This document shows positions 1 through 64,000 of a stretch of DNA of 64,000 bases, piece by piece. The notes under the pieces are model-generated. The model had not been told where the DNA came from. It did no database searches and saw only the letters and a list, made by a program, of their open reading frames with translations. Each line of letters begins with the position of its first letter. Position 1 is the first letter of the stretch. A program made the translations under genes and the position numbers. This DNA comes from Candidatus Altimarinota bacterium (GTDB lineage Bacteria; Patescibacteriota; Gracilibacteria; UBA4473), in contig JAIPIF010000003.1 of the NCBI GenBank assembly GCA_021734785.1, positions 1 to 64,000 of the forward strand, read 5' to 3'.

Positions 1-796
1 CGGATAAATCCAGCACTCGGGTACCGCTGTAGGGACCGCGGTCATTGATCCGCACAATGACGGATTTCCCGTCGTGTGTGACTTTCAATCTCGTGTCAAA
101 GGGCAACGTCCGGTGTGCCGCGGTGAGATCCATCGGATCATAGATTTCTCCGTTGGCGGTCTGTCTGCCGGCAAAACGCTCTCCGTACCAGCTGGCAGTG
201 CCCCTGCCGTGAAAGACGTAGGGTTCAGAAAACCCCTTTTCGGCGACTCGTTGTGCCCGAAAAATAAGTTCTACCAGCTCGCCGCGACTAACGGATTTAT
301 GCGGCGTGGGATCGGATTCAATCAGACGCCATTCAATCGCTTTTGCTTCATACGGATGGTACCAGGTCTGCTGTGATCCCGGCTCTTCCACCGGAGCGTT
401 GAGCGCTTCGAGGACCATTTTGAGGAGCTCGGCTTGTGTGACCTGCGCTTCAGGATGAAACTGCCCATCGGCAAATCCACGAACAATCCCCGCCTCTGCG
501 GCGGCCGCGACAAAGGGGCGAAACCAGGCGTTTTCCCCAACATCCGGAAAGGGATTCCCCGCATCAAAATTTTCAAATCCAGCCGCGAGCAAGAGCACTT
601 TTACGGCTTCTGCACGCGTGACATACTGACTTCCGCGAAAAAAGCGCTTGCCATCCTGCGCATATCCCTGGAGGATGTCTTGCGCCTCAAAGTGCTGGAC
701 GGCTTGAAAATGTGGATGGGTGACATCCACATCAGCAAACGTGGCATTTGCGAGCGTCGGCGCGAGAAGAAATGGCAGGAGGAGAAGTTTTTTCAT
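1..796 (-). CDS. SLH-repeat protein with RlpA-like lytic transglycosylase domain (3' end outside window)
   Basis: Open reading frame read by hand from ATG at 796 to the window edge; 265 codons are visible and the C-terminus is missing. A signal peptide ([18 protein letters not shown]) is followed by three S-layer-homology-like repeats (about residues 20-180, with FADV, FPDV and SRGE-type motifs) and then an RlpA-type double-psi beta-barrel: [17 protein letters not shown], then the RINDRGPY and LDLS motifs. RlpA proteins bind and cleave denuded peptidoglycan glycan strands; SLH repeats tether to the cell wall. An extended -10 (TGCTACAAT) lies 17 nt upstream and there is no Shine-Dalgarno site. 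Confidence 0.88.
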
Positions 797-813
797 TGTA
801 TTTTTGTGGGCTG

Positions 814-822
814 ATTGTAGCA
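814..822 (-). promoter_or_regulatory. extended -10 promoter of the SLH-RlpA gene
   Basis: TGC followed by TACAAT on the minus strand, ending 17 nt before the ATG at 796. A TTGTCA further upstream is only 14 bp away, so the extended TGn motif probably compensates. Confidence 0.5.
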
Positions 823-837
823 GATTTCTTTGTTGAC

Positions 838-866
838 AAAAGGACTCTCAAGAGAGAACCCTTTCG
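838..866 (-). terminator. probable rho-independent terminator after ssb
   Basis: On the minus strand AAAGGG-TT-CTCTC and GAGAG-T-CCTTTT form a bulged hairpin ending in a short T tract. It lies between the ssb stop and the next gene. Confidence 0.5.
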
Positions 867-893
867 TTTTCATTTTGTGACAGTGTCTCTCCA

Positions 894-1325
894 TTAAAAT
901 GGGAGATCTTCGCCGGCTTCTTCTGGGGGCGGAGCCTCGTCTTCGGGAGATTCGTCATTGCTGGAAGAATTCCCGTTGCTGTTGCTGTTGTTGCTTGTGT
1001 CCGAGAGAACAATCATATCCTGGGCGACGATTTCCGTGCGGAAATGTTTGGTGCCGCCTTCGTCCTCCCAATTTCGAGTCTGCAGCCGTCCCTCAAAAAA
1101 GACTTTTGCGCCCTTTTCGAGCAGCTGTGTGGCCAGCTCGGCGAGCTTTCCCCAGCAGACGATATTGTGAAACTCTGCTTCTTCGTGGACCTGTCCACCA
1201 TTGTCTTTCCAACGGCGATTGGTGGCGACGCCGATGGTGGTGACGGGCTGCCCGGCTTTTGTCTGTCGGAGTTCTGGAGTTCGAGTCACGTTGCCGATGA
1301 TTTGCGCTTTGTTGAGAAAATACAT
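894..1325 (-). CDS. ssb: single-stranded DNA-binding protein
   Basis: 143 aa. The N-terminal OB fold carries the family pattern (LNKAQIIGNVTRTPELR, then EAEFHNIVCWGKLAE and VFFEGRLQTRNWEDEGG, about residues 4-88). A low-complexity Asn/Ser linker follows, encoded by a short repetitive codon tract, then an acidic tail ending EDLPF, the docking peptide for replication and repair partners. SSB coats ssDNA and recruits proteins such as PriA, which is also encoded in this window. A minus-strand TTGCAC-16-TAGACT lies at 1387-1414. Confidence 0.95.
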   Translation of the reverse strand: MYFLNKAQIIGNVTRTPELRQTKAGQPVTTIGVATNRRWKDNGGQVHEEAEFHNIVCWGKLAELATQLLEKGAKVFFEGRLQTRNWEDEGGTKHFRTEIVAQDMIVLSDTSNNSNSNGNSSSNDESPEDEAPPPEEAGEDLPF

Positions 1326-1386
1326 CTGGTGGTGGATGAAAAAATAAAGAAAAAGAAAGGAAAGAGGAAAATAAAAACCAGCTCTC

Positions 1387-1414
1387 AGTCTATCGACATT
1401 TTGGTCGGGTGCAA
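1387..1414 (-). promoter_or_regulatory. putative ssb promoter
   Basis: Minus strand -35 TTGCAC (1414-1409), 16 bp spacer, -10 TAGACT (1392-1387). It leaves a leader of roughly 60 nt rich in pyrimidines. Confidence 0.4.
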
Positions 1415-1437
1415 ATTTATTTTTCTCAGAATTTCTT

Positions 1438-1465
1438 TTGACAACCCTTGAAATCTTTTTAAAAT
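1438..1465 (+). promoter_or_regulatory. promoter of the ATPase subunit B gene
   Basis: Consensus -35 TTGACA (1438-1443), 16 bp spacer, -10 TAAAAT (1460-1465). No Shine-Dalgarno sequence lies before the ATG at 1511. Confidence 0.65.
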
Positions 1466-1510
1466 TCGCGGGAATTCACTTTTCATCCCCTTTTAACCTC
1501 TTTTCAGATC

Positions 1511-2881
1511 ATGCAAAAAACGTACGACAACATCGAATCCATTGCCGGACCTATTTTGGTCGTAGACGGCGTTGAGGGCGCCAAGTACGAAGAGCTCGTC
1601 GAGGTGACGACCGCGCAGGGAGACACCCGCATGGGAAAAGTTTTGGAGGTCAACGGGGATCGTGCAATGGTCCAGATGTTTGAATCCACACGAGGACTTT
1701 CGACGACCGGACTCAAGGCAAAATTTACCGGAAAAGTCGCGCAGCTAGGGGTGTCGATGGACATGCTCGGTCGCATTTTTAGTGGTGCGGGCAAACCCAT
1801 TGACGGTGGTGCCGAAGTGCTGGCCGAAAAAACGGTCGACATCTCTGGGATGGCGATCAATCCCTACTCCCGCACCTTTCCTTCCAGCTATATTCAGACG
1901 GGGGTTTCCTCCCTCGACGTGATGAACACGCTCGTGCGCGGGCAGAAACTTCCGATTTTTTCCGGCTCGGGTCTCCCCCACGCCGAACTTGCCGCACAGA
2001 TTGCCCGTCAGGCAAAAGTGAAAGACGGTTCAGAATTTGCCGTGGTGTTTGGGGCGATGGGCGTGACGTTTGAAGAAGCCATGTTCTTTCAGCGTGACTT
2101 CGAGCGCACCGGCGCAATCGAAAAAGCCACCCTCTTCATCAACACTGCTGCCGATCCGGTGGTCGAACGAATTTCGGTTCCCCGCATGGCGCTGTCGTTT
2201 GCCGAGTATTTGGCGTTTGAAAAGAACATGCACGTGCTCGTGATTTTGACCGACATGACCAACTACGCCGAGGCGCTCCGCGAGGTGTCCGCTTCGCGAA
2301 AAGAAGTTCCCGGCCGTCGCGGATATCCTGGGTACCTGTACACGGACCTTTCGACCATTTACGAGCGAGCCGGCCGCATCAAAGGATCTGAGGGATCCAT
2401 CACGCAGATGCCGATTCTCTCGATGCCAGAGGATGACATCACGCACCCGATTCCAGACTTGACGGGATACATCACGGAAGGACAGTTTGTGCTGGATCGC
2501 GGATTACACCAGAAAAAAATTACTCCACCGGTGAACGTGTTGAAATCACTTTCGCGTCTGATCGGCGTGGCCATGAAGGTGTCTCGCGAGGATCATTCCA
2601 AGCTCAAAGATCAGCTCTTTGCGTGTTATGCTCGGGGCTCAGAGGTTCGCGAGCTGGCCGTGGTGCTGGGAGAAAGTTCGCTCTCGGATACGGACAAAAT
2701 TTATCTGAAATTTGCTGACCGCTACGAAAAAGAATTCCTGGGACAGGGATTTGACGTGGAGCGCACACTCGAAGAAAGTCTCGCTCTGGGATGGGAACTC
2801 CTCAAACCCTTCCCGCTGGAGGAACTCAAACGTATCCCGCAGGATATTTTGGACAAATACCATCCGGCACACAAAAAATAA
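1511..2881 (+). CDS. atpB: V/A-type ATP synthase subunit B
   Basis: 456 aa, the usual length for the non-catalytic B subunit of V/A-type rotary ATPases. Visible signatures are [19 protein letters not shown] (about 150-168), the degenerate P-loop region of this subunit, then [15 protein letters not shown] and [20 protein letters not shown]. The gene has its own promoter and a terminator directly after it, so it looks monocistronic. No other rotary-ATPase subunit (A, C, D, E, F, I, K) is in the window, which is unusual because these genes normally form one operon. Confidence 0.95.
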
Positions 2882-2893
2882 GCCGCATCGAAA

Positions 2894-2922
2894 CTTGCAA
2901 AAACCAAAGAGCGTCGTTACCA
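2894..2922 (+). promoter_or_regulatory. possible promoter of DUF6941-ribH-ribB, inside the preceding terminator
   Basis: TTGCAA, 17 bp, TACCAT. The -10 falls in the loop of the terminator hairpin after atpB. It is the only plausible promoter before the ATG at 2939. Confidence 0.4.
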
Positions 2923-2938
2923 TCGCGGCGCTTTTTTT
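2911..2938 (+). terminator. rho-independent terminator after atpB
   Basis: GCGTCG and CGGCGC form a 6-bp stem (one GU pair) followed by seven T residues. The T tract ends at the base before the next start codon. Confidence 0.7.
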
Positions 2939-3352
2939 ATGGCTGAAAAATCCCCCGTTCTCAATTTTGTGCACTTGTGTGAAAACGCTTTTCTCTCCCA
3001 AGACGGAAAGCTCAACATGATCGGTGTATTTCGGACGCTGCGGGCACAAAAGTTTCCGTTTCGTCAGCCAAAGATCACCGTGGTGACCAACATCACTATT
3101 TCCTCCAAAACAAAACTCAAAATTCAGATTCTCAAAAAAGAAGCCCGAGAAGTGATTGCCAAATTTGATGTGTCGCTGCAGCTGCCCGATGGCACCAAAA
3201 CGCCTCGCGAGACCGGATTTATCTCTGACTTCAACAACACCAAATTTGAAACTCCCGGACCGTATCTCGTCGAAATTTGGGTGGATGAGGAAATCCAAAA
3301 AACCGTGCCGTTTGAGTTTGTCCAAGTCTCCCCTCCTCCGAAAAAGAAATGA
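2939..3352 (+). CDS. DUF6941-like protein
   Basis: 137 aa. The N-terminal part (VHLCENAFLSQDGKLNMIGVF) resembles DUF6941 proteins, small cytoplasmic beta-rich proteins with a 'gene product, GK-L-N-IG-VF' pattern and no assigned function. No signal peptide or membrane helix. Its last codon overlaps the ribH start by 4 nt (ATGA), so it is translationally coupled to the riboflavin genes. Start chosen at 2939, directly behind the T tract of the upstream terminator. Function unknown. Confidence 0.8.
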   Translation: MAEKSPVLNFVHLCENAFLSQDGKLNMIGVFRTLRAQKFPFRQPKITVVTNITISSKTKLKIQILKKEAREVIAKFDVSLQLPDGTKTPRETGFISDFNNTKFETPGPYLVEIWVDEEIQKTVPFEFVQVSPPPKKK

Positions 3353-3744
3353 TTGCCGTGCTTGTGTCCCAGTTCAACAAAGAAATTTCCTCGGGGTTGC
3401 GAGATGCAACAATTTTAAAACTCAAAGAGCTCGGCGCGGACTTTGAAATCTTCCCCGTGCCCGGTGCGGTGGAGCTGCCGCTGGCGGCACAGCACGTGAT
3501 TCGGAAGAAAAAAGCGGACGCCGTCATTGCTCTGGGGGCGATTGTGAAGGGCGAAACAGATCACTACGAATGGGTATCCAAAACCTGCAACGAAGGGTTG
3601 ACTCGTGTTTCTCTTGAAGAAAGTGTGCCGATCATCCACGGCGTACAGGTGGGCCACGATCAGGATATTTTGAAAGAAAGAATTCCCCGCGGCGCAGAGT
3701 ACGCTCGGACGGCGGTGGAGATGATTGCCTTTCTCAAACAATGA
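3349..3744 (+). CDS. ribH: 6,7-dimethyl-8-ribityllumazine synthase
   Basis: 131 aa. Condenses 5-amino-6-ribitylaminouracil with 3,4-dihydroxy-2-butanone-4-phosphate to lumazine, the last intermediate before riboflavin. Family motifs: VPGAVELPLAAQ (about 41-52) and ALGAIVKGETDHYEW with the catalytic His (about 78). It is shorter than most homologues, which are near 155 aa, lacking the usual N-terminal arm. The usual FGVLTT segment reads HGVQVG. It overlaps DUF6941 upstream and ribB downstream by 4 nt each. Confidence 0.9.
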   Translation: MIAVLVSQFNKEISSGLRDATILKLKELGADFEIFPVPGAVELPLAAQHVIRKKKADAVIALGAIVKGETDHYEWVSKTCNEGLTRVSLEESVPIIHGVQVGHDQDILKERIPRGAEYARTAVEMIAFLKQ

Positions 3745-4334
3745 ACACTGACTCTTTTTCCCAAATCCAAGAAGCATTTGCTGCCGGGAAATTTGTCCTG
3801 GTGATGGACGAGCACCGCGAGGTGGAGGGTGATTTTTTTGTGCTGGCTGAATCCGTGACGCAGGAGCAACTCAATTTTCTCTACCAGCATGCGCACGGGA
3901 TGATCTGTGTAGCGTGCCGTGGCGAGATTCTTGATCGGCTGGCAATCCCGCAGATGGTGGACACCCCTGAGGACAGTTTTTCCACCAATTTTGCCATCAC
4001 GGTCGATGCGGCGGAGGGCATCACCACCGGCATTTCGAAATCTGATCGCGAACGCACGATCCGACTGCTCGCCTCCCCTGCTTCAACCCCAAATGATTTC
4101 GTTCGCCCGGGGCACACGTTTCCGCTCCGAGCTCAGGATCCGGACAAACGGTTTGGGCACACAGAGGCCGCGGTAGAGCTGGCCCGGAAATGTGGCAAAA
4201 CCCCAGCCGTGGTGATCTGTGAGATTTTGAACGAGCACGGCGAAAAGGCCACACTTCCCGAGCTGCAAGAATTGTCCGAGAAATTTGAAATCCCGATCAC
4301 GAGCCTGGAGGCCCTGCGCGAAAAATTGGCGTAA
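3741..4334 (+). CDS. ribB: 3,4-dihydroxy-2-butanone-4-phosphate synthase
   Basis: 197 aa, a stand-alone DHBP synthase not fused to a RibA domain. It makes the four-carbon unit used by RibH from ribulose 5-phosphate. Motifs: MDEHREVEGDFF (Mg2+/substrate acidic loop, about 23-34), FAITVDAAEGITTGIS, the RPGHTFPLRA loop and FGHTEAAVELAR. It overlaps ribH by 4 nt. ribA, ribD and ribE are not in the window, so only the lumazine-forming step and its C4 supply are visible here. Confidence 0.93.
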   Translation: MNTDSFSQIQEAFAAGKFVLVMDEHREVEGDFFVLAESVTQEQLNFLYQHAHGMICVACRGEILDRLAIPQMVDTPEDSFSTNFAITVDAAEGITTGISKSDRERTIRLLASPASTPNDFVRPGHTFPLRAQDPDKRFGHTEAAVELARKCGKTPAVVICEILNEHGEKATLPELQELSEKFEIPITSLEALREKLA

Positions 4335-4341
4335 AAATAAA

Positions 4342-4375
4342 ACTCCCCCGACGACGCGATGTCGTGCGAGGGAGT
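4342..4375. terminator. hairpin terminator between ribB and the convergent gene
   Basis: ACTCCC and GGGAGT arms with an inner GACGAC/GTCGT stem. On the minus strand it is followed by TTTTATTTTT, so it best serves the gene at 4383-4727; it may also end the ribB transcript. Confidence 0.6.
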
Positions 4376-4382
4376 GTTGCTC

Positions 4383-4727
4383 TTACTGTTTCATGAAAAC
4401 TTTTGCTGTGTTTGCTTTTCCAATCGCAGAACTAATAAGGTACCTTTCATCCTCCTGAGATTTTTTTGGGGTGTAGGGACCTGTGTGTTTCCATGGCCCT
4501 AATATTGATTTAGCAGAGAAAGAAATGCTTCCTGCCCAGAGTTTTACATCCTTCGGTGTCTTTGCAACTTTCACATCGCTTTGATGGATACCAAATTCAA
4601 ACTTTAAAATTGGTATTTCTTGGCAATGTAAAATATTGGTTATTTCAATCATTATTGTGAGTAGCTCATTGAGTGATTTTTGATTCTCTGCAAACTTCGC
4701 TGTGGTAATTAATTTTTGGTTACTCAT
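4383..4727 (-). CDS. hypothetical protein
   Basis: 114 aa, not recognised. It is clearly AT-richer than the flanking genes, with no signal peptide, membrane helix or cysteine motif. It converges on ribB, sharing the hairpin at 4342-4375, and lies beside the AT-rich nrdD control region. Base composition suggests acquisition by transfer, but this is inference. The single reading frame and its own terminator argue for a real gene. Confidence 0.5.
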   Translation of the reverse strand: MSNQKLITTAKFAENQKSLNELLTIMIEITNILHCQEIPILKFEFGIHQSDVKVAKTPKDVKLWAGSISFSAKSILGPWKHTGPYTPKKSQEDERYLISSAIGKANTAKVFMKQ

Positions 4728-4996
4728 GATTTTCTATTTTTAGTTCAACTTAATTTTTTTTCTGTCGCCGATAAAGAGCAACATTGTGGTGCAAAATATT
4801 TTTCTGAAAAAATAGATGCAGCACAACTGAAGTATTTTTAAAATTAATTTAAACAAAAGTCAATACTTTCTCCATTCCCCAGCACAGGTCTGTCAAAAAT
4901 GCAAGAAATTTTTGGAGAAAAAAGCCGAAAAATTGATTGACATTGAACACATTTTTTCTTCGACACATTCCCCTACAAAAATCAATCCCCTTTTTC
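4728..4996. other. AT-rich intergenic region before nrdD
   Basis: About 270 bases without a recognisable gene. It contains a TTGACA at about 4937 that could be a distal promoter, and otherwise AT-rich filler. The regulatory sites of nrdD follow at 4997-5050. Confidence 0.4.
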
Positions 4997-5025
4997 TTGA
5001 CGACCCCATATTTAGGGTTCACAAT
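4997..5025 (+). promoter_or_regulatory. nrdD promoter
   Basis: -35 TTGACG (4997-5002), 17 bp spacer, -10 CACAAT (5020-5025). The first NrdR-like box fills the spacer exactly. An alternative promoter is TTCACA-17-GATATT (5018-5046), whose -10 overlaps the second box. Confidence 0.5.
5003..5018 (+). promoter_or_regulatory. putative NrdR box 1
   Basis: 16-bp interrupted palindrome ACCC-CATATTTA-GGGT. It begins exactly 32 bp before box 2, the three-helical-turn spacing typical of paired NrdR sites. Confidence 0.5.
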
Positions 5026-5034
5026 TCGAGTCCG

Positions 5035-5050
5035 ACACAAGATATTGTGT
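5035..5050 (+). promoter_or_regulatory. putative NrdR box 2
   Basis: ACACAAGATATTGTGT, a 16-bp palindrome very close to the known NrdR consensus (acaCwAtATaTwGtgt). NrdR represses ribonucleotide reductase genes when dATP is high. The site lies about 90 nt before the nrdD start. Confidence 0.65.
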
Positions 5051-5138
5051 TTCGGGTCGATTCCGAGTTTGTGCCTTTGTGAGGGCATTTCTCCCATTTT
5101 TTCAAAAAAATATTGTTTTTATCTCCCCCTCAAATCTC

Positions 5139-7295
5139 ATGATCTTCAAAGTCCAAAAACGTACCGGTGAAATCGTCGACTTCAACGCCGATAAAATTCA
5201 AAAAGCGATTTGGGCAGCCGCCCAAGAAATCGGCGGCAAGGATGAAAAAATGTCGAAAGAGCTGACGAAAAAGATCGTGAAGTTTTTGGATAAAAAGTAC
5301 AAAGATCAAATTCCTTCTGTCGAGGATATCCAGGATTCGGTCGAAAAAGTCTTGATCGAAGAAGGACATGCGCAGACCGCAAAATCGTACATCCTGTACC
5401 GCGAGCGACGCGCACAAGCCCGCGCGGACAAACAGGTTGTCGTCAACGTCGAAAACACAATCACCGAATATTTAAACAAGCTCGACTGGCGGGTCAATGC
5501 CAACTCAAATCAGGGGTACAGCCTGGGCGGCATGATCCTCAATACCTCGGGAAAAGTCACCGCCAACTACTGGCTCTCCCACATTTATCCCCGCGAGATT
5601 GGCGATGCCCACCGAAACGGCGACCTGCACATCCACGATCTGGATATGTTCAGTGGGTACTGCGCGGGGTGGTCGCTCCGAGCACTGCTAGAAGAAGGAT
5701 TCAACGGCGTCGCGGACAAAACCGAATCCCTCCCTCCAAAACACCTCTCCACCGCCGTCTCGCAGATGGTCAATTTCCTCGGGACACTCCAAAACGAGTG
5801 GGCCGGCGCGCAGGCGTTTTCGAGTTTTGACACGTACATGGCACCGTTTGTCAAAAAATATGAGGAAACCATTGAAAAAGAAATTCGGGAAATGAATCCG
5901 AAACTTTCTGACAAAGAAGTGCAGCAATGGGTCGACAAAAAAACCTACGGGTACGTCCTCCAAAACATGCAGTCGTTTGTCTTCAACCTCAATGTCCCCT
6001 CTCGCTGGGGCACGCAAACCCCCTTCACCAACATCACACTCGACTGGGTCTGCCCACAGGACTTGCGCGACAAAAAACTCCTGATGGGCGGCACGCCGTA
6101 CAAGTACACTTTTGGTCAGCTCCAAAAAGAAATGGACGTCGTCAATCGGGCGTTTATCGAAGTGATGACGACCGGGGATGCCAAGGGGCGTGTTTTTACG
6201 TTTCCCATCCCCACGTACAACATCACCAAAGATTTTGACTGGGACAATCCAAACACCGAAGCCCTCTTTGAAATGACGGCCAAGTACGGGATGCCGTATT
6301 TCCAAAACTTCCTCAATTCCGATCTCGAGCCCAATCACGTCCGCTCGATGTGCTGCCGGCTGCAGCTGGATCTGGATCAATTGCTCGCCCGCGGAGGAGG
6401 ACTCTTCGGCTCGGCGGAGATGACCGGATCGATCGGCGTGGCCACGGTGTCGATGCCGCGGATCGGGTACCAATGCAAGGGAGACAAAGAAGCATTTCTC
6501 AAACGCGTCGAGCACCTGATGTACCTGGCGCGTACTTCTTTGGAAATCAAACGCAAAGAAATCCAGAAATGGATCGATCGCGGACTGTTCCCATACACCA
6601 AACGATACCTCGGACACCTGAATAACCATTTCTCCACGATTGGTTTAAACGGGCTGAATGAAGCCATCCGCAATTTTACCGACGACAAGCACGATCTTAC
6701 GGATGAATGGGGACAGAAATTTGCCGAGGAGGTGTTGGATTTCATGCGCGAAAAACTCGTGGAATTTCAAGAAGAAACCGGCAATCTGTACAATCTGGAA
6801 GCCACTCCCGCCGAGGGGACGACGTACCGATTTGCCCGTGAGGACCGCAAACGGTTCCCGGATATTCTCAATGCCGGCACGGAGGATGCCCCCTACTATT
6901 CCAATTCCTCTCAGCTGCCTGTGGGGCACACCAAAGACGCTTTTGAAGCGCTCAAGCTCCAGGAAAAACTTCAGAGCAAGTACACCGGCGGCACGGTCTT
7001 TCACCTCTACATGGGCGAGCGGATCTCCAGCCCCGAGGCCTGCAAACAGCTGGTGCGCAAGGTCCTGACGCAGTTTCACATCCCGTACATCACGATCACG
7101 CCGACCTTCTCCATCTGCCCGAAACACGGGTACATTCCCGGCGAGCACGATTTCTGTCCGAAATGTGACGCGGAGCTGGGGCTCGAAAAACCGGGCGGCA
7201 AGGTCGACGAAAAAACACGGGCCAAGTACGACATTCGTCGCCAAAAAAGCATCAAGCCGGAGAAAAAGGAACTCTCGTCCTCGCATCTCTCCTGA
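5139..7295 (+). CDS. nrdD: anaerobic (class III) ribonucleoside-triphosphate reductase, lacking the glycyl-radical tail
   Basis: 718 aa from ATG at 5139, which begins the ATP-cone (MIFKVQKRTGEIVDFNADKI); an upstream in-frame start at 5079 is unlikely. Residues 1-95 form the ATP-cone allosteric domain. The barrel carries MCCRLQ, the thiyl-radical region, near residue 404, and GLFGSAEMTGSIG. The C-terminus has a zinc-site motif ICPKHGYIPGEHDFCPKC (about 656-677). The RVxGY glycyl-radical motif is absent: a TGA at 7293 ends the protein, and the motif lies on the next ORF in the same frame. It reduces NTPs to dNTPs without oxygen. Confidence 0.93.
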   Translation: MIFKVQKRTGEIVDFNADKIQKAIWAAAQEIGGKDEKMSKELTKKIVKFLDKKYKDQIPSVEDIQDSVEKVLIEEGHAQTAKSYILYRERRAQARADKQVVVNVENTITEYLNKLDWRVNANSNQGYSLGGMILNTSGKVTANYWLSHIYPREIGDAHRNGDLHIHDLDMFSGYCAGWSLRALLEEGFNGVADKTESLPPKHLSTAVSQMVNFLGTLQNEWAGAQAFSSFDTYMAPFVKKYEETIEKEIREMNPKLSDKEVQQWVDKKTYGYVLQNMQSFVFNLNVPSRWGTQTPFTNITLDWVCPQDLRDKKLLMGGTPYKYTFGQLQKEMDVVNRAFIEVMTTGDAKGRVFTFPIPTYNITKDFDWDNPNTEALFEMTAKYGMPYFQNFLNSDLEPNHVRSMCCRLQLDLDQLLARGGGLFGSAEMTGSIGVATVSMPRIGYQCKGDKEAFLKRVEHLMYLARTSLEIKRKEIQKWIDRGLFPYTKRYLGHLNNHFSTIGLNGLNEAIRNFTDDKHDLTDEWGQKFAEEVLDFMREKLVEFQEETGNLYNLEATPAEGTTYRFAREDRKRFPDILNAGTEDAPYYSNSSQLPVGHTKDAFEALKLQEKLQSKYTGGTVFHLYMGERISSPEACKQLVRKVLTQFHIPYITITPTFSICPKHGYIPGEHDFCPKCDAELGLEKPGGKVDEKTRAKYDIRRQKSIKPEKKELSSSHLS

Positions 7296-7297
7296 GC

Positions 7298-7325
7298 TTG
7301 CGTTTCCCACAAAAGTCTTTATACT
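7298..7325 (+). promoter_or_regulatory. putative promoter for the separate glycyl-radical ORF
   Basis: TTGCGT (7298-7303), 16 bp, TATACT (7320-7325), between the nrdD stop and the ATG at 7344. It predicts a short leader of about 12 nt. Confidence 0.45.
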
Positions 7326-7343
7326 TTTTCATCCCAATACAAA

Positions 7344-7529
7344 ATGATCAAAGCCGTATCGGCATCGGATCACAACGCCCATCGCCAGCCGTGCGAGATA
7401 TGGACGCGTGTGATGGGGTATCATCGCCCTGTGTCCCATTTCAACACCGGCAAAAAGTCGGAGCACTACTCTCGTGAGCATTTCGAGGAGTGCGCCACCG
7501 CCAATTCACAGTTTTGTGAGACGTACTGA
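7344..7529 (+). CDS. stand-alone glycyl-radical domain of anaerobic ribonucleotide reductase
   Basis: 61 aa. Contains CEIWTRVMGYHRPVSHFNTG (about 17-36), which matches the C-terminal glycyl-radical segment of NrdD: the RVMGY glycine would carry the radical made by NrdG. It is in the same frame as nrdD with no stop in the 48 nt between TGA (7293-7295) and this ATG. It could therefore be a separate subunit with its own promoter, a readthrough extension, or a gene broken by one nonsense change. A separate polypeptide would resemble GrcA, the spare glycyl-radical domain of pyruvate formate-lyase. Confidence 0.8.
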   Translation: MIKAVSASDHNAHRQPCEIWTRVMGYHRPVSHFNTGKKSEHYSREHFEECATANSQFCETY

Positions 7530-7538
7530 TTTTAGGAA

Positions 7539-8012
7539 ATGAGTCGACAATCAAAAGATTTCAAAAAAGACATTGTTTTTCGTACGATTGAATGGGGTTT
7601 TTCAAAGGATTTTTTTACGAAGGCTGAACTATGGGAAGGATTGAAACTTTATCCTGAAAATTCAGAAGATGATCAACAAAAAAACAGTCGTTTATCTTTA
7701 AAAAAACAACTTTCTACGGCTTTCTTACGAAATTCAGAATACACAGCACACTGGAATCAAGAAACAATTTTTTATACTTCTGCGCAAAACAATGCAGGAC
7801 ACAGTGAATTTCCGGAAGACACAAAATTCACTCTCACAACCGAAGCAAAATTTAAGTACATTGATTTTCTCGAGCTCGAGCAGGCACGAACAAATGCGTT
7901 TTGGGCAAAAGTTTTTTCTCTCATTTCGATCGGGATTGCTTTGAGTGCGCTGGCAGTTTCTGCAATCATATCAGAGCCGATCAAACAACAAATTTTTGAT
8001 TTTCTTTTTTAA
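7539..8012 (+). CDS. hypothetical protein with C-terminal membrane helix
   Basis: 157 aa, not recognised. A hydrophilic N-terminal part of about 120 residues is followed by one strong membrane helix near the C-terminus (FSLISIGIALSALAVSAII). AT-richer than nrdD. It starts 9 nt after the glycyl-radical ORF and ends 1 nt before the transposase start, so it belongs to the same transcription unit. The N-terminal part could be a small helical domain; no catalytic motif is visible. Confidence 0.6.
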   Translation: MSRQSKDFKKDIVFRTIEWGFSKDFFTKAELWEGLKLYPENSEDDQQKNSRLSLKKQLSTAFLRNSEYTAHWNQETIFYTSAQNNAGHSEFPEDTKFTLTTEAKFKYIDFLELEQARTNAFWAKVFSLISIGIALSALAVSAIISEPIKQQIFDFLF

Positions 8013-8013
8013 A

Positions 8014-8613
8014 ATGCCCCTTTCCTTTTCCCGATCGAGAGAACGAAAACAGATGCGTCTGAAAAATTTCGATTACACACACGAGGGGGCGTATTTTGTG
8101 ACCATCTGTGTGCAGGATCGGATTCCGTATTTTGGAAAAATTGAGACGGGAAAAATGCGGCTGAATGCGTATGGAAAAATTGCCCGGCAAACATGGCTGG
8201 ATCTGCCCAAACATTATTCAAATTGTTCGCTTGGGCAATGGGTGATCATGCCCGATCATGTCCACGGTATTGTGTTTCTCCAAAATTTTGAAAAGACAAA
8301 TTTAAAGGAGGGGAGGGTTTCAAACCCTCCCCTAGCAAAACCTTTTTCCCCCACCCCTGTGTTTAAATCCGAAAAATCTTCCCCTAGCAAATCAAACAAA
8401 CAATATTCTCTGTCGGAAATCATCCGAGGATTCAAAACCTTTTCTTCCAAAACCATAAACCAAACCAATCCCCTTTCTTCTTTCCGGTGGCAACGATCCT
8501 TTTATGATCACATCATTCGAAACGAAAAAGAACTCGAAAAAATTACAGAATACATTGAACTCAACCCTCAAAACTGGAAGAATGAAGCTCCCTTTTTTAC
8601 TGTTTCATCATGA
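8014..8613 (+). CDS. REP-associated tyrosine transposase (RAYT, IS200-like Y1 family)
   Basis: 199 aa from ATG at 8014, where homology begins (RLKNFDYTHEGAYFVTICVQ). Shows the Y1 transposase pattern: the HUH motif in MPDHVHGIVF (about residue 80) and the catalytic tyrosine in YIELNPQNW near the C-terminus. RAYTs cut and join single-stranded REP hairpins. It is packed into the nrd operon: 1 nt after the previous stop, and its own stop overlaps the next gene by 4 nt. That suggests a settled, not recently inserted, gene. A perfect palindrome lies inside it at 8309-8333. Confidence 0.9.
   Translation: MPLSFSRSRERKQMRLKNFDYTHEGAYFVTICVQDRIPYFGKIETGKMRLNAYGKIARQTWLDLPKHYSNCSLGQWVIMPDHVHGIVFLQNFEKTNLKEGRVSNPPLAKPFSPTPVFKSEKSSPSKSNKQYSLSEIIRGFKTFSSKTINQTNPLSSFRWQRSFYDHIIRNEKELEKITEYIELNPQNWKNEAPFFTVSS
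8309..8333. repeat. perfect palindrome inside the RAYT gene
   Basis: AGGGGAGGGTTT, one C, then AAACCCTCCCCT: 12-bp perfect arms in a low-complexity part of the coding sequence. The word CCCCTAGCAAA at its end recurs about 60 bp downstream. Confidence 0.85.
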
Positions 8614-8846
8614 ACTACCTCCTCTTCACCACCACCCGCTGCCCCAAGTGCCCTGCTGTCAAAGGCTACATCGAGGACAACGTCGATTTTGACGGAGAAA
8701 TCCTGGACGAGACCGTCCCCCACTTCATGGACGAAGCCAAAAAATTTGGGGTCACTGCCGCACCACAGTTTATCGTTTTCGACGACGGCGAAGAAATTTT
8801 CCGCGGCTCTGATGTGGCGGAGATCGAACAATTTTTAGAACAGTAA
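8610..8846 (+). CDS. glutaredoxin/thioredoxin-like protein
   Basis: 78 aa, a complete thioredoxin fold with redox motif CPKC (Cys11, Cys14) and the cis-proline segment TAAPQF. It resembles NrdH-type glutaredoxin-like proteins. Placed between the nrdD parts and nrdG, it is the natural candidate electron donor for the reductase; NrdD enzymes of this type use a thiol reductant and not formate (family knowledge; the assignment here is inference). Overlaps the RAYT stop by 4 nt. Confidence 0.88.
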   Translation: MNYLLFTTTRCPKCPAVKGYIEDNVDFDGEILDETVPHFMDEAKKFGVTAAPQFIVFDDGEEIFRGSDVAEIEQFLEQ

Positions 8847-8893
8847 AAAGTTTTGAAGTTCTGAAGAATGAAAGAAAGGAAGCAATGAAAAAA

Positions 8894-8926
8894 CATTCGT
8901 CATTTGTAATTTTTAATTCGTAATTG
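8894..8926. repeat. AT-rich dispersed motif copy before nrdG
   Basis: CATTCGTCATTTGTAATT, followed by a second TTAATTCGTAATTGA word. A one-mismatch copy of the 18-bp core lies at 21290-21307, and a looser relative at 40891-40920. Confidence 0.4.
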
Positions 8927-8930
8927 ACTC

Positions 8931-9635
8931 ATGCTGATCGGTGGAATCCAAACCCTGACCCTCCTGGACTTTCCGGGCAAAGTCGCCGCCTTGATTTTTA
9001 CCGCGGGCTGCAATTTTCGCTGTGGGTACTGCCACAATCCGCAGTTTGTGCTCCCCGAGCAGATCAAAAAGCTCGCTCCAAACTTCATCCCGGAAGAAAA
9101 ATTCTTTCACTTTCTCGACACACGAAAAGGATTTCTCGATGGGGTCGTAATTTCCGGCGGCGAACCCACGATGCACGAGGATCTGCCGGCATTTTGTCAG
9201 AAAATCAAGGACCGTGGATTTTTTGTAAAACTCGACACCAATGGGACAAACCCCGAAGTATTGGAAAAACTGATCGAAAAGAAACTCGTTGACTTCATCG
9301 CGATGGACATCAAACATCCCCTGGAAAAATACCCTGAGCTCGTCAGTGTTTCGGTCGATCCGCGGGTCTTGAAAAAATCGATCCGCCTCATCAAAAAATC
9401 AGAACTCGATCATGAGTTTCGCACGACCGTGCTGTCGGATTACCACGGAAAAGCAGAAATTGAGCAGATCGCAAAAGCCGTCGCCGGCGCTCAGAAATTC
9501 ACGCTCCAAAACTTTCGTCCCGCCAAAACACTTAATCCGGAATTTTCTCAGTGCCAACCCTGCACGCCCGAGCAGTTGCAGGATTTCAAAAAAATAGCGG
9601 AAAAACACATTGCAAACGTTGAAGTCCTGGGATAA
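8931..9635 (+). CDS. nrdG: anaerobic ribonucleotide reductase activating protein (radical SAM)
   Basis: 234 aa. Begins with a typical NrdG/PflA-like GGIQTLTLLDFPGKVA, then the radical-SAM cluster CNFRCGYC (Cys27, Cys31, Cys34, binding a [4Fe-4S] cluster) and the SAM-binding GGEPT (about residue 76). It abstracts a hydrogen from the NrdD glycine, here located on the separate ORF at 7344-7529. Additional cysteines lie near the C-terminus (CQPC). It follows the glutaredoxin-like gene by 84 nt, with an AT-rich repeat between. Confidence 0.95.
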   Translation: MLIGGIQTLTLLDFPGKVAALIFTAGCNFRCGYCHNPQFVLPEQIKKLAPNFIPEEKFFHFLDTRKGFLDGVVISGGEPTMHEDLPAFCQKIKDRGFFVKLDTNGTNPEVLEKLIEKKLVDFIAMDIKHPLEKYPELVSVSVDPRVLKKSIRLIKKSELDHEFRTTVLSDYHGKAEIEQIAKAVAGAQKFTLQNFRPAKTLNPEFSQCQPCTPEQLQDFKKIAEKHIANVEVLG

Positions 9636-9645
9636 GTTTCTCCTG

Positions 9646-9966
9646 ATGAAAAAAGCCCTCCTCCTGCTTCCAATTCTTCTGCTCACGGCTTGCTCGACCT
9701 CCGAGTCCACCCCGGAGGAACAGCTGCGCCATGTCGCGCACAACCCGCACGTGCAGACGGAGGTTTCCAAACTGCAGCAGCAACTTGACCGCGGAGAAAT
9801 TACCGAACAATACGCGCAGGAAAAACTGAAACAGATTTTGAAAAATCGTGTGGAAGCAAACTCCGGCTCTCCCGAATCTATTCTCAAAAAAATTGAAGCA
9901 ATCGACCCCCAAATTGCCGAAGGATTGCGTCAGCAGATTGAGGCACAGCAGAACGCAGAAAACTAG
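9646..9966 (+). CDS. small putative lipoprotein
   Basis: 106 aa from ATG at 9646. The signal peptide has lipobox LLTAC (Cys at about residue 18), giving a mature lipid-anchored protein of about 88 residues. The remainder is charged, Gln-rich and probably helical; no known domain. It starts 10 nt after nrdG. Its TAG stop overlaps the stop of the convergent dehydrogenase in a shared CTAG. Confidence 0.75.
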   Translation: MKKALLLLPILLLTACSTSESTPEEQLRHVAHNPHVQTEVSKLQQQLDRGEITEQYAQEKLKQILKNRVEANSGSPESILKKIEAIDPQIAEGLRQQIEAQQNAEN

Positions 9967-10925
9967 TGCGGTGTGACCTCGTGCTCGAGTTTTTCTCCTT
10001 CGAGAAATCGCTGAATCGAGCCGATGGCCTCGGAGTACATGCGATGGATCGAGTCGTCGGCGTAGTATGCGATGTGAGGCGTGGTGACGACCTGTGAGAG
10101 GTCGATCAGTTCTTTGTATTTTTTAACATGGTCTTCATCCTCCAGGACATCCAGTCCTGCGTGGGCGATTTTCCCGGATTTGAGAGCTTTGAGCAGTGCC
10201 GCTGAGTCAATCACTCCGCCACGAGAAGTGTTGATCAAAAAGACGCCTTTTTTCATCTGCTGCATCGCTTTGGCATCGACCAGATGCTCGGTGTGTTTAT
10301 TCAGTGGAACATGAAGGGAAATCACATCAGATTTTTCCCAAATTTCTTCCAGATTCTTGGCGTACGTGAAGTGATTTTCCAGAGCGGTGCTTTCATCTTT
10401 GTGCGGATCAAACGCAATCACTCGCATCAAAAATCCCATCGAGGCAATCCGCGCCACATGTTCTCCAATCGTGCCGACGCCTACGATGCCGAGGGTTTTT
10501 CCCTTCAGCGCCATCCCGCGAAAATCCTTGTCGGAATATTTATAGTGTTCCACGTGTTCGTCTGCTTCACGGACATTTCGAGCCATCGACAGCAGCAGTG
10601 CAAAGACATGCTCCGCGATCACGTGGGCGCCATAGTCGGGGACGTTGCAGACCTGCACGTTTTTTTGCACGGCGGTCTCGACATCGATGTGGTTGTACCC
10701 CACACTGCGCGTGACGACGAGCTTGAGCGATTTGAGTTTCCCCAGCAGCTTCCGATCCACCGGAGCATTGTGTGGCACACAGAGCACTTCCGTGTCGGGA
10801 TGTTTTTTTCGAAGCTCCCGCGCCGAGGGAATCCCCTCTTCGATCGAGGCATTGCGAAACGTGCCCGTGACTTTTTTTCGATCATCCGGATCGACACCGA
10901 CAAAGAGAATATTTTTTTGTTGCAT
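9963..10925 (-). CDS. D-isomer-specific 2-hydroxyacid dehydrogenase
   Basis: 320 aa from ATG at 10925; a GTG at 10943 would add six residues. NAD-binding motif GIVGVGTIGEH (Rossmann GxGxxG), then NTSRGGVID with catalytic Arg, DVLEDE with catalytic Glu and TTPHIAYY with catalytic His. Closest in style to D-lactate or phosphoglycerate dehydrogenases; D-lactate formation to reoxidise NADH would suit a fermentative cell, but substrate cannot be set from motifs. A minus-strand TACGAT lies about 30 nt upstream. Confidence 0.92.
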   Translation of the reverse strand: MQQKNILFVGVDPDDRKKVTGTFRNASIEEGIPSARELRKKHPDTEVLCVPHNAPVDRKLLGKLKSLKLVVTRSVGYNHIDVETAVQKNVQVCNVPDYGAHVIAEHVFALLLSMARNVREADEHVEHYKYSDKDFRGMALKGKTLGIVGVGTIGEHVARIASMGFLMRVIAFDPHKDESTALENHFTYAKNLEEIWEKSDVISLHVPLNKHTEHLVDAKAMQQMKKGVFLINTSRGGVIDSAALLKALKSGKIAHAGLDVLEDEDHVKKYKELIDLSQVVTTPHIAYYADDSIHRMYSEAIGSIQRFLEGEKLEHEVTPH

Positions 10926-10971
10926 GGGTAATTTTAAATGCACGGAAATCGTACCACAGTGAGTGCAGAAT

Positions 10972-11661
10972 TCACGATTTTTTCAGCGAAAAATTGTAGG
11001 GGGCGATGAGAACGACAAACTCCCCTTTTGTGTTTTCGGCTGTGAAATGAGCGATCGCTTCTGCTACCGTGCCCCGAAAAACTTCTTCGTGCATCTTCGT
11101 CAATTCACGTCCCACCACCAGGACTCGGTTTTCTCCGACACAGGTTTTTAGCTCCTCCAAAAGTCGGGGAAATCGGTGCACCGATTCATAAAAAATAGTT
11201 GCCGTTTCGGCCCGAGCCAGAGATTTCAAAAGTGTCTGCCGTCCTTTTTTGTGTGGCAGAAATCCGAGAAAAGTAAACTGATCGGCGGGCACTCCCGCGA
11301 CGGAAACAAGCGTCGTCAGCGCACTGGCTCCGGGGATCGGGACGATTTCAAAATTTTGCTCCAGCGCCTCTCGCAGCACGCGAAACCCCGGGTCAGAAAT
11401 CCCGGGTGTCCCGGCATCGGAGACGAGCGCGACGGATTTTCCCTCCGGGAGTTTTTTGAGCTGCTCCGCAATTTTGGCCGGAGAGGTCTGTGCATGGCAG
11501 GATTGGAGTGGCGTTTTGATGTCAAATTTTTCGCAGAGAATCCGCGTGTGCCGCGTGTCCTCGGCCAGGATGAGATCGACTTGCTTGAGCGTCTCCACCG
11601 CACGGAACGTGATGTCTCCCAGATTTCCGATGGGGGTCGCGATGACGTAGAGGGTTTTCAT
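10972..11661 (-). CDS. rsmI: 16S rRNA (cytidine-2'-O)-methyltransferase
   Basis: 229 aa from ATG at 11661, where the family begins (MKTLYVIATPIGNLGDIT). SAM-dependent tetrapyrrole-methylase fold; motifs AEDTRHTRILC, LVSDAGTPGISDPG and IPGASALTTL are characteristic of RsmI, which methylates C1402 of 16S rRNA in the decoding centre. Length is slightly below typical (about 280), lacking part of the C-terminal region. An in-frame upstream extension to 11718 is unlikely. Confidence 0.94.
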   Translation of the reverse strand: MKTLYVIATPIGNLGDITFRAVETLKQVDLILAEDTRHTRILCEKFDIKTPLQSCHAQTSPAKIAEQLKKLPEGKSVALVSDAGTPGISDPGFRVLREALEQNFEIVPIPGASALTTLVSVAGVPADQFTFLGFLPHKKGRQTLLKSLARAETATIFYESVHRFPRLLEELKTCVGENRVLVVGRELTKMHEEVFRGTVAEAIAHFTAENTKGEFVVLIAPYNFSLKKS

Positions 11662-11706
11662 GGTTTCAGGAGTAAGTTGTTGTTTCCGTTTTTCTATTCC
11701 TTTCAG

Positions 11707-11730
11707 ATTCCGAAACAAGTTCGGAATGAC
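11707..11730. repeat. REP-like palindrome R1
   Basis: ATTCCGAA-ACAAG-TTCGGAAT followed by GAC. Shares the GGAATGAC tail seen in other palindromes of the window. Confidence 0.7.
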
Positions 11731-11744
11731 AGAAAGAAAAAAGA

Positions 11745-11770
11745 GTCATCCTGAATTTATTTCAGGATCT
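11745..11770. repeat. REP-like palindrome R2, inverted copy of R3
   Basis: 26 bp, from GTCATCCTGAA to TTCAGGATCT; exact reverse complement of 12098-12123. Each copy is itself palindromic (ATCCTGAA, 3 nt and a mismatch, TTCAGGAT). It encodes the last residues and the TGA stop of the GIY-YIG gene. Confidence 0.9.
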
Positions 11771-12075
11771 AAAATGCAACTATCAAACCATCCGTCGCTC
11801 AAATCTTCCCAGTGAGGATTTTGTTCTTTTATCAAATTTACTTTCCAGTCTCTGTGCCAATTCTTCAGCTGTTTTTCTCGTTCAATCGCAGCGTGGACAC
11901 TGTCAGTTTCTTCAAAAAATACGAGTTTCGTGCAATCATATTTTTTTGTAAATCCGTCGATCTTTTTTTCTTTGTGTTCCAAAATCCTGCGTTCTAAATC
12001 ATTCGTCACACCGATGTACAAAACGGAATCTCCGGGGCTTGTGAGGATGTACACGAAGTATCGATGAACACGCAT
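11746..12075 (-). CDS. GIY-YIG domain endonuclease-like protein
   Basis: 109 aa. Core motifs: YFVYILTS and LYIGVTNDLERRILEH (GIY-YIG signature with catalytic Tyr/Arg), then FTKKY, LVFFEE and AIEREKQLKNWHRDWKVNLI, as in the small UPF0213/YhbQ-type family. The cellular role of these small proteins is uncertain. The gene lies between two exact inverted copies of a 26-bp palindrome, and its C-terminal residues and stop codon are made by one copy. Lower GC than neighbours. Confidence 0.9.
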   Translation of the reverse strand: MRVHRYFVYILTSPGDSVLYIGVTNDLERRILEHKEKKIDGFTKKYDCTKLVFFEETDSVHAAIEREKQLKNWHRDWKVNLIKEQNPHWEDLSDGWFDSCILDPEINSG

Positions 12076-12097
12076 TGAAGAGGATTTCGGGATCGAG

Positions 12098-12123
12098 AGA
12101 TCCTGAAATAAATTCAGGATGAC
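12098..12123. repeat. REP-like palindrome R3, inverted copy of R2
   Basis: 26 bp, from AGATCCTGAA to AATTCAGGATGAC, identical to the reverse complement of 11745-11770; sits just upstream of the GIY-YIG gene. Confidence 0.9.
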
Positions 12124-12173
12124 AAGAATTAAAAAACTGACTTCATTTTGACACAGTTTTCATTTTTGCGAAA

Positions 12174-13724
12174 ATGAAGCAGAAATATTTATCCCCCCTT
12201 TCCATGAAAATCCTCGGATCCTCTCGGCCGCAGTGGGCGAGCAATTTTGTGTACATTTTGGCGGCTGTCGGCTGTGCAGCGGGCCTGGGGAATCTCTGGC
12301 GATTCTCGATGTTGGCGTATGAACACGGCGGGGCGGCGTTTATTTTTGCGCTTTTGCTCTGCAATATTTTTATCGTGTTTCCGCTCCTGATGATGGAGAC
12401 GATTGTCGGGCAAAAATTTCAATTTGCAGGACCACAGGCGTTTGAAAAAATAAAACGGGGAACCGGATGGATTCAGTGGATTCCGGCGTTTTTGGTGGCG
12501 GGGATTTTGCTCTACTACATGCCGATTCTTGCCTGGGGAATCAAATATTTGGTGCTGTCTTTTTCTGGAGAGTTTCTCACGGACCCGGGGAACTTTTTTA
12601 CCGAAAAAATCATCCACCTCTCCTCCGGCATTCAGGAAGTCGGCACGTTTCAGTGGGGACTGTTGGCGGCACTGGTGGCAGGCTATCTTTTTGTGCTGTA
12701 TTCCTTGCGAAAAAATGTCTTGAGTTTGGGGCCCGTGGTCAAAATCACGGCGACAGCTCCGTTTGTCCTTCTTCTGATTTTAATCATCCGGGGGATCACC
12801 CTCCCGGGAGCAGGAGCCGGACTGGAAGCCCTTTTTATTCCTGACTGGGGATCACTCGGAGATGTCCGCTTGTGGCAAGCCGCTGCGGGGCAGAGTTTCT
12901 TTTCTGCAAGTCTGGCCATGGGATATTTTATCATTGCCGGCAGTCATCGAGGAGAAAAGAAGGAGGTGATGAAAACATCCCTTTGGATTTTGGTGGGAAA
13001 TTTCATTGTGTCGATTTTTTGCGGTTTGGCCGTCTTTTCGACGCTCGGATTTATGGCGCTTCAGCAAGGAGTACCGATTAGCGAAGCGGCGACTGGCGGG
13101 CCAATGCTCGTGTTTTCCGTGCTCCCGACAGCGGTTTCTCTTATGCCCTGGGGAGCGATTCTCTTTGCGGTGTTGTTATTTCTTGTGGTAATCACTCTCG
13201 CAATCGATTCAATCTTTGGTGTTTTGGAAGTTGTCGTCGGGACGCTTCATGATCTCTGGCACAAGGTTCGATACCTCAAAGTAATGGCCTGGGCCTGTTT
13301 GATTTTGGCCCTCGGCTCTCTCCCATATCTAACCGGCGCAGGACTGTACTACTTGGACATCACCGATCACTACATTGGGACGTACGGTCTCTTGATTGTG
13401 GGGATGCTGGAGACGGCACTCCTCGCGTACTGGGTCGGTCCAGAAAAAATACGAAAATGGCTGAACCACACCGAAAAAGGACTCAAAGTCCCCAGGATTT
13501 TTAACGTGTTGCTGTACATTATTCCGTTGGTGTTGGCTTTCCTCCTGGGGGGGACTCTGTACGCCGAATGGTCCCAGACCTACGGCGGCTATCCGATGGA
13601 GTACATCATCAAATGGGGTTTTGTTCCATTGGGAGTTGTGATTGTGCTTTCCATCATCTTTGGACGACTGACATTTCAGCAGATCAAAAAACACGGCTTT
13701 CACATCCCCGGTTTGAAAAAATAG
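12174..13724 (+). CDS. sodium-dependent transporter of the neurotransmitter:sodium symporter family
   Basis: 516 aa, about 11-12 membrane helices. The first helix holds the NSS signature WASNFVYILAAVGCAAGLGN followed by LWRFSM, the Na+ and substrate site. These transporters import amino acids or related amines with Na+ (LeuT/MhsT type). Import of amino acids fits a cell that lacks their synthesis, but the substrate is not readable. A second ATG at 12204 gives a more usual N-terminus; a TTGACA lies at about 12150 and no Shine-Dalgarno site precedes either start. Confidence 0.93.
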   Translation: MKQKYLSPLSMKILGSSRPQWASNFVYILAAVGCAAGLGNLWRFSMLAYEHGGAAFIFALLLCNIFIVFPLLMMETIVGQKFQFAGPQAFEKIKRGTGWIQWIPAFLVAGILLYYMPILAWGIKYLVLSFSGEFLTDPGNFFTEKIIHLSSGIQEVGTFQWGLLAALVAGYLFVLYSLRKNVLSLGPVVKITATAPFVLLLILIIRGITLPGAGAGLEALFIPDWGSLGDVRLWQAAAGQSFFSASLAMGYFIIAGSHRGEKKEVMKTSLWILVGNFIVSIFCGLAVFSTLGFMALQQGVPISEAATGGPMLVFSVLPTAVSLMPWGAILFAVLLFLVVITLAIDSIFGVLEVVVGTLHDLWHKVRYLKVMAWACLILALGSLPYLTGAGLYYLDITDHYIGTYGLLIVGMLETALLAYWVGPEKIRKWLNHTEKGLKVPRIFNVLLYIIPLVLAFLLGGTLYAEWSQTYGGYPMEYIIKWGFVPLGVVIVLSIIFGRLTFQQIKKHGFHIPGLKK

Positions 13725-13740
13725 CAGGAGGAAGTACACT
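13713..13740 (+). promoter_or_regulatory. mutL promoter
   Basis: TTGAAA (13713-13718), 16 bp, TACACT (13735-13740), then only 9 nt to the ATG, so the mRNA should be nearly leaderless. The promoter overlaps the end of the transporter gene. Confidence 0.6.
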
Positions 13741-13749
13741 GCCCCCACA

Positions 13750-15480
13750 ATGAAGATTCACATTCTCCCGTCGGAAGTCTCTGATCAGATTGCGGCTGGA
13801 GAGGTGGTCGAGCGTCCCTCCAGCGTGGTCAAAGAATTGGTGGAAAATGCCATTGATGCCGGAGCGACCGATATTTCTGTGCGGTTTGAGCAGGGCGGAA
13901 AAACGCTGCTCGAAGTCGCGGACAATGGTACAGGGATGACACCGGAAGATGCGGAGAAATCCATCCTCCGGCATGCCACCAGTAAAATTGCTTCCATCGA
14001 CGATATTTTTTCCATTCGCAGTTTTGGATTTCGGGGAGAAGCGCTCGCGGCGATCAGTTCGGTGTCGGATTTTACGCTCGTCACGCGAGAAAAATCATTT
14101 GATGCGGGAACAAAACTTTCGCTCTCGGCAGGGAAAAATTTGAAAATCTCCCCCGCCCCAGCAAACATCGGGACGACCGTGACCGTACGAAATCTTTTCT
14201 CCCCCACGCCCGCGCGGCTGGCGCATCTCAAAACCGACGCCACTGAGTCGGCGGCGATTGTTCGGGAGGTCGAGAGTTTTGCGCTTTCGTATCCTCAAAT
14301 TTCCTTTCGCGTCGAACGAGACAGAAAAGAAATTCGGAGTTTTCCTCCGGAGGACTCAAAAGCTCGAGCCGCGCAGATTTTGAAAGAACCCGTGGAACAA
14401 CTGTTGGAAGTCTCGCAAAAAATTGGGGATGTCCAGATCACTGGATTTGTCAGTCAGCCAGGAGCCTGCGTCTCGCAGAAAAAGTTTCAGTGGATATCTG
14501 TCAATGGACGTCGGATTGAAGACTGGCGGATTGCGCATGCGGTGCGGGAGGCGTACCAGCAGTCTGCGGGAATCGAAAAACACCTGCATCCGAAATTTAC
14601 CCTTTCGCTCACGCTCGATCCAATTCTTGTCGATGTCAATGTCCATCCGCGGAAATTGGAGGTCAAATTTTCAGAGCCCGGTGAGATCTGGCGCGCGGTC
14701 AAAAATGCAACGATGTTTGCACTCTCAAAAACAAATGCTTCTTTTTCGCAAACCCGGGCTCTAGAACCCGGGTTGAAATCGCACCATTCTCAAACGGCCT
14801 CCCCTTCTCCCAAGCACTGGCGTCCCCCCACGGCTCCGCGAGCCTTTGATTTTTCCCGACAAAATTTTGAACGCGATCTTTCCTTTTCTCCAGAAGAAAC
14901 AACGAGTGAGATCGCCGGTGAGTTGAAACTGATCGGGCAGGTGGCACAGAAGTATGTCGTGGCGGAGGATGCGCGTGGAGTGTGGTTTTTTGATCAGCAT
15001 GCCCTGCACGAGCGGGAGCGGTTTGAGCGGTTTTGGAATGAACGCGAAAAACTTTTACAATCCCGGCAAAAACTACTCCTCCCGCACGAGTTGAAACTGG
15101 ACGAAACGGAAGCCGAGCAGATTGCGGCACATTTAAATGAGCTTGAAACACTCGGGTTTTCTGTGTCGGAAAAATTGGTGGTGACCGAAATCCCCTCGCT
15201 ACTGGCCGAGGAAAATCTGGACGAAGTGTTTGCCGATTTTGTTGAATTTTTTGCTACAGAAAAAGTGCGAGAGCACTTTACCGAAAAACTCCTCCGAAAA
15301 ATGCTGGAGTACAAATCCTGTCGCGGGGCGGTGATGTTTGGAGACAGACTTGAGCGTGAGGAAATGCAGCGACTGCTCGACGATTTCGCCCGAACCCAGT
15401 GGCGCAATCTCTGTCCGCACGGTCGTCCCAACCACTGGTTTGTGCCGTTTGAGGAACTGGACCAGAAGTTTCATCGATAA
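13750..15480 (+). CDS. mutL: DNA mismatch repair protein MutL
   Basis: 576 aa. N-terminal GHKL ATPase: IAAGEVVERPSSVVKELVEN, DNGTGM and FGFRGEAL (about residues 14-105). C-terminal endonuclease-type dimerisation domain with DQHALHERERFE, matching the DQHA(x)2E(x)4E nicking motif, plus SCRGAV and CPHGRP. It is therefore a nicking MutL of the kind used where MutH is absent. MutS is not in the window. A 24-bp near-palindrome sits in the flexible linker (14751-14774). Converges on ispE with no gap. Confidence 0.96.
   Translation: MKIHILPSEVSDQIAAGEVVERPSSVVKELVENAIDAGATDISVRFEQGGKTLLEVADNGTGMTPEDAEKSILRHATSKIASIDDIFSIRSFGFRGEALAAISSVSDFTLVTREKSFDAGTKLSLSAGKNLKISPAPANIGTTVTVRNLFSPTPARLAHLKTDATESAAIVREVESFALSYPQISFRVERDRKEIRSFPPEDSKARAAQILKEPVEQLLEVSQKIGDVQITGFVSQPGACVSQKKFQWISVNGRRIEDWRIAHAVREAYQQSAGIEKHLHPKFTLSLTLDPILVDVNVHPRKLEVKFSEPGEIWRAVKNATMFALSKTNASFSQTRALEPGLKSHHSQTASPSPKHWRPPTAPRAFDFSRQNFERDLSFSPEETTSEIAGELKLIGQVAQKYVVAEDARGVWFFDQHALHERERFERFWNEREKLLQSRQKLLLPHELKLDETEAEQIAAHLNELETLGFSVSEKLVVTEIPSLLAEENLDEVFADFVEFFATEKVREHFTEKLLRKMLEYKSCRGAVMFGDRLEREEMQRLLDDFARTQWRNLCPHGRPNHWFVPFEELDQKFHR
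14751..14774. repeat. 24-bp near-perfect palindrome within the mutL linker
   Basis: AACCCGGG and CCCGGGTT arms around a CTAG centre with a single mismatched pair. It lies where MutL tolerates insertions, like the palindrome inside the RAYT gene. Confidence 0.75.
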
Positions 15481-16221
15481 TCATCCCAAAAGGGTCTCGA
15501 TCGTCCGGCATCCGCCAAACTCCGCTGGCTCAAACGTAAAAAACGCACTCCCACTCCCCGTGAGGTGAGCCCCTTTTTGGTCGAGGGTGAGGAATTGGTC
15601 AAACGCATTGCCGCATTTCTTCAAATCCGGTTCTGCCAGAAATTTCTCTGTGTGTTTCGTCCCAAAGTTGGTGAGTTGGGCGTACATTTCTCCCGTGAGA
15701 TTTTTGTACTCAGGGATGTGAAGCCATATTTTTTGTCCGCTGAAATCAAAGGGCATTTTTTCCACCTGCTCGCCAAAATGTGTCCCCCGGGCACACGTTT
15801 CTCCCGAAAAAAAGAACGGAATATCCGACCCCAGCTTTCCCGATTCGATCACCAGTTTCTCCGGAATCTGCAGACCAAAAAGCTCAGTGTAGAGTTTTAC
15901 AAATGTGGCAAAGTTTGTGCTGCCACCGCCAAGGCCTGCACCGATGGGGATATTTTTCTCTGCTCGCACGATCACCGCGGGACCGTCTGGAAAAAATTTT
16001 CGCACCAGCCCCCAGGCCTGCACGATGAGATTTTCCTCGGGGTCACATTCGAAGTCTCCGTACAGTTCAAATCGGTCGGCGGGAGTGAGCTCGAGTGTGT
16101 CGGCAAGACTGATTCGATGCAAAATCGTGTCCACCGGGTGTCGGGCGTCCTCGGGATTTTTTTTCTGTACGTCGAGCGTGAGATTGACTTTTGCCGAAGC
16201 GGATCCTGTGATTTTTTTCAT
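15481..16221 (-). CDS. ispE: 4-diphosphocytidyl-2-C-methyl-D-erythritol kinase
   Basis: 246 aa. GHMP kinase that phosphorylates CDP-methylerythritol in the MEP isoprenoid pathway. N-terminal SASAKVNLTLDV and the ATP-binding IPIGAGLGGGSTNFA (about 89-103) are clear, as is LGSDIPFF with the catalytic Asp. Somewhat shorter than typical (about 280). Last gene of the yjbQ-ispG-dxr-ispDF-ispE operon; its ATG overlaps the ispDF stop by 4 nt and its stop abuts that of mutL. Confidence 0.93.
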   Translation of the reverse strand: MKKITGSASAKVNLTLDVQKKNPEDARHPVDTILHRISLADTLELTPADRFELYGDFECDPEENLIVQAWGLVRKFFPDGPAVIVRAEKNIPIGAGLGGGSTNFATFVKLYTELFGLQIPEKLVIESGKLGSDIPFFFSGETCARGTHFGEQVEKMPFDFSGQKIWLHIPEYKNLTGEMYAQLTNFGTKHTEKFLAEPDLKKCGNAFDQFLTLDQKGAHLTGSGSAFFTFEPAEFGGCRTIETLLG

Positions 16222-17309
16222 GCGATACGGAGCAGTATTTCTGTACGAGCTCGGACACCAGCGGCACGCATTTTTTCCCCCGTAGTGTACGACAAGCCGA
16301 TTTGGTTCGGATGTATTGTGAGCATTTGCGCCAGATTTTCAACTATTTTCTCGTGCATCGGTTTGAGCTTTGGCTCCTCAAGCTCGAGCGAGATGGCGAT
16401 ATTTTCGATCTCCAGATTTTCAAATTTTTCGCGAGCAATATCCAGCGCCCGTTCGACATATTTTTGAGAATTTGTTTCTCCACCCGTGCACATCTCGTCG
16501 GCAAAATCGGACAACGGCCCCTCTCCCACGGCAGAGAGAATTGCATTTGCCAGAGCGTGCAGGATCACATCGCCGTCAGAGTTGGCGTCGAACTTCTTGG
16601 GGAAATCTAGTTTGACTCCGCCCAGCACGAGCGTTTCTTCACTCGAAAATTTCTCTGCAAAGCGATGACTGTCCTCCCCCACCCCGATCCGAAACCGTGG
16701 GCCAAAGTCCGAAAGATCGGTCACTTTTTCATTTACTCGGCTGCATTCAAACACAAAAACATCCTCCCCCGCTGCGGTCAGGATTTCGGCCTCATCCCGT
16801 GGCTCGCCCGTAAAATTTTTGGCGGCTTTTTTTAGCATTTCGAGATCTGAAATCTGGGGTGTCTGGGTTTCAAAAATTTCTGCTGGATTGAGAAAATCAA
16901 TCACTTTGCCGTCTACAACTTTTTTGACGGCATTGGGAGAGAAAAATCCAAAAATAAGATTTTTCTCCGGTCGGGCGAGTGCTGCTTTGAGTTCCGAAAT
17001 TTTCACATCCGGATTGGCGCCGTTGTGCACGAGGACGCGACAGTTTTCTTGAGAGGGAAGAAAATCAAGCGCGCATTTCAATGACTGAAATCGAGTTTTT
17101 CCTCCCGAGATGACCGCAGAAATTTTGGGAAACGATTTTTGCAGCTCTTTATCTGGCCCCACCAGCAGGATTTCATCGATGGCATCACACTGCTGAAATT
17201 TCTCCATCGTGCGATGGAGTACAGGACGTCCAAACCGGTCGTCACGCAGCTTGTCAAAACCGCACCGATCCCCTGTCCCCGCGGCCAAAATAATCGCGAG
17301 TGTTTTCAT
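16218..17309 (-). CDS. ispDF: bifunctional IspD/IspF (divergent active sites)
   Basis: 363 aa, a fusion of MEP cytidylyltransferase (about 1-205) and cyclodiphosphate synthase (about 206-363). IspD part: IILAAGTGDRCGFDKL and GGKTRFQSL are recognisable, but the usual HDAARP reads HNGANP. IspF part: RIGVGEDSHRF keeps the Asp and His metal ligands, while the usual HSDGD reads NSDGD (nt 16577-16591), losing the third metal-binding His, and the GDIGxHFP segment is rewritten. Activity is therefore uncertain for both halves. Overlaps dxr and ispE by 4 nt each. Confidence 0.88.
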   Translation of the reverse strand: MKTLAIILAAGTGDRCGFDKLRDDRFGRPVLHRTMEKFQQCDAIDEILLVGPDKELQKSFPKISAVISGGKTRFQSLKCALDFLPSQENCRVLVHNGANPDVKISELKAALARPEKNLIFGFFSPNAVKKVVDGKVIDFLNPAEIFETQTPQISDLEMLKKAAKNFTGEPRDEAEILTAAGEDVFVFECSRVNEKVTDLSDFGPRFRIGVGEDSHRFAEKFSSEETLVLGGVKLDFPKKFDANSDGDVILHALANAILSAVGEGPLSDFADEMCTGGETNSQKYVERALDIAREKFENLEIENIAISLELEEPKLKPMHEKIVENLAQMLTIHPNQIGLSYTTGEKMRAAGVRARTEILLRIA

Positions 17310-18385
17310 GAGAAATATTTCTGTGCCATTTTCCGCGCACGGGCGTCGATGTCAAAAATTTTCTCGATCGAATCCACGGCTTCTTTTTGCGTTTCGCCGA
17401 TCACGCGTTCCAGCAGATCAAAGATGTCGAGAAACGGAATATTTCCCGCCAAAAACTCCGCCACGGCCACTTCGTTTGCGGCGTTGAACACAATTGGAAA
17501 GTTGGCCATCTCCTGCGTGCAGGTGTCCAATAGCTTCAGCGTGCGAAAGGTCTCCCGATCGGGAGTGGTGAAACTTAGATTGAGATCCGAAAAGTCCTGC
17601 ACCGGGCATCCTGTTTTCGTCCGCTGGGGAAACTGGAGCGCGCACGAAATCGGCAGCTCCATCGTGGGCGGCGAGAGCTGGGCTTTGATCGAACTGTCCG
17701 GAAACTGCACCATCGAGTGCACGATGGCCTGGGGGTGGATCACAATTTCGATCTGCTCCCCTTTCGCACGGAAAAGGTGCATCGCCTCAAACACCTCCAG
17801 GCACTTGTTTGCCAGCGTCGCGCTGTCGACGGAAATCTTGGCGCCCATGGACCACTGCGGATGGGCAAGCGCCTGGTCCACGGAAATGTTTTTCAGTTCC
17901 TCTTTTTTTCTCCCGTAAAACGGTCCACCCGAGCAGGTCAGGATTATTTTTTCAAAATTCCCCTCCCCCTGCAGACACTGAAAAATCGCGGAGTGCTCGC
18001 TGTCGACGGGGAGAATGTCGATGTCTTTTTCTCGAGCCAGCTGCATCAACAGCTCTCCCCCGGCCACAAGGGACTCTTTGTTTGCCAGCGCCAGCGGGAG
18101 GTCCGCTTCGATCGTGGCAAGAGAGAATTTCAATCCAGCAAATCCCGAGACGGCATTCAGCACGATATCGGGTTCACCTTTTTTGAGAAATTCTTTTGCA
18201 GAAAACGGCTCTCGCGTGTCGAGGAGATATTTTATGCCAAACTCGCTCGCAATTTTTTCCAATTCGGGAAAATGTGCGTGCGCGCTCGCTCCGACGATTT
18301 GAAATTTCTCGGGGTTTCTCCGTACGAGCTCCAGCGTTGTTTGGCCGATTGACCCCGTGGCACCCAGCAGCACGATTTTTTTCAT
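17306..18385 (-). CDS. dxr: 1-deoxy-D-xylulose 5-phosphate reductoisomerase
   Basis: 359 aa from ATG at 18385, which starts the NADPH-binding motif VLLGATGSIGQTTLEL. Other family motifs: LALANKESLVAGGEL, PVDSEHSAIFQCL with the metal-binding acidic residues, and HPQWSMGAKISVDSATLANK. It converts DXP to MEP, the committed step of the pathway. Overlaps the ispG stop (ATGA) upstream and the ispDF start downstream. dxs and ispH are not in the window. Confidence 0.96.
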   Translation of the reverse strand: MKKIVLLGATGSIGQTTLELVRRNPEKFQIVGASAHAHFPELEKIASEFGIKYLLDTREPFSAKEFLKKGEPDIVLNAVSGFAGLKFSLATIEADLPLALANKESLVAGGELLMQLAREKDIDILPVDSEHSAIFQCLQGEGNFEKIILTCSGGPFYGRKKEELKNISVDQALAHPQWSMGAKISVDSATLANKCLEVFEAMHLFRAKGEQIEIVIHPQAIVHSMVQFPDSSIKAQLSPPTMELPISCALQFPQRTKTGCPVQDFSDLNLSFTTPDRETFRTLKLLDTCTQEMANFPIVFNAANEVAVAEFLAGNIPFLDIFDLLERVIGETQKEAVDSIEKIFDIDARARKMAQKYFS

Positions 18386-19515
18386 TTTGAAAAATGTTCT
18401 GCAACGAATGTTTCCAAAATCTCCCAAAACTCGCCTGTTAGATTTTCGCCCGTGAGGTCAGCTACTTTTTTGCCTCGTACAAACACAATGGCACTCGCCT
18501 CTCCTCCACCGGGGAGACTCAGGCCGATGTCGGCACTTCTTGCCTCTCCCGGACCATTGACCACACACCCCATGACGGCAATTTTGAGTGTTTCGACGCC
18601 CGGAAATTTTTTCTGCCAGCGGGGAAATGCTTTCTCGACTCGCCCGGAAATTTCGTCTGCTAGACGCTGAAACTGATCACTCTGAGTGCGGCCACATCCG
18701 GGACAACTGATGATGCGCGGTGCAAAGTTTCTCAGCTCCAGTGCCTGTAAAATTTGCTTTCCCACGTCGACTTCTCGGGTCCGACTTTTCCCCGGTTTCG
18801 GCGTCAGAGAAATGCGAAATGTCTCGCCGATTCCCTCAGCCAGAAGTGTCCCCATGGCGGTCGTAGAAGCAATTTCTCCAGACAACCCGCTGCCTGCCTC
18901 GGTGAGCCCCAGATGCAGGGCGTACGGGAAATTTTGAGCCAGGGATCGATACACGGCAATGGTTTCGGGAACGGAGGAAAGTTTGGCCGACAGCACCAGC
19001 TGATCTGCAGGGAAGTTGAGACTGTTTGCCGTCAGCACCGAGAGCTCCACGGTGCGCAGAACCGCTTGGACGAGGGATCGGGAATCGGCCAAAATTTCGG
19101 GCGACACACTCCCCGCATTGACCCCGATGCGGACAGGCTTTTTGAGTTTTTTGGCCCGTTTCAAGAAATCGGTGAAATGTTTATCCGTAGAGTTGCCCGG
19201 GTTGATCCGGAATTTTGCCAGCGCCTCAGCACATTTTGGGACGGCTTTCAGTATTTCGGCGCCCCCAAAATGAAAATCCCCCACGACCGGAACGGGATCC
19301 ACTTGCTGACAAATTTTTACCGCTGCCTCGGCGGCGGCTTCATCGGGAATTGCGAGGCGCACAATTTCCGCGCCAGCTGTGTGCAGTGCCTGAATTTCCG
19401 CAACGGTTTTTTTTACATCCCGGGTGTCGGTGGAGGTCATGGACTGCAAGACCGGCGGCAGTCCACCACCGATTTGCACCGTTCCAATGTTTACGACGGG
19501 CGAAATGCGCTTCAT
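18382..19515 (-). CDS. ispG: 4-hydroxy-3-methylbut-2-en-1-yl diphosphate synthase
   Basis: 377 aa from ATG at 19515; an extra TTG codon directly upstream is not needed. The N-terminal TIM barrel carries PVLQSMTSTDTRDV and PVVGDFHF. The C-terminal [4Fe-4S] domain supplies the three ligands CPGC (about 268-271) and MGCVVNGPGE. It forms HMBPP in the MEP pathway. Starts 9 nt after yjbQ and is coupled to dxr by a 4-nt overlap. Confidence 0.96.
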   Translation of the reverse strand: MKRISPVVNIGTVQIGGGLPPVLQSMTSTDTRDVKKTVAEIQALHTAGAEIVRLAIPDEAAAEAAVKICQQVDPVPVVGDFHFGGAEILKAVPKCAEALAKFRINPGNSTDKHFTDFLKRAKKLKKPVRIGVNAGSVSPEILADSRSLVQAVLRTVELSVLTANSLNFPADQLVLSAKLSSVPETIAVYRSLAQNFPYALHLGLTEAGSGLSGEIASTTAMGTLLAEGIGETFRISLTPKPGKSRTREVDVGKQILQALELRNFAPRIISCPGCGRTQSDQFQRLADEISGRVEKAFPRWQKKFPGVETLKIAVMGCVVNGPGEARSADIGLSLPGGGEASAIVFVRGKKVADLTGENLTGEFWEILETFVAEHFSK

Positions 19516-19524
19516 CAAGCCGAT

Positions 19525-19977
19525 CTAACCACACTCTCCCACAAAACTCAACACCACTTCGCGGTTTCGGGGACGATCAAGTTCAAAAAACAGAAGATGC
19601 TGCCAGGTCCCCAGCTGCATTTTTCCCTGCTGTACCGGCACCGTCTCCCCACTCCCGAGCAGCATTTGGATCACATGGGAGTGGCCATTCTGGCATTCAC
19701 CGCTGGCACACATCGTCTCGGGGGCACGGCCATCGAGGTCATTGTGTTTCCACTTCCGATCTGGGCGTGCGATTTCTGTGAAGAAGACATCTTTCATGTC
19801 CTGCATCAGCCCGTCCTCCAGCTCATTGATCCGCACCGCGCAGGTCGTGTGTCGGGTAAACACATTTACGAGGCCCTCTTTTGCCCCGATTTCCTGAAGA
19901 AAATCCTGCACCGTCTGGGTCAGGTCGTGAATGTCAAAAAATTTCTCCGTCGAGATCGAAAGCGTTTTGGTTTTCAT
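19525..19977 (-). CDS. yjbQ: YjbQ/UPF0047 family protein (secondary thiamine-phosphate synthase)
   Basis: 150 aa, the full family length. Motifs: FTRHTTCAVRINE (about 40-52), NGHSHVIQMLLGSGETVPV with the conserved His pair, and GTWQHLLFFELD. YjbQ homologues show weak thiamine-phosphate synthase activity and their true role is unsettled. It is the first gene of the MEP operon. The -10 box TACACT ends 8 nt before the ATG, so the transcript should be nearly leaderless. Confidence 0.93.
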   Translation of the reverse strand: MKTKTLSISTEKFFDIHDLTQTVQDFLQEIGAKEGLVNVFTRHTTCAVRINELEDGLMQDMKDVFFTEIARPDRKWKHNDLDGRAPETMCASGECQNGHSHVIQMLLGSGETVPVQQGKMQLGTWQHLLFFELDRPRNREVVLSFVGECG

Positions 19978-19985
19978 CGCGGGCG

Positions 19986-20013
19986 AGTGTACTCACTTGC
20001 GCAGAAAATTCAA
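19986..20013 (-). promoter_or_regulatory. promoter of the yjbQ-MEP operon
   Basis: Minus strand TTGAAT (20013-20008), 16 bp, TACACT (19991-19986), then 8 nt to the ATG at 19977. It would drive yjbQ, ispG, dxr, ispDF and ispE. Confidence 0.6.
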
Positions 20014-20017
20014 AAAA

Positions 20018-20260
20018 TTATAACCCCAAATGGAATGTTTCTTGTTCCCATTTTGAAGCAATGCAGTTCTCACATTTTTTACTACAACTCGAAACATAAT
20101 CAAGAGCTTCATTTGATGCAGTAACCGCAGACAAGGGGAGCCTGTTTTTTTTCAATTCTTCCTGAATTTCTATCGGTGCCTTCTGAATGATTCGGTCTTT
20201 TTGTTCTTTTGGATTCTCGCAAAGACAACCACCATCAATTTTGCATTTTTCTCCTCCCAT
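20018..20260 (-). CDS. small cysteine-rich hypothetical protein
   Basis: 80 aa, not recognised. Six cysteines in two groups: CKIDGGCLC near the N-terminus and CSKKCENC at about 59-66, separated by a charged helical stretch. The spacing could bind zinc or an Fe-S cluster. The region is AT-rich relative to neighbours and lies between tsf and the MEP operon. The ordered cysteine pattern argues for a real gene. Confidence 0.5.
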   Translation of the reverse strand: MGGEKCKIDGGCLCENPKEQKDRIIQKAPIEIQEELKKNRLPLSAVTASNEALDYVSSCSKKCENCIASKWEQETFHLGL

Positions 20261-20360
20261 TTTTTACAGTTTAAAAGCAAGGTAAAACTTAATTAAAAAA
20301 TAAAAAATGTCAAAATAATTTAAAATATTTCGTTGTTCGGTCTTCCTCGGGAATCAATCA

Positions 20361-20383
20361 ATTCCGGATAAGCCGGAATGACG
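20361..20383. repeat. REP-like palindrome R4 after tsf
   Basis: ATTCCGG-ATAAG-CCGGAAT followed by GACG, with the GGAATGAC tail shared with other copies. It lies 10 nt past the tsf stop. Confidence 0.75.
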
Positions 20384-20392
20384 CGGGAAAAA

Positions 20393-21154
20393 CTACACCG
20401 CCATCCGCACAAACTTCACGATCTTGGCATCGCCCAGGTACTGTGCGACGGTTTGTTCGGGATCTTTGACAAATGCCTGACTGGCCAGGGCACGTTCAGC
20501 GCAGAACTTTTTCATCTTTCCCTCAATGATTTTGTCCAAAATCTGCTCGGGTTTTCCTTCTCCCAAAAGCTGCTCCCGGGCAATCTCCCGCTCTTTGGCG
20601 AGAATTTCCTCCGGCACATCTTCCGGATTTGCCACGAGTGGATTCATGGCAGTGGCGTGCATGGCCACATCGCGGGCTTGCTCTTCGTTCCCGCCATCCA
20701 AAACCACGATCGTGCCAACCTTTCGATTTGTGTGAAGATAGCTCCCGACCGTGTCTCCCCCTTCTACCACTTCCACAGCATCGAGCGACATGTTTTCGCC
20801 GATCTCCTGAATTTTATCGGTTTTGATGGATTCAAAATGTTTTTTGGCTGCATCCGCGCTCTCGGCTTCGGCTTTTTGCGCCAACTCTTCAGTCAGGGCG
20901 ACAAATTTCTCGTTTCGCGCAACGAAATCGGTTTCGCACAGCAGCTTGATCATCGCGCGTCCGGCGATGCCGATGCCTCCCTCACTGGTGGATCGATCCG
21001 CTTTTGAAGCGGCTTTGGCTTCTCCGCGTTTTCTGAGAAGTTCGACTGCTTTTTCCCTGTCGCCATTCGATTCTTCGAGCGCTTTTTTGCAGGCGAGCAT
21101 CCCGACTCCGGTTTGTTCGCGAAGGGTTTTGACGTCAGCAGCAGAAATGGCCAT
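20393..21154 (-). CDS. tsf: translation elongation factor Ts
   Basis: 253 aa from ATG at 21154; an in-frame extension to 21292 is AT-rich non-coding leader. Nucleotide-exchange factor for EF-Tu. N-terminal UBA-like domain with the signature LREQTGVGMLACKKAL (about 10-25), then CETDFVARNEKF, the EF-Tu contact motif, and the core domain to the end. Typical length for a short EF-Ts. Preceded by its own promoter at 21208-21235; gene order rpsB - membrane protein - tsf keeps the classical rpsB/tsf pairing. Confidence 0.97.
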   Translation of the reverse strand: MAISAADVKTLREQTGVGMLACKKALEESNGDREKAVELLRKRGEAKAASKADRSTSEGGIGIAGRAMIKLLCETDFVARNEKFVALTEELAQKAEAESADAAKKHFESIKTDKIQEIGENMSLDAVEVVEGGDTVGSYLHTNRKVGTIVVLDGGNEEQARDVAMHATAMNPLVANPEDVPEEILAKEREIAREQLLGEGKPEQILDKIIEGKMKKFCAERALASQAFVKDPEQTVAQYLGDAKIVKFVRMAV

Positions 21155-21207
21155 TTCAATGAAAAATGAAGAATTAAAAATGAAAAATGAGGAAAATTTT
21201 CGGCGGG

Positions 21208-21235
21208 ATTTTACATGCGCAGATTCGAAATGCAA
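21208..21235 (-). promoter_or_regulatory. tsf promoter
   Basis: Minus strand TTGCAT (21235-21230), 16 bp, TAAAAT (21213-21208). The leader of about 45 nt is very AT-rich. Confidence 0.6.
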
Positions 21236-21289
21236 CCCAAAACAAAAACTTTCATAGCTCAAAAAACAAAAAACGAAAAACAAATTTTT

Positions 21290-21307
21290 CATTCGTCATT
21301 CGTAATT
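21290..21307. repeat. AT-rich dispersed motif copy
   Basis: CATTCGTCATTCGTAATT, one mismatch from the copy at 8894-8911; intergenic between tsf and the membrane protein gene. Confidence 0.4.
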
Positions 21308-21319
21308 GTTCATTGATTT

Positions 21320-21715
21320 TTACCACTTCAATTTTTTGGCCATGTCGCCGATGATCGGAATCTTCCACATGGTCCCCTTCCAGGCATGCAAGATAGCCGC
21401 CAGGGCAATTATCACATGGATCAGACCGAGAAACACCCGCATCCCGAGCGAAAACCACCCGAGCCACGAAAGAAGTAAAAACACAATCGCTAGCACAAGG
21501 GCTTGTTTTCCGTGATGCTGACAAAATTTCGACTGAGGCTTGATCGCGAGCGGAAGCACACAGAGAAAACTAAAATACCCCAGCACTGCCAAGAGCTTCT
21601 CGCCCCCGGGGAGGGCTTCTTTTGAGTCCTCATCGAGGGAAACCGACTCCTCTTTTTTGCTTGCTTTTGCGGGAGGAGTCTCCTTTTCTGGAGCCGAATC
21701 TTTTTCTTCTGGCAT
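21320..21715 (-). CDS. small membrane protein (DUF4870/Tic20-like)
   Basis: 131 aa. A charged, Pro/Lys/Glu-rich N-terminal region of about 40 residues is followed by three membrane helices (about 43-60, 70-88, 92-112) and a short basic end. The pattern LAVLGYFSFLCVLPLAI, then FCQHHGKQALVLAI resembles DUF4870/Tic20-like proteins, which have no settled function. It sits between rpsB and tsf on the same strand, 18 nt downstream of rpsB. Confidence 0.75.
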   Translation of the reverse strand: MPEEKDSAPEKETPPAKASKKEESVSLDEDSKEALPGGEKLLAVLGYFSFLCVLPLAIKPQSKFCQHHGKQALVLAIVFLLLSWLGWFSLGMRVFLGLIHVIIALAAILHAWKGTMWKIPIIGDMAKKLKW

Positions 21716-21733
21716 GTGTTTTTATATGAAAAA

Positions 21734-22399
21734 CTACACCAGTGAGTCTACCAGAGACTGGAGAATAAATCGAATGGATTTCACCGAATCATCGTTGGCA
21801 GGAATCGGATAGTTGACGTTGTCTGGATCAGCATTTGAATCCAGCACCGCCACGACAGGGATTTTTGAGTTTGTCGCTTCTTCGATCGCGAGACGATTGA
21901 CCACCGCATCCAGTACGACGATCGCGCCAGGCGCTTTTCGCATTTCTCCCACACCGTGATACAGCATTTCCAGCTTTTCGAGTTCCTTTTTGTATTTGGA
22001 GATTTCTTTTTTGGTGTACTTCTGAATTTCTCCAGATTCAAATTGTGATTTCAGATTCAAATAGTGATCGATTCGTTTGCGGATTTCTTTGAAATTGGTG
22101 AGAAGCCCTGGCTGCCATTTTTCGTCCACCAGGTACTGAGATTTTCCGGCAAGAAGCGCATTGAGTACAAGCGAAGTCTGTGGTTTGGTGCCGACAAAAA
22201 GGATTTTTTTGCCCTGGAGTTTTGTAGCCTTGAGAAACTGCTGCGCTTTTTTGAGCAGTTCGGCGGTTTTTTCGAGATCAAAAACATGGACTCCGTTGAA
22301 GTCACTGTACAGGTACGGTTTCATTTTTGGGTTCCATCCCGAAGTACGCTGCCCGATGTGCAGTTCGTTTTCAAAAAGAGTTTTGAGGTCGGTGGTCAT
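21734..22399 (-). CDS. rpsB: 30S ribosomal protein S2
   Basis: 221 aa. Motifs ELHIGQRTSGWNPKMKPYLY, VFDLEKTAELLKKA, LFVGTKPQTS and WQPGLLTNF mark S2, and the end has IPVVAVLDSNADPDNVNYPIPANDDS. Slightly short, as the N-terminal residues and tail are trimmed. S2 binds late in 30S assembly. Promoter at 22473-22500 with a leader of about 65 nt; divergent from gatC. Confidence 0.97.
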   Translation of the reverse strand: MTTDLKTLFENELHIGQRTSGWNPKMKPYLYSDFNGVHVFDLEKTAELLKKAQQFLKATKLQGKKILFVGTKPQTSLVLNALLAGKSQYLVDEKWQPGLLTNFKEIRKRIDHYLNLKSQFESGEIQKYTKKEISKYKKELEKLEMLYHGVGEMRKAPGAIVVLDAVVNRLAIEEATNSKIPVVAVLDSNADPDNVNYPIPANDDSVKSIRFILQSLVDSLV

Positions 22400-22472
22400 G
22401 ATGGGAAAATTTTAAGAAGTGATGGTGTCGCTTCCCGCCGCACTTGAGTCAGTTTGGCTTGACGACGGGTGG

Positions 22473-22500
22473 ATTGTAGGGAGGGCCAGAAAAAATGCAA
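22473..22500 (-). promoter_or_regulatory. rpsB promoter
   Basis: Minus strand TTGCAT (22500-22495), 16 bp, TACAAT (22478-22473). Confidence 0.65.
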
Positions 22501-22527
22501 ATGTTTTTGTGAATTGACAAAAAATCG

Positions 22528-22533
22528 ATACAC
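22528..22533 (+). promoter_or_regulatory. -10 element of the gatC-gatA-carA-carB operon
   Basis: TACACT with 14 nt to the gatC ATG. A weak TTTGTG lies 17 bp upstream; a TTGACA is present but only 9 bp away. Confidence 0.4.
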
Positions 22534-22548
22534 TTTCGGCGAACCGAA

Positions 22549-22842
22549 ATGACCAAGAAAATTTCAACCGACGACATCCTTCATCTGGCTGATCTGGCGA
22601 AATTGCGCCTCACTCCAAGTGAAGCCGCGGCCTTTGCCCCGCAGCTGACGGGGATTTTGAAGTTTGTCGGCGAGCTCCAAAAAGTAAAAACAAAAAAGGT
22701 GGAAGAAACCTCACAGGTGACGGGACTTCAAAATGTTTCCCGAAGGGATGAAATTTTTCCGTTTGATGCCGAAATCGAACTTCTGGAATGCTCTCCTCAT
22801 CCCACAAAACAAAAATCCATTCGTATCCCCCGCATTCTCTGA
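22549..22842 (+). CDS. gatC: aspartyl/glutamyl-tRNA amidotransferase subunit C
   Basis: 97 aa. Small subunit that clamps GatA to GatB in the complex converting Glu-tRNA(Gln) and Asp-tRNA(Asn) to the amidated forms. Typical features: the N-terminal helix ILHLADLAKLRLTPSEAAAF and a C-terminal stretch VSRRDEIFP in the place of the usual LREDxV. Its TGA overlaps the gatA ATG (TGATG). gatB is in the window too, but 14 kb away on the other strand. Confidence 0.93.
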   Translation: MTKKISTDDILHLADLAKLRLTPSEAAAFAPQLTGILKFVGELQKVKTKKVEETSQVTGLQNVSRRDEIFPFDAEIELLECSPHPTKQKSIRIPRIL

Positions 22843-24290
22843 TGGACAATCTCCACAGGAAACCGTTGGCTCAGCTTGCTCACCTTTTCCGAGCGGGAGA
22901 GGTTTCGTCGCGAGAGATCACGGACGCGTTTATTGCTCAAATTGAGTTGCAGGACAAAAAGATCAATGCTTTTGTTACGACGACATTTGACGAAGCTCGA
23001 GAGATGGCGGATGCGGCGGATGCCCGGCGAAAAAATGACACGCTCGCCTCCTCCATCGACGGGATGCCGATCGCGCTCAAGGATGTCATTTGTACACGCG
23101 AGTGCAAAACGACGGCTTCTTCAAATATGCTCAAACATTTCCAATCCCCGTACGATGCGACCGTTTGGTCAAAACTAAAAAAAGCCGGAGCGGTGCTGTT
23201 GGGCAAAACCAACACGGATGAATTTACGATGGGATCAAGCACCCAGACATCAGCATTTGGGACGACCAAAAATCCGCATGATTTGAAAAGAGTTGCTGGT
23301 GGCAGCTCTGGGGGCAGTGCCGCTGCCGTTGCGGCGGGGATGTGTGCCGGAGCGCTGGGCACTGACACCAATGGTTCGATTCGCCATCCAGCGCATTTCT
23401 GTGGGGTCACCGGCCTCAAGGTTTCGTACGGACGAGTCTCTCGCTGGGGCGTGATGCCCATGGCCAGCTCGTTGGATACGATTGGTCCCCTCGCACAGAC
23501 AGCCGAAGACTGCGCTCTTCTTCTCGAGCAGATGGCGGGAGCCGATCCCAAAGATTCCACCACGCCGCCGGAGAATGTGCCAACATATTCAGAGAAACTC
23601 GAGCAGAGCCTGGGAAATCTTAAAGTCGGTGTTCCCCGAAAATTTCTCGATACTTTTGCTGAAAAAATAGATCCCGAGGTTTCTCGCATTTTGGAGAGTG
23701 CCGAGGCGCAGCTCCGATCGCTGGGAGCCAAAATTGTAGACATTGATTTGCCCCACGCACAGTACGCCGTGCCAGCCTACTACATCATTGCGCCAGGAGA
23801 AATTTCGGCCAACATGGCTCGGTACGATGGCCTCCGTTTTGGGGAGGGAAAAAAAGGAAAAGACCTACAGGACATGTACCACAAAACGCGCCACGACGGA
23901 TTTGGAGATGAAGTCAAGCGCCGGATATTGATTGGGACGTACGTGCTGTCTGCGGGATATTCCGATCAGTTTTATCGTCAGGCCCAAAAGGTTCGGACGC
24001 TGATCCGGCAGGATTTTGACTCGGCGTGGGAAGACGTCGATGCGATTCTCTCTCCCGTGAGTCCGACCCCGGCATTTAAAATTGGCGAAAATCTGGAGGA
24101 TCCCGTCAAAATGTACCTCGAGGATTTTTTCCTCTCCCCTTCTTCTCTCGCGGGAATCTGTGGCATCTCCGTTCCCTCGGGAAAATCCAAGACCGGTCTC
24201 CCCATCGGCATGCAGATCGTGGGGCCCGCGTTTGAGGAAGCGCGAATTCTGCGAATCGCTCATCAGATGCAACAGCAATCCAGCTCATGA
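22842..24290 (+). CDS. gatA: aspartyl/glutamyl-tRNA amidotransferase subunit A
   Basis: 482 aa from ATG at 22842, overlapping the gatC stop. Amidase-signature enzyme: the catalytic Lys in MPIALKDVICT, and GGSSGGSAAAVAAG with the cis-Ser/Ser pair. It releases ammonia from glutamine or asparagine and channels it to GatB. The usual SDTGGSIRQP reads TDTNGSIRHP, a mild change near the oxyanion region. Coupled to carA by a 4-nt overlap, an unusual partner: both carA and gatA handle glutamine nitrogen. Confidence 0.97.
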   Translation: MDNLHRKPLAQLAHLFRAGEVSSREITDAFIAQIELQDKKINAFVTTTFDEAREMADAADARRKNDTLASSIDGMPIALKDVICTRECKTTASSNMLKHFQSPYDATVWSKLKKAGAVLLGKTNTDEFTMGSSTQTSAFGTTKNPHDLKRVAGGSSGGSAAAVAAGMCAGALGTDTNGSIRHPAHFCGVTGLKVSYGRVSRWGVMPMASSLDTIGPLAQTAEDCALLLEQMAGADPKDSTTPPENVPTYSEKLEQSLGNLKVGVPRKFLDTFAEKIDPEVSRILESAEAQLRSLGAKIVDIDLPHAQYAVPAYYIIAPGEISANMARYDGLRFGEGKKGKDLQDMYHKTRHDGFGDEVKRRILIGTYVLSAGYSDQFYRQAQKVRTLIRQDFDSAWEDVDAILSPVSPTPAFKIGENLEDPVKMYLEDFFLSPSSLAGICGISVPSGKSKTGLPIGMQIVGPAFEEARILRIAHQMQQQSSS

Positions 24291-25453
24291 ATTTTCACAC
24301 ATCTTCAAAATCAAATTCCCCCGCCCCATCTGGGACGGGACAACTTTTCCTCGCGAGTGGTGAGACATTTTCCGGGACTAAATTTGGAGCTGATGTCTCG
24401 GCGGAGGGCGAGGTGGTGTTTTGTACGGGGATGACCGGCTATCTGGAAATTCTCACCGACCCCAGCTACTTCGGACAGATTGTCGTCTTCACCTTTCCGC
24501 AGATTGGAAATTACGGTGTGTTCGACGAAAAGGTTTTTTGCAAAAAAATAGACGCAGTGTACGAATCACAGAAAATCTGGGTGCGGGGGGTCATCGTGGC
24601 GGAGGTGAGTACGCAATTTTCTCACGCGCTGGCAACGAGCTCCTTTGCCCAGTGGCTGGAGCAAAACAACGTTCCGGCATTGGCCGGAGTGGACACACGC
24701 GCGCTGACCCAAATTTTGCGGGAACACGGGACGGTGCTCGGGGCGATTGCAGAGGAGAAGCCAAAAAAATTTGAAGACCCGCTTGGCGGACGATTTGTGC
24801 CGGAGGTGTCGCCGAAAAAAATGGAGATTCTGGAGCCGGAGGTTCCGGATCGAGTGCAGAATAATAAAATAAAAACGATTGCCTTCCTGGACTGTGGGGC
24901 AAAAAACGGCATTTTTCGAAACTTTTTGAAACGAGGTGTTCGGGTGATTCGACTCCCCTTCGATGCCGATCCGTTTGCGACGGGCGAAAAGATTGACGGT
25001 GTGTTTTTCTCCAACGGGCCGGGTGACCCGGAGACCGTGCACGAGACGATTGAGATTTTCAAAAAATGTTTGGAAAAAAAGATCCCGACGTTTGGGATTT
25101 GTCTGGGATGTCAGCTGCTGGCGCTGGCAGCAGGCGGGAAAACCAAAAAAATGAAGTACGGACACCGCGGGGCCAATCAGCCGGTGGCAGAGGCCCGCCC
25201 GGGTTCGAAAAACCGAAAAGCCGGGGTTGGGAGATGTCTGATCACGACCCAAAATCATGGATTTGTGGTGGACGAAAAATCCCTGCCTCCAGATTTCGAG
25301 CTCTGGTTTGAAAATCTCAATGACGGCACTGTCGAGGGCATCCGGCACCGGAGTTTGCCGATCTCAGCCGTCCAGTTTCACCCAGAGGCCTGCGCGGGCC
25401 CGGAGGACGCGGAGTTTTTGTTTGATGAATTCATAAAACAATTTGAGAAATGA
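24287..25453 (+). CDS. carA: carbamoyl-phosphate synthase small subunit
   Basis: 388 aa. N-terminal CarA-specific domain (GEVVFCTGMTGYLEILTDPS and FTFPQIGNYG), then a class I glutamine amidotransferase with nucleophile Cys in GICLGCQLLALA (about 268) and QFHPEA with the catalytic His-Glu. Supplies ammonia from glutamine to CarB. An unusual ~14-residue basic insertion sits between GANQPV and ITTQNHGF (about residues 300-316). Overlaps gatA and carB by 4 nt each. Confidence 0.96.
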   Translation: MNFHTSSKSNSPAPSGTGQLFLASGETFSGTKFGADVSAEGEVVFCTGMTGYLEILTDPSYFGQIVVFTFPQIGNYGVFDEKVFCKKIDAVYESQKIWVRGVIVAEVSTQFSHALATSSFAQWLEQNNVPALAGVDTRALTQILREHGTVLGAIAEEKPKKFEDPLGGRFVPEVSPKKMEILEPEVPDRVQNNKIKTIAFLDCGAKNGIFRNFLKRGVRVIRLPFDADPFATGEKIDGVFFSNGPGDPETVHETIEIFKKCLEKKIPTFGICLGCQLLALAAGGKTKKMKYGHRGANQPVAEARPGSKNRKAGVGRCLITTQNHGFVVDEKSLPPDFELWFENLNDGTVEGIRHRSLPISAVQFHPEACAGPEDAEFLFDEFIKQFEK

Positions 25454-27096
25454 AAATCCTCCTCCTTGGGTCTGGGGCATTAAAAATTGGAGAGGCGGGC
25501 GAGTTTGACTACTCGGGCTCCCAGGCGATCAAAACATTCAAACGCGCGGGGCACGAGGTGCTGCTGATCAATCCAAATATCGCCACCGTGCAGACTGATC
25601 CCCAGTGGGAAGGGCAAAAGAATTTCGCTGGAGCCGATAAAGTCTTCTTTCTGCCGGTGACGCCGGAGTTTGTCGAGGAAATCATTGCGCAAGAAAACCC
25701 AGACGCGCTCGCGCTCTCTTTCGGCGGACAGACAGCCCTCAATTGTGGATTGAAGCTGGAGGAGTCGGGCATTTTGAAAAAATTCAACGTGAAAGTGCTC
25801 GGCACCTCTGTCGATGCAATTCGCGCCACGGAGGATCGGGAGATTTTTATCCAGAAACTCAAAGAAATCGATGTCCTCACTCCCCGCTCGATCGCGACAC
25901 GGAGTTTGGAAGAGGCACAGAAAGCGGCCCAAAAAATTGGATTTCCGCTGATCATGCGTGCAGGATTTGCGCTGGGGGGACAGGGATCAGGGTTTTGTGA
26001 GACGCCGGAGCAGTTTGAAAAAAAAGCACGCGAAGCGTTTTCCTTTTCTCCCCAACTCCTGATCGAAGAAGATCTCCGTGGCTGGAAAGAAATTGAATAC
26101 GAGGTGGTACGCGATGGCGCGGACAACTGCATCACCGTGGTCAACATGGAAAACTTTGATCCGCTCGGGATCCACACCGGCGAATCGATTGTCATCTCTC
26201 CTTCGATGACCCTGGCCAATCGCGAGTACCAGATGTTGCGCACGGTGGCTTTGAAGACCATTCGGCATCTGGGCATCGTCGGTGAATGCAACATTCAGTA
26301 CGCGCTGGATCCAGACGATGACCAAAACTATCGCGTGATTGAGGTCAATGCCCGCTTGTCACGCAGTTCTGCCCTCGCGTCCAAGGCGTCAGGATACCCC
26401 CTCGCCGCCGTAGCAGCAGAAATTATGCTGGATAAAACTTTGCCCGAGATCCCAAATGCGATCACGCAAAAAACGACCGCCTTCTTCGAACCCTCGCTCG
26501 ACTACATGGCGGTCAAAATCCCCCGCTGGGATCTTCAGAAATTCCGAAAAGTTTCCCGTGAAATTTCGACCGAAATGAAATCGGTGGGTGAAGTGATGGC
26601 GCTCGGGCGCAATTTCCCCGAAGCCATCCAAAAAGCAGTCCGAATGCTGGCGCTTGGGTCAGAGGGGGTGCTGGATTCGCCCATAAAATTTGAAAAGCAG
26701 GAGCTCGAAAGTCATCTCAAAACGGCCTCTCCCCGACGGCTCTTTGCGGTGGCAGAGGCTCTGTACTCCGGAGAGTTTGATATCGAAGCCATCTGGGAAC
26801 GGACCAAAATTGATCGCTGGTTTCTCCAGCAGCTCCAGCGGATTACCGACTGTGCGCGGGAGCTGGATGGGGCAAAATCCTTGCCGGTCGAGCTTTTGAA
26901 GCGAGCAAAACTGCTCGGATTTTCTGATAATGAAATTGCCCGCCGCACGCAGACCTCTTTCGAGGAAATTCGTTCCGTCCGAAAAAAAGCGGGCATCGTC
27001 CCCGTGACCAAGCAGATTGACACACTCGCTGCCGAATTTCCCGCCCAGACAAACTACCTGTACACGACGTACCTGGGAGAGAAAAACGATGTCTGA
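25450..27096 (+). CDS. carB: carbamoyl-phosphate synthase large subunit, N-terminal half only
   Basis: 548 aa, about half of a normal CarB (near 1070). Starts with the N-half signature LLLGSGALKIGEAGEFDYSG, has an ATP-grasp domain with RAGFALGGQGSGF, ENFDPLGIHTGES and EVNARLSRSSALASKASGYPLA, then the oligomerisation domain. It ends at AAEFPAQTNYLYTTYLGE, exactly the point where the second synthetase half would begin. The carbamate-phosphorylating half is not in the window. Split CarB pairs are known in some archaea and Aquifex. Confidence 0.95.
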   Translation: MKILLLGSGALKIGEAGEFDYSGSQAIKTFKRAGHEVLLINPNIATVQTDPQWEGQKNFAGADKVFFLPVTPEFVEEIIAQENPDALALSFGGQTALNCGLKLEESGILKKFNVKVLGTSVDAIRATEDREIFIQKLKEIDVLTPRSIATRSLEEAQKAAQKIGFPLIMRAGFALGGQGSGFCETPEQFEKKAREAFSFSPQLLIEEDLRGWKEIEYEVVRDGADNCITVVNMENFDPLGIHTGESIVISPSMTLANREYQMLRTVALKTIRHLGIVGECNIQYALDPDDDQNYRVIEVNARLSRSSALASKASGYPLAAVAAEIMLDKTLPEIPNAITQKTTAFFEPSLDYMAVKIPRWDLQKFRKVSREISTEMKSVGEVMALGRNFPEAIQKAVRMLALGSEGVLDSPIKFEKQELESHLKTASPRRLFAVAEALYSGEFDIEAIWERTKIDRWFLQQLQRITDCARELDGAKSLPVELLKRAKLLGFSDNEIARRTQTSFEEIRSVRKKAGIVPVTKQIDTLAAEFPAQTNYLYTTYLGEKNDV

Positions 27097-27110
27097 TGTT
27101 TTCTAAAGCC

Positions 27111-27728
27111 CTATTTTTTCTCTTCTTCTTTCTTTTTTTCTTCTGAATCAGAAGGACTGTCTGTTTTTTCCTCCTCAGCAGAATCATTTTGCTCTGAAGA
27201 TTCTTTTGCTGCCGATTCTTTTTTGGGCTCCTCTTTTTTCTCCGAAGCTTCGTCCCTTGCTTCCTCTGTTTTTTCTGCAACGGGCTTTTCGTTCTTCTCT
27301 TCTTTTTCAGAAGATTCCTCCACAACTTCTTCGGTCGCTTCCTCTTCTGCCTCTACAGCAAACGTTTTTTCTTCTGGGCGAAAACTCACCTCCTTGAGTC
27401 GGAGCGATTTTCCTGACAGTTTTCGCAGAAAGTTCAGTTTTGCTCGGCGTACCTTTTGGGCGCGCATGACCTCAATTTTTACCACATTTGGCGAATGAAT
27501 CGGAAATACTTTTTCGACACCAATTCCCTCTGAGATTTTTCGCACTGTAAACGTCTCGTCCACTCCGTGACCGGGATTGACCGCGATTATTGTCCCCTGA
27601 AACACCTGGATGCGTGTCTTGTCCCCTTCTTTGATCTTTTGATGGACTTTTACAATGTACCCAGAACGCAGTTTGGGGACAGAGGCCTTTCCGTGTTTTT
27701 CTGAAAACGATTGAAGAATGTGAGACAT
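27111..27728 (-). CDS. rplS: 50S ribosomal protein L19 with long acidic/basic C-terminal extension
   Basis: 205 aa; normal L19 is about 115. Residues 1-110 are canonical: GYIVKVHQKIKEGDKTRIQVFQG, SEGIGVEKVFPIHSPNV and KVRRAKLNFLR. The last ~90 residues are low-complexity Glu/Lys/Ser, strongly charged and probably disordered. L19 lies at the 30S-50S interface. It converges on the carB half-gene 14 nt away. The tail is encoded by repetitive GAA/AAG codons, so replication slippage may have lengthened it. Confidence 0.95.
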   Translation of the reverse strand: MSHILQSFSEKHGKASVPKLRSGYIVKVHQKIKEGDKTRIQVFQGTIIAVNPGHGVDETFTVRKISEGIGVEKVFPIHSPNVVKIEVMRAQKVRRAKLNFLRKLSGKSLRLKEVSFRPEEKTFAVEAEEEATEEVVEESSEKEEKNEKPVAEKTEEARDEASEKKEEPKKESAAKESSEQNDSAEEEKTDSPSDSEEKKKEEEKK

Positions 27729-27796
27729 AGAAAATACCGATCAAATTCGGGCGGATTGTAAACAAAAAATATGGGAGCGCAAGTTTTTTTGCGAAA

Positions 27797-28372
27797 TTAC
27801 ATCGCGACCAATTTTTCCGTATCTTTTTTGAGTTTGTTCTTGAGGATCAGGTTTTCCTTTTTTGCAAAGATACGAGAAACGAATTTATCCTTGAGTGCGA
27901 CACGGTACAAAAAATCATCGCGAGACATCAAGCTGTACTTGATTGTCTTTTCGGGAAAATTCTCTTTGAGAAATTTTTCGATATCTTCTTTGGTGACATC
28001 TCCCACGAGAAAAAGATCGACGTCCGCCTCTTCATTGATAAACTGTCCGGTCAAAATCAAAATATCAACATTGCCGATCCTTGAGACCTTTTGAAGAAAC
28101 TTATCATTTGTTTTGTCGGTTTTGCGCACGATGGAGGTCAACTCAAACAAAACGGGAAAATGAGGATTGATGCGGTAATATTTCCGTCGATTGCGTTCGG
28201 AGGACTTCAGCATACCGATACGTTCCAGGTTTTCAAGCTCCCGCCGAAGCGAGTTAATTTGTTCATCCAGCTCTCGTGTCAGCTCGCGGATAAAAAATTC
28301 TTCATCCGGGTGCAGCAAAAACTGCCGAAACAATTTGACCCGTGCTCCGGAACCGAACATTTTTTTGAGCAT
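27797..28372 (-). CDS. winged-helix regulator with nucleotidyltransferase-fold domain
   Basis: 191 aa from ATG at 28372; the promoter just upstream supports this start over longer frames. N-terminal winged helix (VKLFRQFLLHPDEEFFIREL, INSLRRELENLERIGML, about 10-65) and a C-terminal nucleotidyltransferase-like fold with EADVDLFLVGD. Related architectures act as transcriptional regulators, some from toxin-antitoxin-like systems, but no partner is adjacent. AT-richer than neighbours. Confidence 0.75.
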   Translation of the reverse strand: MLKKMFGSGARVKLFRQFLLHPDEEFFIRELTRELDEQINSLRRELENLERIGMLKSSERNRRKYYRINPHFPVLFELTSIVRKTDKTNDKFLQKVSRIGNVDILILTGQFINEEADVDLFLVGDVTKEDIEKFLKENFPEKTIKYSLMSRDDFLYRVALKDKFVSRIFAKKENLILKNKLKKDTEKLVAM

Positions 28373-28402
28373 ATTTTGTGAACAGAAGACCCCAGCTCTC
28401 GA

Positions 28403-28431
28403 AACGTATTCAATTTTCCACATTTTGTCAA
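28403..28431 (-). promoter_or_regulatory. promoter of the winged-helix regulator
   Basis: Minus strand TTGACA (28431-28426), 17 bp, TACGTT (28408-28403); about 24 nt of leader to the ATG at 28372. Confidence 0.55.
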
Positions 28432-28597
28432 AACTTTTTTTTATAAAATCTCTAATACTCGCAGTACGAAAGGAAAAAACTGTTTCACTTTTTGGAACGC
28501 GTGCGGAATTTTTTCTCAAGAGAGATCAAAAAATGTATTCAAAAATAACACTTTTTTTGTTCTCAAAAAAGCGGTGTTCATGCACGCATTTTGTGCA

Positions 28598-28623
28598 CAA
28601 AAAAAACGGCCCGAAGGCCGTTT
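28598..28623 (-). terminator. rho-independent terminator after the tig-lapA operon
   Basis: AACGGCC-CGAA-GGCCGTT stem-loop followed on the minus strand by a run of eight T. Confidence 0.85.
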
Positions 28624-28649
28624 CGCTCGTTTCGTACCGAGGGAGTGGC

Positions 28650-28886
28650 TCAAAATCCTCCGTTTCCAAAGTCTGATTTCTTTTTTCCGGCGGTAAAAAA
28701 GAACCCCAGGAAAACCCCGCTCACAAGGCCGAGAAGAAACATCAGCACCATGGGGAAAAACAGTGACCGAGAACCACTGCTAAAGAAAATGCCCACCTGT
28801 GCGGTCGTGGAGATATTCTGGAAAGCCAGAATGAGCGCAATCAGGGTGGCAAGGCCGAAGATGATCAGAAAGGCTTTTTTCATCAT
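28650..28886 (-). CDS. LapA/DUF1049-like small membrane protein
   Basis: 78 aa from ATG at 28886, one base after the trigger-factor stop. Two membrane helices (about 4-22 and 42-64) joined by a short loop with the pattern LAFQNISTTAQVGIFF, typical of the lipopolysaccharide-assembly-protein-A domain family. In proteobacteria LapA adjusts LPS synthesis; in cells without LPS its role is unknown. The short tail is basic and Gly/Phe-rich. Terminator follows at 28598-28623. Confidence 0.8.
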   Translation of the reverse strand: MMKKAFLIIFGLATLIALILAFQNISTTAQVGIFFSSGSRSLFFPMVLMFLLGLVSGVFLGFFFTAGKKKSDFGNGGF

Positions 28887-28887
28887 C

Positions 28888-30144
28888 TCAAAGGATAACG
28901 GTCGACAAATATTTGTCAATTTTGAGCTCGTGCGCAATCTGCTGGAGGGCACGCTCTCGCTCTTCTTGTGGGGCTTTTTCGCCGGTACGCTGCGCGGCCA
29001 GAAGCTGCGCTTTTTTGATTTCGTCTGCGTCGAGTTCAATATTTTCTTGTTTCAAAACCTCTCCCATGCCCAACATGATGCGAAGATCCCGCTCAGCCGT
29101 AGATTGAAATTCTTTTTTGAGTGCTTCTTCCGTTTTGCCGACTTGTTTCCAAAACGCCTCTGGGTCGTGTTGGTACTGGGGGGCGTTCTTGATGTGCTGC
29201 AGTCGGCCCTCCACCTCTTTTTCGATCCAAGATTTTGGCAGCTCCGCTTTCAAAACTTTGTCGAGTTTTTTGTAAAACTCTTCCCGCTTTTTCTTTTTTT
29301 CTGCATCGGTCTTGTTTCGCGTTATGAGCTCTTTGACATCATTTCGAAAGTCGGAAACGGATTTTTTTTGTCCAACCATTTTTTCGACCATTGCTTCCTC
29401 CAGGTTCTGTGCGGAAACTTCTGTCACATTGTGGAGCTTGACTTCAAACGGAAGAGTCTTTCCCGCGAGCTCAGTGGCTCGATAGTCTTTGGGAAATTTT
29501 ACTTTTATTGTTTTTTCCTCGCCGGGTTTCATGCCTTCGATTCCTTTTTCGAGGTCTGGGAGAAAGTTTTGAAACCCAAGGCGCAGTGCGTGTTTTTCTG
29601 CTTTTGTCCCCGGAACAACATTCCCCTCTTTGTCTTTTCCGGCGAAGTCCACCTCGACAGCATCTTTCTTTTTGGCAGGACGATCAACAGGCTTTCCCAG
29701 CTTCATGTCGCTCATGATCGTCTCAATCACGTCATCAATTTCTTGCTCCGAAATTTCTACTTTCATCGGATCAATTTTTATCTTTTTATAGTCTCCCAAT
29801 TTGACTTCAGGAAAGACCTCCACCTCTAGTTTTACTTCCAGCGGCAATTCTTTTCCGGGATCCATGTCAACTTTTGGAGGGCTCACGGGCATTATTTTAT
29901 TCGTAGTGACAAAGTCATGATATTTCTGATTGAGCGCTTCATTGAGGGCTTCCGCTGAAATTTGGTTTATCCCCACCGCGCCAATAACTGCTTCATCGGG
30001 CGCTTTACCCTTGCGAAATCCCGAGAGGTTTACCTTTGCTCGGTGTCGATCGAGTACTTTTTTCTGTGCTTTGGCGATATCGTCTTTTTCAAGGGTGAGC
30101 GAAAAAGCAATGCGTGAGTCCGAGAGCGATTTGGTGTCTGCCAT
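28888..30144 (-). CDS. tig: trigger factor (ribosome-associated chaperone)
   Basis: 418 aa from ATG at 30144. N-terminal ribosome-binding domain with the signature LSGFRKGKAP (about 40-49), a central FKBP-like peptidyl-prolyl isomerase domain (about 150-245), and a helical C-terminal chaperone domain. It shields nascent chains at the exit tunnel. Followed one base later by the lapA-like gene. Divergent from the nuclease gene, with promoters that overlap on opposite strands. Confidence 0.94.
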   Translation of the reverse strand: MADTKSLSDSRIAFSLTLEKDDIAKAQKKVLDRHRAKVNLSGFRKGKAPDEAVIGAVGINQISAEALNEALNQKYHDFVTTNKIMPVSPPKVDMDPGKELPLEVKLEVEVFPEVKLGDYKKIKIDPMKVEISEQEIDDVIETIMSDMKLGKPVDRPAKKKDAVEVDFAGKDKEGNVVPGTKAEKHALRLGFQNFLPDLEKGIEGMKPGEEKTIKVKFPKDYRATELAGKTLPFEVKLHNVTEVSAQNLEEAMVEKMVGQKKSVSDFRNDVKELITRNKTDAEKKKKREEFYKKLDKVLKAELPKSWIEKEVEGRLQHIKNAPQYQHDPEAFWKQVGKTEEALKKEFQSTAERDLRIMLGMGEVLKQENIELDADEIKKAQLLAAQRTGEKAPQEERERALQQIAHELKIDKYLSTVIL

Positions 30145-30178
30145 GAGGAGAGTTGAATTCAAAAAATACAGTGGTCGG

Positions 30179-30228
30179 AGTGTACTGGAAAATTTTTTTT
30201 TGACAAACGAGTCCGAAACGCGATTATT
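30179..30228. promoter_or_regulatory. divergent tig / nuclease promoters sharing the -35 region
   Basis: Minus strand: TTGTCA (30206-30201), 16 bp, TACACT (30184-30179). Plus strand: TTGACA (30200-30205), 17 bp, ATTATT (30223-30228). The two -35 boxes lie on the same six to seven base pairs. Confidence 0.55.
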
Positions 30229-30236
30229 TGAGGTTG

Positions 30237-31388
30237 ATGTGGCGACGGTTTGGATTTGGGGCTTTGCTCCTCTTCCTCCTTCTCGGAAACGCCTCCTCCG
30301 CTCATGCCCTCCCCTGGGAGGAGGTATCCGTGCGCAAAGTGCTCGACAATTCCCACTTCCAGCTCTCAGACGATCGTGTGGTCCGCCAGGTGGGTATCGT
30401 TCCTCCGGATTTATTGGCACCGACACTGGCCGAGCGCCCTCTTTGCCGAAAGACATTTCGGCTTCTCAAAATACTCCTCGTAGGAGAGTCGGTAAAAATA
30501 TTGCCAGAAGAAAGTTTTGAAAACTCCCCCGGCCCCCTCCCCGTTCACCTCAAGCTTTCAGAGGGAGAATATTTGGCAGAAGTGCTCCTCCGCGAAGGCC
30601 TCACTCTGCTGGAACGGAAAGATCCAGACATCCGATTTTTTTCCACGTACGAAAAAGCGGAAAAAGAAGCACGAGAAAACTTTCGCGGACGCTGGGGAGA
30701 CACCGATGTCCAAAAAGCCCGACGCAAAATTCGTGCTCAAGCGAGTCGAGCATCACAGGAATTTCGAAAAAAATACGCCCCATTTTTTGCTCCCATTGCC
30801 GTGGGAAAAGTACAGCGTGTTTTGTCCGGGGACTTGGTCGAGCTTGAAAATGGGCTTCAAATCCGTCTGCTGGGGATTCAAACGCCACCCCCCGGAAATA
30901 ATCCTTCGGGACTGGATTGTTTTGGCACGGCGGCACAAAAGCATTTGTCCTCCCTGCTCGAAGAAAAGACCGTGTGGTTGCAAAAAGATGTCTCCGATTT
31001 TGGAGAACGTCGGGAACTCCTGCGGTATGTGTTTCTGCCGGAGGAACGGGTTTCTGTAAACGAACAGATGATCCGAGATGGGTTTGCGCGGAGTTTTTGG
31101 ATCACAGACGATCATCGATTAAAAGAAGTATTTGAAGATGCACAGCTGCGGGCGTACCAGGAGGCTGCCGGTGCGTGGCAATCGTGTGTGGGGGCACTGC
31201 TCTTTTCTGAGAAAAACAAAGGTATTTCTCGCCCCATCGATCGCGACTGCCCAGTCAAAGGCAATATTTCCCGTGGCAAAAAGACCTTTCACACCTCTGC
31301 AAGTGGGTGGTACCAGCGGCTCCAGCCCGAGCGATGTTTTGCCACCGAAGCCGAAGCGCTCGATGCCGGGTTTGAAAAAGTAAAGTGA
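30237..31388 (+). CDS. exported protein with two thermonuclease-like domains and a C-terminal Cys/His motif
   Basis: 383 aa from ATG at 30237 (an in-frame TTG lies 9 nt earlier; AGG precedes the ATG). Signal peptide of about 24 residues. Two staphylococcal-nuclease-like OB folds: a degenerate one (about 28-125) and a better one (about 175-300, GDLVELENGLQIRLLGIQTPP). The end carries CPVKGNISRGKKTFH and RCFATEAEALDAGF, the metal-binding-like motif often found after SNase domains in CPR. Probably degrades DNA outside the cell for nucleotide salvage; the first domain may be inactive. Confidence 0.85.
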   Translation: MWRRFGFGALLLFLLLGNASSAHALPWEEVSVRKVLDNSHFQLSDDRVVRQVGIVPPDLLAPTLAERPLCRKTFRLLKILLVGESVKILPEESFENSPGPLPVHLKLSEGEYLAEVLLREGLTLLERKDPDIRFFSTYEKAEKEARENFRGRWGDTDVQKARRKIRAQASRASQEFRKKYAPFFAPIAVGKVQRVLSGDLVELENGLQIRLLGIQTPPPGNNPSGLDCFGTAAQKHLSSLLEEKTVWLQKDVSDFGERRELLRYVFLPEERVSVNEQMIRDGFARSFWITDDHRLKEVFEDAQLRAYQEAAGAWQSCVGALLFSEKNKGISRPIDRDCPVKGNISRGKKTFHTSASGWYQRLQPERCFATEAEALDAGFEKVK

Positions 31389-31390
31389 CC

Positions 31391-31399
31391 TGCTACAAT
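31391..31399 (+). promoter_or_regulatory. extended -10 promoter of proS-rnhA
   Basis: TGCTACAAT ending 21 nt before the proS ATG; immediately follows the nuclease stop. No Shine-Dalgarno site. Confidence 0.55.
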
Positions 31400-31420
31400 T
31401 TCAGCGATTTTTTCTTCCGC

Positions 31421-33118
31421 ATGAAATACACTCACCTTCTCCTCAAAACCGCCAAGGAATCCCCCACTGACGAAGATGCCAAAAACGCAGAGCTTCTGAT
31501 CCGTGGCGGGTTTGTCCAAAAAGAAATGGCGGGGGTCTACTCGTACCTGCCGCTGGGACTGAAAGTGCTCAGAAAAATAGAAGCCATCATCCGCGAAGAA
31601 ATGAACGCCGTAGGAGCAAATGAATTATTGATGCCAGCACTGTCAGCGAAAGAAAACTGGGAAAAAACTGGGCGGTGGGAAATGATGCACGATATTTTGT
31701 ACCGGATGGAAATGTCCGGGGGACGCGAATGTGCTCTCCATCCCACCCACGAAGAAACCGTAACGCCACTTGTGCAGCAATTTTGCGCTTCTCCAAAAGA
31801 TTTCCCAAAATGCGTGTACCAGATCCAGACAAAATTTCGCAATGAGCCTCGAGCCAAATCGGGACTCCTTCGCGGCCGTGAATTTCAGATGAAAGATGCG
31901 TACTCTTTTCATACAAACCAAGAAGACTTTGAGAAATATTACGGTGTCATGACAGAGGCATATCACCGCATCTACAAGCGCCTCGGATTGGGAGAACTAA
32001 CCAAGTTTGTCGCGGCAAGTGGGGGCGAGTTTTCTGATTTTTCCCATGAGTTTCAAACGATTTCTCCGATTGGAGAGGATGAAATTTTTTGGGATGAGGC
32101 AGGAAAACAGTGGCTCAACAAAGAAATCACTCCTGCGCTTGCCCCTCCGGTGAAATATTCCGATGCAGAAGAACTCCCGATGGAAGATGTCGAGGGCAAG
32201 GGGCTTATCGGCGTGGAACCGCTCGCAGAATTTCTCAAAATTCCCGTGGCAAAGACAACCAAAACAATTTTGTTTGAGACCGACACAGGGGACATCCTTG
32301 CGGCGGCATTGCGGGGAAACTATGACGTGGACGAGCGCAAGCTCAAAAAGATTGTCGGCGCAAAATCTCTCAAGCTCGCCAGCGCAGAGAAAATCAAAGA
32401 GCTCACCGGCGCAGAGCTGGGGTATGCGGGCGTGCTCAATTTACCAGAAAGTGTGCGGGTAATTTGGGACGACTCCTGTCAGGGGCGAAGAAACTTTGAA
32501 ATGGGCGCCAATAAAACGGACTTTCACACAATCAACATCAACTTTGGACGAGACCTGTCCGAACCAGAGGAATTTTACGACATCAAAGTCCCCCAGCCTG
32601 GAGATATCAATCCCAAGACCAAAAAAGCCTACCCGGTCGAAAAGGCAATCGAGGTGGCAAATATTTTTCCACTCGGAGAGAAATACAGTCGGGCCTTTAA
32701 ATTCTCGCAGGAAGGAAAACCCATTATCATGGGCTGCTACGGCATTGGGATTTCTCGATTGATGGGGACGCTGGTCGAGATTTTTCACGATGAAAACGGC
32801 ATCATCTGGCCCGAAAACGTCGCACCCGCGCAGGTGTATCTGGCACCGATTGGACGGGATCCAAAAGTCTTTTCTGTGGCCGACAAGCTGTACGACGAGC
32901 TTCAAAGCGCCGGCATCGAAGTCCTGTACGACGATCGCCAGGACAAAAAAACAGGCCCCGGGCAAAAATTTGCCGATCACGAGCTCCTGGGTCTCCCTTT
33001 TCGCGTGGTGCTGAGCGAAAAATTGCTGGCCCAAAAGGAGGTCGAGGTCGTCGACCGAAAAACCGGAAAAACCACCATCATGCCCCAGAAAAAACTCGTG
33101 TCGTTTCTCACGCAATGA
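31421..33118 (+). CDS. proS: prolyl-tRNA synthetase
   Basis: 565 aa from ATG at 31421, where homology begins (KYTHLLLKTAKESPTDED). Bacterial-type class II synthetase: motif 1 GLKVLRKIEAIIREEMNAVG, motif 2 FRNEPRAKSGLLRGREF (about 144-160), a YbaK-like editing insertion in the middle, motif 3 GCYGIGISRLMGTLVE, and a C-terminal anticodon domain. Charges tRNA-Pro and removes Ala-tRNA-Pro through the insertion domain. Overlaps rnhA by 4 nt. Confidence 0.97.
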   Translation: MKYTHLLLKTAKESPTDEDAKNAELLIRGGFVQKEMAGVYSYLPLGLKVLRKIEAIIREEMNAVGANELLMPALSAKENWEKTGRWEMMHDILYRMEMSGGRECALHPTHEETVTPLVQQFCASPKDFPKCVYQIQTKFRNEPRAKSGLLRGREFQMKDAYSFHTNQEDFEKYYGVMTEAYHRIYKRLGLGELTKFVAASGGEFSDFSHEFQTISPIGEDEIFWDEAGKQWLNKEITPALAPPVKYSDAEELPMEDVEGKGLIGVEPLAEFLKIPVAKTTKTILFETDTGDILAAALRGNYDVDERKLKKIVGAKSLKLASAEKIKELTGAELGYAGVLNLPESVRVIWDDSCQGRRNFEMGANKTDFHTININFGRDLSEPEEFYDIKVPQPGDINPKTKKAYPVEKAIEVANIFPLGEKYSRAFKFSQEGKPIIMGCYGIGISRLMGTLVEIFHDENGIIWPENVAPAQVYLAPIGRDPKVFSVADKLYDELQSAGIEVLYDDRQDKKTGPGQKFADHELLGLPFRVVLSEKLLAQKEVEVVDRKTGKTTIMPQKKLVSFLTQ

Positions 33119-33564
33119 CCGATCTCTTCTCGGGCACAAAAAAGAAATCTACGCTTCCTCCCAAAAAAGCCGTTCTTTTTGCCGACGGCGGAGCCCGTGG
33201 CAATCCCGGTCCCGCGGGGGCGGGATGCATTCTTTTGGACGAGGACAAAAAAATGATCGCCCAGGACAGCGTCTGGTGCGGCATTCAGACGAACAATTTT
33301 GCCGAATACACCGGTTTGATCCGCGGCTTGGAATTGGCCCTTGAAAATAAAATTACTGAGCTCGAGGTGTTCCTCGACTCCAACCTGATCGTGGAGCAGA
33401 TGTCCGGAAACTGGAAAATAAAAAATGCCAACCTTCGCCCTCTCTGGGAGCGTGCGTGCGCTTTGCGGGAGCAGTTTGAGGCAATCCAATTTGCCCACAT
33501 TCCTCGGGAGAAAAATACCCGTGCCGACCGGCTGGCAAATCAAGCGATGGATCGAAAAAGCTAA
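33115..33564 (+). CDS. rnhA: ribonuclease HI-like protein
   Basis: 149 aa. RNase H fold: LFADGGARGNPGPAGAG with the first catalytic Asp, NNFAEYTGLIRGLELAL with the Glu, DSNLIVEQMSGNWK with the second Asp, and NTRADRLAN with the last. It removes RNA from RNA-DNA hybrids such as Okazaki primers and R-loops. The basic N-terminal 15 residues are extra. Coupled to proS by a 4-nt overlap; a composite REP element follows. Confidence 0.92.
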   Translation: MTDLFSGTKKKSTLPPKKAVLFADGGARGNPGPAGAGCILLDEDKKMIAQDSVWCGIQTNNFAEYTGLIRGLELALENKITELEVFLDSNLIVEQMSGNWKIKNANLRPLWERACALREQFEAIQFAHIPREKNTRADRLANQAMDRKS

Positions 33565-33566
33565 CC

Positions 33567-33655
33567 GTCATTGCGACTCCGCTCTGGCGGAGGAAGCAAT
33601 CTTTTTTCCAGTGAGAGATTCCTTTCCCGGCATTGTTTGATTTGGAATGACGAAC
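33567..33655. repeat. composite REP element R5 between rnhA and folC
   Basis: First unit: GTCATTGC, then CTCCGC-TCTG-GCGGAG flanked by ATTGC/GCAAT. Second unit: ATTCC and GGAATGACG arms. The two convergent genes end on either side. Confidence 0.7.
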
Positions 33656-33658
33656 GCT

Positions 33659-34828
33659 TTATTTTGGCCACTCCGTCTGCTGTTCGAGGATCTTTTGCGG
33701 GTCAAAAAACAAATTACGTACTTCTCCGCCGAGGAGAAAACTGTTGACGAGGACTGTGCCGCCAAAGGCTCTGGCTTTTGCAAGGGCGGTTTTTGAATCA
33801 GCACAAACAATCCCCCGTCCCATTTTTTCTCTCAATTCCTCCGGCGCCCAGCTGTCCCGTGATTCTGGGATTTTGACCCAAAAGATTTCTTCAAATTCGT
33901 CCGAAATGATTTTGAAAATTTCCGGATCATGATTTCGCCCGAGGCCAAACACCCCAGTCTTCTTGCCGGAAATCTTTTTGATCTTCGGTAGGATGAAGTG
34001 AAATCGAGGCGCAGAATGCGCTCCGTCGAGAATTACATCGGGCGCTACTTTTTCCCAGCGGCATGGCAGTGGCACTTTTCGCATTTCGAAGGCAGAGGTT
34101 TGCAAGACATTTTCACATATTTTTCGTGCAAGTTTTTTGTTCAATTTCCGAGGAATACCTTTTATAAGCTCAACTTTTGATTTTATGACAGAGTTTAAAA
34201 TTGAACAATATTTTTGCTCGTAACTGAGGTTTAAAATCGAATCTTCTGTAAAAATTCCGGCCTTTTCTCTGGCCAGATGCTCCTCTTTTCCTCCAAATCG
34301 TTCGAGATGGTCATCGCCGATGAAAGTCACCGCAGCAATCCGCTTGCCCTGCACCGCATTGACCGAGTCCAGCCGCCCCCCAAGCCCGATCTCTCCGATC
34401 AGGATTTGACACCCTGCCTCTCGCGCTGCCCAGATCCCCGCACAGACGATGGCCTCATAGTACGTGGGCTTCTCCTCAAAATCAGCCGACACTTCTTTCA
34501 TCTTTAAAATCGCTGTTCCAAAGTCTTCTGCCGAAATCAGCTTTCCCCCAATTCGAATGCGTTCGGTAATGACCTGGATGTGCGGCGAGGAGAGCGTGGC
34601 AACCTTTTTTCCTGCTCGAAGCAGGACGTCTTCTACCAAACGGCAAACGCTCCCCTTTCCTGCCGTGCCCCCGACAATTATTCGCAGATAAAAATCACGA
34701 TCCGGGCGATCCAGTGCGTCCAATATTTTCTCCGTCACGGCCAAACTCGGTGGGGCTGTGTTTCGAAAAAACTGCGCCTCACTGGCAAGCTCTTTCAGCC
34801 AATTTTGTGCTTCGAGAAACCGCTCCAT
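33659..34828 (-). CDS. folC: folylpolyglutamate synthase / dihydrofolate synthase family protein
   Basis: 389 aa. Mur-ligase-type ATP-binding GGTAGKGSVCRLVEDVLLRAG (P-loop, residues 52-58), SSPHIQVITERI, GEIGLGGRLDSVNAV and ILDGAHSAPRF. FolC adds glutamate to folates. Somewhat short for the family (about 420). An AT-rich patch at about 34080-34250, in the middle, encodes Lys/Ile/Asn-rich sequence unlike the rest. The antitoxin-like gene overlaps its 5' end by 34 nt. Confidence 0.88.
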   Translation of the reverse strand: MERFLEAQNWLKELASEAQFFRNTAPPSLAVTEKILDALDRPDRDFYLRIIVGGTAGKGSVCRLVEDVLLRAGKKVATLSSPHIQVITERIRIGGKLISAEDFGTAILKMKEVSADFEEKPTYYEAIVCAGIWAAREAGCQILIGEIGLGGRLDSVNAVQGKRIAAVTFIGDDHLERFGGKEEHLAREKAGIFTEDSILNLSYEQKYCSILNSVIKSKVELIKGIPRKLNKKLARKICENVLQTSAFEMRKVPLPCRWEKVAPDVILDGAHSAPRFHFILPKIKKISGKKTGVFGLGRNHDPEIFKIISDEFEEIFWVKIPESRDSWAPEELREKMGRGIVCADSKTALAKARAFGGTVLVNSFLLGGEVRNLFFDPQKILEQQTEWPK

Positions 34829-35028
34829 GTGTTTGCAGGTGAAGAAGAAGGGGTGCGACTGGGAGCGGGCGAACTTTCAGCCGAAAGCTCAAACGGGAGG
34901 CGCTGCTCCTGCACGGTTTTTTTGAAAAAAAGTTTAATCGCCGAAGAAAAATTAAGCCCCATTTTTTCGAGCACTTCCTGGGCCGCTTTTTTTTCTTGCT
35001 CGTCGATGCGGATCTGAATGTGTGACAT
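34795..35028 (-). CDS. RelB/DinJ-like antitoxin-type protein
   Basis: 77 aa. The N-terminal 45 residues match RelB/DinJ ribbon-helix-helix proteins: IQIRIDEQEKKAAQEVLEKM, then FSSAIKLFFKKTV and LPFEL. The remaining ~30 residues are Ser/Pro-rich and not conserved in style. No RelE-type toxin gene is adjacent: upstream is an unrelated phosphoesterase end, and downstream folC overlaps by 34 nt. It may be an orphan antitoxin or a stand-alone DNA-binding regulator of folC. Confidence 0.75.
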   Translation of the reverse strand: MSHIQIRIDEQEKKAAQEVLEKMGLNFSSAIKLFFKKTVQEQRLPFELSAESSPAPSRTPSSSPANTWSGFSKHKIG

Positions 35029-35078
35029 GATGATGACAAAAAAAGACAGCGCGTTTGTAGCACTCCGTCATGACAGAG

Positions 35079-35987
35079 TCAAGCCTTTTGGTCTGGATTG
35101 TTTTCGAGAAGAGTGAGAACCGGACGATTCCAAAAACGCAGGCGCAGTGCGGACTCTCCTACTCCCCCGCTGACGAAGAGGCGCCGAGAGGGATACCAGC
35201 AACGCTGAAATTTTCGTCCGGTTTCGCAGGGAATAACTCCCGGCACCGCGCCCAAAAAAGGAATCCGACACTGCCCGCCGTGCGTGTGTCCTGACACGGT
35301 CAACGCGGGAGAAGTTTCTGCAGAAAATTTCTTCACAATGTCCGGCGAATGGGCAAGGAGGAGAAAGGGGTGTTTGAGGGAAAGACTGCCCATTGTTTTG
35401 TCCAGATCATCAAATCCCCGGTCGTTGTCATCGGTGCCGGCAATCCACATCTTTTTTTCCGGCCAAAAATACGCCTCATTTCGCAGGAGCTGTACTCCTG
35501 CAGATTTCAAAAATCGTTCGGCGATGTGGGACTGATCGACCCCCCTCCTGCCCTCCGGGAAATGATCGTGATTGCCCAGGGTCGCAAACACGGGAACCGA
35601 AAGTTTTTTGAGTGGTGCCAATTTCTCTCCCAAAAGAAGTGCCCGTCCCCAAAAAAAATCCCCCGGAATCAGCACGGCATCGACTTTGTGTTTGGAAATT
35701 TCTGTCACGATTAATTGCAAAAAATGTTCTCCTTTGCCCGGACTCAGGTGGAGATCGGAAAAAATAGCAATTTTGAGCGCGGGCAGTTCTGACAGAGAAA
35801 CCGTTTTTTTCTCTACCTGCAGCCAAAATGGCTCCAAAAAATGTGCCCACAAGAGCACAATCCAGAAAACAAAAACCCCCCACTTCAAAATCCCCTCCAG
35901 CACAAAAAAACTTCCCGCCCCCGCGAGAAAAACAAGCCAGAGAAAAAATTCTCCCAGCCAAAAATGCAGTGTCCCCCCACGACTCAC
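35079..35987 (-). CDS. membrane-anchored metallophosphoesterase (YaeI/YkuE type)
   Basis: 302 aa. Two N-terminal membrane helices (about 5-50), then a calcineurin-like phosphoesterase domain with the metal motifs IFSDLHLSPGKGEH (DxH), IPGDFFWG (GDxx), TLGNHDHF (GNHD) and VSGHTHGGQCRIP (GHTH). Relatives hydrolyse phospholipid or UDP-sugar phosphate bonds at the membrane surface; the substrate here is unknown. Its ATG overlaps the stop of the small membrane protein upstream by 4 nt. Confidence 0.9.
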   Translation of the reverse strand: MSRGGTLHFWLGEFFLWLVFLAGAGSFFVLEGILKWGVFVFWIVLLWAHFLEPFWLQVEKKTVSLSELPALKIAIFSDLHLSPGKGEHFLQLIVTEISKHKVDAVLIPGDFFWGRALLLGEKLAPLKKLSVPVFATLGNHDHFPEGRRGVDQSHIAERFLKSAGVQLLRNEAYFWPEKKMWIAGTDDNDRGFDDLDKTMGSLSLKHPFLLLAHSPDIVKKFSAETSPALTVSGHTHGGQCRIPFLGAVPGVIPCETGRKFQRCWYPSRRLFVSGGVGESALRLRFWNRPVLTLLENNPDQKA

Positions 35988-36220
35988 CGTTTGTTTTTGC
36001 CAAACAGTTTCAGCACCGGCTGAAGAGTCTTGTGAATTTTCCAGAGGATTTGGACCGGCTTTTGCACGAGTTCTTCAAAAATCTCAATCCAAGCATTGAC
36101 ACGATTGACTGTCCAGGTGACTTTGACCAGCAGACGGATCGTAAAAAACACCAGCAGGAGAAACCCCAGCGCAAGTGCGAGGTACAAAATTTCGAGAGCG
36201 TTTGCGAGGAGGTAGTCCAT
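35984..36220 (-). CDS. small single-pass membrane protein
   Basis: 78 aa from ATG at 36220. One N-terminal membrane helix (about 9-31, EILYLALALGFLLLVFFTIRLL) followed by an amphipathic helical tail with Val/Glu/Leu repeats and a basic end. No family recognised. First gene of a two-gene unit with the metallophosphoesterase, promoter at 36246-36274. Confidence 0.7.
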   Translation of the reverse strand: MDYLLANALEILYLALALGFLLLVFFTIRLLVKVTWTVNRVNAWIEIFEELVQKPVQILWKIHKTLQPVLKLFGKNKR

Positions 36221-36245
36221 TGTGTTTTGGGTTGAGACAAGAAGA

Positions 36246-36274
36246 GTTGTACTCCAACACGCGTATTCTATCAA
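36246..36274 (-). promoter_or_regulatory. promoter of the small membrane protein-phosphoesterase unit
   Basis: Minus strand TTGATA (36274-36269), 17 bp, TACAAC (36251-36246). Confidence 0.5.
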
Positions 36275-36281
36275 ATTTTTC

Positions 36282-37733
36282 TTACTTTTTCAATCGCTCG
36301 CGCAGGATTTCCTGCACTTTCTCCGGATTGGCACTGCCGCGAGAACGCTTCATCACTTGTCCCACGAGAAATCCGAGCACTTTTTCTTTGCCGGCACGAA
36401 ACTGTTCGACGGTGTCTGGGTTTTCTTTGAGCACGTCGGAAATCCAGGTTTCAATTTCCCCACTGTCAGACACCTGCTCCAATCTCATCTCCACCATCAG
36501 GGTTTCGATTTTTGTTCCGGTTTTCATTGCCGCCCCCAGCACCTTTTTGGCTCCCGAGGAAGAAATGTTTTTTTTATGAAGAAAGCGCACCGTGTCCGCC
36601 ACGTGTTTGGGCGTGAGCTCAGTTTTTTTCCAGTCTTCGTGCGCCAGCACCACCGAAAGCAGGAGTTTTGCCACAGCCTTTGGCTCATCAGACAGGTCAA
36701 CGGTTTTCTCGAAAAACTGCGCCAGTACCGGATCAGAGGAAAGAATCAGTGCGTCGGTTTCGGCCAGCTTCCATTCTTTTTTGTACCGAAAGAATTTTTC
36801 GATTGGAAGCTCAGGGAGGGATTTTTTTATTTCCTCAATCTGATCGTCGTCAAATGTCACTGGCGGCAGATCCGGCTCAGGGAAGTACCGGTAGTCATCC
36901 GCGGTTTCCTTTTTTCGCAAAAGCTTTGTTTCCCCCTTTTCATCGTCCCAGCCGCGGGTGGACTCGACGGTGGGAGCTTCTTTTTTCTCCCAGAGTTTGG
37001 TCTGACGTTTGATTTCAAAATCCAAGGCTTTTTCCAGCGCGGCAAAAGAATTGAGGTTTTTGACCTCGGCACGGGCGTAGAGTTTTTTGTCCTCGCTTTC
37101 TGGGCGCAGGGAGATCGACGCATCAAACCGCATCATCCCTTTTTCCATGTCGGCATCCGACGCTCCCACCGCTCGCAAAATCTTCTGCAGCTCCGTGGCA
37201 AATGCCCGAGCTTCCTCCGGCGAATGCAATTCTGGCTCGGTGACAATCTCAATCAGCGGGGTCCCCGATCGGTTGAAATCGAGCAGCGTTTCGGTTCCCA
37301 CGTGGGTGTTTTTTCCGGAATCATTTTCCAGATGGACGCGGGTGATGCGAATTTTTTTTGTCTGCATTTTTCCGGCATTTCCGTGCGCATCCCGCTCGCC
37401 CGGGAGCAAAAATTGCACACTTCCTTTCAAAGCAACCGGCTGATCGTACTGCGAGATCTGGTACCCCATCGGCAGATCGGGGTAGAAATAATTTTTGCGG
37501 TCAAACTTCGAAAATTTCTGAATCTCACACCCGAGTGCCGCAGCTCCTTTTGCGGCTTTGTCCCGTGCGTCCTCATTCAAAACCGGCAGCATCCCGGGAA
37601 ATCCCATGCAGACTGGGCACACACGTGAATTGGGCTCGGCGCCGTGGGCATCGTTGTCACAGCTGCACCAGAGCTTCGACTTGGTCGAGAGCTGCGCGTG
37701 AATTTCGAGGCCGATGACCGGCTGCAATTTCAT
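36282..37733 (-). CDS. gatB: aspartyl/glutamyl-tRNA amidotransferase subunit B
   Basis: 483 aa, full length. Motifs: PVIGLEIHAQLSTKSKLWCSC and CPVCMGFPGMLPVLN (Zn-binding cysteines, about 22-43), YFYPDLPMGYQISQ, and a C-terminal YqeY-like helical tail (about 400-483) that binds tRNA. It phosphorylates the tRNA-bound Glu or Asp and transfers ammonia from GatA. Encoded apart from gatCA (22.5-24.3 kb). The -10 TACAAT (37746-37741) ends 7 nt before the ATG: probably leaderless. Confidence 0.97.
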   Translation of the reverse strand: MKLQPVIGLEIHAQLSTKSKLWCSCDNDAHGAEPNSRVCPVCMGFPGMLPVLNEDARDKAAKGAAALGCEIQKFSKFDRKNYFYPDLPMGYQISQYDQPVALKGSVQFLLPGERDAHGNAGKMQTKKIRITRVHLENDSGKNTHVGTETLLDFNRSGTPLIEIVTEPELHSPEEARAFATELQKILRAVGASDADMEKGMMRFDASISLRPESEDKKLYARAEVKNLNSFAALEKALDFEIKRQTKLWEKKEAPTVESTRGWDDEKGETKLLRKKETADDYRYFPEPDLPPVTFDDDQIEEIKKSLPELPIEKFFRYKKEWKLAETDALILSSDPVLAQFFEKTVDLSDEPKAVAKLLLSVVLAHEDWKKTELTPKHVADTVRFLHKKNISSSGAKKVLGAAMKTGTKIETLMVEMRLEQVSDSGEIETWISDVLKENPDTVEQFRAGKEKVLGFLVGQVMKRSRGSANPEKVQEILRERLKK

Positions 37734-37740
37734 CGCGCCG

Positions 37741-37746
37741 ATTGTA
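37741..37746 (-). promoter_or_regulatory. gatB -10 element, 7 nt from the start codon
   Basis: TACAAT on the minus strand with TTGGAA 18 bp upstream. Transcription would begin at or next to the ATG. Confidence 0.5.
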
Positions 37747-37781
37747 GCGGAAATCCTCTGCCGTTTCCAAAAATCTTTGGT

Positions 37782-38252
37782 CTACTTTTTCTCGGCAGGA
37801 AAAGGAAAAAACTTTCGTCCGAGTTTTCCCAGATTTTCAGCCGCTTCTCGATTTTCTTGAATAATTTTCTCGTCGCCCTGTGTACGCTGGACTTTGTCTC
37901 GAACATCCAAATGAATCCGGAGCCACCGGAGAGGATGTTTCCAAAAACTTGGATGCGTGCGTTCCCGGTGTATTTTTTGTAAGGTTTTTCGCAATTCGAT
38001 CTCCCCTTCTCTTTTAAACATTTCCTTCAAATCTTCGTAAAACTGAACCATCTCCCGAAACTTCGGATCCTGTATTCGCACTTCAAAAAGTGTCTGGTCT
38101 TCTTCGGTCCAGTCGGTATGTTTTTGCGTTGTGTGTGGATGGCGTGAAGGTTTTTCCTTGCACGACCCTCCCGTGCAGACTCGCTCTCTGACATTTTTAC
38201 CGAAATTTCGCGGGTGACGATGAGGTCTTTTGGAGATTTGATCGTCACTCAC
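37782..38252 (-). CDS. hypothetical protein
   Basis: 156 aa if the GTG at 38252 is used; an internal ATG at 38051 would give a shorter protein. Very basic, with His/Arg/Lys-rich N-terminal region and helical, charged C-terminal half; no signal peptide, membrane helix or known motif. It lies upstream of gatB on the same strand, 49 nt away. Not recognised; the N-terminal 60 residues may not be coding. Confidence 0.45.
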   Translation of the reverse strand: MSDDQISKRPHRHPRNFGKNVRERVCTGGSCKEKPSRHPHTTQKHTDWTEEDQTLFEVRIQDPKFREMVQFYEDLKEMFKREGEIELRKTLQKIHRERTHPSFWKHPLRWLRIHLDVRDKVQRTQGDEKIIQENREAAENLGKLGRKFFPFPAEKK

Positions 38253-38294
38253 GAAGAGTGGCCTTGATTATTCATCCTCAAAAAGGAGGTACAG
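38253..38294 (+). other. leader with perfect Shine-Dalgarno site before the 29-aa ORF
   Basis: AAGGAGGT at 38283-38290, 4 nt before the ATG at 38295. Most recognised genes in the window lack any such site. Confidence 0.6.
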
Positions 38295-38384
38295 ATGTTA
38301 CACAACAAAAGTCCTGACAATTATGGATGGCTGAAAGAAAGTATGAACACAAGCAGAGCGACATTCCTGCACACTCGTCGGTAA
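38295..38384 (+). CDS. 29-aa small protein with perfect ribosome-binding site
   Basis: ATG at 38295 to TAA at 38382-38384, 29 residues, not recognised. No membrane helix; the peptide is polar with a basic end (HTRR). Support comes from the strong Shine-Dalgarno sequence AAGGAGGT with ideal spacing and from a strong terminator 34 nt after the stop. It could be a small protein, a leader peptide controlling the terminator, or the start of a small RNA gene. Confidence 0.5.
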   Translation: MLHNKSPDNYGWLKESMNTSRATFLHTRR

Positions 38385-38417
38385 AAAAAAAGGTCTGAAA
38401 AACCGAGAGTGGTAAAT

Positions 38418-38447
38418 GGGGCGGCCAAGGACCGCCCCTCTTTTTTT
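38418..38447 (+). terminator. strong rho-independent terminator
   Basis: GGGGCGG-CCAAGGA-CCGCCCC stem-loop (7 GC-rich pairs) followed by TCTTTTTTT. Ends the transcript of the 29-aa ORF. Confidence 0.9.
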
Positions 38448-38462
38448 GTAAAAACAATTTTA

Positions 38463-38491
38463 TTGACACAAATCAAGTCTTTGGCCAAAAT
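38463..38491 (+). promoter_or_regulatory. promoter of the exported protein at 38746
   Basis: TTGACA (38463-38468), 17 bp, CAAAAT (38486-38491). It implies a leader of about 250 nt. Confidence 0.5.
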
Positions 38492-38587
38492 GCAGCTCAG
38501 ACCTTGTCTGTCGTAAAAAATGAAATCGCGAGATATTCTTTTTTCAAGGCTGGTCGCAAAAGATCTTTGACACCGCCATCTCTCAAA

Positions 38588-38634
38588 TTGCCTGCATACA
38601 AAAGAGTTTCCCGAGCTCTCCTGCATGCAGGCAA
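38588..38634 (+). promoter_or_regulatory. leader hairpin upstream of the exported protein
   Basis: 10-bp perfect arms TTGCCTGCAT and ATGCAGGCAA with an inner GAG...CTC stem. Within the 38500-38745 region, which otherwise has no gene. Confidence 0.5.
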
Positions 38635-38745
38635 ATGCCTGTGATTTTTAGAAACCAAAGACGGGTTGGTCATCTGTCGCGAAAAAGAAAGGAGGAATTT
38701 TTAGACCACGATTTTTCAAAGTTCAAAAACAAAAAAAGGAAAACT

Positions 38746-39195
38746 ATGAAAAATTCAATTTTTATGAGAGCAGGGCCGGCGTTATTCGCCATCATTTTTA
38801 TCTTTGCCCTGACAAGTATCGAAACAAGTGCCACAGCAACAAACGACGCGCAGCAAAAAGCTGATGATAGCGAGATCGTTTGGATTGCGAATGAAAACTC
38901 TTCCGACATGATCGCTGTTCCTATCGCTCTGGAACCAGCAATCATGATTTCTACTGGTAAACTGAGTCAAATCGAAGATGCAGAGGTTTTATCAGAAAAT
39001 GTTGATGCGACAAGGACTGAACAAATCGCTACTAACCGAGGGGCCACCGAGCAGTGGAAAATCCCCAACTTCAGTTCTGTGAATTGTTCACTGGATGACT
39101 TCACTCAAAGGGAGGAACCGCTCGGTGTCAAAAAGTGGCCAACTTTTGTTTCTACTTTTGGTCTTTATTCCGGTTTAACAAACACACAGGCCTGA
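38746..39195 (+). CDS. exported hypothetical protein
   Basis: 149 aa from ATG at 38746, preceded by GGA at 38738-38740. Signal peptide with hydrophobic core AGPALFAIIFIFALTSI and likely cleavage after ATA/SATA (about residue 30). The mature part is polar, acidic, with one Cys, and no known domain. It is lower in GC than the conserved genes. A long structured leader and its own terminator (39225-39255) suggest an individually regulated exported protein. Confidence 0.65.
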   Translation: MKNSIFMRAGPALFAIIFIFALTSIETSATATNDAQQKADDSEIVWIANENSSDMIAVPIALEPAIMISTGKLSQIEDAEVLSENVDATRTEQIATNRGATEQWKIPNFSSVNCSLDDFTQREEPLGVKKWPTFVSTFGLYSGLTNTQA

Positions 39196-39224
39196 GTAAA
39201 AGAAGATGGCTAAGTGTTTAAAGG

Positions 39225-39255
39225 AAAGGGATGGAAGCAATTCTGTCCCTTTTTC
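39225..39255 (+). terminator. rho-independent terminator before pgk
   Basis: AAAGGGA and TCCCTTT arms around a 14-nt loop, continuing into a T-rich tract. Confidence 0.65.
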
Positions 39256-39258
39256 CCT

Positions 39259-39286
39259 TTGCCCAAAAATATCCATTCTCTAAAAT
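39259..39286 (+). promoter_or_regulatory. pgk promoter
   Basis: TTGCCC (39259-39264), 16 bp, TAAAAT (39281-39286), then 7 nt to the ATG at 39294: leaderless arrangement, and the reason for choosing this start. Confidence 0.55.
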
Positions 39287-39293
39287 GACACCG

Positions 39294-40451
39294 ATGAAAA
39301 TAAAAACACTGGCGCCGGAACAGGTAAAAAATAAAGTCGTCCTCGTGCGCGTGGACTTCAATGTGCCCATAAAAAATGGCGTCGTCCAGGACAGCACCCG
39401 AATTCTTGAAGCGCTGCCGACGATCAAGTTTCTGCTAAAAAATGGAGCAAAACGAGTCCACCTGCTCGCACATCTGGGACGTCCCAAGGGCGAAGCAAAG
39501 CCGGAGTTTTCGCTCCGTCCCGTGGCAGCCAAACTGGAAGAACTGCTCAAAAAACTCGTTGAGTTTCGTCCGGACTTCACCGCCGGAAATGGTGAGGTCC
39601 AGCTGCACGAAAATGTCCGATTTGATCCCCGCGAGAAAAAAAACGATCCAGCGTTTGCTCAGGAAATTTTGGAAAATACAGGAGCGGAAGTGTTTGTGAA
39701 TGACGGATTTGGTGTCTCGCACCGCGCGCATGCATCGGTGGTCGGATTTGCAAAAAAAGTTCCGTGCCTGGCGGGCAAGCTCGTCCAAAAAGAAATCGAG
39801 GCTCTCTCGCCTTTTCGCAGTGATCAGAAAATGCCCGGGCTCAGCATCCTGGCTGGCGGCGTCAAAATGGAAACGAAAGTCGCCGTCCTGCGGCATTTCG
39901 CGACCACGGCGGAAAATATCCTCCTCGGCGGCGCGCTGGGGACCACGTTCCTCGCAGCGCAGGGATTTGATGTGGGCGAGAGCTTGTATGAACCCGAACA
40001 GTTTGAGACCGCGCGGGAGATTTTGGAAATTGCGAAAAAAAATCAGACCGCCATCCATCTCCCCGTCGATGTCGAGTGTGCGGATGATCCTGATGGCGAG
40101 TCCGTGTACGTTCCCATTGAAGACGTCACGGGCAGCATGAAAATTTTTGACATCGGCCCCCGGACGATCGCGAGCTTCCGGGAAGTGCTGACCCATTCAC
40201 AAACCGTCATCTGGAACGGCCCGATGGGATTTTTTGAAAAACAGCCCTTTGACAACGGCACCACCGATCTGGCACGCACGCTGACAAAACTTTCAGACGT
40301 GCAAACCATCCTCGGCGGCGGTGACACGATTTCGGCGATTGCGCATGCCAATGTCCCCGCAGCAGCCTTCACGCACATTTCCACCGGCGGCGGCGCGATG
40401 CTGGAGTTTCTCGAGGGAAAAGCCTTGCCGGGGATCGAGGTTTTGAAATAG
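39294..40451 (+). CDS. pgk: phosphoglycerate kinase
   Basis: 385 aa from ATG at 39294 (an ATG at 39285 is also possible). Motifs: LVRVDFNVP, HLGRPKGE, HENVRFDPRE, VFVNDGFGVSHRAHAS, IWNGPMGFFE, GGGDTISAI and the nucleotide loop HISTGGGAMLEFLEGK. It makes ATP from 1,3-bisphosphoglycerate in glycolysis. The minus-strand small ORF region overlaps its 3' flank but not its coding sequence, except by open-frame extension. Confidence 0.97.
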   Translation: MKIKTLAPEQVKNKVVLVRVDFNVPIKNGVVQDSTRILEALPTIKFLLKNGAKRVHLLAHLGRPKGEAKPEFSLRPVAAKLEELLKKLVEFRPDFTAGNGEVQLHENVRFDPREKKNDPAFAQEILENTGAEVFVNDGFGVSHRAHASVVGFAKKVPCLAGKLVQKEIEALSPFRSDQKMPGLSILAGGVKMETKVAVLRHFATTAENILLGGALGTTFLAAQGFDVGESLYEPEQFETAREILEIAKKNQTAIHLPVDVECADDPDGESVYVPIEDVTGSMKIFDIGPRTIASFREVLTHSQTVIWNGPMGFFEKQPFDNGTTDLARTLTKLSDVQTILGGGDTISAIAHANVPAAAFTHISTGGGAMLEFLEGKALPGIEVLK

Positions 40452-40480
40452 AAAAAGAACCCCTGCCAAGCAAGGGTTCT
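40450..40480 (-). terminator. terminator for the minus-strand small ORF
   Basis: AGAACCC and GGGTTCT arms; on the minus strand followed by TTTTTC. It lies inside the still-open reading frame of the small membrane protein. Confidence 0.6.
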
Positions 40481-40684
40481 GGTTGAACCGGAAGACTCTT
40501 TTTTGTTCTCTATCACCATCCCATAGATTCCCATTCCCAAGAACAGGCATCCCATGAGGAACAGAAAAAGACCTGTTCCACCGTAATATTTTTTGGGAGC
40601 TCTCAAGAAAAGAATAATTATCCACAAACCTAGCACAAAAAGAATTACTCCAAAAAGTACAAGTAATACAAGAATAAACATCAT
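40451..40684 (-). CDS. small two-helix membrane protein with no stop codon before its terminator
   Basis: ATG at 40684 (a second at 40681) with perfect Shine-Dalgarno AGGAGG six nt upstream. The first ~60 residues form two strong membrane helices (about 2-27 and 38-57). The frame stays open past the hairpin terminator at 40450-40480 and runs antisense into pgk until 40043. Either the mRNA ends without a stop codon, as in E. coli arfA, or a small sequence change removed the stop. The 3' coordinate given is the terminator, not a stop. Confidence 0.5.
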
Positions 40685-40724
40685 ACGATACCTCCTTTTT
40701 AAAATTAATTAATTGTTTCCGGTT

Positions 40725-40804
40725 AAAAAAAGATCGTTTTTCGCGCAGCGACTTTGGGTTTGGAAAACAAACCAAAGGAACAGAACGCGAAACGATCTTT
40801 TTTT
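40725..40804. terminator. 80-nt long hairpin, likely bidirectional terminator
   Basis: AAAAAAAGATCG at one end pairs with CGATCTTTTTTT at the other, continued by CGCG/CGCG and an inner CTTTGGGTTTG/CAAACCAAAG stem. Seven T follow on both strands. It lies between pgk and hppA. Confidence 0.65.
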
Positions 40805-40851
40805 AGATCAGTCAAAGAGAAACGTCAAGAGACAATGACCACTTCTTTTAT

Positions 40852-40879
40852 TTGCGCAAAGTTTCTTTTTCCGTACAAT
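40852..40879 (+). promoter_or_regulatory. hppA promoter
   Basis: TTGCGC (40852-40857), 16 bp, TACAAT (40874-40879). Leader of about 45 nt, AT-rich, containing a copy of the dispersed CATTTGTCATT motif. Confidence 0.6.
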
Positions 40880-40932
40880 TTCTCCCGAATCATTTGTCAT
40901 TTTTCATTCTTAATTTTTAATTTCCCCATCCC

Positions 40933-42963
40933 ATGAACTACTTTCTCGTCGTGATTTTGACCAGTGTGGTCTCGCTGCTGGCAGCCCTTCTTTTTTCGGT
41001 GCTCATTCGCAGAGCTCCCATGGGCAACGCCAAAATGAAAGAAATCGCTCACTCGATTTCCGAAGGAGCCATGGCATTTTTGATGCGAGAATACCAGGTC
41101 CTTTCGATTTTTGTCCTCGTGCTGGGAATTATTTTATGGATCTTTTTGGACAATGCACTCACGCCTATAAATGAAGGCATGTACACCGCGATTAGCTTTT
41201 TGTACGGGGCGATCAGCAGTGTGCTGGCGGGATTTTTTGGGATGCGGATTGCGACGGCGGCCAATGTCCGTACCGCAGAAGCAGCTCGGACAAGCCTCGG
41301 AAAAGGACTGACCATCGCCTTTCGATCGGGGTCTGTCATGGGACTCTCCGTGGTGGGACTGGGACTGCTGGGGCTGACGATTTTGCTGGTGATTTTCACC
41401 CAAATGGGACTGGAGACGCCTGTCATGCTCAATGTCATCACCGGATTTGCGTTGGGAGCGAGCTCGATTGCGCTCTTTGCGCGTGTGGGGGGCGGGATCT
41501 ATACCAAAGCCGCAGACGTGGGCGCTGACCTGGTGGGAAAAGTCGAAGCAGGAATCCCCGAAGACGACCCTCGAAATCCTGCCACAATCGCAGACAACGT
41601 CGGAGACAATGTCGGTGATGTCGCGGGGATGGGAGCGGATCTCTTTGAAAGCTACATCGGCTCACTTGTTTCGGCAATGGTCCTCGGATTTGTGGCATTC
41701 GGTCTTGCGGGAATCTACTTCCCCATCGCCCTGGCGGGTGCGGGGATCCTCTGCTCTATTTTGGGCACGTTTTTTGTGCGTGTGGGCAAGAATGAAAATA
41801 TTGGAGCTGCTCTCCACAACGGCCTCTGGATTGCTTCGATTCTCGTGGTAATCGCCGGGTTCTTTTTGGCAAAATTCTTCCTCGGGTCCGCTGGAAAAGA
41901 TGTCTTCATTGCCATGGTCGCAGGACTCGCTGTGGGCGTGGCGATCGGAAAAATTACCGAATACTTTACCTCGGATCATTTCTCTCCTGTAAAAAAGGTG
42001 TCGACTGCCTCTGAGACCGGGTCAGCGACAAATATTATTGAAGGCCTGGCGCTGGGGTACCGATCGACTGCTTTGCCGGTAATTTTGATCTGTGTGGCAA
42101 TTTTTATCGCCTACCATTTCGCGGGGCTGTACGGGATCGCTGTAGCAGCGGTGGGGATGTTGTCAACGCTTGGAATTTCCCTCGCCGTGGACGCGTACGG
42201 TCCTGTGGCAGATAACGCCGGGGGGATCGCAGAGATGGCGGAGCTGGGCAAAGATGTCCGCGCCAAAACCGATGCGCTCGACAGCGCCGGAAATACCACG
42301 GCGGCAATTGGAAAAGGATTTGCCATCGGCTCAGCAGCGCTGACCGCGCTGGCACTCTTTGCTTCCTATTCTGTGGCGGCCGGACTCCAGATGATCGACA
42401 TCATGGATCCACGCGTGATCATCGGTCTCTTCATCGGCGGCCTCTTGCCCTTCCTCTTCTCCGCCATGACGATGTCGGCGGTGGGACGGGCGGCATTTGA
42501 CATGATCGAGGAAGTCCGACGACAGTTCAAAGAAATCAAAGGCCTGATGGAAGGCAAGGCCAAAGGCGACACCAAACGCTGTGTCGATATTTCGACCAAA
42601 GCCGCCATCCGGGAGATGATTGCTCCAGGACTGATGGCAGTCATTGTTCCGGTTTTTATGGGTCTGCTGCTGGGAAGCGCCGCCCTCGGCGGACTGCTCG
42701 CTGGAGCACTTGTTTCGGGCGTGATGATGGCGATCTCCATGGCAAACTCTGGGGGTGCTTGGGACAACGCCAAAAAATACATCGAAAGTGGACAGCACGG
42801 AGGCAAAGGATCTGACGCACACAAAGCCGCCGTGACGGGCGACACTGTCGGTGATCCGTTCAAAGACACCTCCGGCCCCTCAATCAACATTCTGATCAAA
42901 CTGATGACCGTGGTCTCCCTGATCTTCGCGGGGCTCTTCACGGCCACTGGCTGGCTGGGATAA
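40933..42963 (+). CDS. hppA: membrane-bound proton/sodium-translocating pyrophosphatase
   Basis: 676 aa, about 15-16 membrane helices. Catalytic region [54 protein letters not shown], and the C-terminal acidic/Lys motif [10 protein letters not shown] plus [15 protein letters not shown]. It pumps H+ or Na+ using PPi hydrolysis. At the potassium-determinant site the sequence is [10 protein letters not shown], the K+-dependent form (Ala in place of Lys). Terminator at 43023-43054 follows. With the lone ATPase B subunit, it points to ion-gradient energetics. Confidence 0.97.
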
Positions 42964-43022
42964 AAAAACACCCTCTCCTTCTCTTCCTCTCCCTCAGGGA
43001 GAGGACTGTGGTGAGGGAAGAG

Positions 43023-43054
43023 AAAAAAGCCCTGCATCGCTGCGGGGCTTTTTT
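43023..43054. terminator. bidirectional terminator between hppA and the convergent gene
   Basis: AAAAAAGCCCTGC-ATCGCT-GCGGGGCTTTTTT: 7-bp stem with one GU, T6 on both strands. A CTCTCCCT/AGGGAGAG palindrome lies just before it. Confidence 0.85.
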
Positions 43055-43068
43055 GGAAGCAATCTGTT

Positions 43069-43320
43069 TTATTTTCCCTTTCCCTCTTCATCCCAAACAA
43101 TCGAAAAACCTTTTCCTGGAACAATGAATTTTCGTCGTTCAAGAGGAATTGACCCTCCCACCTCAGCAGAATCTACAATTTCTTGGATTTCCTTTCGGGT
43201 TAAAAAAGAAAAGTGTTTTACCTGTCCGTCAGACAATTGGAGTGTCAGGGACTGCCTCCCCTTTTTCAGCACGGTTGCTGGTTCAAAAAACGTAGCGGAT
43301 TCTTTTGATTCTTTTTTCAT
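43069..43320 (-). CDS. hypothetical protein
   Basis: 83 aa from ATG at 43320, favoured over an in-frame TTG upstream because the promoter at 43334-43362 sits between them. Charged, probably beta-rich, with GRQSLTLQLSDGQ and KGFSIVWDEEG. No family recognised. Convergent with hppA and sharing its terminator. Confidence 0.6.
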   Translation of the reverse strand: MKKESKESATFFEPATVLKKGRQSLTLQLSDGQVKHFSFLTRKEIQEIVDSAEVGGSIPLERRKFIVPGKGFSIVWDEEGKGK

Positions 43321-43333
43321 GAAAAATCTGTCT

Positions 43334-43362
43334 ATTTTATACAAAAATCAGGAAAGCGTCAA
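43334..43362 (-). promoter_or_regulatory. promoter of the 83-aa gene
   Basis: Minus strand TTGACG (43362-43357), 17 bp, TAAAAT (43339-43334). Confidence 0.55.
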
Positions 43363-43425
43363 ATCCCCTCTTCTCTGTCATCTGTTCTTTTTAATTTAAA
43401 ATTGTTCTTTGTTCTTTGCCATTTA

Positions 43426-44328
43426 CTATTTCTTCTCTCCCCATCCCATCTTGTTTCGCAGCGTGCGGAAGAAGTGGTGTTCTTTCATGCGGATAAACTT
43501 GGCACGACGGTTGGCCGCCTGGATCGTGATCTCATCGGTTGTTTTCAGCGAAAAATGGAGCTGCCCATCCACCGTCAAAGAAATGGTCTCTGCTCGGGCG
43601 TCAAACTCCATGTTGAGCGCACGAGAGGCGGGCAGGACAATCGGACGATGGGTCAGTCGATGCGGAGACACCGGCGTGACCACCACACAGTCCAGTGCAT
43701 GGCTGACGATGGGGCCTCCGGCCGAAAGCGAATATGCCGTCGATCCCGTAGGCGTCGCAAAAATCAGGCCATCGGCGCGGTACGTCGAGAGATTGCGTCG
43801 GTTGACACGAACCTTGAAGTTGGTCAAACGCGCCAGTCCGCCGTGACCAAAAACCAGGTCGTTGAGCGCGTAGGCTCGGAAGATTTTTTCCTTTTCCCCA
43901 CGGACATTTTTTCGCCAAACAAACGCCTTGAGGAGCATGCGTTCATCCGTATAAAACTTTCCCTGAAAGACTTTTTTGAGTCCATTTTCTGCGGTATCGG
44001 GCTGGAGTTCTGAAAGAAACCCAAGCGTGCCAAAATTGATACCCAAAATATACCCATCTTTTCGCTGAAGCGTTCGGATCATCTTGAGGATCGTGCCGTC
44101 TCCACCGATCCCAATTTTGAGATCATACGGGGCATCATCATTGATCAGTGAGATTTTGTTTTTGAGCAGAGACAGTGTCCGTACATCTCCATTGACTCGC
44201 TTGACGCCTCTTTCTTTGAGAAACACCAGCAGCCACTCCAAAAACGCCGCTTCCTCCTTTTCTTTACTGGGTTTGTTGTGCGTGTAAATCGCGACGGCCT
44301 TGATTTGGGGTTTTTGCGCACGGATCAT
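43426..44328 (-). CDS. nadK: NAD kinase
   Basis: 300 aa from ATG at 44328; the -10 TACAAT (44343-44338) ends 9 nt before it. Motifs: IGGDGTIL (diacylglycerol-kinase-type GGDG), NFGTLGFLSE, and DGLIFATPTGSTAYSLSAGGPIV. Phosphorylates NAD to NADP, the reductant needed by Dxr and other biosynthetic steps. Ends close to the 83-aa gene upstream region; no operon partner. Confidence 0.96.
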   Translation of the reverse strand: MIRAQKPQIKAVAIYTHNKPSKEKEEAAFLEWLLVFLKERGVKRVNGDVRTLSLLKNKISLINDDAPYDLKIGIGGDGTILKMIRTLQRKDGYILGINFGTLGFLSELQPDTAENGLKKVFQGKFYTDERMLLKAFVWRKNVRGEKEKIFRAYALNDLVFGHGGLARLTNFKVRVNRRNLSTYRADGLIFATPTGSTAYSLSAGGPIVSHALDCVVVTPVSPHRLTHRPIVLPASRALNMEFDARAETISLTVDGQLHFSLKTTDEITIQAANRRAKFIRMKEHHFFRTLRNKMGWGEKK

Positions 44329-44337
44329 GGCAGTGTC

Positions 44338-44343
44338 ATTGTA
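44338..44343 (-). promoter_or_regulatory. nadK -10 element
   Basis: TACAAT, 9 nt before the ATG at 44328; no clear -35 box. Confidence 0.45.
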
Positions 44344-44366
44344 CTGGAAATTCAGGCAAAAGTCTA

Positions 44367-44984
44367 TCAAATTTTGGGGAGCAGCGCCTGTCCAATGCGG
44401 ACAACCTCAATGCCGTTTTTCAAAGCCAATTCAAAATCCCGTGAGGTTCCCGCTGAGATTTTCCCCTCGGGAATCCCGGTGTTTCGCAACGACACCAGTT
44501 GTTGAAATTCCTGTTCTTTTTCGGCGACAGAAACCGCTCCCGCCCCCATCGCGGAGAGACCGAGCACCTCCAACCCCAGCGAGCGAACTTCTCTGAGAAA
44601 TTCCGGAAACTCCTCTGGGGACACGCCCCCTTTCTGCGGTTCGCGAGAGATATTGACCTGGAGAAATACAGAGGGCGGATTTTTTTGCGCGGCAAATTTC
44701 TCGGCGTGCGATATGTTTTCCAGCGAATGCACCACCGAGCAGTGTGCTGCAATGTCGGGGATTTTTCGGGACTGGATCCGCCCGATGAAGTGCACCGACG
44801 CTCGGGGGAGTTTTTTCTCTCGCAAAACTTCCGCGCGATTTTCCCCCAACGCCCAAAATGCCGGGCTTTTTTGAAGCAGCGACAAAAGCTGCTGCGTCGT
44901 TTCGGCATCAAAATACTTGGTCACCGCCACTACCCGCGCCCCCGCGCGCTCGACTTTTTCCAGGATTTCTGGCACGATCTGCAT
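44367..44984 (-). CDS. yggS: pyridoxal-phosphate homeostasis protein (YggS family)
   Basis: 205 aa from ATG at 44984. PLP-binding lysine in VVAVTKYFD (about 20-28), then LGENRAEVL, HFIGRIQSRK, SLENISHAEKF and VNISREPQKGG; SAMGAG and GTSRDFELALKNGIEVVRIG at the end. A single-domain alanine-racemase-fold protein that buffers PLP. It lacks the first ~20 residues of longer members. The -10 TACAAT ends exactly 6 nt before the ATG, so the mRNA is expected to be leaderless. Confidence 0.93.
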   Translation of the reverse strand: MQIVPEILEKVERAGARVVAVTKYFDAETTQQLLSLLQKSPAFWALGENRAEVLREKKLPRASVHFIGRIQSRKIPDIAAHCSVVHSLENISHAEKFAAQKNPPSVFLQVNISREPQKGGVSPEEFPEFLREVRSLGLEVLGLSAMGAGAVSVAEKEQEFQQLVSLRNTGIPEGKISAGTSRDFELALKNGIEVVRIGQALLPKI

Positions 44985-44990
44985 ACACTG

Positions 44991-44998
44991 ATTGTACT
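44991..44998. promoter_or_regulatory. shared -10 region of divergent yggS and fmt
   Basis: The 8 bp read AGTACAAT on one strand and ATTGTACT on the other. TACAAT serves yggS (6 nt to ATG); TGTACT serves fmt (8 nt to ATG). Both transcripts would be leaderless. Confidence 0.5.
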
Positions 44999-45006
44999 GT
45001 TTGCAT

Positions 45007-45894
45007 ATGAAAAAACGAGTTCTTTTCTGTGGCACCCCCCACATTGCCGTCCCCGCTCTGGAGGCACTGAGCCACATCGAAACGGTGGAAATCATCGGCG
45101 TCGTGACGCCCCCCGACAAGCCGATTGGTCGCAAACAGATCCGAACGCCCTGTCCGGTCAAACAAGCAGCCACGGCAAAAAACCTGCCGATTTTTGAAGT
45201 ACAGCGAAAAGCCGATCTCCCGCCAATTTTTCGGGAGCTCAAACCGGATCTCGTGCTCGTGATTGCGTTTGGCATTTTATTTCCCGGAGACATTCTCGAT
45301 CTGCCAAACCTTGGGACGCTCAATGTCCACTTTTCTCTGTTGCCCAAGTGGAGAGGCGCCAGTCCGGTTCAGGCATCCATTTTGGCCGGAGAAAAAGAGT
45401 CTGGCATTACTTTCCAAAAAATGGTCCCCGCCCTGGATGCTGGAGACATCCTCTGGCAGAAGTCTTTTTCCACTGCCGGCAAACGAACGTCTGCGGTCTG
45501 GGAATTTTTTGCCACAGAAACCGCCCGAGCCCTGCCGGACTTTTTGAAAAAATTGTTTGCTGGAGAAATCATCCCTCGTTCGCAAAAGGAAGATGCTGTG
45601 ACCCTGTGCGGCAAAATCGAAAAAGCAGATGGTGAAGTCTTTTTGATGCAAGAAACGGCCGAAGAAATTGAGCGAAAATTTCGAGCCTTTGATGTCTGGC
45701 CAGGGATTTTTACCGAAACACAGATTGGACGAGTCAAACTCCTCGACGTATCACTGAAGCAGTCTGTCGAGGCACTCCCCCTCCAGTGCAAATCGGGAAC
45801 ACTGTACGTCAAAACGCTCCAGCCCGAGGGACGGACTCCGATGGCAGGAAAAGCATTTCAGCGGGGCTATCCGGATGTTTTTTCCGAGCGCTGA
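45007..45894 (+). CDS. fmt: methionyl-tRNA formyltransferase
   Basis: 295 aa from ATG at 45007. N-terminal formyltransferase fold: VLFCGTPHIAVPALEAL, VVTPPDKPIGRKQ, NVHFSLLPKWRGASPVQ with the catalytic Asn and His, and ALDAGDILWQ with the catalytic Asp. Reduced OB-fold C-terminal domain. It formylates Met-tRNA(fMet) for initiation. Its 3' end overlaps the convergent membrane-protein gene by 28 nt. Confidence 0.95.
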   Translation: MKKRVLFCGTPHIAVPALEALSHIETVEIIGVVTPPDKPIGRKQIRTPCPVKQAATAKNLPIFEVQRKADLPPIFRELKPDLVLVIAFGILFPGDILDLPNLGTLNVHFSLLPKWRGASPVQASILAGEKESGITFQKMVPALDAGDILWQKSFSTAGKRTSAVWEFFATETARALPDFLKKLFAGEIIPRSQKEDAVTLCGKIEKADGEVFLMQETAEEIERKFRAFDVWPGIFTETQIGRVKLLDVSLKQSVEALPLQCKSGTLYVKTLQPEGRTPMAGKAFQRGYPDVFSER

Positions 45895-47075
45895 AAACGG
45901 AGTTTGGGGCTGGAAGAAAACGTTGGCGTCTGCAGCAGTGCCAGCACACAGAGCAGGAGAATTCCATTTTCACTCCCCACACTCGCCGGACTCGCTAGCC
46001 AAAAAAGAAGGCCGATGCCGGCAAAAATGCTGGCCTTTCGTTGGGGAAAAATTTTATGGGAAAAAAGCAACCCGCTGATCAAGAGTGCTCCCATCATGCC
46101 CCGCTCGACCAATGTCAGTGCCACGCCTGTCGGCGGAAACACAAAGGTTTCTGGCAACAAAATAGATTTAGAAACCCACTGCAATGCTGGAAAAAACTGC
46201 CCTTCGCCCACGCCGGTGATCCACTGACCGGACAGAAAAAATGGTGGCAAAAACGCTCGCCAAGAAAGGGAGAACAGCCCCTGCGCAATCCCCCATCCGA
46301 TCAAGACTGCTAGAAAAAAAAGCGGGATCCACAGCGGATGATCTTTTTGCTGTCCTCGAGCTTTGGGGGCAAAAAAGAGACGACGTCCCAAAAATAAACA
46401 GAGAAAAGCCGCCGCCACAAAAAGCCCTTCTCCGCTCTCTGCAATAATCCAGAGATACACCAGCTGCTCTGGAATGCGCCACCATCGCTGCTGTGGAACG
46501 AAGGTCAGCAGTAATGCCCAGAGTGCGCCCACCGCCAAGACAGCCGAAGAAATCGGCGTGGTCAAAAACAGAAACGCATTTTCTCCCAGCAAAGGACCGT
46601 TTGCAAACCAAAGCGTTGTCGTGCCCGGGAGAATTTTGGCAAACAGCATCCCGAGGACCAAACTGCCAAACAGCAGCGCTCGCGTCCAGGTTTTTTGGAG
46701 AAAAAAAGTCGTCCCAAAACTCGATGCCAAAATGCCGGTGACCCAAAGGACGAGAAAAAGAATTGATTTTTCTGGATTCCACGAAAAGAGTGCCGCCACA
46801 ACGGAAAGCAACAACCATCCCAGCCAATACACCCGTTGAAATGTCGTTATCGGCGACTGCGCTCGTGCCAAAAATTGTCCAAAAAAGATCAGCAAAATCC
46901 CCACACCACAGATCGGGAAAATCACTCGCAAAGGCGGCAAAAAGAACCCCAGCTGCGTCGGATCACCTCCCAGAGGCACTCCCAGCGGCCACCAAAAGGT
47001 TACTAAAAAAATGCCGATCCCCACCCACGACAAGATTTTTCCGAGAGCCACCGTCTCTTCATTCTTCCACTGCAT
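45867..47075 (-). CDS. polytopic membrane protein, O-antigen-ligase-like
   Basis: 402 aa from ATG at 47075. Ten to twelve predicted membrane helices, rich in Phe, Trp and Leu. The segment ITGVGEGQFFPALQ followed by TGVALTLVERGMMGALLISG resembles the GxGxGxF and glutamate-Gly motifs near the C-terminus of WaaL/Wzy-type ligases, which attach polymers to a lipid carrier or cell-wall anchor. The match is short, so the function is tentative. Overlaps the end of the upstream solute-binding gene by 17 nt and fmt at the other end. Confidence 0.6.
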   Translation of the reverse strand: MQWKNEETVALGKILSWVGIGIFLVTFWWPLGVPLGGDPTQLGFFLPPLRVIFPICGVGILLIFFGQFLARAQSPITTFQRVYWLGWLLLSVVAALFSWNPEKSILFLVLWVTGILASSFGTTFFLQKTWTRALLFGSLVLGMLFAKILPGTTTLWFANGPLLGENAFLFLTTPISSAVLAVGALWALLLTFVPQQRWWRIPEQLVYLWIIAESGEGLFVAAAFLCLFLGRRLFFAPKARGQQKDHPLWIPLFFLAVLIGWGIAQGLFSLSWRAFLPPFFLSGQWITGVGEGQFFPALQWVSKSILLPETFVFPPTGVALTLVERGMMGALLISGLLFSHKIFPQRKASIFAGIGLLFWLASPASVGSENGILLLCVLALLQTPTFSSSPKLRFQRSEKTSG

Positions 47076-48519
47076 CCGAAGCTGATGAGGAAGGGGCACG
47101 AAGTGATTGGATTTTTTTCTCACGATTCTGCTGTTTCAGCACGCGTTGTGTCAGATCGGTTTCCAGAGTACTGAGCCCTTTTTCGATCGTCGTTTTTCCG
47201 ACATTGATCTGGGTAATGAGATCGGCAAATTCCGATTCAAACTGCGCTCGATCAAGCGGAAGAAAGTTGGGTTTGGCAAATTTGGCCTGACGAACAAAAA
47301 TCCCGATGTCGGGCGCATCTGCTTGTTCGGAAATCAGATCCAGCCGGGCGGTGGGGAGCTGCGATACTTCGTGAAAACTCACGGCATTGTCTTTTTTTCC
47401 CGCAAACTTGAGAAAGGCCCAGGAGATTGCAGATTGCTGGGCGCCTCGCGGCACGGCAAAGGCCCAAACCTTTCCAATCACACTCCGAGTATGTGATTTT
47501 TCAGGATCTTCAAACTGCGGCAAAAAACCCACGCGAATATTTTCCTCGGCAATCAGCGCATTGAGATCGCCTTTCCCCATTTCCTTGGCCAGGGATTTCA
47601 TGCGATCCAAATCGCGGGTGTAGCCAAACACCATCGATGTTTCTCCTCGGAGAAAGGGAAGGAAATCTCGCCCCTCCGCGGTGGGAGCGACAATATCTTC
47701 ATTCCAAGAAAAATGCTTGTATCGTGGGTCAGCAAAGCTTGTGTAGTACCGAAGCGCTTCCTCACCCAAATTTGTTTTTTTGCCATCGGACATCACACCG
47801 GAGCTGCTCGCAAAACGCGCCGTCCCTTGTTCGGCATCAAAAAAGGTCACGCCCAGCTGCAGCATGAGATTTTCCAAAATATCTACCCCATAATTTATGT
47901 TATCTGCACGCCCCATGGCGGCTCCGGAGACGGCAAATCGATCAAGAGAATTGTCGGTTTTGGTCAGGTCGGCGGTGTCTTCTTTGAATTCGTACCAGGT
48001 GGGGGCCGGTGTATTACGATTGTTGAGTCGGTCAATGAGATGTTCTTCGTTGTAAAAAATTCCCAGCGTATCCACAGCCATCGGCATACCATAAATATTC
48101 CCGCCGGAAATCATCGACTCGGCTGCCGCGTGGACAAACGTTTTGCGAAAATTTCCCACCGAGTACGCTTCATCCTGCTCCAGGGGAACGAGTTTTTTGG
48201 TATTTTTGGCGATCCAGTCTCCCTCGGTAAAAAGAATGTCTGGGCCCAGGCCTTCGGCCATTTTTTCCAAAGCATATCGCTGGAGTTCTTCGTCGGAATC
48301 AAAGGAAATCACGTACGTCTGCAAGCCCGGTGTCCGCGAGCGCGAGACAAACTCACGGGCAAGTGCTTCTACAAACTCAGGCTCCTGCGCGGTCCAGATT
48401 TGGAGCTTGAGAATTGTGTTTTCCGGGAGCATTCCGGCCATGCCCTGATCTCGTTTTTTGCAGCCAGAAAAGCTGACAACCAGCGCGAGCAAAATGAAAA
48501 CTGTCAGAATTTTTTTCAT
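47059..48519 (-). CDS. extracellular solute-binding lipoprotein (ABC transporter family 1)
   Basis: 486 aa from ATG at 48519. Signal peptide with lipobox FSGC (Cys at about residue 20). Fold markers of family 1 binding proteins: ILFTEGDWIAKNTKKLVPLEQDEAYS, YGMPMAVDTLGIFYNEEHL, then FLRGETSMVFGY. Ligand probably a sugar or oligosaccharide, but not certain. No permease or ATPase gene is near. The ATG overlaps the upstream zinc-ribbon gene stop by 4 nt. Confidence 0.9.
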   Translation of the reverse strand: MKKILTVFILLALVVSFSGCKKRDQGMAGMLPENTILKLQIWTAQEPEFVEALAREFVSRSRTPGLQTYVISFDSDEELQRYALEKMAEGLGPDILFTEGDWIAKNTKKLVPLEQDEAYSVGNFRKTFVHAAAESMISGGNIYGMPMAVDTLGIFYNEEHLIDRLNNRNTPAPTWYEFKEDTADLTKTDNSLDRFAVSGAAMGRADNINYGVDILENLMLQLGVTFFDAEQGTARFASSSGVMSDGKKTNLGEEALRYYTSFADPRYKHFSWNEDIVAPTAEGRDFLPFLRGETSMVFGYTRDLDRMKSLAKEMGKGDLNALIAEENIRVGFLPQFEDPEKSHTRSVIGKVWAFAVPRGAQQSAISWAFLKFAGKKDNAVSFHEVSQLPTARLDLISEQADAPDIGIFVRQAKFAKPNFLPLDRAQFESEFADLITQINVGKTTIEKGLSTLETDLTQRVLKQQNREKKIQSLRAPSSSASDAVEE

Positions 48520-48791
48520 GGGTGTGTTTTTTCTATCGTACCGCAGCCACCACAATCGGCGCAACCACTTCCGCAGGAAGCGTTGACGCGGCGTGCGCAT
48601 TCAGCATCACAGCCGCCATCCTGTCCTTGAGCAGATTTGGCAAACGGGAAAACGTTTTCCGAGCCGCACTTCAGGCAGAAAAGTTGCTGCACAGCATCTT
48701 CCACAATTTCCTCCTCCCAGCGAGATTCGCAGTCGAGACAGAGAAAGTATTTGATGTCGGTCTGTGGCACCACGGAAAAATGCTGCAGCAT
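48516..48791 (-). CDS. small zinc-ribbon protein with Cys-rich tail
   Basis: 91 aa from ATG at 48791 (an in-frame ATG at 48800 is possible); the -10 TACGAT ends 7 nt before it. Two CxxC pairs form a zinc ribbon (CLDC at about 20-23 and CLKC at about 42-45), followed by a tail with CDAEC, CGSGC and ADCGGCG. Thirteen-or-so cysteines in 91 residues. Precedes and is coupled to the solute-binding lipoprotein. Function unknown; could bind metal or Fe-S. Confidence 0.75.
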   Translation of the reverse strand: MLQHFSVVPQTDIKYFLCLDCESRWEEEIVEDAVQQLFCLKCGSENVFPFAKSAQGQDGGCDAECARRVNASCGSGCADCGGCGTIEKTHP

Positions 48792-48798
48792 CGTGCGC

Positions 48799-48804
48799 AT
48801 CGTA
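48799..48804 (-). promoter_or_regulatory. -10 element of the zinc-ribbon gene
   Basis: TACGAT, 7 nt before the ATG at 48791; a leaderless layout. Confidence 0.4.
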
Positions 48805-48829
48805 CCCGGTTTCGGGGAAAAATCAACGC

Positions 48830-49093
48830 TCAGTTTTCCATCGAAGCTTCTGTTTCTTTCTCTTCTGATTCCAATACCAATCGCCAAATATCTCTCACTT
48901 TTTCATATCCATTGCCGTACACGATTGCAAAAATAAGCTCGCGCACTGTGTCTCGAGACAATTCTACCAGCGCTGGATCCTGCTGAATTTTCTTTAAAAT
49001 TCTTTTTGCGCCTTCTGGGGTGTCAACTTCTTCTCCTCCAAATTCTTGAAATTTATTACAAAAATCCACGGGACAAACACGGGCTTTTTTCAT
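48830..49093 (-). CDS. hypothetical protein
   Basis: 87 aa from ATG at 49093 (alternatives at 49102 and 49108). Helical, with CPVDFCNKF near the N-terminus and acidic end. No family recognised. The gene lies 38 nt upstream of the zinc-ribbon gene on the same strand. A minus-strand TTGACA lies about 20 nt upstream with a weak AAAATG -10. Confidence 0.55.
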   Translation of the reverse strand: MKKARVCPVDFCNKFQEFGGEEVDTPEGAKRILKKIQQDPALVELSRDTVRELIFAIVYGNGYEKVRDIWRLVLESEEKETEASMEN

Positions 49094-49135
49094 CTCGCGC
49101 ATTTTCAACTTTTCAAACCACCTGTCAAATTTTTC

Positions 49136-51262
49136 TCACAACAAACTCACCGGATCCAGATCGATTTTGGCTTCGTGTGGAAGTGGGGTTTTTTGAAAAA
49201 ATTCCTGCAATTTTTGGCGAGAACTTGCCCGAAGAAACACGTGGAAATGATACTTGCCGTGGGCTTTTGGAAAAAACGCCGGAGCCCACTGTGCCTGCGA
49301 TCCAAACGCTTCCCGTGCCTGCTGAAAAAAGTGTTTCGACAGTTGCCAACCTCTTTTTTTATCGGGGTGGCTGAAGGTCACCTTTGCCAGAGAGACAAAG
49401 GGTGGCATCTGGGAAACTTTTCGATCACAAAGCTGCTTGGCAACGAAATGCTGGGTGTCATGATTGCGTACAAACTGAAAAATCTCTTCGTCGGGACGAA
49501 AGGTCTGAATCAGAATTTTCCCTTGTTTTTTGCGCCGTCCAGCCCGCCCTGCTACCTGAGTGAGCAGCTGAAACACGCGTTCGTCCGCGCGAAAATCCGG
49601 CAATCCCAGCCCCACGTCTGCCAGAATCACTCCCACCAGATTGACGTTTTCAAAATCCAGCCCTTTTGCGATCATCTGTGTCCCGAGCAAAATATCCGCT
49701 TCCCCACGGTGAAAGGTGTCGAGAATTTTTTCAAAATCGTATCGCCCCCCCACAGAGTCTGCGTCTGCACGAAGAACACGAATCCCCGGAAACTGATCGC
49801 CCAAAATCTGCTCGACTTGCTGGGTGCCCCAGCCACGAAATTCAAAGTTTTTTTCGCCACACTCGGGACAGTGTTCAGAAACTTTTTCCAGATGCCCACA
49901 GACATGACACAGCATTTTTTCGCGGTCAAAATTTCGGTGCAACTTCATCGGGGAGGAGCAGTGGGGGCAGTGAAAATTGTGTCCGCATTTTCGGCACATC
50001 GTCGAGCCGCTAAATCCCCGTCGATTGAGAAACAAAATTCCCTGTTTCTTTTGTTTCAGCATGTCCGAAATTTCTTCTCCGAGCCACTCAGAAATGGGAG
50101 TGAAGTTTCCTTTTTTGCCTTCGTTGCGGAGGTCGACAAACTGAATATCCGGCATCTCCACTGCATGCACACGTTCGACCAAGGAAATCAAATCCCACTC
50201 CCCACTTTCACAGCGCCAAAAGCTCTCCAGCCGCGGCGTCGCCGAGCCAAAGACCCGCTTGGCCTGAAATCTTTGGGCGAGCCGCTCCACCAATTCATGG
50301 GTCCAGATGCGCGGCGCAAATTCCGATTTAAACGTCCACTCGTGCTCCTCGTCCAGGATGATCAGCTTTGGATTGACAAGCGGCACCCAGGCCGCACTCC
50401 GCGCTCCGATCAGAATCCGTGCCTCACCCGAACGACACCGGGCCCACTCCTGAATTTTTTCTCCTGCCGACAAATTGGAATGCCACACGGCGACCTGCTC
50501 TCCGACCTGCGCGCGAAACTCGGCCACCAGCTGCGGGGTCAGCGCGATCTCCGGCAGGAGAAAGAGTACCTGCGCGGTTGGATCCGATTCCGAAACCGCC
50601 TTCGCGAGCTTTTTATAAATCTCGGTTTTGCCGCTGCCGGTGACACCGAAAAGAACGGAGGGTTTTGACGATTTTGAAATCTGCTCGAAGGCCCCCTGCT
50701 GCGCAGCATTGAGTGTGAAATTTTGTCGAACTTTTTCCCGAGGCAGGACCGCCGGAATTATTTTGCCCGACAGAGAAGTGATGATTTTTTTCTCCTCGAG
50801 TGAGCGGAGCGTCTGCAGAGAAACTTTTTTTCGCAGTGTCTCTTCGGAAACCTTTTCTTGTTTCAACAGCTGCTCGACCACCCATTTCTGTTTTTCCCCG
50901 CGGAGCGATTCAAACTCTTCGCCAGTGAGGGTATAAAATGTCTCGCGTTTTTCCGGATGTTTTTGGATCAAAAACTTCTCCGGTACCATCAGCCCCAGTA
51001 TTTTTGGTAGAGGCGTAAAAAATTCCGTGGCAATTTCCTGTGCGAGACTGATAAATTTTGGCGGGAGAAAAGACTCATCCCAGATTTCAAGGACGGGCTG
51101 GGTACGAAAAGTGGGTTTCTTCGCAGAACTCGAAACGACCAGTCCGACGCGTTTTTTGCCGCGGAATTTCACGACCACGCGGGCACCCGGAGACAGGGTT
51201 TGTTCCCCCTCCCAGGTAAAAAGGTCTCGCACGCCACGCAGCCAAATCTGATGAAACGGCAT
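49136..51262 (-). CDS. priA: primosomal protein N' (replication restart helicase)
   Basis: 708 aa. N-terminal DNA-binding domain, then SF2 helicase: GVTGSGKTEIY (Walker A, about 204-214), ILDEEHEWTFK (DEEH), FGSATPRLES, and the zinc-binding cysteines CRKCGHNFHCPHC and CHVCG...CPEC between the two helicase lobes; GTQMIAKGLDF and QVAGRAGR at the end. It reloads the replisome at stalled forks and binds SSB. The -10 TACACT (51275-51270) ends 7 nt before the ATG: leaderless. Confidence 0.97.
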   Translation of the reverse strand: MPFHQIWLRGVRDLFTWEGEQTLSPGARVVVKFRGKKRVGLVVSSSAKKPTFRTQPVLEIWDESFLPPKFISLAQEIATEFFTPLPKILGLMVPEKFLIQKHPEKRETFYTLTGEEFESLRGEKQKWVVEQLLKQEKVSEETLRKKVSLQTLRSLEEKKIITSLSGKIIPAVLPREKVRQNFTLNAAQQGAFEQISKSSKPSVLFGVTGSGKTEIYKKLAKAVSESDPTAQVLFLLPEIALTPQLVAEFRAQVGEQVAVWHSNLSAGEKIQEWARCRSGEARILIGARSAAWVPLVNPKLIILDEEHEWTFKSEFAPRIWTHELVERLAQRFQAKRVFGSATPRLESFWRCESGEWDLISLVERVHAVEMPDIQFVDLRNEGKKGNFTPISEWLGEEISDMLKQKKQGILFLNRRGFSGSTMCRKCGHNFHCPHCSSPMKLHRNFDREKMLCHVCGHLEKVSEHCPECGEKNFEFRGWGTQQVEQILGDQFPGIRVLRADADSVGGRYDFEKILDTFHRGEADILLGTQMIAKGLDFENVNLVGVILADVGLGLPDFRADERVFQLLTQVAGRAGRRKKQGKILIQTFRPDEEIFQFVRNHDTQHFVAKQLCDRKVSQMPPFVSLAKVTFSHPDKKRGWQLSKHFFQQAREAFGSQAQWAPAFFPKAHGKYHFHVFLRASSRQKLQEFFQKTPLPHEAKIDLDPVSLL

Positions 51263-51269
51263 CGGTGCG

Positions 51270-51275
51270 AGTGTA
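51270..51275 (-). promoter_or_regulatory. priA -10 element
   Basis: TACACT, 7 nt before the ATG at 51262; -35 not clear. Confidence 0.45.
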
Positions 51276-51386
51276 GCGGGAAAATAAAAAATGAAAAATG
51301 AGGCGAGGGTTTTTCAACTTTTCCCAAATTTGAACCCGAACAAAAAGGAACACCCCCCAGCTCCCGCTGAGACTCAGAGGGGGCGA

Positions 51387-51404
51387 TTTCCGCCCTGGCG
51401 GGAA
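51387..51404. repeat. REP-like palindrome R6
   Basis: TTTCCGCC and GGCGGGAA arms separated by 2 nt, one GU pair; part of the 290-nt intergenic region between priA and hrcA, which has no gene. Confidence 0.5.
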
Positions 51405-51459
51405 TGGGGGTGATACCCTGCAGACAAACTGGAGTTCTTTCTGCGGCTTTTGAAAATTT

Positions 51460-51503
51460 GAGCCCGGACTTGGCGAAATGAGCTGCGGATCAAGTCCGGG
51501 CTC
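51460..51503. repeat. REP-like palindrome R7 upstream of hrcA
   Basis: 13-bp perfect arms GAGCCCGGACTTG and CAAGTCCGGGCTC around an 18-nt loop. Confidence 0.75.
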
Positions 51504-51552
51504 GGAGGAACAAGACTTGCATTCTGGCAGAAATCGTGGCAGACTGCCAACG

Positions 51553-52266
51553 ATGAAAGAACGCACACTCGCTGTCCTGGCTGCTCTGGTGGAAGATTTT
51601 GTCGAAACCGCCTGCCCCGTGGCGAGCAAACATCTGCTGGAAGCCCACGATTTCAAGGTTTCCTCTGCCACCATCCGAAACGAATTTGCGCTCCTGGAAG
51701 AGATCGGATACATCCAGTCCCCGCACGTGTCCGCGGGCAAAATGCCGACCGAAAAGGGATACCGATTTTTTGTGAACGAACTGATGCAAAACGCTGAGGC
51801 CGAAGAAAAACAGGCCTTGATTATTTTTGAAAAGCATTTGGAGAAATATAAGTTTGAGCGCGCACGGGAAAAAGTCTTCGATGCGGTGCGACTGATGGCT
51901 CAGCTGTCGGGAAATGTGGCGTTTGCCACGATCGATCGGGACGAGACGTTTTATCTCGGGCTGTCCAATGTCCTCCGTGCCCCCGAATTTATCCGCAATC
52001 CTGAGCAGGCAGTCCGAATCGTCGAAATCTTGGAGGGACGGATCCCCTTTCGCCAATTGCTCAAAAATTTGGAGCTCCCCAAAAACCAAACGAAGATTTT
52101 TATCGGCGAGGAAAATATCCTGAACGAAGTCAACAGCTGCTCGCTGATTGTGACGCCGTTTCACGCAAAAAATATCTCCGGTCACTTGGGGATCCTGGGA
52201 CCGATGCGAATGCGGTACGGGTTTAACCGGGCACTGGTGTCCAACGCTCGCGAGATGGCACAGTAG
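51553..52266 (+). CDS. hrcA: heat-inducible transcription repressor HrcA
   Basis: 237 aa from ATG at 51553, where family homology starts. N-terminal winged helix: LLEAHDFKVSSATIRNEFALLEEIGYIQSPHVSAGKMPTEKGYRFFV. The C-terminal GAF-like part is present but short; typical HrcA has about 340 residues. It binds CIRCE operators; a matching site lies before clpB at 55353-55379. A TTGCAT-17-CAGACT precedes the gene. The normal hrcA-grpE-dnaK neighbourhood is absent. Confidence 0.92.
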   Translation: MKERTLAVLAALVEDFVETACPVASKHLLEAHDFKVSSATIRNEFALLEEIGYIQSPHVSAGKMPTEKGYRFFVNELMQNAEAEEKQALIIFEKHLEKYKFERAREKVFDAVRLMAQLSGNVAFATIDRDETFYLGLSNVLRAPEFIRNPEQAVRIVEILEGRIPFRQLLKNLELPKNQTKIFIGEENILNEVNSCSLIVTPFHAKNISGHLGILGPMRMRYGFNRALVSNAREMAQ

Positions 52267-52309
52267 TTTTTGAGGTAAAACGTGCTGAGAAAATCTAGGG
52301 CTGGGGCGC

Positions 52310-52338
52310 TTGATTTTTTGAAAAACTTCTGGTACAAT
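52310..52338 (+). promoter_or_regulatory. promoter of the putative non-coding RNA
   Basis: TTGATT (52310-52315), 17 bp, TACAAT (52333-52338) with a TGG extension. Predicted start near 52345. Confidence 0.6.
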
Positions 52339-52344
52339 GCCCCG

Positions 52345-52668
52345 TTCTTTTGCAATTCCACCAAAAAAGAAGGCCAGGAACCTCTTGATTTTGTGCTCCC
52401 CTGTGGGAACTGCGAAATCAGGACCGCTCCTTGCCTTCCTCTCCTGAGTGAAATCTCTCGATTTCCTCCTCTCCAGAGAAAGACAGAGAACGATTATCCT
52501 CGTCCTTTCTCAACACCACAAAAATTTTTTCAAACAAAAATACAAACAATCGAGTTTGCCACCAACTCGAAAATACCGGTGGCGTGGAATGCAAAAAGGA
52601 GCAATCAAAGCGCGGATCACACCTCTGATTTCCTTGCGAAACCACGTGCAAATGATCCGCGTTTTTTT
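52345..52668 (+). ncRNA. putative structured RNA of about 325 nt, unknown family
   Basis: It has its own promoter and ends at a strong terminator, but no plausible gene: the longest frame across it has no family features. Internal pairing is visible, e.g. TGATTT with AAATCA around TCCC/GGGA. It does not show the P4 motif of RNase P, the tRNA-like ends of tmRNA, or the SRP apical loop. Its size and its isolation before virB4 suggest a stand-alone RNA or a long leader with attenuation. Confidence 0.5.
52611..52668 (+). terminator. rho-independent terminator of the putative RNA
   Basis: CGCGGATCA and TGATCCGCG, 9-bp perfect arms around a 33-nt loop with an inner TTGC/GCAA stem, followed by seven T. 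Confidence 0.85.
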
Positions 52669-52716
52669 CTTGCTCGATTTTTTCAGGGACAGGAAGAAAA
52701 AAAGCCGCTCTCTGTC

Positions 52717-52745
52717 TTGCAATTTGTCTCTTTTTTTGGTACAAT
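52717..52745 (+). promoter_or_regulatory. virB4 promoter
   Basis: TTGCAA (52717-52722), 17 bp, TACAAT (52740-52745) with a TGG extension; about 30 nt of leader to the ATG at 52782. Confidence 0.7.
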
Positions 52746-52781
52746 CCCCTGAAACATTTGTCTCTCAAAAAAACACTTCTC

Positions 52782-54797
52782 ATGCGTGATCCAAAAACTT
52801 CTGCGCCAGAAACAGGCAAAGTCACCATCACCAACACCGAAGAAAAGGGCTCTCCGGGGTTTGGCCTCGTCGAAGGGCTGAAGGAAAAATGGGAATCCCA
52901 CGTGCAGAAAAACAAAGACCAGGCTGCCAAACGAGAGGGAAAATCTGCGACTGACGAAAAAGCAGAAAAACGCCGACTCGAAGAGTTTTTTGACAACTAC
53001 GATCCCAAACGCGACCGCAAAAAACTGACCAAAGAAATGCGTCACCGCATTGTAGAAGCGGAAAAAATGTATCAAGAGGGCACCGCGTCGATCAAAGACC
53101 TGATCGCCCCTACGTCGATGGAGATCAACCCCAACCGCATGAAGCTCAATGGCATGCTGGTGCGATCATTTTTTGTGTTTAACTATCCCCGGTTTCTCGA
53201 AGCCAACTGGCTCAACCAGCTGATCAATTTTGATGTCACCATGGACATTTCGATGTTTGTGTATCCGGGAGATTCCACGCACATCACCAAAATGCTCCGG
53301 CGCAAGGTCGCAGAAATGATGTCCACCAAACGGCTCAATGCCAAGCGAGGTCTGGTCAATGACACCTCCCTGGACACGGCGCTCGAAGATGCCGAACAAC
53401 TCCGCATCGATTTACAAAGAGGCACCGAACGATTTTTTCATCTGGGAATGTACTTCACCCTGTACGGAGAGGACGAAGAAAAACTCCAGGCCGCGACCAA
53501 ACAGCTGGAAACGCTGCTGGGCGGGCAGATGGTGATGATCCGTGCGGCAGATTTTCAGGTCGAACGGGCGTTTGACAGCACGCTCCCCCAGGCGACCGAT
53601 CTCCTGGACGTCGTGCGCAACATGAACACCGGTCCCCTCTCCACCACCTTCCCGTTTGTCTCCAATTCGCTCACTTCCAATGCCGGAATTCTGTACGGAC
53701 TCAATCGACACAATAATTCGCTAATTATTTTTGACCGATTTCAATTGGAAAATGCCAATGAAGTTGTCTTCGCCAAATCCGGTGCCGGAAAATCGTACAC
53801 GGTCAAACTGGAAGTCCTGCGTTCACTGATGCTGGGCACAAACGTCATTATTTTGGATCCAGAAAATGAATACGAAACCCTGACGCGAACCGTCGGTGGC
53901 ACCTACATCAATGTTTCGCTCAACTCGCCCCAGCGTATCAATCCGTTTGACCTCCCCGATCCCCTGGACAATGAAGAAATGACCGCCCAGGAGCTCATCC
54001 GCGAGGCCGCGATCAGCCTGTCAGGGCTGATGAATTTGATGCTCGGGAAACTCACTCCCACCGAGCAAGGGCTGATGGATCGAGCGATTTTGGAGGCGTA
54101 CGAACTCAAAGGCATCACGGAAAAAACCGAAAATCCACACGAGTACGAAATGCCCACGATGGTGGATCTGCAGAATGTCTTGGCGTCGATGGAGGGCGCA
54201 AAAGAACTGGCTGTCCGCCTGGAACGATTTACCAAAGGCACGTTTTCCGGTCTCTTTTCCGATCAGACAAATGTCGATCTCAAATCTGGCCTGGTGACCT
54301 TTTGTATCCGCGACCTGCAGGACGAACTCCGTCCGATCGCGATGTACATTTTGCTCAACTTCATCTGGGGACGGGTGCGCTCGGAACTGAAAAAGAGAAT
54401 GCTCGTGATCGATGAGGCCTGGAATCTCGTGCAGTACGAGGATTCGGGACGATTTCTCCATGGACTGGTCAAACGCGCGCGAAAATACTACCTGGGGATT
54501 ACCACGATTACCCAGGATGTGGAGGACTTCCTCGACTCGCCCTGGGGCAAGCCGATCATCACCAACTCCTCGCTGCAAATTTTACTTCGTCAGGCCCCGG
54601 TGGCACTGGAAAAACTCCAAAAAGTCTTCAATCTCACGGAACAAGAACGATATTTGCTGCTCAACTCACAGGTCGGACAGGGGCTTTTCTTCGCCGGAAA
54701 CCAGCACGTCGCAATCCAGATCATCGCTTCGTATCTGGAAAATAAGATCATCACCACCAACCCCGAAGAGCTGATCGCCCAGAAAAAGTCAGCCTAA
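52782..54797 (+). CDS. virB4: VirB4/TraC-type conjugation-like ATPase
   Basis: 671 aa from ATG at 52782. The N-terminal ~110 residues are charged and unlike other VirB4 proteins. Then a TraC/VirB4 pattern: Walker A AKSGAGKSYTVKLE (about 338-351), ILDPENEYETL, and Walker B RMLVIDEAWNLV (about 540), with the TQDVEDFL and ITNSSLQILLRQ motifs. It drives type IV secretion or pilus-like systems. No VirB6, VirB8, VirD4 or pilin gene is adjacent. Single-copy VirB4 genes like this are common in CPR. Confidence 0.9.
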   Translation: MRDPKTSAPETGKVTITNTEEKGSPGFGLVEGLKEKWESHVQKNKDQAAKREGKSATDEKAEKRRLEEFFDNYDPKRDRKKLTKEMRHRIVEAEKMYQEGTASIKDLIAPTSMEINPNRMKLNGMLVRSFFVFNYPRFLEANWLNQLINFDVTMDISMFVYPGDSTHITKMLRRKVAEMMSTKRLNAKRGLVNDTSLDTALEDAEQLRIDLQRGTERFFHLGMYFTLYGEDEEKLQAATKQLETLLGGQMVMIRAADFQVERAFDSTLPQATDLLDVVRNMNTGPLSTTFPFVSNSLTSNAGILYGLNRHNNSLIIFDRFQLENANEVVFAKSGAGKSYTVKLEVLRSLMLGTNVIILDPENEYETLTRTVGGTYINVSLNSPQRINPFDLPDPLDNEEMTAQELIREAAISLSGLMNLMLGKLTPTEQGLMDRAILEAYELKGITEKTENPHEYEMPTMVDLQNVLASMEGAKELAVRLERFTKGTFSGLFSDQTNVDLKSGLVTFCIRDLQDELRPIAMYILLNFIWGRVRSELKKRMLVIDEAWNLVQYEDSGRFLHGLVKRARKYYLGITTITQDVEDFLDSPWGKPIITNSSLQILLRQAPVALEKLQKVFNLTEQERYLLLNSQVGQGLFFAGNQHVAIQIIASYLENKIITTNPEELIAQKKSA

Positions 54798-54800
54798 GAC

Positions 54801-54829
54801 TTGACTTTTATCACAAAAAGACTTAAAAA
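54801..54829 (+). promoter_or_regulatory. promoter of the three-helix membrane protein
   Basis: TTGACT (54801-54806), 17 bp, TAAAAA (54824-54829). Confidence 0.5.
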
Positions 54830-54900
54830 CACACTGTTTTCCTGCTCCACGGTTTTTCGTGTGAGGTGGAAACGTTCTTTGAAACATCACTCGGTTTGGA

Positions 54901-54949
54901 TTTGAAGCACGCGTCGTGTCCCGACGCGAGACAGGAGGCGTGTTTCAAA
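54901..54949 (+). promoter_or_regulatory. leader hairpin before the membrane protein
   Basis: TTTGAAGCACGC and GCGTGTTTCAAA form a 12-bp stem (one GU), with an inner GTCG/CGAC hairpin. It lies 40 nt before the start and precedes the strong Shine-Dalgarno AGGAGG at 54975-54980. Confidence 0.5.
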
Positions 54950-54988
54950 TTTAAAAAAATTAATCAAAAAAATCAGGAGGAACTTAAA

Positions 54989-55285
54989 ATGGAGAATCAA
55001 CTTTCAATTTTTATCACACTAATTACAGCCTTTCTCTTTCTGGGTGTCGGTTTTTTTATTTCCGACATTGCGGAAAAAGAGTTTAGAGAGTTTGCCTTTT
55101 GGGTAAAGCTGCTCATTGGAGTGGCTTTTATCTGGAGTTCCCTCACCTTTTATTGGTGGGGACCGGCGACCCTTCCCAAAGAATTGGGATGGATTTGTTT
55201 TCTGGGAATAGTAGTGGGAGTTGCGACTTCCACGTGGAGAAGAAAGCGAATTGGGAAAGTCATCGACATGACCCCCAAAACCTGA
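54989..55285 (+). CDS. small three-helix membrane protein
   Basis: 98 aa from ATG at 54989. Three membrane helices (about 5-24, 36-58 and 64-82) and a basic end. Preceded by a perfect AGGAGG at 54975-54980, unusual in this window, and by a 150-nt structured leader. No family recognised. A strong terminator follows at 55304-55342. An in-frame extension upstream is rejected because it is covered by the leader hairpin. Confidence 0.65.
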   Translation: MENQLSIFITLITAFLFLGVGFFISDIAEKEFREFAFWVKLLIGVAFIWSSLTFYWWGPATLPKELGWICFLGIVVGVATSTWRRKRIGKVIDMTPKT

Positions 55286-55303
55286 GTGAGTTTCATGTCT
55301 CTC

Positions 55304-55342
55304 TCCCCGGTGTGGCCATGGCTGCATCGGGGAATTTTTTTT
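55304..55342 (+). terminator. rho-independent terminator before clpB
   Basis: TCCCCG and CGGGGA arms with inner GCCATGGC, then A and eight T. The T tract overlaps the -35 box of clpB. Confidence 0.85.
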
Positions 55343-55368
55343 GACATTTTCTTTAGCAGTCATAAAAT
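55341..55368 (+). promoter_or_regulatory. clpB promoter
   Basis: Consensus TTGACA (55341-55346), 16 bp, TAAAAT (55363-55368). Predicted start near 55375. Confidence 0.7.
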
Positions 55369-55379
55369 ACGAGTGCTAA
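55353..55379 (+). promoter_or_regulatory. CIRCE operator of clpB
   Basis: TTAGCAGTC-N9-GAGTGCTAA, one mismatch in 18 positions from the consensus TTAGCACTC-N9-GAGTGCTAA, with the exact 9-nt spacing. It covers the -10 box, so HrcA binding should block transcription. Confidence 0.88.
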
Positions 55380-55398
55380 CTCCTGACCCTCTCAAATC

Positions 55399-57933
55399 AT
55401 GAACTTCGACAAATGGACCACCGCCGCCGCAGAGGCACTCGCAGAAACTCAAAAAATTGCGGAGGAGCACCGCGCGGGCGCGATTGAGATCGAGCACTTT
55501 TTGCTCGGGATGCTCGTGGACCCCGAGGCGTTTGTGTACAAGATTCTCAAAAAAACCGGCCTCTCCCCTGCCGAGGTAAAAAAGGCCCTGGAAGAAAAAG
55601 TCCAACACTTCCCCCGCACCGAAGGGGGCGTTCGCAATCCTAGCCGCGAATTTGCGGAGATGCTGCGCAATGCCGAGAAACACCAGAAAAAAATGAAAGA
55701 CGAGTTTTTGTCGGTGGAACATTTTCTCCTCGCTATTTTTGACGGCAAATCCACCGCACGAAGCCTGCTGGAAGAGCGGGGCTTGAATCGAGAAAACTTG
55801 GAATCCGCCATCGACAGTCTCCGCGGCGGGGAAAACATTGACTCGGCTGAGGGGCACCAAAAACTCGAAGCACTGGAAAAATACACGATCGACTTCACCG
55901 CACTCGCCGAGCAGGGAAAAATCGACCCGATCATCGGCCGCGATGAGGAGATCCGACGGACGATCCAGATCCTGGCCCGACGGACCAAAAATAATCCCGT
56001 CCTGGTCGGCGATCCGGGGGTGGGAAAAACAGCGATTGCCGAAGGCCTTGCGCACAAAATTTTTAAAAACGAAGTCCCTGCCTCGCTGCGGGACAAAAAA
56101 GTACTGCAGCTGGATCTGGCGGCGCTCATCGCCGGAGCGAAATATCGGGGAGAATTTGAAGATCGCCTCAAAAACGTGCTAAAAGCGATCGAAAAAAACG
56201 AGGGCAAGATCATTCTCTTCATCGACGAGCTCCACACCATCGTGGGAGCCGGCTCTGCCGAAGGATCGATGGATGCGGGGAACATCCTCAAGCCCGCCCT
56301 CGCCCGCGGGACCCTGCACTGCGTGGGGGCTACTACTTTAAACGAGTACCGCAAGTACGTGGAAAAAGACGCCGCTCTCGAGCGACGATTTCAGCCAGTG
56401 CCGGTCGAAGAACCCAGTCGCGAGGAAGCACTCGCCATCCTGCGCGGCATCCGCGAAAAATACGAAATCCATCACGGCGTCCAGATCACGGATGATGCGT
56501 TAATTTCAGCGGTAGAACTTTCCATTCGGTACCTGCCGGATCGAAAGCTCCCCGACAAAGCCATCGATCTGATCGATGAGGCGATGAGTAAATTGAAACT
56601 GGAGATTGAATCCGAACCGGAGGAAATTTCTCACCTCAAAAAAGAGCTCCTCACTCTCGAGATTGAACGGGCAGCGCTGGAAAAAGAAAAGACAAAAAAA
56701 GAGCGGTTGAAAGAGGTCAAAAAAGAAATTTCTGACAAAAACGAAGCCCTCAAAAACCTGCAGGCCCAGTGGGATCTGGAAAAATCCGCCGTGGAAAAAA
56801 TTTCCACCCTGCGCGAACAAATTGATCAGCTCAAAGTCGAGGCCGAACGCGCCGAAAAAGAATCTGATTATGGCCGCGCCGCCGAGATTCGGCATGGAAA
56901 ATTGCCCGAGCTCGAAAAAGAATTTCAGACGTTGCAAAAAAAATCAGGCGACAAAAAACTCCTGCGGGAAAAAATTGAAACCGAAGACATCGCCGAGATC
57001 ATCGCCCGCTGGACGGGCATTCCGGTGAAAAGACTGACCGAGTCCGAGTCCGAGAAATTGAAAGATTTGGAAGCCGAACTGCACCAAAATTTAATGGGGC
57101 AAGACGTGGCTGTCTCCGCTGTGGCAAACGCGATTCGCCGAAACCGCGCCGGGCTCTCGGGCACCGAGCGGCCGATCGGGAGTTTTCTTTTCCTCGGATC
57201 GACGGGGGTGGGCAAAACCGAGCTAGCAAAAATTCTCGCCGAGCACCTCTTCGATACCACTGAAGCGATGGTGCGGTTTGACATGTCCGAGTTTCTCGAA
57301 AGTCATTCGGTATCAAAGCTGATCGGCTCACCCCCCGGGTACGTCGGGCACGATGAGGGGGGCCAGCTGACGGAAAAGATTCGCCGACGCCCCTATTCTG
57401 TCGTTCTCTTTGACGAGATCGAAAAAGCCCACCCGGAGATTTTTAATATTTTTCTGCAAATCCTGGACGATGGGCACGTGACCGATGCGAAGGGACGAAA
57501 AGTGAATTTCAAAAACACGATTGTGATTTTTACCTCCAATCTGTTGACCGATCTTTTTGTCGAAGGCAAAGCGCCCGAGGAGAAAAAACTCCGGACGGAA
57601 CTGGGAAAACATTTTCGCCCAGAATTTCTCAACCGCCTGGACGAGATCATCGGCTTTCATGCGCTGGGGAAAACAGAGATTCGCGCGATTTTGGATTTGC
57701 AACTGGGAAAAATTGCCAAGCGCTTGAGCGAGCAACACATTACCTTAACCCTCTCTGACGAGGCCAAAGAGTGGCTCGCCGAAGCCGGATTTGATCCGGA
57801 TTTTGGGGCGCGCCCACTGCGGCGGGTGCTGGAACGAGAAATTTTGAATCCTCTCGCACTCCAGATGATCGAATCGCCGGAGAAAAAGAAATTTTCGGCG
57901 GAAGTAAAAAACGGAAATTTGGCGATCGGCTAA
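55399..57933 (+). CDS. clpB: ATP-dependent disaggregase ClpB
   Basis: 844 aa. N-terminal Clp domain (about 1-150), first AAA+ domain with [13 protein letters not shown] (about 206-218) and LFIDELHT, a coiled-coil middle domain (about 400-520, Lys/Glu/Leu-rich) that separates ClpB from ClpA, then a second AAA+ domain with [12 protein letters not shown] (about 602-613) and GYVGHDEGG. With DnaK it dissolves heat-aggregated proteins. Regulated by HrcA at the upstream CIRCE site. Confidence 0.97.
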
Positions 57934-57947
57934 AAAATCCGTATCAT
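57919..57947 (+). promoter_or_regulatory. promoter of the DUF389 gene
   Basis: TTGGCG (57919-57924), 17 bp, TATCAT (57942-57947), 7 nt to the ATG; leaderless layout. Confidence 0.55.
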
Positions 57948-57954
57948 TTGTGAG

Positions 57955-58617
57955 ATGACTCTGAGTCCTTTTTCTCTCTGGAAACGTGTCCGCGACCGCA
58001 AACAGCAGAGTCGCGTGCTGGCAGATTTTGAATCTGAGATGTTTCATCTGGAAGTATTTCTCCTCATTATTTTGCTGGCGAGCGGGATTGCGAGTGTGGG
58101 GATTTTGCAAAACAACGTCGCCGTCCTGATCGGTGCGATGCTGATCACGCCGCTGGTCAATCCGTTTGTGGGGATTGCTCTGGGGATGGTGGTGCAGTCA
58201 GGAAAAGTCTTTCGGATGTCGCTGGTGCGGGCCGTTTTGGGGACGATGTTTTTTTGGGGGCTTGCGTTTGCGATGGGAAAAATGCTCACCCTCCCCGGGC
58301 AACCCGTCCCGCAGATTTTTCCTTCTCTCGCGATCGGTCTCCCGGAAATTTTATTGGCGATCTTTGCCGGACTCGTCGCGGCGATTGCCATTGCCTCGGA
58401 GAAAATTTACAACCTCATCTCCGGTGCCGCCATCGCGATCGCACTGGCTCCCCCACTGGCAATGTCTGGGATTGCCCTGGCGATGGGACACGAGGCAGTT
58501 TTTTTGCACGGACTCAAGCTCTTCGGTATCAATGCCGCAGGACTGGTGGTGATGGGGCTGGTGGTGTTTTTGATTTTTGGATTTCGCAAACCCGAACCGG
58601 AAAATCCGCTGACGTGA
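57955..58617 (+). CDS. DUF389 membrane protein
   Basis: 220 aa. Six membrane helices after a short charged N-terminus. Hallmarks of DUF389/TIGR00341: VLIGAMLITPLVNPFVGIAL and SGAAIAIALAPPLAMSGI, with repeated Pro/Gly kinks. Function is not established. It starts 21 nt after clpB but with its own promoter. Confidence 0.92.
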   Translation: MTLSPFSLWKRVRDRKQQSRVLADFESEMFHLEVFLLIILLASGIASVGILQNNVAVLIGAMLITPLVNPFVGIALGMVVQSGKVFRMSLVRAVLGTMFFWGLAFAMGKMLTLPGQPVPQIFPSLAIGLPEILLAIFAGLVAAIAIASEKIYNLISGAAIAIALAPPLAMSGIALAMGHEAVFLHGLKLFGINAAGLVVMGLVVFLIFGFRKPEPENPLT

Positions 58618-58620
58618 CAT

Positions 58621-59118
58621 TCAACGGATTTGATCTTCCCGAGAGTAGATGATCCAGTGCTTGTGCTGTGAATCAGGGGTCATCGGGATGCCCGTATTTT
58701 TTCGTTCTCCGAGTGCCTGAATTTCTGGATTTTTCCAGGTGGACTTCCGAATGAAAAAAATTTCCGCATCGTACTGATTTTGTACAAAATTCTTCTGCCG
58801 GAATGCCAAATTGGCGTCTGAGAATTGCTCGGGGAAGGGCCTGCCGTCTCTCTCGCGGGTGAGCCAGTCTGGGATCTCAAAAGCATCTTCCACAAAAAAC
58901 AAAAAATCAAAATCCGAAAACAAGCTCCCCCGAAATCCTGGCGGCTCATATTTTCCAAACGTATTTTTTATCGAGGACCCGATCAAAAGAATCTTGATTA
59001 TTTTTTCATCTGGCAAAAACGTCGACTTTATTTTTTGAATCGCCTCTGCCCGCAGAGAACGTATTTTTTCTTCCGAAAACGGGGTTTTGGGCGGACGCCG
59101 TTTCAAGTGTTCCTCCAT
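58621..59118 (-). CDS. nucleotidyltransferase-fold protein
   Basis: 165 aa from ATG at 59118; the -10 TACAAT (59132-59127) ends 8 nt before it. The core LLIGSSIKNTFG, followed by RGSLFSDFDFLFFVED, is the GS...D-x-D pattern of Pol-beta-type nucleotidyltransferases. Downstream residues are poorly conserved in style. Relatives include antibiotic- and tRNA-modifying enzymes and MNT-type antitoxins; no HEPN partner is near. Function not assignable. Confidence 0.75.
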   Translation of the reverse strand: MEEHLKRRPPKTPFSEEKIRSLRAEAIQKIKSTFLPDEKIIKILLIGSSIKNTFGKYEPPGFRGSLFSDFDFLFFVEDAFEIPDWLTRERDGRPFPEQFSDANLAFRQKNFVQNQYDAEIFFIRKSTWKNPEIQALGERKNTGIPMTPDSQHKHWIIYSREDQIR

Positions 59119-59126
59119 TTGACGAG

Positions 59127-59132
59127 ATTGTA
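59127..59132 (-). promoter_or_regulatory. -10 element of the nucleotidyltransferase gene
   Basis: TACAAT, 8 nt before the ATG at 59118; leaderless layout. Confidence 0.45.
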
Positions 59133-59248
59133 GTTGATCTGAGAGAAAAAACGAAAGCACTTCTCAAACAAATCCGAGCAAATCAAATGTTTTTTAACCC
59201 CCCCCACGCGAAAGCGGAGAACGAAACGCGCGCAGGCGTGCGAGGACG

Positions 59249-59267
59249 TGGCGGAGAGGGCGGGATT
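59249..59267 (-). repeat. 19-bp duplicate of the tRNA-Ser 3' end
   Basis: TGGCGGAGAGGGCGGGATT, identical to 59374-59392, which is the acceptor end, CCA and part of the T arm of tRNA-Ser(UGA). The two copies are 125 bp apart. Confidence 0.85.
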
Positions 59268-59331
59268 ACTCCTCACTTCGTTCGTCGTGGCTCCGCATCG
59301 AACCCTGGGTTCTCATCCCGACTCCCAAAGA

Positions 59332-59366
59332 GAAAAACCTCACACCCGCAAGGGGTGCACGGTTTT
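59332..59366 (-). terminator. terminator of tRNA-Ser(UGA)
   Basis: On the minus strand AAAACC...CACCC-CTTGC-GGGTG...GGTTTTTCTCTTT: two-part stem and T-rich tail. Confidence 0.8.
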
Positions 59367-59373
59367 CCTCTCC

Positions 59374-59463
<90 letters not shown>

Positions 59464-59474
59464 GTGACGCGGAA

Positions 59475-59502
59475 ATTGTACGAAAACTCCCCCACTTCGC
59501 AA
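59475..59502 (-). promoter_or_regulatory. tRNA-Ser(UGA) promoter
   Basis: Minus strand TTGCGA (59502-59497), 16 bp, TACAAT (59480-59475). Confidence 0.7.
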
Positions 59503-59509
59503 GGAAAGT

Positions 59510-59537
59510 TTGCGATTTTATCAAAAAGAAATACAAT
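59510..59537 (+). promoter_or_regulatory. tRNA-Val promoter
   Basis: TTGCGA (59510-59515), 16 bp, TACAAT (59532-59537); mirror image of the tRNA-Ser promoter, same boxes and spacing. Confidence 0.7.
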
Positions 59538-59550
59538 CCGGTCGCTTTTC

Positions 59551-59627
59551 GAGCGGTTAGCTCAGCTGGCTAGAGCATCTGGTTTACACCCAGGAGGTCA
59601 CTGGTTCGAGCCCAGTACCGCTCACCA
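59551..59627 (+). tRNA. tRNA-Val, anticodon UAC
   Basis: 77 nt including encoded CCA. Acceptor GAGCGGT pairs with ACCGCTC, discriminator A, anticodon loop TTTACAC (anticodon TAC), T arm with GGTTCGAGCC. The CDS at 59648 begins 20 nt later and may be co-transcribed. Confidence 0.97.
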
Positions 59628-59647
59628 TTCTTTCTCTCTCTTTTCCC

Positions 59648-60154
59648 ATGAAAACTCCTGACAAACGCTTCTGGATTTTTGCCCTCGTCATCGTCCTGGT
59701 CGTGGGCGGATTTTTTCTTTTTACCTCCCAACAAGACCACGCTCCGAGACTTTTGGAAACGTCTACCATTGATGATTTTCGCGGACGCCCCTCCCTCGTG
59801 GTGTTTGCCGAAACCAATTGCCCGGACTGTCAGATGGTTGTCAGCGATGTCGAAGAACAGATCTGGAAATCGAATAAAAGCGATGCCAATATTTGGATCA
59901 ACACCCTCGACCAACAAAAATTTGAGCAGCAAAAACTCCCCCAGGGATTCAATCCGAACTTGAGTTTTGAAGAAATCTGCAACTGCGACCCAGCCGAAGA
60001 ATGTGAAGGGCTTCCCTCGTGGGTGATTCTCGATGAAAATTTTCAGCCGGTGACCTTTTCCTGTGGCGGTGATGCCGAAAAATTAGGAGAAATGAAACGC
60101 GAGCTTGAACGACTGCTGGAAGAACAGGACCAGCGAGGTCTGTGGAAATTTTGA
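59648..60154 (+). CDS. membrane-anchored thioredoxin-like protein
   Basis: 168 aa. N-terminal membrane anchor (about 7-26) with the domain outside. Thioredoxin-like region LVVFAETNCPDCQMVVSDVE with redox motif CPDC (about 58-61), an extra Cys set CNCDPAEEC, then GLPSWVILDEN with the cis-Pro loop, and SCGGD. Probably oxidises or isomerises disulfides in exported proteins, such as the surface protein downstream. No separate promoter is visible; it likely follows tRNA-Val. Confidence 0.8.
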   Translation: MKTPDKRFWIFALVIVLVVGGFFLFTSQQDHAPRLLETSTIDDFRGRPSLVVFAETNCPDCQMVVSDVEEQIWKSNKSDANIWINTLDQQKFEQQKLPQGFNPNLSFEEICNCDPAEECEGLPSWVILDENFQPVTFSCGGDAEKLGEMKRELERLLEEQDQRGLWKF

Positions 60155-60177
60155 CTTTTCCTTCAGAAAAAAATCAG

Positions 60178-60183
60178 TACACT
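60178..60183 (+). promoter_or_regulatory. -10 element of tRNA-Ser(CGA)
   Basis: TACACT, 18 nt before the tRNA. The nearest TTGACT lies 21 bp upstream, too far to be convincing. Confidence 0.35.
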
Positions 60184-60201
60184 GCCCTCCGTCCGCTCTA
60201 C

Positions 60202-60291
60202 GGAGGAGTGCCGGAGTGGTCGAACGGGCTTGTCTCGAAAACAAGTGTGCCGGCAACGGCACCGAGGGTTCGAATCCCTCCTCCTCCGCCA
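60202..60291 (+). tRNA. tRNA-Ser, anticodon CGA
   Basis: 90 nt including encoded CCA. Acceptor GGAGGAG pairs with CTCCTCC, discriminator G, anticodon loop CTCGAAA (anticodon CGA), long variable arm and T arm GGGTTCGAATCCC. Second serine isoacceptor within 1 kb. Confidence 0.97.
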
Positions 60292-60448
60292 CTCTTTTGA
60301 AAACATTTTTTTTCTTTTGCGACTCGTCCTCATTTGTGTAAAGAAAACACGATGAGAATGGCAAAGAAAGCAAAAATGGTTGACTTTTGTTCAACCTATT
60401 AATAAAGAATAAGGAGAAAATTTTTTACTTTCTCATTCTTCCACCACC

Positions 60449-63400
60449 ATGGAAAATCCCATCACCCGGTTTCTCCGCTGGGGAAGTTGTCTTTTGGGCG
60501 GCTTCTTCCTCGCATTTTTCTTTTCTGCCCTGGCTCACGCGGCCGGCGGCGTCAACGTCATGCCCATGAACGACGGCGGCATGGATATTTATTTATCGAC
60601 CCTTGATACACCGACAGCCGTCGTAAAGTTAGAAATTTATGACAGCAGTGGAGGCACCCTCACTGGGATGAATATCAATGTTGATGAAGTGATGATGGGC
60701 GGTGGTGATTTTACGGTGGCCGACGATCTCAATCCACTCGACGGCAGCAATAATGCTGGCCTGTCCCTCTGGAAAGACGATGGCGACGGATTATTTAGCA
60801 CGAGCACTGATACAAAACTGGGGACGCAACCAACCAGCTGGACACAGGTAGCTGATGAGTACATGGATGGAAACTATTTTTCGCAGGCTTCCTTTACCAA
60901 CATCAGTGAATCTATTCCTACAGATTATACTTCGTCACTCACTCTTTTTGTGGTGGCTTCCGCCGAGAGAATCAATCAGGATCCGGTGAACGGTTTCAAT
61001 GTCATCATCCCAAAAAATGGCATCCAAATGACTGGTGGGTCTTTGGGAAATTGGCCAAGTGATTGGGACTTTTTTACCATGCCGACCTGGCTTGGACCCG
61101 TGGGAAGTGGTGGCGGAATGATGGGATCGCCGCTGGTTCTTTCTGAAATCCAAATCGCTGGAGGCACCACAACGGACGAATTTATAGAACTCTACAGTCG
61201 AGACATGATGGAAATCGACATGAGTGGAGCAGAGTTTACACTTGCCTACGAGGCGGCCGCGACTGGAAACACGGCCGAAGAACTCCAAGACAAAGCAAAT
61301 TGGGATGCCACATTTGATATTACAACCGGAACGGTCCCGGGGAACGGATTTTATTTACTCGCTCATACTGATTACGACGGATCTCCGACAGAAGACGCGA
61401 CCTATTCTACCTTTTCACTTCCAGAAGCCGGGGGATTTGTCGGACTTTTTCAGGGAGATACAACGCCTCAGCTTGTGGACCTCGTGGCCTATGGAAATGC
61501 AACAGCAAGTTTGGCCGAAGGTGGTCAGCCCGCTCCCGCTCCGAGTGCCAACGGATCGATTGAACGCAAAGCCTTTCCCGACTCCACCGCAACCAAGATG
61601 ACTACCGGCATTCATGCAGAAAAAGGAAACGGAGAAGATTCTCAAAATAATAGCATGGACTTCATCGTGCGAGCTGCCGCTGGGCCACAAGGCGTGGCCT
61701 CTCCTGCCGAGATGCAAAATTCAATGGCGATGAGCAGCCCGATTTTGTTGAACGAAGTTTTCTTCAACACCGATACCGGACAGGGCTGGATCGAAATCCG
61801 AAACCAGGGCGACGCCACGGTCGATCTCGCGACCGGCTCAAAATGGCAGATCAGCGCTGGCGAGACGTACACCTTTCCGGCAGGATCAACGCTTGATCCG
61901 GGTCAGTATGGTGTCGTGTACTGGAATGGGGCAGGGACGGACACTGCCACCACTTTTTATACCGGCAACAGCGATACCACGATTGTCAGCTCCGACATGG
62001 GAAAATTTGGCGGTGAAGTCGTCCTGCGCAATGCCGCGGGAGAAATGGCCGATTATGTCCAATACGGGGGCACCGGATTTACCAATGAAGCTGCCGCCAG
62101 TAGTGCCGGACAGTGGATGGCGGGAGACAAGGTCCCGACGCCGCTGTACGGACAATCCATCGGCCGTCGGACAAATGAACCCGACTACAACTCCAGTGGT
62201 GACTGGCAGACCTACAACTCTCCCAGTGAAGGTGCCCCAAACATGGGCGGTGATTCCACCGCGCCCACAGCCGTGACAAGCGTCACACTCTCAGACACAG
62301 ACAGCACGGCAAATAGTGGCCTGGATGGAAATGATGTTCAGATCGTCTGGACGCCTCCTACGACAAGCGATCCGAGTTTTGACCGATATGAAATCTATCT
62401 GCTGCCCTCGACCACCCCATTTGACGACACCGTCCATCAGCCGATTGATACGATTTTTGGGGGACAGTACCAGTACGATGCCCAGGGCGTTCGACAGGCA
62501 ACCTTTTCTTACGCGGGGGCTCCCTTTATTACCAAAGACAGTGCCAACACCGCCCTCTCAGACGGAGATTATGTCGCCTACATCGTATCGGTCGACTTCT
62601 CCGGCAATCGCTCCGGGACAGCTATGTCTTCGGCGGCGACTCTCACGGGAGAGGCCTACGATGCCGGCAGCGACACCCAGCCGCCGTTTATCATGCACAT
62701 GGGTGTCTGGAATGCCGAAGCCGGGACTGCGCTCAATCTCATTGCTCGAGCTGTCGATGACCGGGAGCTGGATGCCACGCATCCTCTGCAGGTTTTGTAC
62801 AAAGTTGACGAAGGGGCCTGGCAGCCAGCGGTCGACTGTACTTTAGTTGAATCAAATTTCTATAACTGCCCAATCCCGTCACAACTTGCGGGAGTCCGAG
62901 TGAGCTATTACCTCAAGGCAAAAGATGCCGCTACCACCCCAAATTATGCCTATTTTTCTGCCTCCCCCACTTCTGATCAGACAGGAGATGAAAATGAAGT
63001 AAAAACGACACCGTTTGTGATTGAACTTCTCGCGAGTGTTGGAAATTACGAAGACGGAGGAAGCGATGCGGATCTGTCTGGCGTCGTGTACCGACCGGAT
63101 GGAACAGCCTTCGCCGACAACCAATGGCCGAAGATTTTTGTCGAAGGAACGGCGCATGGATTCTTTACGCCAGCAAACACCACCGGTGCTTTCACTATTC
63201 CTGATGACACCCTTTTGTCTGGATCGCTTAATATTCTCGCCGTCAAAGAGGGGTACAAAGACATGGGAATGAATGTTTTTAAGGGCGATAGCCTTGAAAT
63301 CTACATGAATGAAGGAGCCATGAACATGATGGGAGGTGGAGGCGACAGTCCTTTTATCACCTGGACCGCCCCCGGCCCAGAAATGATGGGAGCGCCTATT

Positions 63401-64000
63401 GATATTTACTGCAGTGGAGACTGTACAACACTTTCTCCCGGAGAAATGCCGATTATCATTGGTTTCGATCGACCGATGAATGCGAATACCATCAACGATC
63501 AAGACGCTTCCAATGCCGGCTCCAACATTTACCTGACGACGAATGGCCAGGACCGTGTCGCCGGAAAAGTTGCCTACGACAGCAACATGAATGAAGCTCG
63601 ATTTTATGCCACGACGCATGACTCGCTCAGTCCGGGAACGTTTTATAACCTCGTCGTGACCCAGGGTGTCACAGACCAAAATGGGACTCCCATTGCTGGG
63701 GACGGTTCTGGTGGTGCGTTTATGACGAGTTTTACCACCATGATGGACAACACCGACATGTGGGGTGCTGGCGGAGATGATTTCTCCAGCTTCGGTGGCG
63801 GTGGCATGATGATGCCTCCATACGTCCAAGGGGTCACGCCCTCTCCCGGATCCTTTGGTATTCCACTCAACACCACGATCTCTGTGGAATTTTCTGAACC
63901 CATGATGACGAGTTCGATCAATTCGACCAATATCAAATTATTCCCCATCACCAACGAAGCAAACTGGACAGTGGGGACGGCTGTGCCTGCAAGCATCACG
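60449..64000 (+). CDS. giant secreted/surface protein with lamin-tail and Ig-like domains (3' end outside window)
   Basis: 1184 codons are visible and the frame is open at the edge. Signal peptide (about 1-33, FLAFFFSALAHAA). Visible modules in order: lamin-tail-like domains at about 227-370 and 429-585 (LSEIQIAGGTTTDEFIEL, then LLNEVFFNTDTGQGWIEI), a fibronectin III-like module (about 602-720), an Ig-like module (about 745-860), a carboxypeptidase-regulatory-like module (about 870-960), and SbsA-type Ig modules (about 990-1100 and from 1127). Met/Gly-rich stretches (GGGMMMPP) are frequent. Likely cell-surface adhesion or wall attachment. Confidence 0.9.
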   Translation, partial: MENPITRFLRWGSCLLGGFFLAFFFSALAHAAGGVNVMPMNDGGMDIYLSTLDTPTAVVKLEIYDSSGGTLTGMNINVDEVMMGGGDFTVADDLNPLDGSNNAGLSLWKDDGDGLFSTSTDTKLGTQPTSWTQVADEYMDGNYFSQASFTNISESIPTDYTSSLTLFVVASAERINQDPVNGFNVIIPKNGIQMTGGSLGNWPSDWDFFTMPTWLGPVGSGGGMMGSPLVLSEIQIAGGTTTDEFIELYSRDMMEIDMSGAEFTLAYEAAATGNTAEELQDKANWDATFDITTGTVPGNGFYLLAHTDYDGSPTEDATYSTFSLPEAGGFVGLFQGDTTPQLVDLVAYGNATASLAEGGQPAPAPSANGSIERKAFPDSTATKMTTGIHAEKGNGEDSQNNSMDFIVRAAAGPQGVASPAEMQNSMAMSSPILLNEVFFNTDTGQGWIEIRNQGDATVDLATGSKWQISAGETYTFPAGSTLDPGQYGVVYWNGAGTDTATTFYTGNSDTTIVSSDMGKFGGEVVLRNAAGEMADYVQYGGTGFTNEAAASSAGQWMAGDKVPTPLYGQSIGRRTNEPDYNSSGDWQTYNSPSEGAPNMGGDSTAPTAVTSVTLSDTDSTANSGLDGNDVQIVWTPPTTSDPSFDRYEIYLLPSTTPFDDTVHQPIDTIFGGQYQYDAQGVRQATFSYAGAPFITKDSANTALSDGDYVAYIVSVDFSGNRSGTAMSSAATLTGEAYDAGSDTQPPFIMHMGVWNAEAGTALNLIARAVDDRELDATHPLQVLYKVDEGAWQPAVDCTLVESNFYNCPIPSQLAGVRVSYYLKAKDAATTPNYAYFSASPTSDQTGDENEVKTTPFVIELLASVGNYEDGGSDADLSGVVYRPDGTAFADNQWPKIFVEGTAHGFFTPANTTGAFTIPDDTLLSGSLNILAVKEGYKDMGMNVFKGDSLEIYMNEGAMNMMGGGGDSPFITWTAPGPEMMGAPIDIYCSGDCTTLSPGEMPIIIGFDRPMNANTINDQDASNAGSNIYLTTNGQDRVAGKVAYDSNMNEARFYATTHDSLSPGTFYNLVVTQGVTDQNGTPIAGDGSGGAFMTSFTTMMDNTDMWGAGGDDFSSFGGGGMMMPPYVQGVTPSPGSFGIPLNTTISVEFSEPMMTSSINSTNIKLFPITNEANWTVGTAVPASIT

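Follow-up and report, generated by a model that had tools for sequence, protein, structure and literature searches.

A putative gene for a structured non-coding RNA with a boxA-like start in one family of Gracilibacteria

Between an hrcA-like gene and a gene for a VirB4-like ATPase, the genome of a Candidatus Altimarinota bacterium contains an interval that looks transcribed and has no evident coding sequence. What does this locus encode? An initial annotation of the window (the whole stretch of 64,000 nucleotides that was analysed) had described an isolated transcript, and had seen in it either a new RNA or a leader of virB4. The home genome (G000) measures about 1.06 Mb and is estimated to be 77% complete. 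We conclude with good confidence that the locus encodes, in a stand-alone gene, a structured and presumably stable non-coding RNA (ncRNA) that is restricted to one Gracilibacteria family and probably subject to boxA-type transcription. This confidence covers the identity of the RNA and its mode of transcription and stops short of the proposed action in trans.

The locus carries a predicted promoter and terminator of its own. The −35 element TTGATT (52310-52315) is separated by a 17-nt spacer from the −10 element TACAAT (52333-52338), which is preceded by TG. At the other end, CGCGGATCA (52611-52619) and TGATCCGCG (52653-52661) form a perfect 9-bp stem immediately followed by seven T residues (52662-52668). 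These signals and the transcript of about 325 nt that they delimit were all found where the initial annotation had placed them, as was a second promoter belonging to virB4. The terminator is absent from the output of the consensus scanner because its 33-nt loop is too long for the scanner. Promoter-like matches are frequent per se (6 found versus 2.4 expected); the weight of the ncRNA promoter therefore comes from its conservation in relatives and not from the motif. The locus and its surroundings are organized as follows.

51478-52266, forward strand: upstream neighbour, hrcA-like gene, outside the ncRNA (PF01628; TIGR00331 at 184.7 bits, slightly below the cut-off of 197.2)
52310-52338, forward strand: promoter TTGATT-17-TACAAT with TG before the −10 element (same promoter type upstream of the ncRNA in relatives)
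52344-52668, forward strand: predicted non-coding RNA of 325 nt (fold z of −7.6; homologues in 16 of 20 family genomes)
52717-52745, forward strand: separate virB4 promoter TTGCAA-17-TACAAT, outside the ncRNA (from the sequence)
52782-54797, forward strand: downstream neighbour, VirB4-like ATPase, outside the ncRNA (PF19044; NF045971 at 381 bits)

The RNA does not correspond to a family described so far. None of the 4227 models of Rfam 15 matched it at the gathering threshold and no match at a relaxed E-value was plausible, which settles in the negative the Rfam check proposed in the initial annotation; at the gathering threshold, the window contains three tRNAs and nothing else. A plasmid search gave no match, and a literature search retrieved no description of such an RNA. 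Its size, stability, single copy and shared boxA-like start would suit a known housekeeping RNA (RNase P RNA, tmRNA, SRP RNA or 6S RNA), and the RNase P RNAs of the Candidate Phyla Radiation (CPR) can be very divergent (PMC8172020). That it is a divergent version of one of these housekeeping RNAs is nevertheless very unlikely. RNase P RNA is encoded by a separate gene in 7/7 genomes and tmRNA in 8/8, a 6S-like RNA is found elsewhere in 6/8, and RF00010, RF00023 together with ARAGORN, and RF00013 are all unmatched at the ncRNA locus. As for SRP RNA, RF00169 and RF01854 detected none in eight family genomes, which speaks in favour of this identity, but they are equally unmatched at the locus, and no domain-IV-like element is conserved because the hairpin apices differ among members. 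Moreover, the SRP-type GTPase P-loop motif was not found in the home genome, of which 999 kb were searched. With neither the RNA nor the GTPase motif found, these bacteria may have lost the SRP pathway or have it in a very divergent form. We therefore rejected all four identities on the basis of separate genes or unmatched models, in line with the initial reading, which had seen no RNase P, tmRNA or SRP signature. In the home genome, a stretch of about 4.5 kb (C1:178755-183285) contains the 6S-like RNA, the RNase P RNA and the 16S gene.

A small protein is hardly credible as the product, and the same holds for a chance sequence. A frame of 156 codons is open in the window, but its 156-aa translation has no Pfam match, in agreement with the earlier failure to fit a protein family to any frame. 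Pfam searches and the comparison of frames among 16 members disclosed no conserved protein frame: stop-free segments change frame across genomes, and the stretch leading to and through a pseudoknot near the 3' end is closed in all three frames in 7/16 members. For this last reason we also rejected a frameshift at a slippery sequence, for which the A-rich linker and the pseudoknot might have been taken. The compensatory changes reported below exclude a chance sequence.

To find homologues, we collected the regions upstream of virB4 in the 20 genomes that make up this Gracilibacteria family here and then searched with two models, R1 for the 5' core and R2 for the pseudoknot and terminator. Sixteen of the 20 genomes have one detectable copy each. 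R2 was built from seven members, and it recovered the nine others with E-values of 0.003 to 2e-10 for the stretches searched. In a congener, the ncRNA lies upstream of virB4 and is 70% identical, promoter and most of the transcript included. The size varies from 250 to 560 nt in relatives. The G009 copy has a large insertion. In those of G003, G006, and G013, the 5' core is missing or unrecognisable, whereas the pseudoknot and terminator are retained. No ncRNA was detectable in G004 (73% complete), G014 (95% complete), G016, and G019; neither model matched in the last two, and the G019 contig stops at the virB4 start. Among the other 333 genomes of the class, R1 and R2 identified no credible copy: most of the weak matches were read, and these lie in unrelated sequence without the ncRNA anatomy. 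Three other matches to the promoter region in G001 and G002 (L004, L010, and L012) contain no Rfam RNA and nothing resembling the ncRNA. Seven pattern matches in viral contigs were not taken as copies because R2 matched none of them and R1 gave a single weak partial match (12.5 bits).

The members share a common anatomy. From 5' to 3', the promoter is followed by a boxA-like GUUCUUU, the 5' strand of the closing helix P1, hairpin P2, GCCUUCCUCUC, hairpin P3, GAGAGAAAGACAG and hairpin P4, and then by an A-rich linker, an H-type pseudoknot with an A-rich third loop, the 3' strand of P1, the terminator hairpin and a U-run. The elements are located as follows in the home genome.

52344-52350, forward strand: boxA-like GTTCTTT, which opens the predicted transcript 5 nt downstream of the −10 element
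52350-52361, forward strand: 5' strand of closing helix P1, TTGCAATTCCAC, pairing with 52584-52594
52369-52438, forward strand: long hairpin P2 (GAAGGC...GCCTTC), from the fold and from covariation of its arms between genomes
52433-52444, forward strand: conserved sequence GCCTTCCTCTCC (alignments; model R1)
52446-52468, forward strand: hairpin P3, from the sequence (a similar hairpin of different sequence in relatives)
52473-52486, forward strand: conserved sequence CCAGAGAAAGACAG (alignments)
52476-52511, forward strand: hairpin P4 (GAGAAAG.../...CTTTCTC), from the fold
52531-52550, forward strand: A-rich unpaired linker CAAACAAAAATACAAACAAT, conserved in the aligned members
52551-52583, forward strand: H-type pseudoknot, from covariation and by hand in 13 genomes; stem 1 CGAGTT/AACTCG (52551-52556/52564-52569), stem 2 GCCACC/GGTGGC (52558-52563/52578-52583), A-rich loop 3 (52570-52577)
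52584-52594, forward strand: 3' strand of P1, GTGGAATGCAA (sequence, fold)
52611-52668, forward strand: terminator with a 9-bp stem that covaries, a 3-bp CAC/GTG apical stem and T7
52618-52626, forward strand: terminator apex region CACCTCT (C[A/C]CCTCT in 15/16 genomes, CACCTCG in G001)

In the members, the apical stem of the terminator hairpin is C(A/C)C/G(U/G)G; the hairpin also has an A-rich bulge, and its loop begins with CUCU.

Several measures support this fold. The sequence from 52345 to 52668 folds at −104.3 kcal/mol (z = −7.6), and 0/100 shuffles are as stable. When the last 70 nt, which contain the terminator region, are removed, z is still about −6.3, and it ranges from −4.1 to −9.1 across all 16 homologues. 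The pseudoknot has a covariation score of 0.689 compared with 0.268 ± 0.040 in shuffled alignments, none of 500 reaching the observed value, and slid registers score 0.14-0.28. Eighty percent of the cells of the pseudoknot alignment are paired, and in stem 2 each of the seven pairs has changed on both sides. As the shuffle control leaves the relatedness of the genomes in, we added an alignment-free test in which pairing between strands of the same genome is compared with pairing across the 16 genomes. Cognate strands are strongly preferred for stem 2 (p = 7e-10), the terminator (p = 5e-9) and P2 (p = 7e-6), and the support for P1 is weak (p = 0.022). RNAalifold returned no structure for the MAFFT alignment of the 5' core because MAFFT misplaces the hairpins there. 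The comparisons show that the predicted fold is conserved through compensatory change; both the internal pairing and the compensatory variation for which the initial annotation had called are thus present. Taken with the absence from Rfam and the anatomy shared by 16 genomes, this strong compensatory change supports its suggestion of a new RNA.

The family is new by every test applied, and its general kind, a stand-alone structured RNA, is already known. OLE, raiA, GOLLD, and ROOL are large structured bacterial RNAs whose function is partly known or not known. They too have an elaborate conserved fold, are stand-alone and are clade-restricted; the ncRNA differs in matching no Rfam 15 model.

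The other suggestion was that the RNA forms the 5' leader of virB4 and attenuates its transcription by a switch between terminator and read-through. The ncRNA lies upstream of virB4 in 13/16 genomes and ends in a strong terminator, and GAGAG is able to pair on either side in several members, CCAGAGAAAGACAG being predicted to pair upstream (CUCUC) or downstream in P4. However, in 13/13 adjacent cases virB4 has a −10-like element of its own between the terminator and its start, and it is often almost leaderless. The terminator stem is kept everywhere and no conserved anti-terminator was found; nor does the RNA pair preferentially with the 5' region of its own virB4 (p = 0.33 and 0.48). The ncRNA is one gene away from virB4 in G003 and elsewhere in two genomes, near a tRNA gene and a frame reading like a YrdC-type protein in G002 and between frames reading like rpiB and metA in G005 (frames named by eye). 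Attenuation is largely refuted by the virB4 −10 elements, the unlinked copies and the lack of specific pairing, and we regard it as improbable. The description of the transcript as isolated needs one restriction, the ncRNA gene usually adjoining virB4. Across the genomes compared, conservation of the predicted RNA is independent of neighbouring genes, virB4 included.

The 5' end of this stand-alone RNA associates it with the stable RNAs of the cell. GUUCUUU is found 5 nt after the −10 element in most genomes and directly follows it in G009. At the ncRNA start, G[ACT]TCTTT is exact in 12/16 homologues, has one mismatch in three and is absent from G006; its background frequency is 0.00055 per base. 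A boxA-like element likewise opens the RNase P RNA in 7/7 genomes and is present in the tmRNA leader in 7/8 and in the 16S leader of 13 of the 14 family genomes read (G002 being the exception) and of two of five others. None of six 6S RNA starts has it. A search of 999 kb of the home genome found 447 promoter-like sites, and 11 of these are followed by a boxA-like element, compared with 0-6 for permuted control motifs. Downstream of these 11 lie tRNA genes in eight cases, rpsJ (S10/NusE) in one and the ncRNA in another, and one site is probably due to chance. The eight tRNA units and rpsJ, all preceded by a promoter and a boxA-like G[CT]TCTTT, are carried by C1, C6, and C9 of G000. The eleventh site, at position 43396 of the window, looks like a chance site in a repeat. 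A short dispersed sequence like TTTGTAATCTGTAATTGTTCTTTGCC occurs there and at C1:8082, C1:285212, C5:23659, and C6:104270 of G000; these occurrences are intergenic and possibly form a repeat family.

The gammaproteobacterial boxA consensus is GYTCTTTAANA, and boxA precedes rpsJ in some genera (PMC5725501). A partial literature search retrieved no publication that describes boxA at genes for RNase P, tmRNA or tRNA. The boxA-like start in common with the core stable RNAs argues that the ncRNA is probably transcribed like a housekeeping stable RNA and is probably an abundant working RNA. We infer with good assurance that GUUCUUU would recruit NusB-S10(NusE). The modified RNA polymerase responsible for rRNA would thus transcribe the ncRNA too, as it apparently does the tRNA, RNase P RNA and tmRNA genes of these bacteria, and the ncRNA would be abundant. 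The BoxA-dependent NusB/S10 units of Escherichia coli (rRNA, suhB; PMC5725501) also have the element a few nucleotides into the transcript, as does rpsJ in the home genome; here, in contrast, the carrier is a new non-coding RNA and the boxA-like element is predicted from sequence. The RNase P RNA (RF00010), tmRNA (RF00023) and rRNA of the same genomes are likewise stable and structured, and their transcripts have a boxA-like G[C/T/A]UCUUU at the 5' end or close to it. The ncRNA is unrelated to them in sequence and structure, has a separate gene and lacks the RNase P and tmRNA cores.

Could the boxA-like element be the very purpose of the RNA? Its position right at the 5' end, and the presence of another on rpsJ, would suit a sponge for NusB-S10 that tunes stable-RNA synthesis. 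We consider this unlikely: other boxA-like elements are carried by RNAs with other jobs, the element is absent in G006, and a sponge would leave unexplained the pseudoknot and the terminator loop. As these are the most constant parts of the RNA, its working part is probably the 3' pseudoknot-terminator module. Such an RNA might act in trans, with the folded body and pseudoknot forming a platform. The terminator hairpin would stay on the RNA, and its pyrimidine loop could contact a partner.

Two kinds of partner can be envisaged. The ncRNA may form the core of a stable ribonucleoprotein in which a protein, rather than another RNA, is bound by the CUCU loop and the pseudoknot, a plausible reading that falls short of probable. 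It fits the boxA-like start common to RNase P RNA, tmRNA and rRNA, a loop of fixed sequence on variable stems, and a lineage without a Shine-Dalgarno signal that an antisense loop could target. In addition, H-type pseudoknots whose third loop is A-rich commonly serve as sites of protein or tertiary contacts. The protein partner is so far only putative. Alternatively, the nearly invariant C(A/C)CCUCU loop on the terminator hairpin suggests a trans-acting antisense regulator pairing with G-rich RNA, like RepG of Helicobacter pylori, which acts on G-rich targets through a C/U-rich terminator loop (PMC8295292). RepG-type small RNAs are also intergenic, with their own terminator and a conserved pyrimidine stretch as loop. 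In contrast, the ncRNA is larger, with a pseudoknot and long hairpins, no target was found upstream of genes of the home genome or at virB4, and it belongs to a lineage without a Shine-Dalgarno signal. Among 223 genes called by a simple longest-frame rule in 324 kb of the home genome, Shine-Dalgarno motifs are not enriched upstream of genes, which weakens the case for an anti-Shine-Dalgarno antisense loop: GGAG precedes 3/223 genes versus 12 in a control window, and AGAGGTG 0/223. No pairing preference for virB4 was found either, and we hold the antisense role to be possible but less likely than not. A protein partner is at least as likely as a G-rich RNA partner.

Translation initiation in this lineage may have other peculiarities. 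In the home genome, a −10-like TACAAT is often located 3-18 nt before the start codon, which suggests that many mRNAs are leaderless. Most of the 16S 3' ends read in the family differ from the ACCUCC anti-Shine-Dalgarno sequence (e.g., ACCGCC, ATCGCC, ACTGCC) and run into a short GCC...GGC hairpin; CCTCC is retained in G010 and G016, and the canonical sequence is found in several other families of the class (ends read at L177, L178, L183-L190, L199, and L201).

The initial annotation had not reported the pseudoknot, the conserved loop of the terminator or the boxA-like start. The most useful lead is the link between the stand-alone ncRNA and the stable-RNA genes marked by boxA. Tentatively, we propose a new housekeeping RNA, the core of a ribonucleoprotein, that would share boxA control with rRNA, tRNA, RNase P RNA and tmRNA. 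The lineage concerned has a mostly noncanonical 16S anti-Shine-Dalgarno end, and its SRP RNA is not detectable. Few structured RNAs have been described in the CPR, and the tiny genomes of these bacteria retain little that they could do without. When a family with genomes of about 1 Mb maintains an RNA in single copy, and apparently transcribes it in the manner of the core stable RNAs, this points to a basic function that has gone unrecognised. The distribution of the element further suggests that boxA may mark a whole stable-RNA regulon in this lineage (rRNA, tRNA, RNase P RNA, tmRNA, rpsJ and the ncRNA), which would offer a way to seek further non-coding RNAs in uncultured bacteria.
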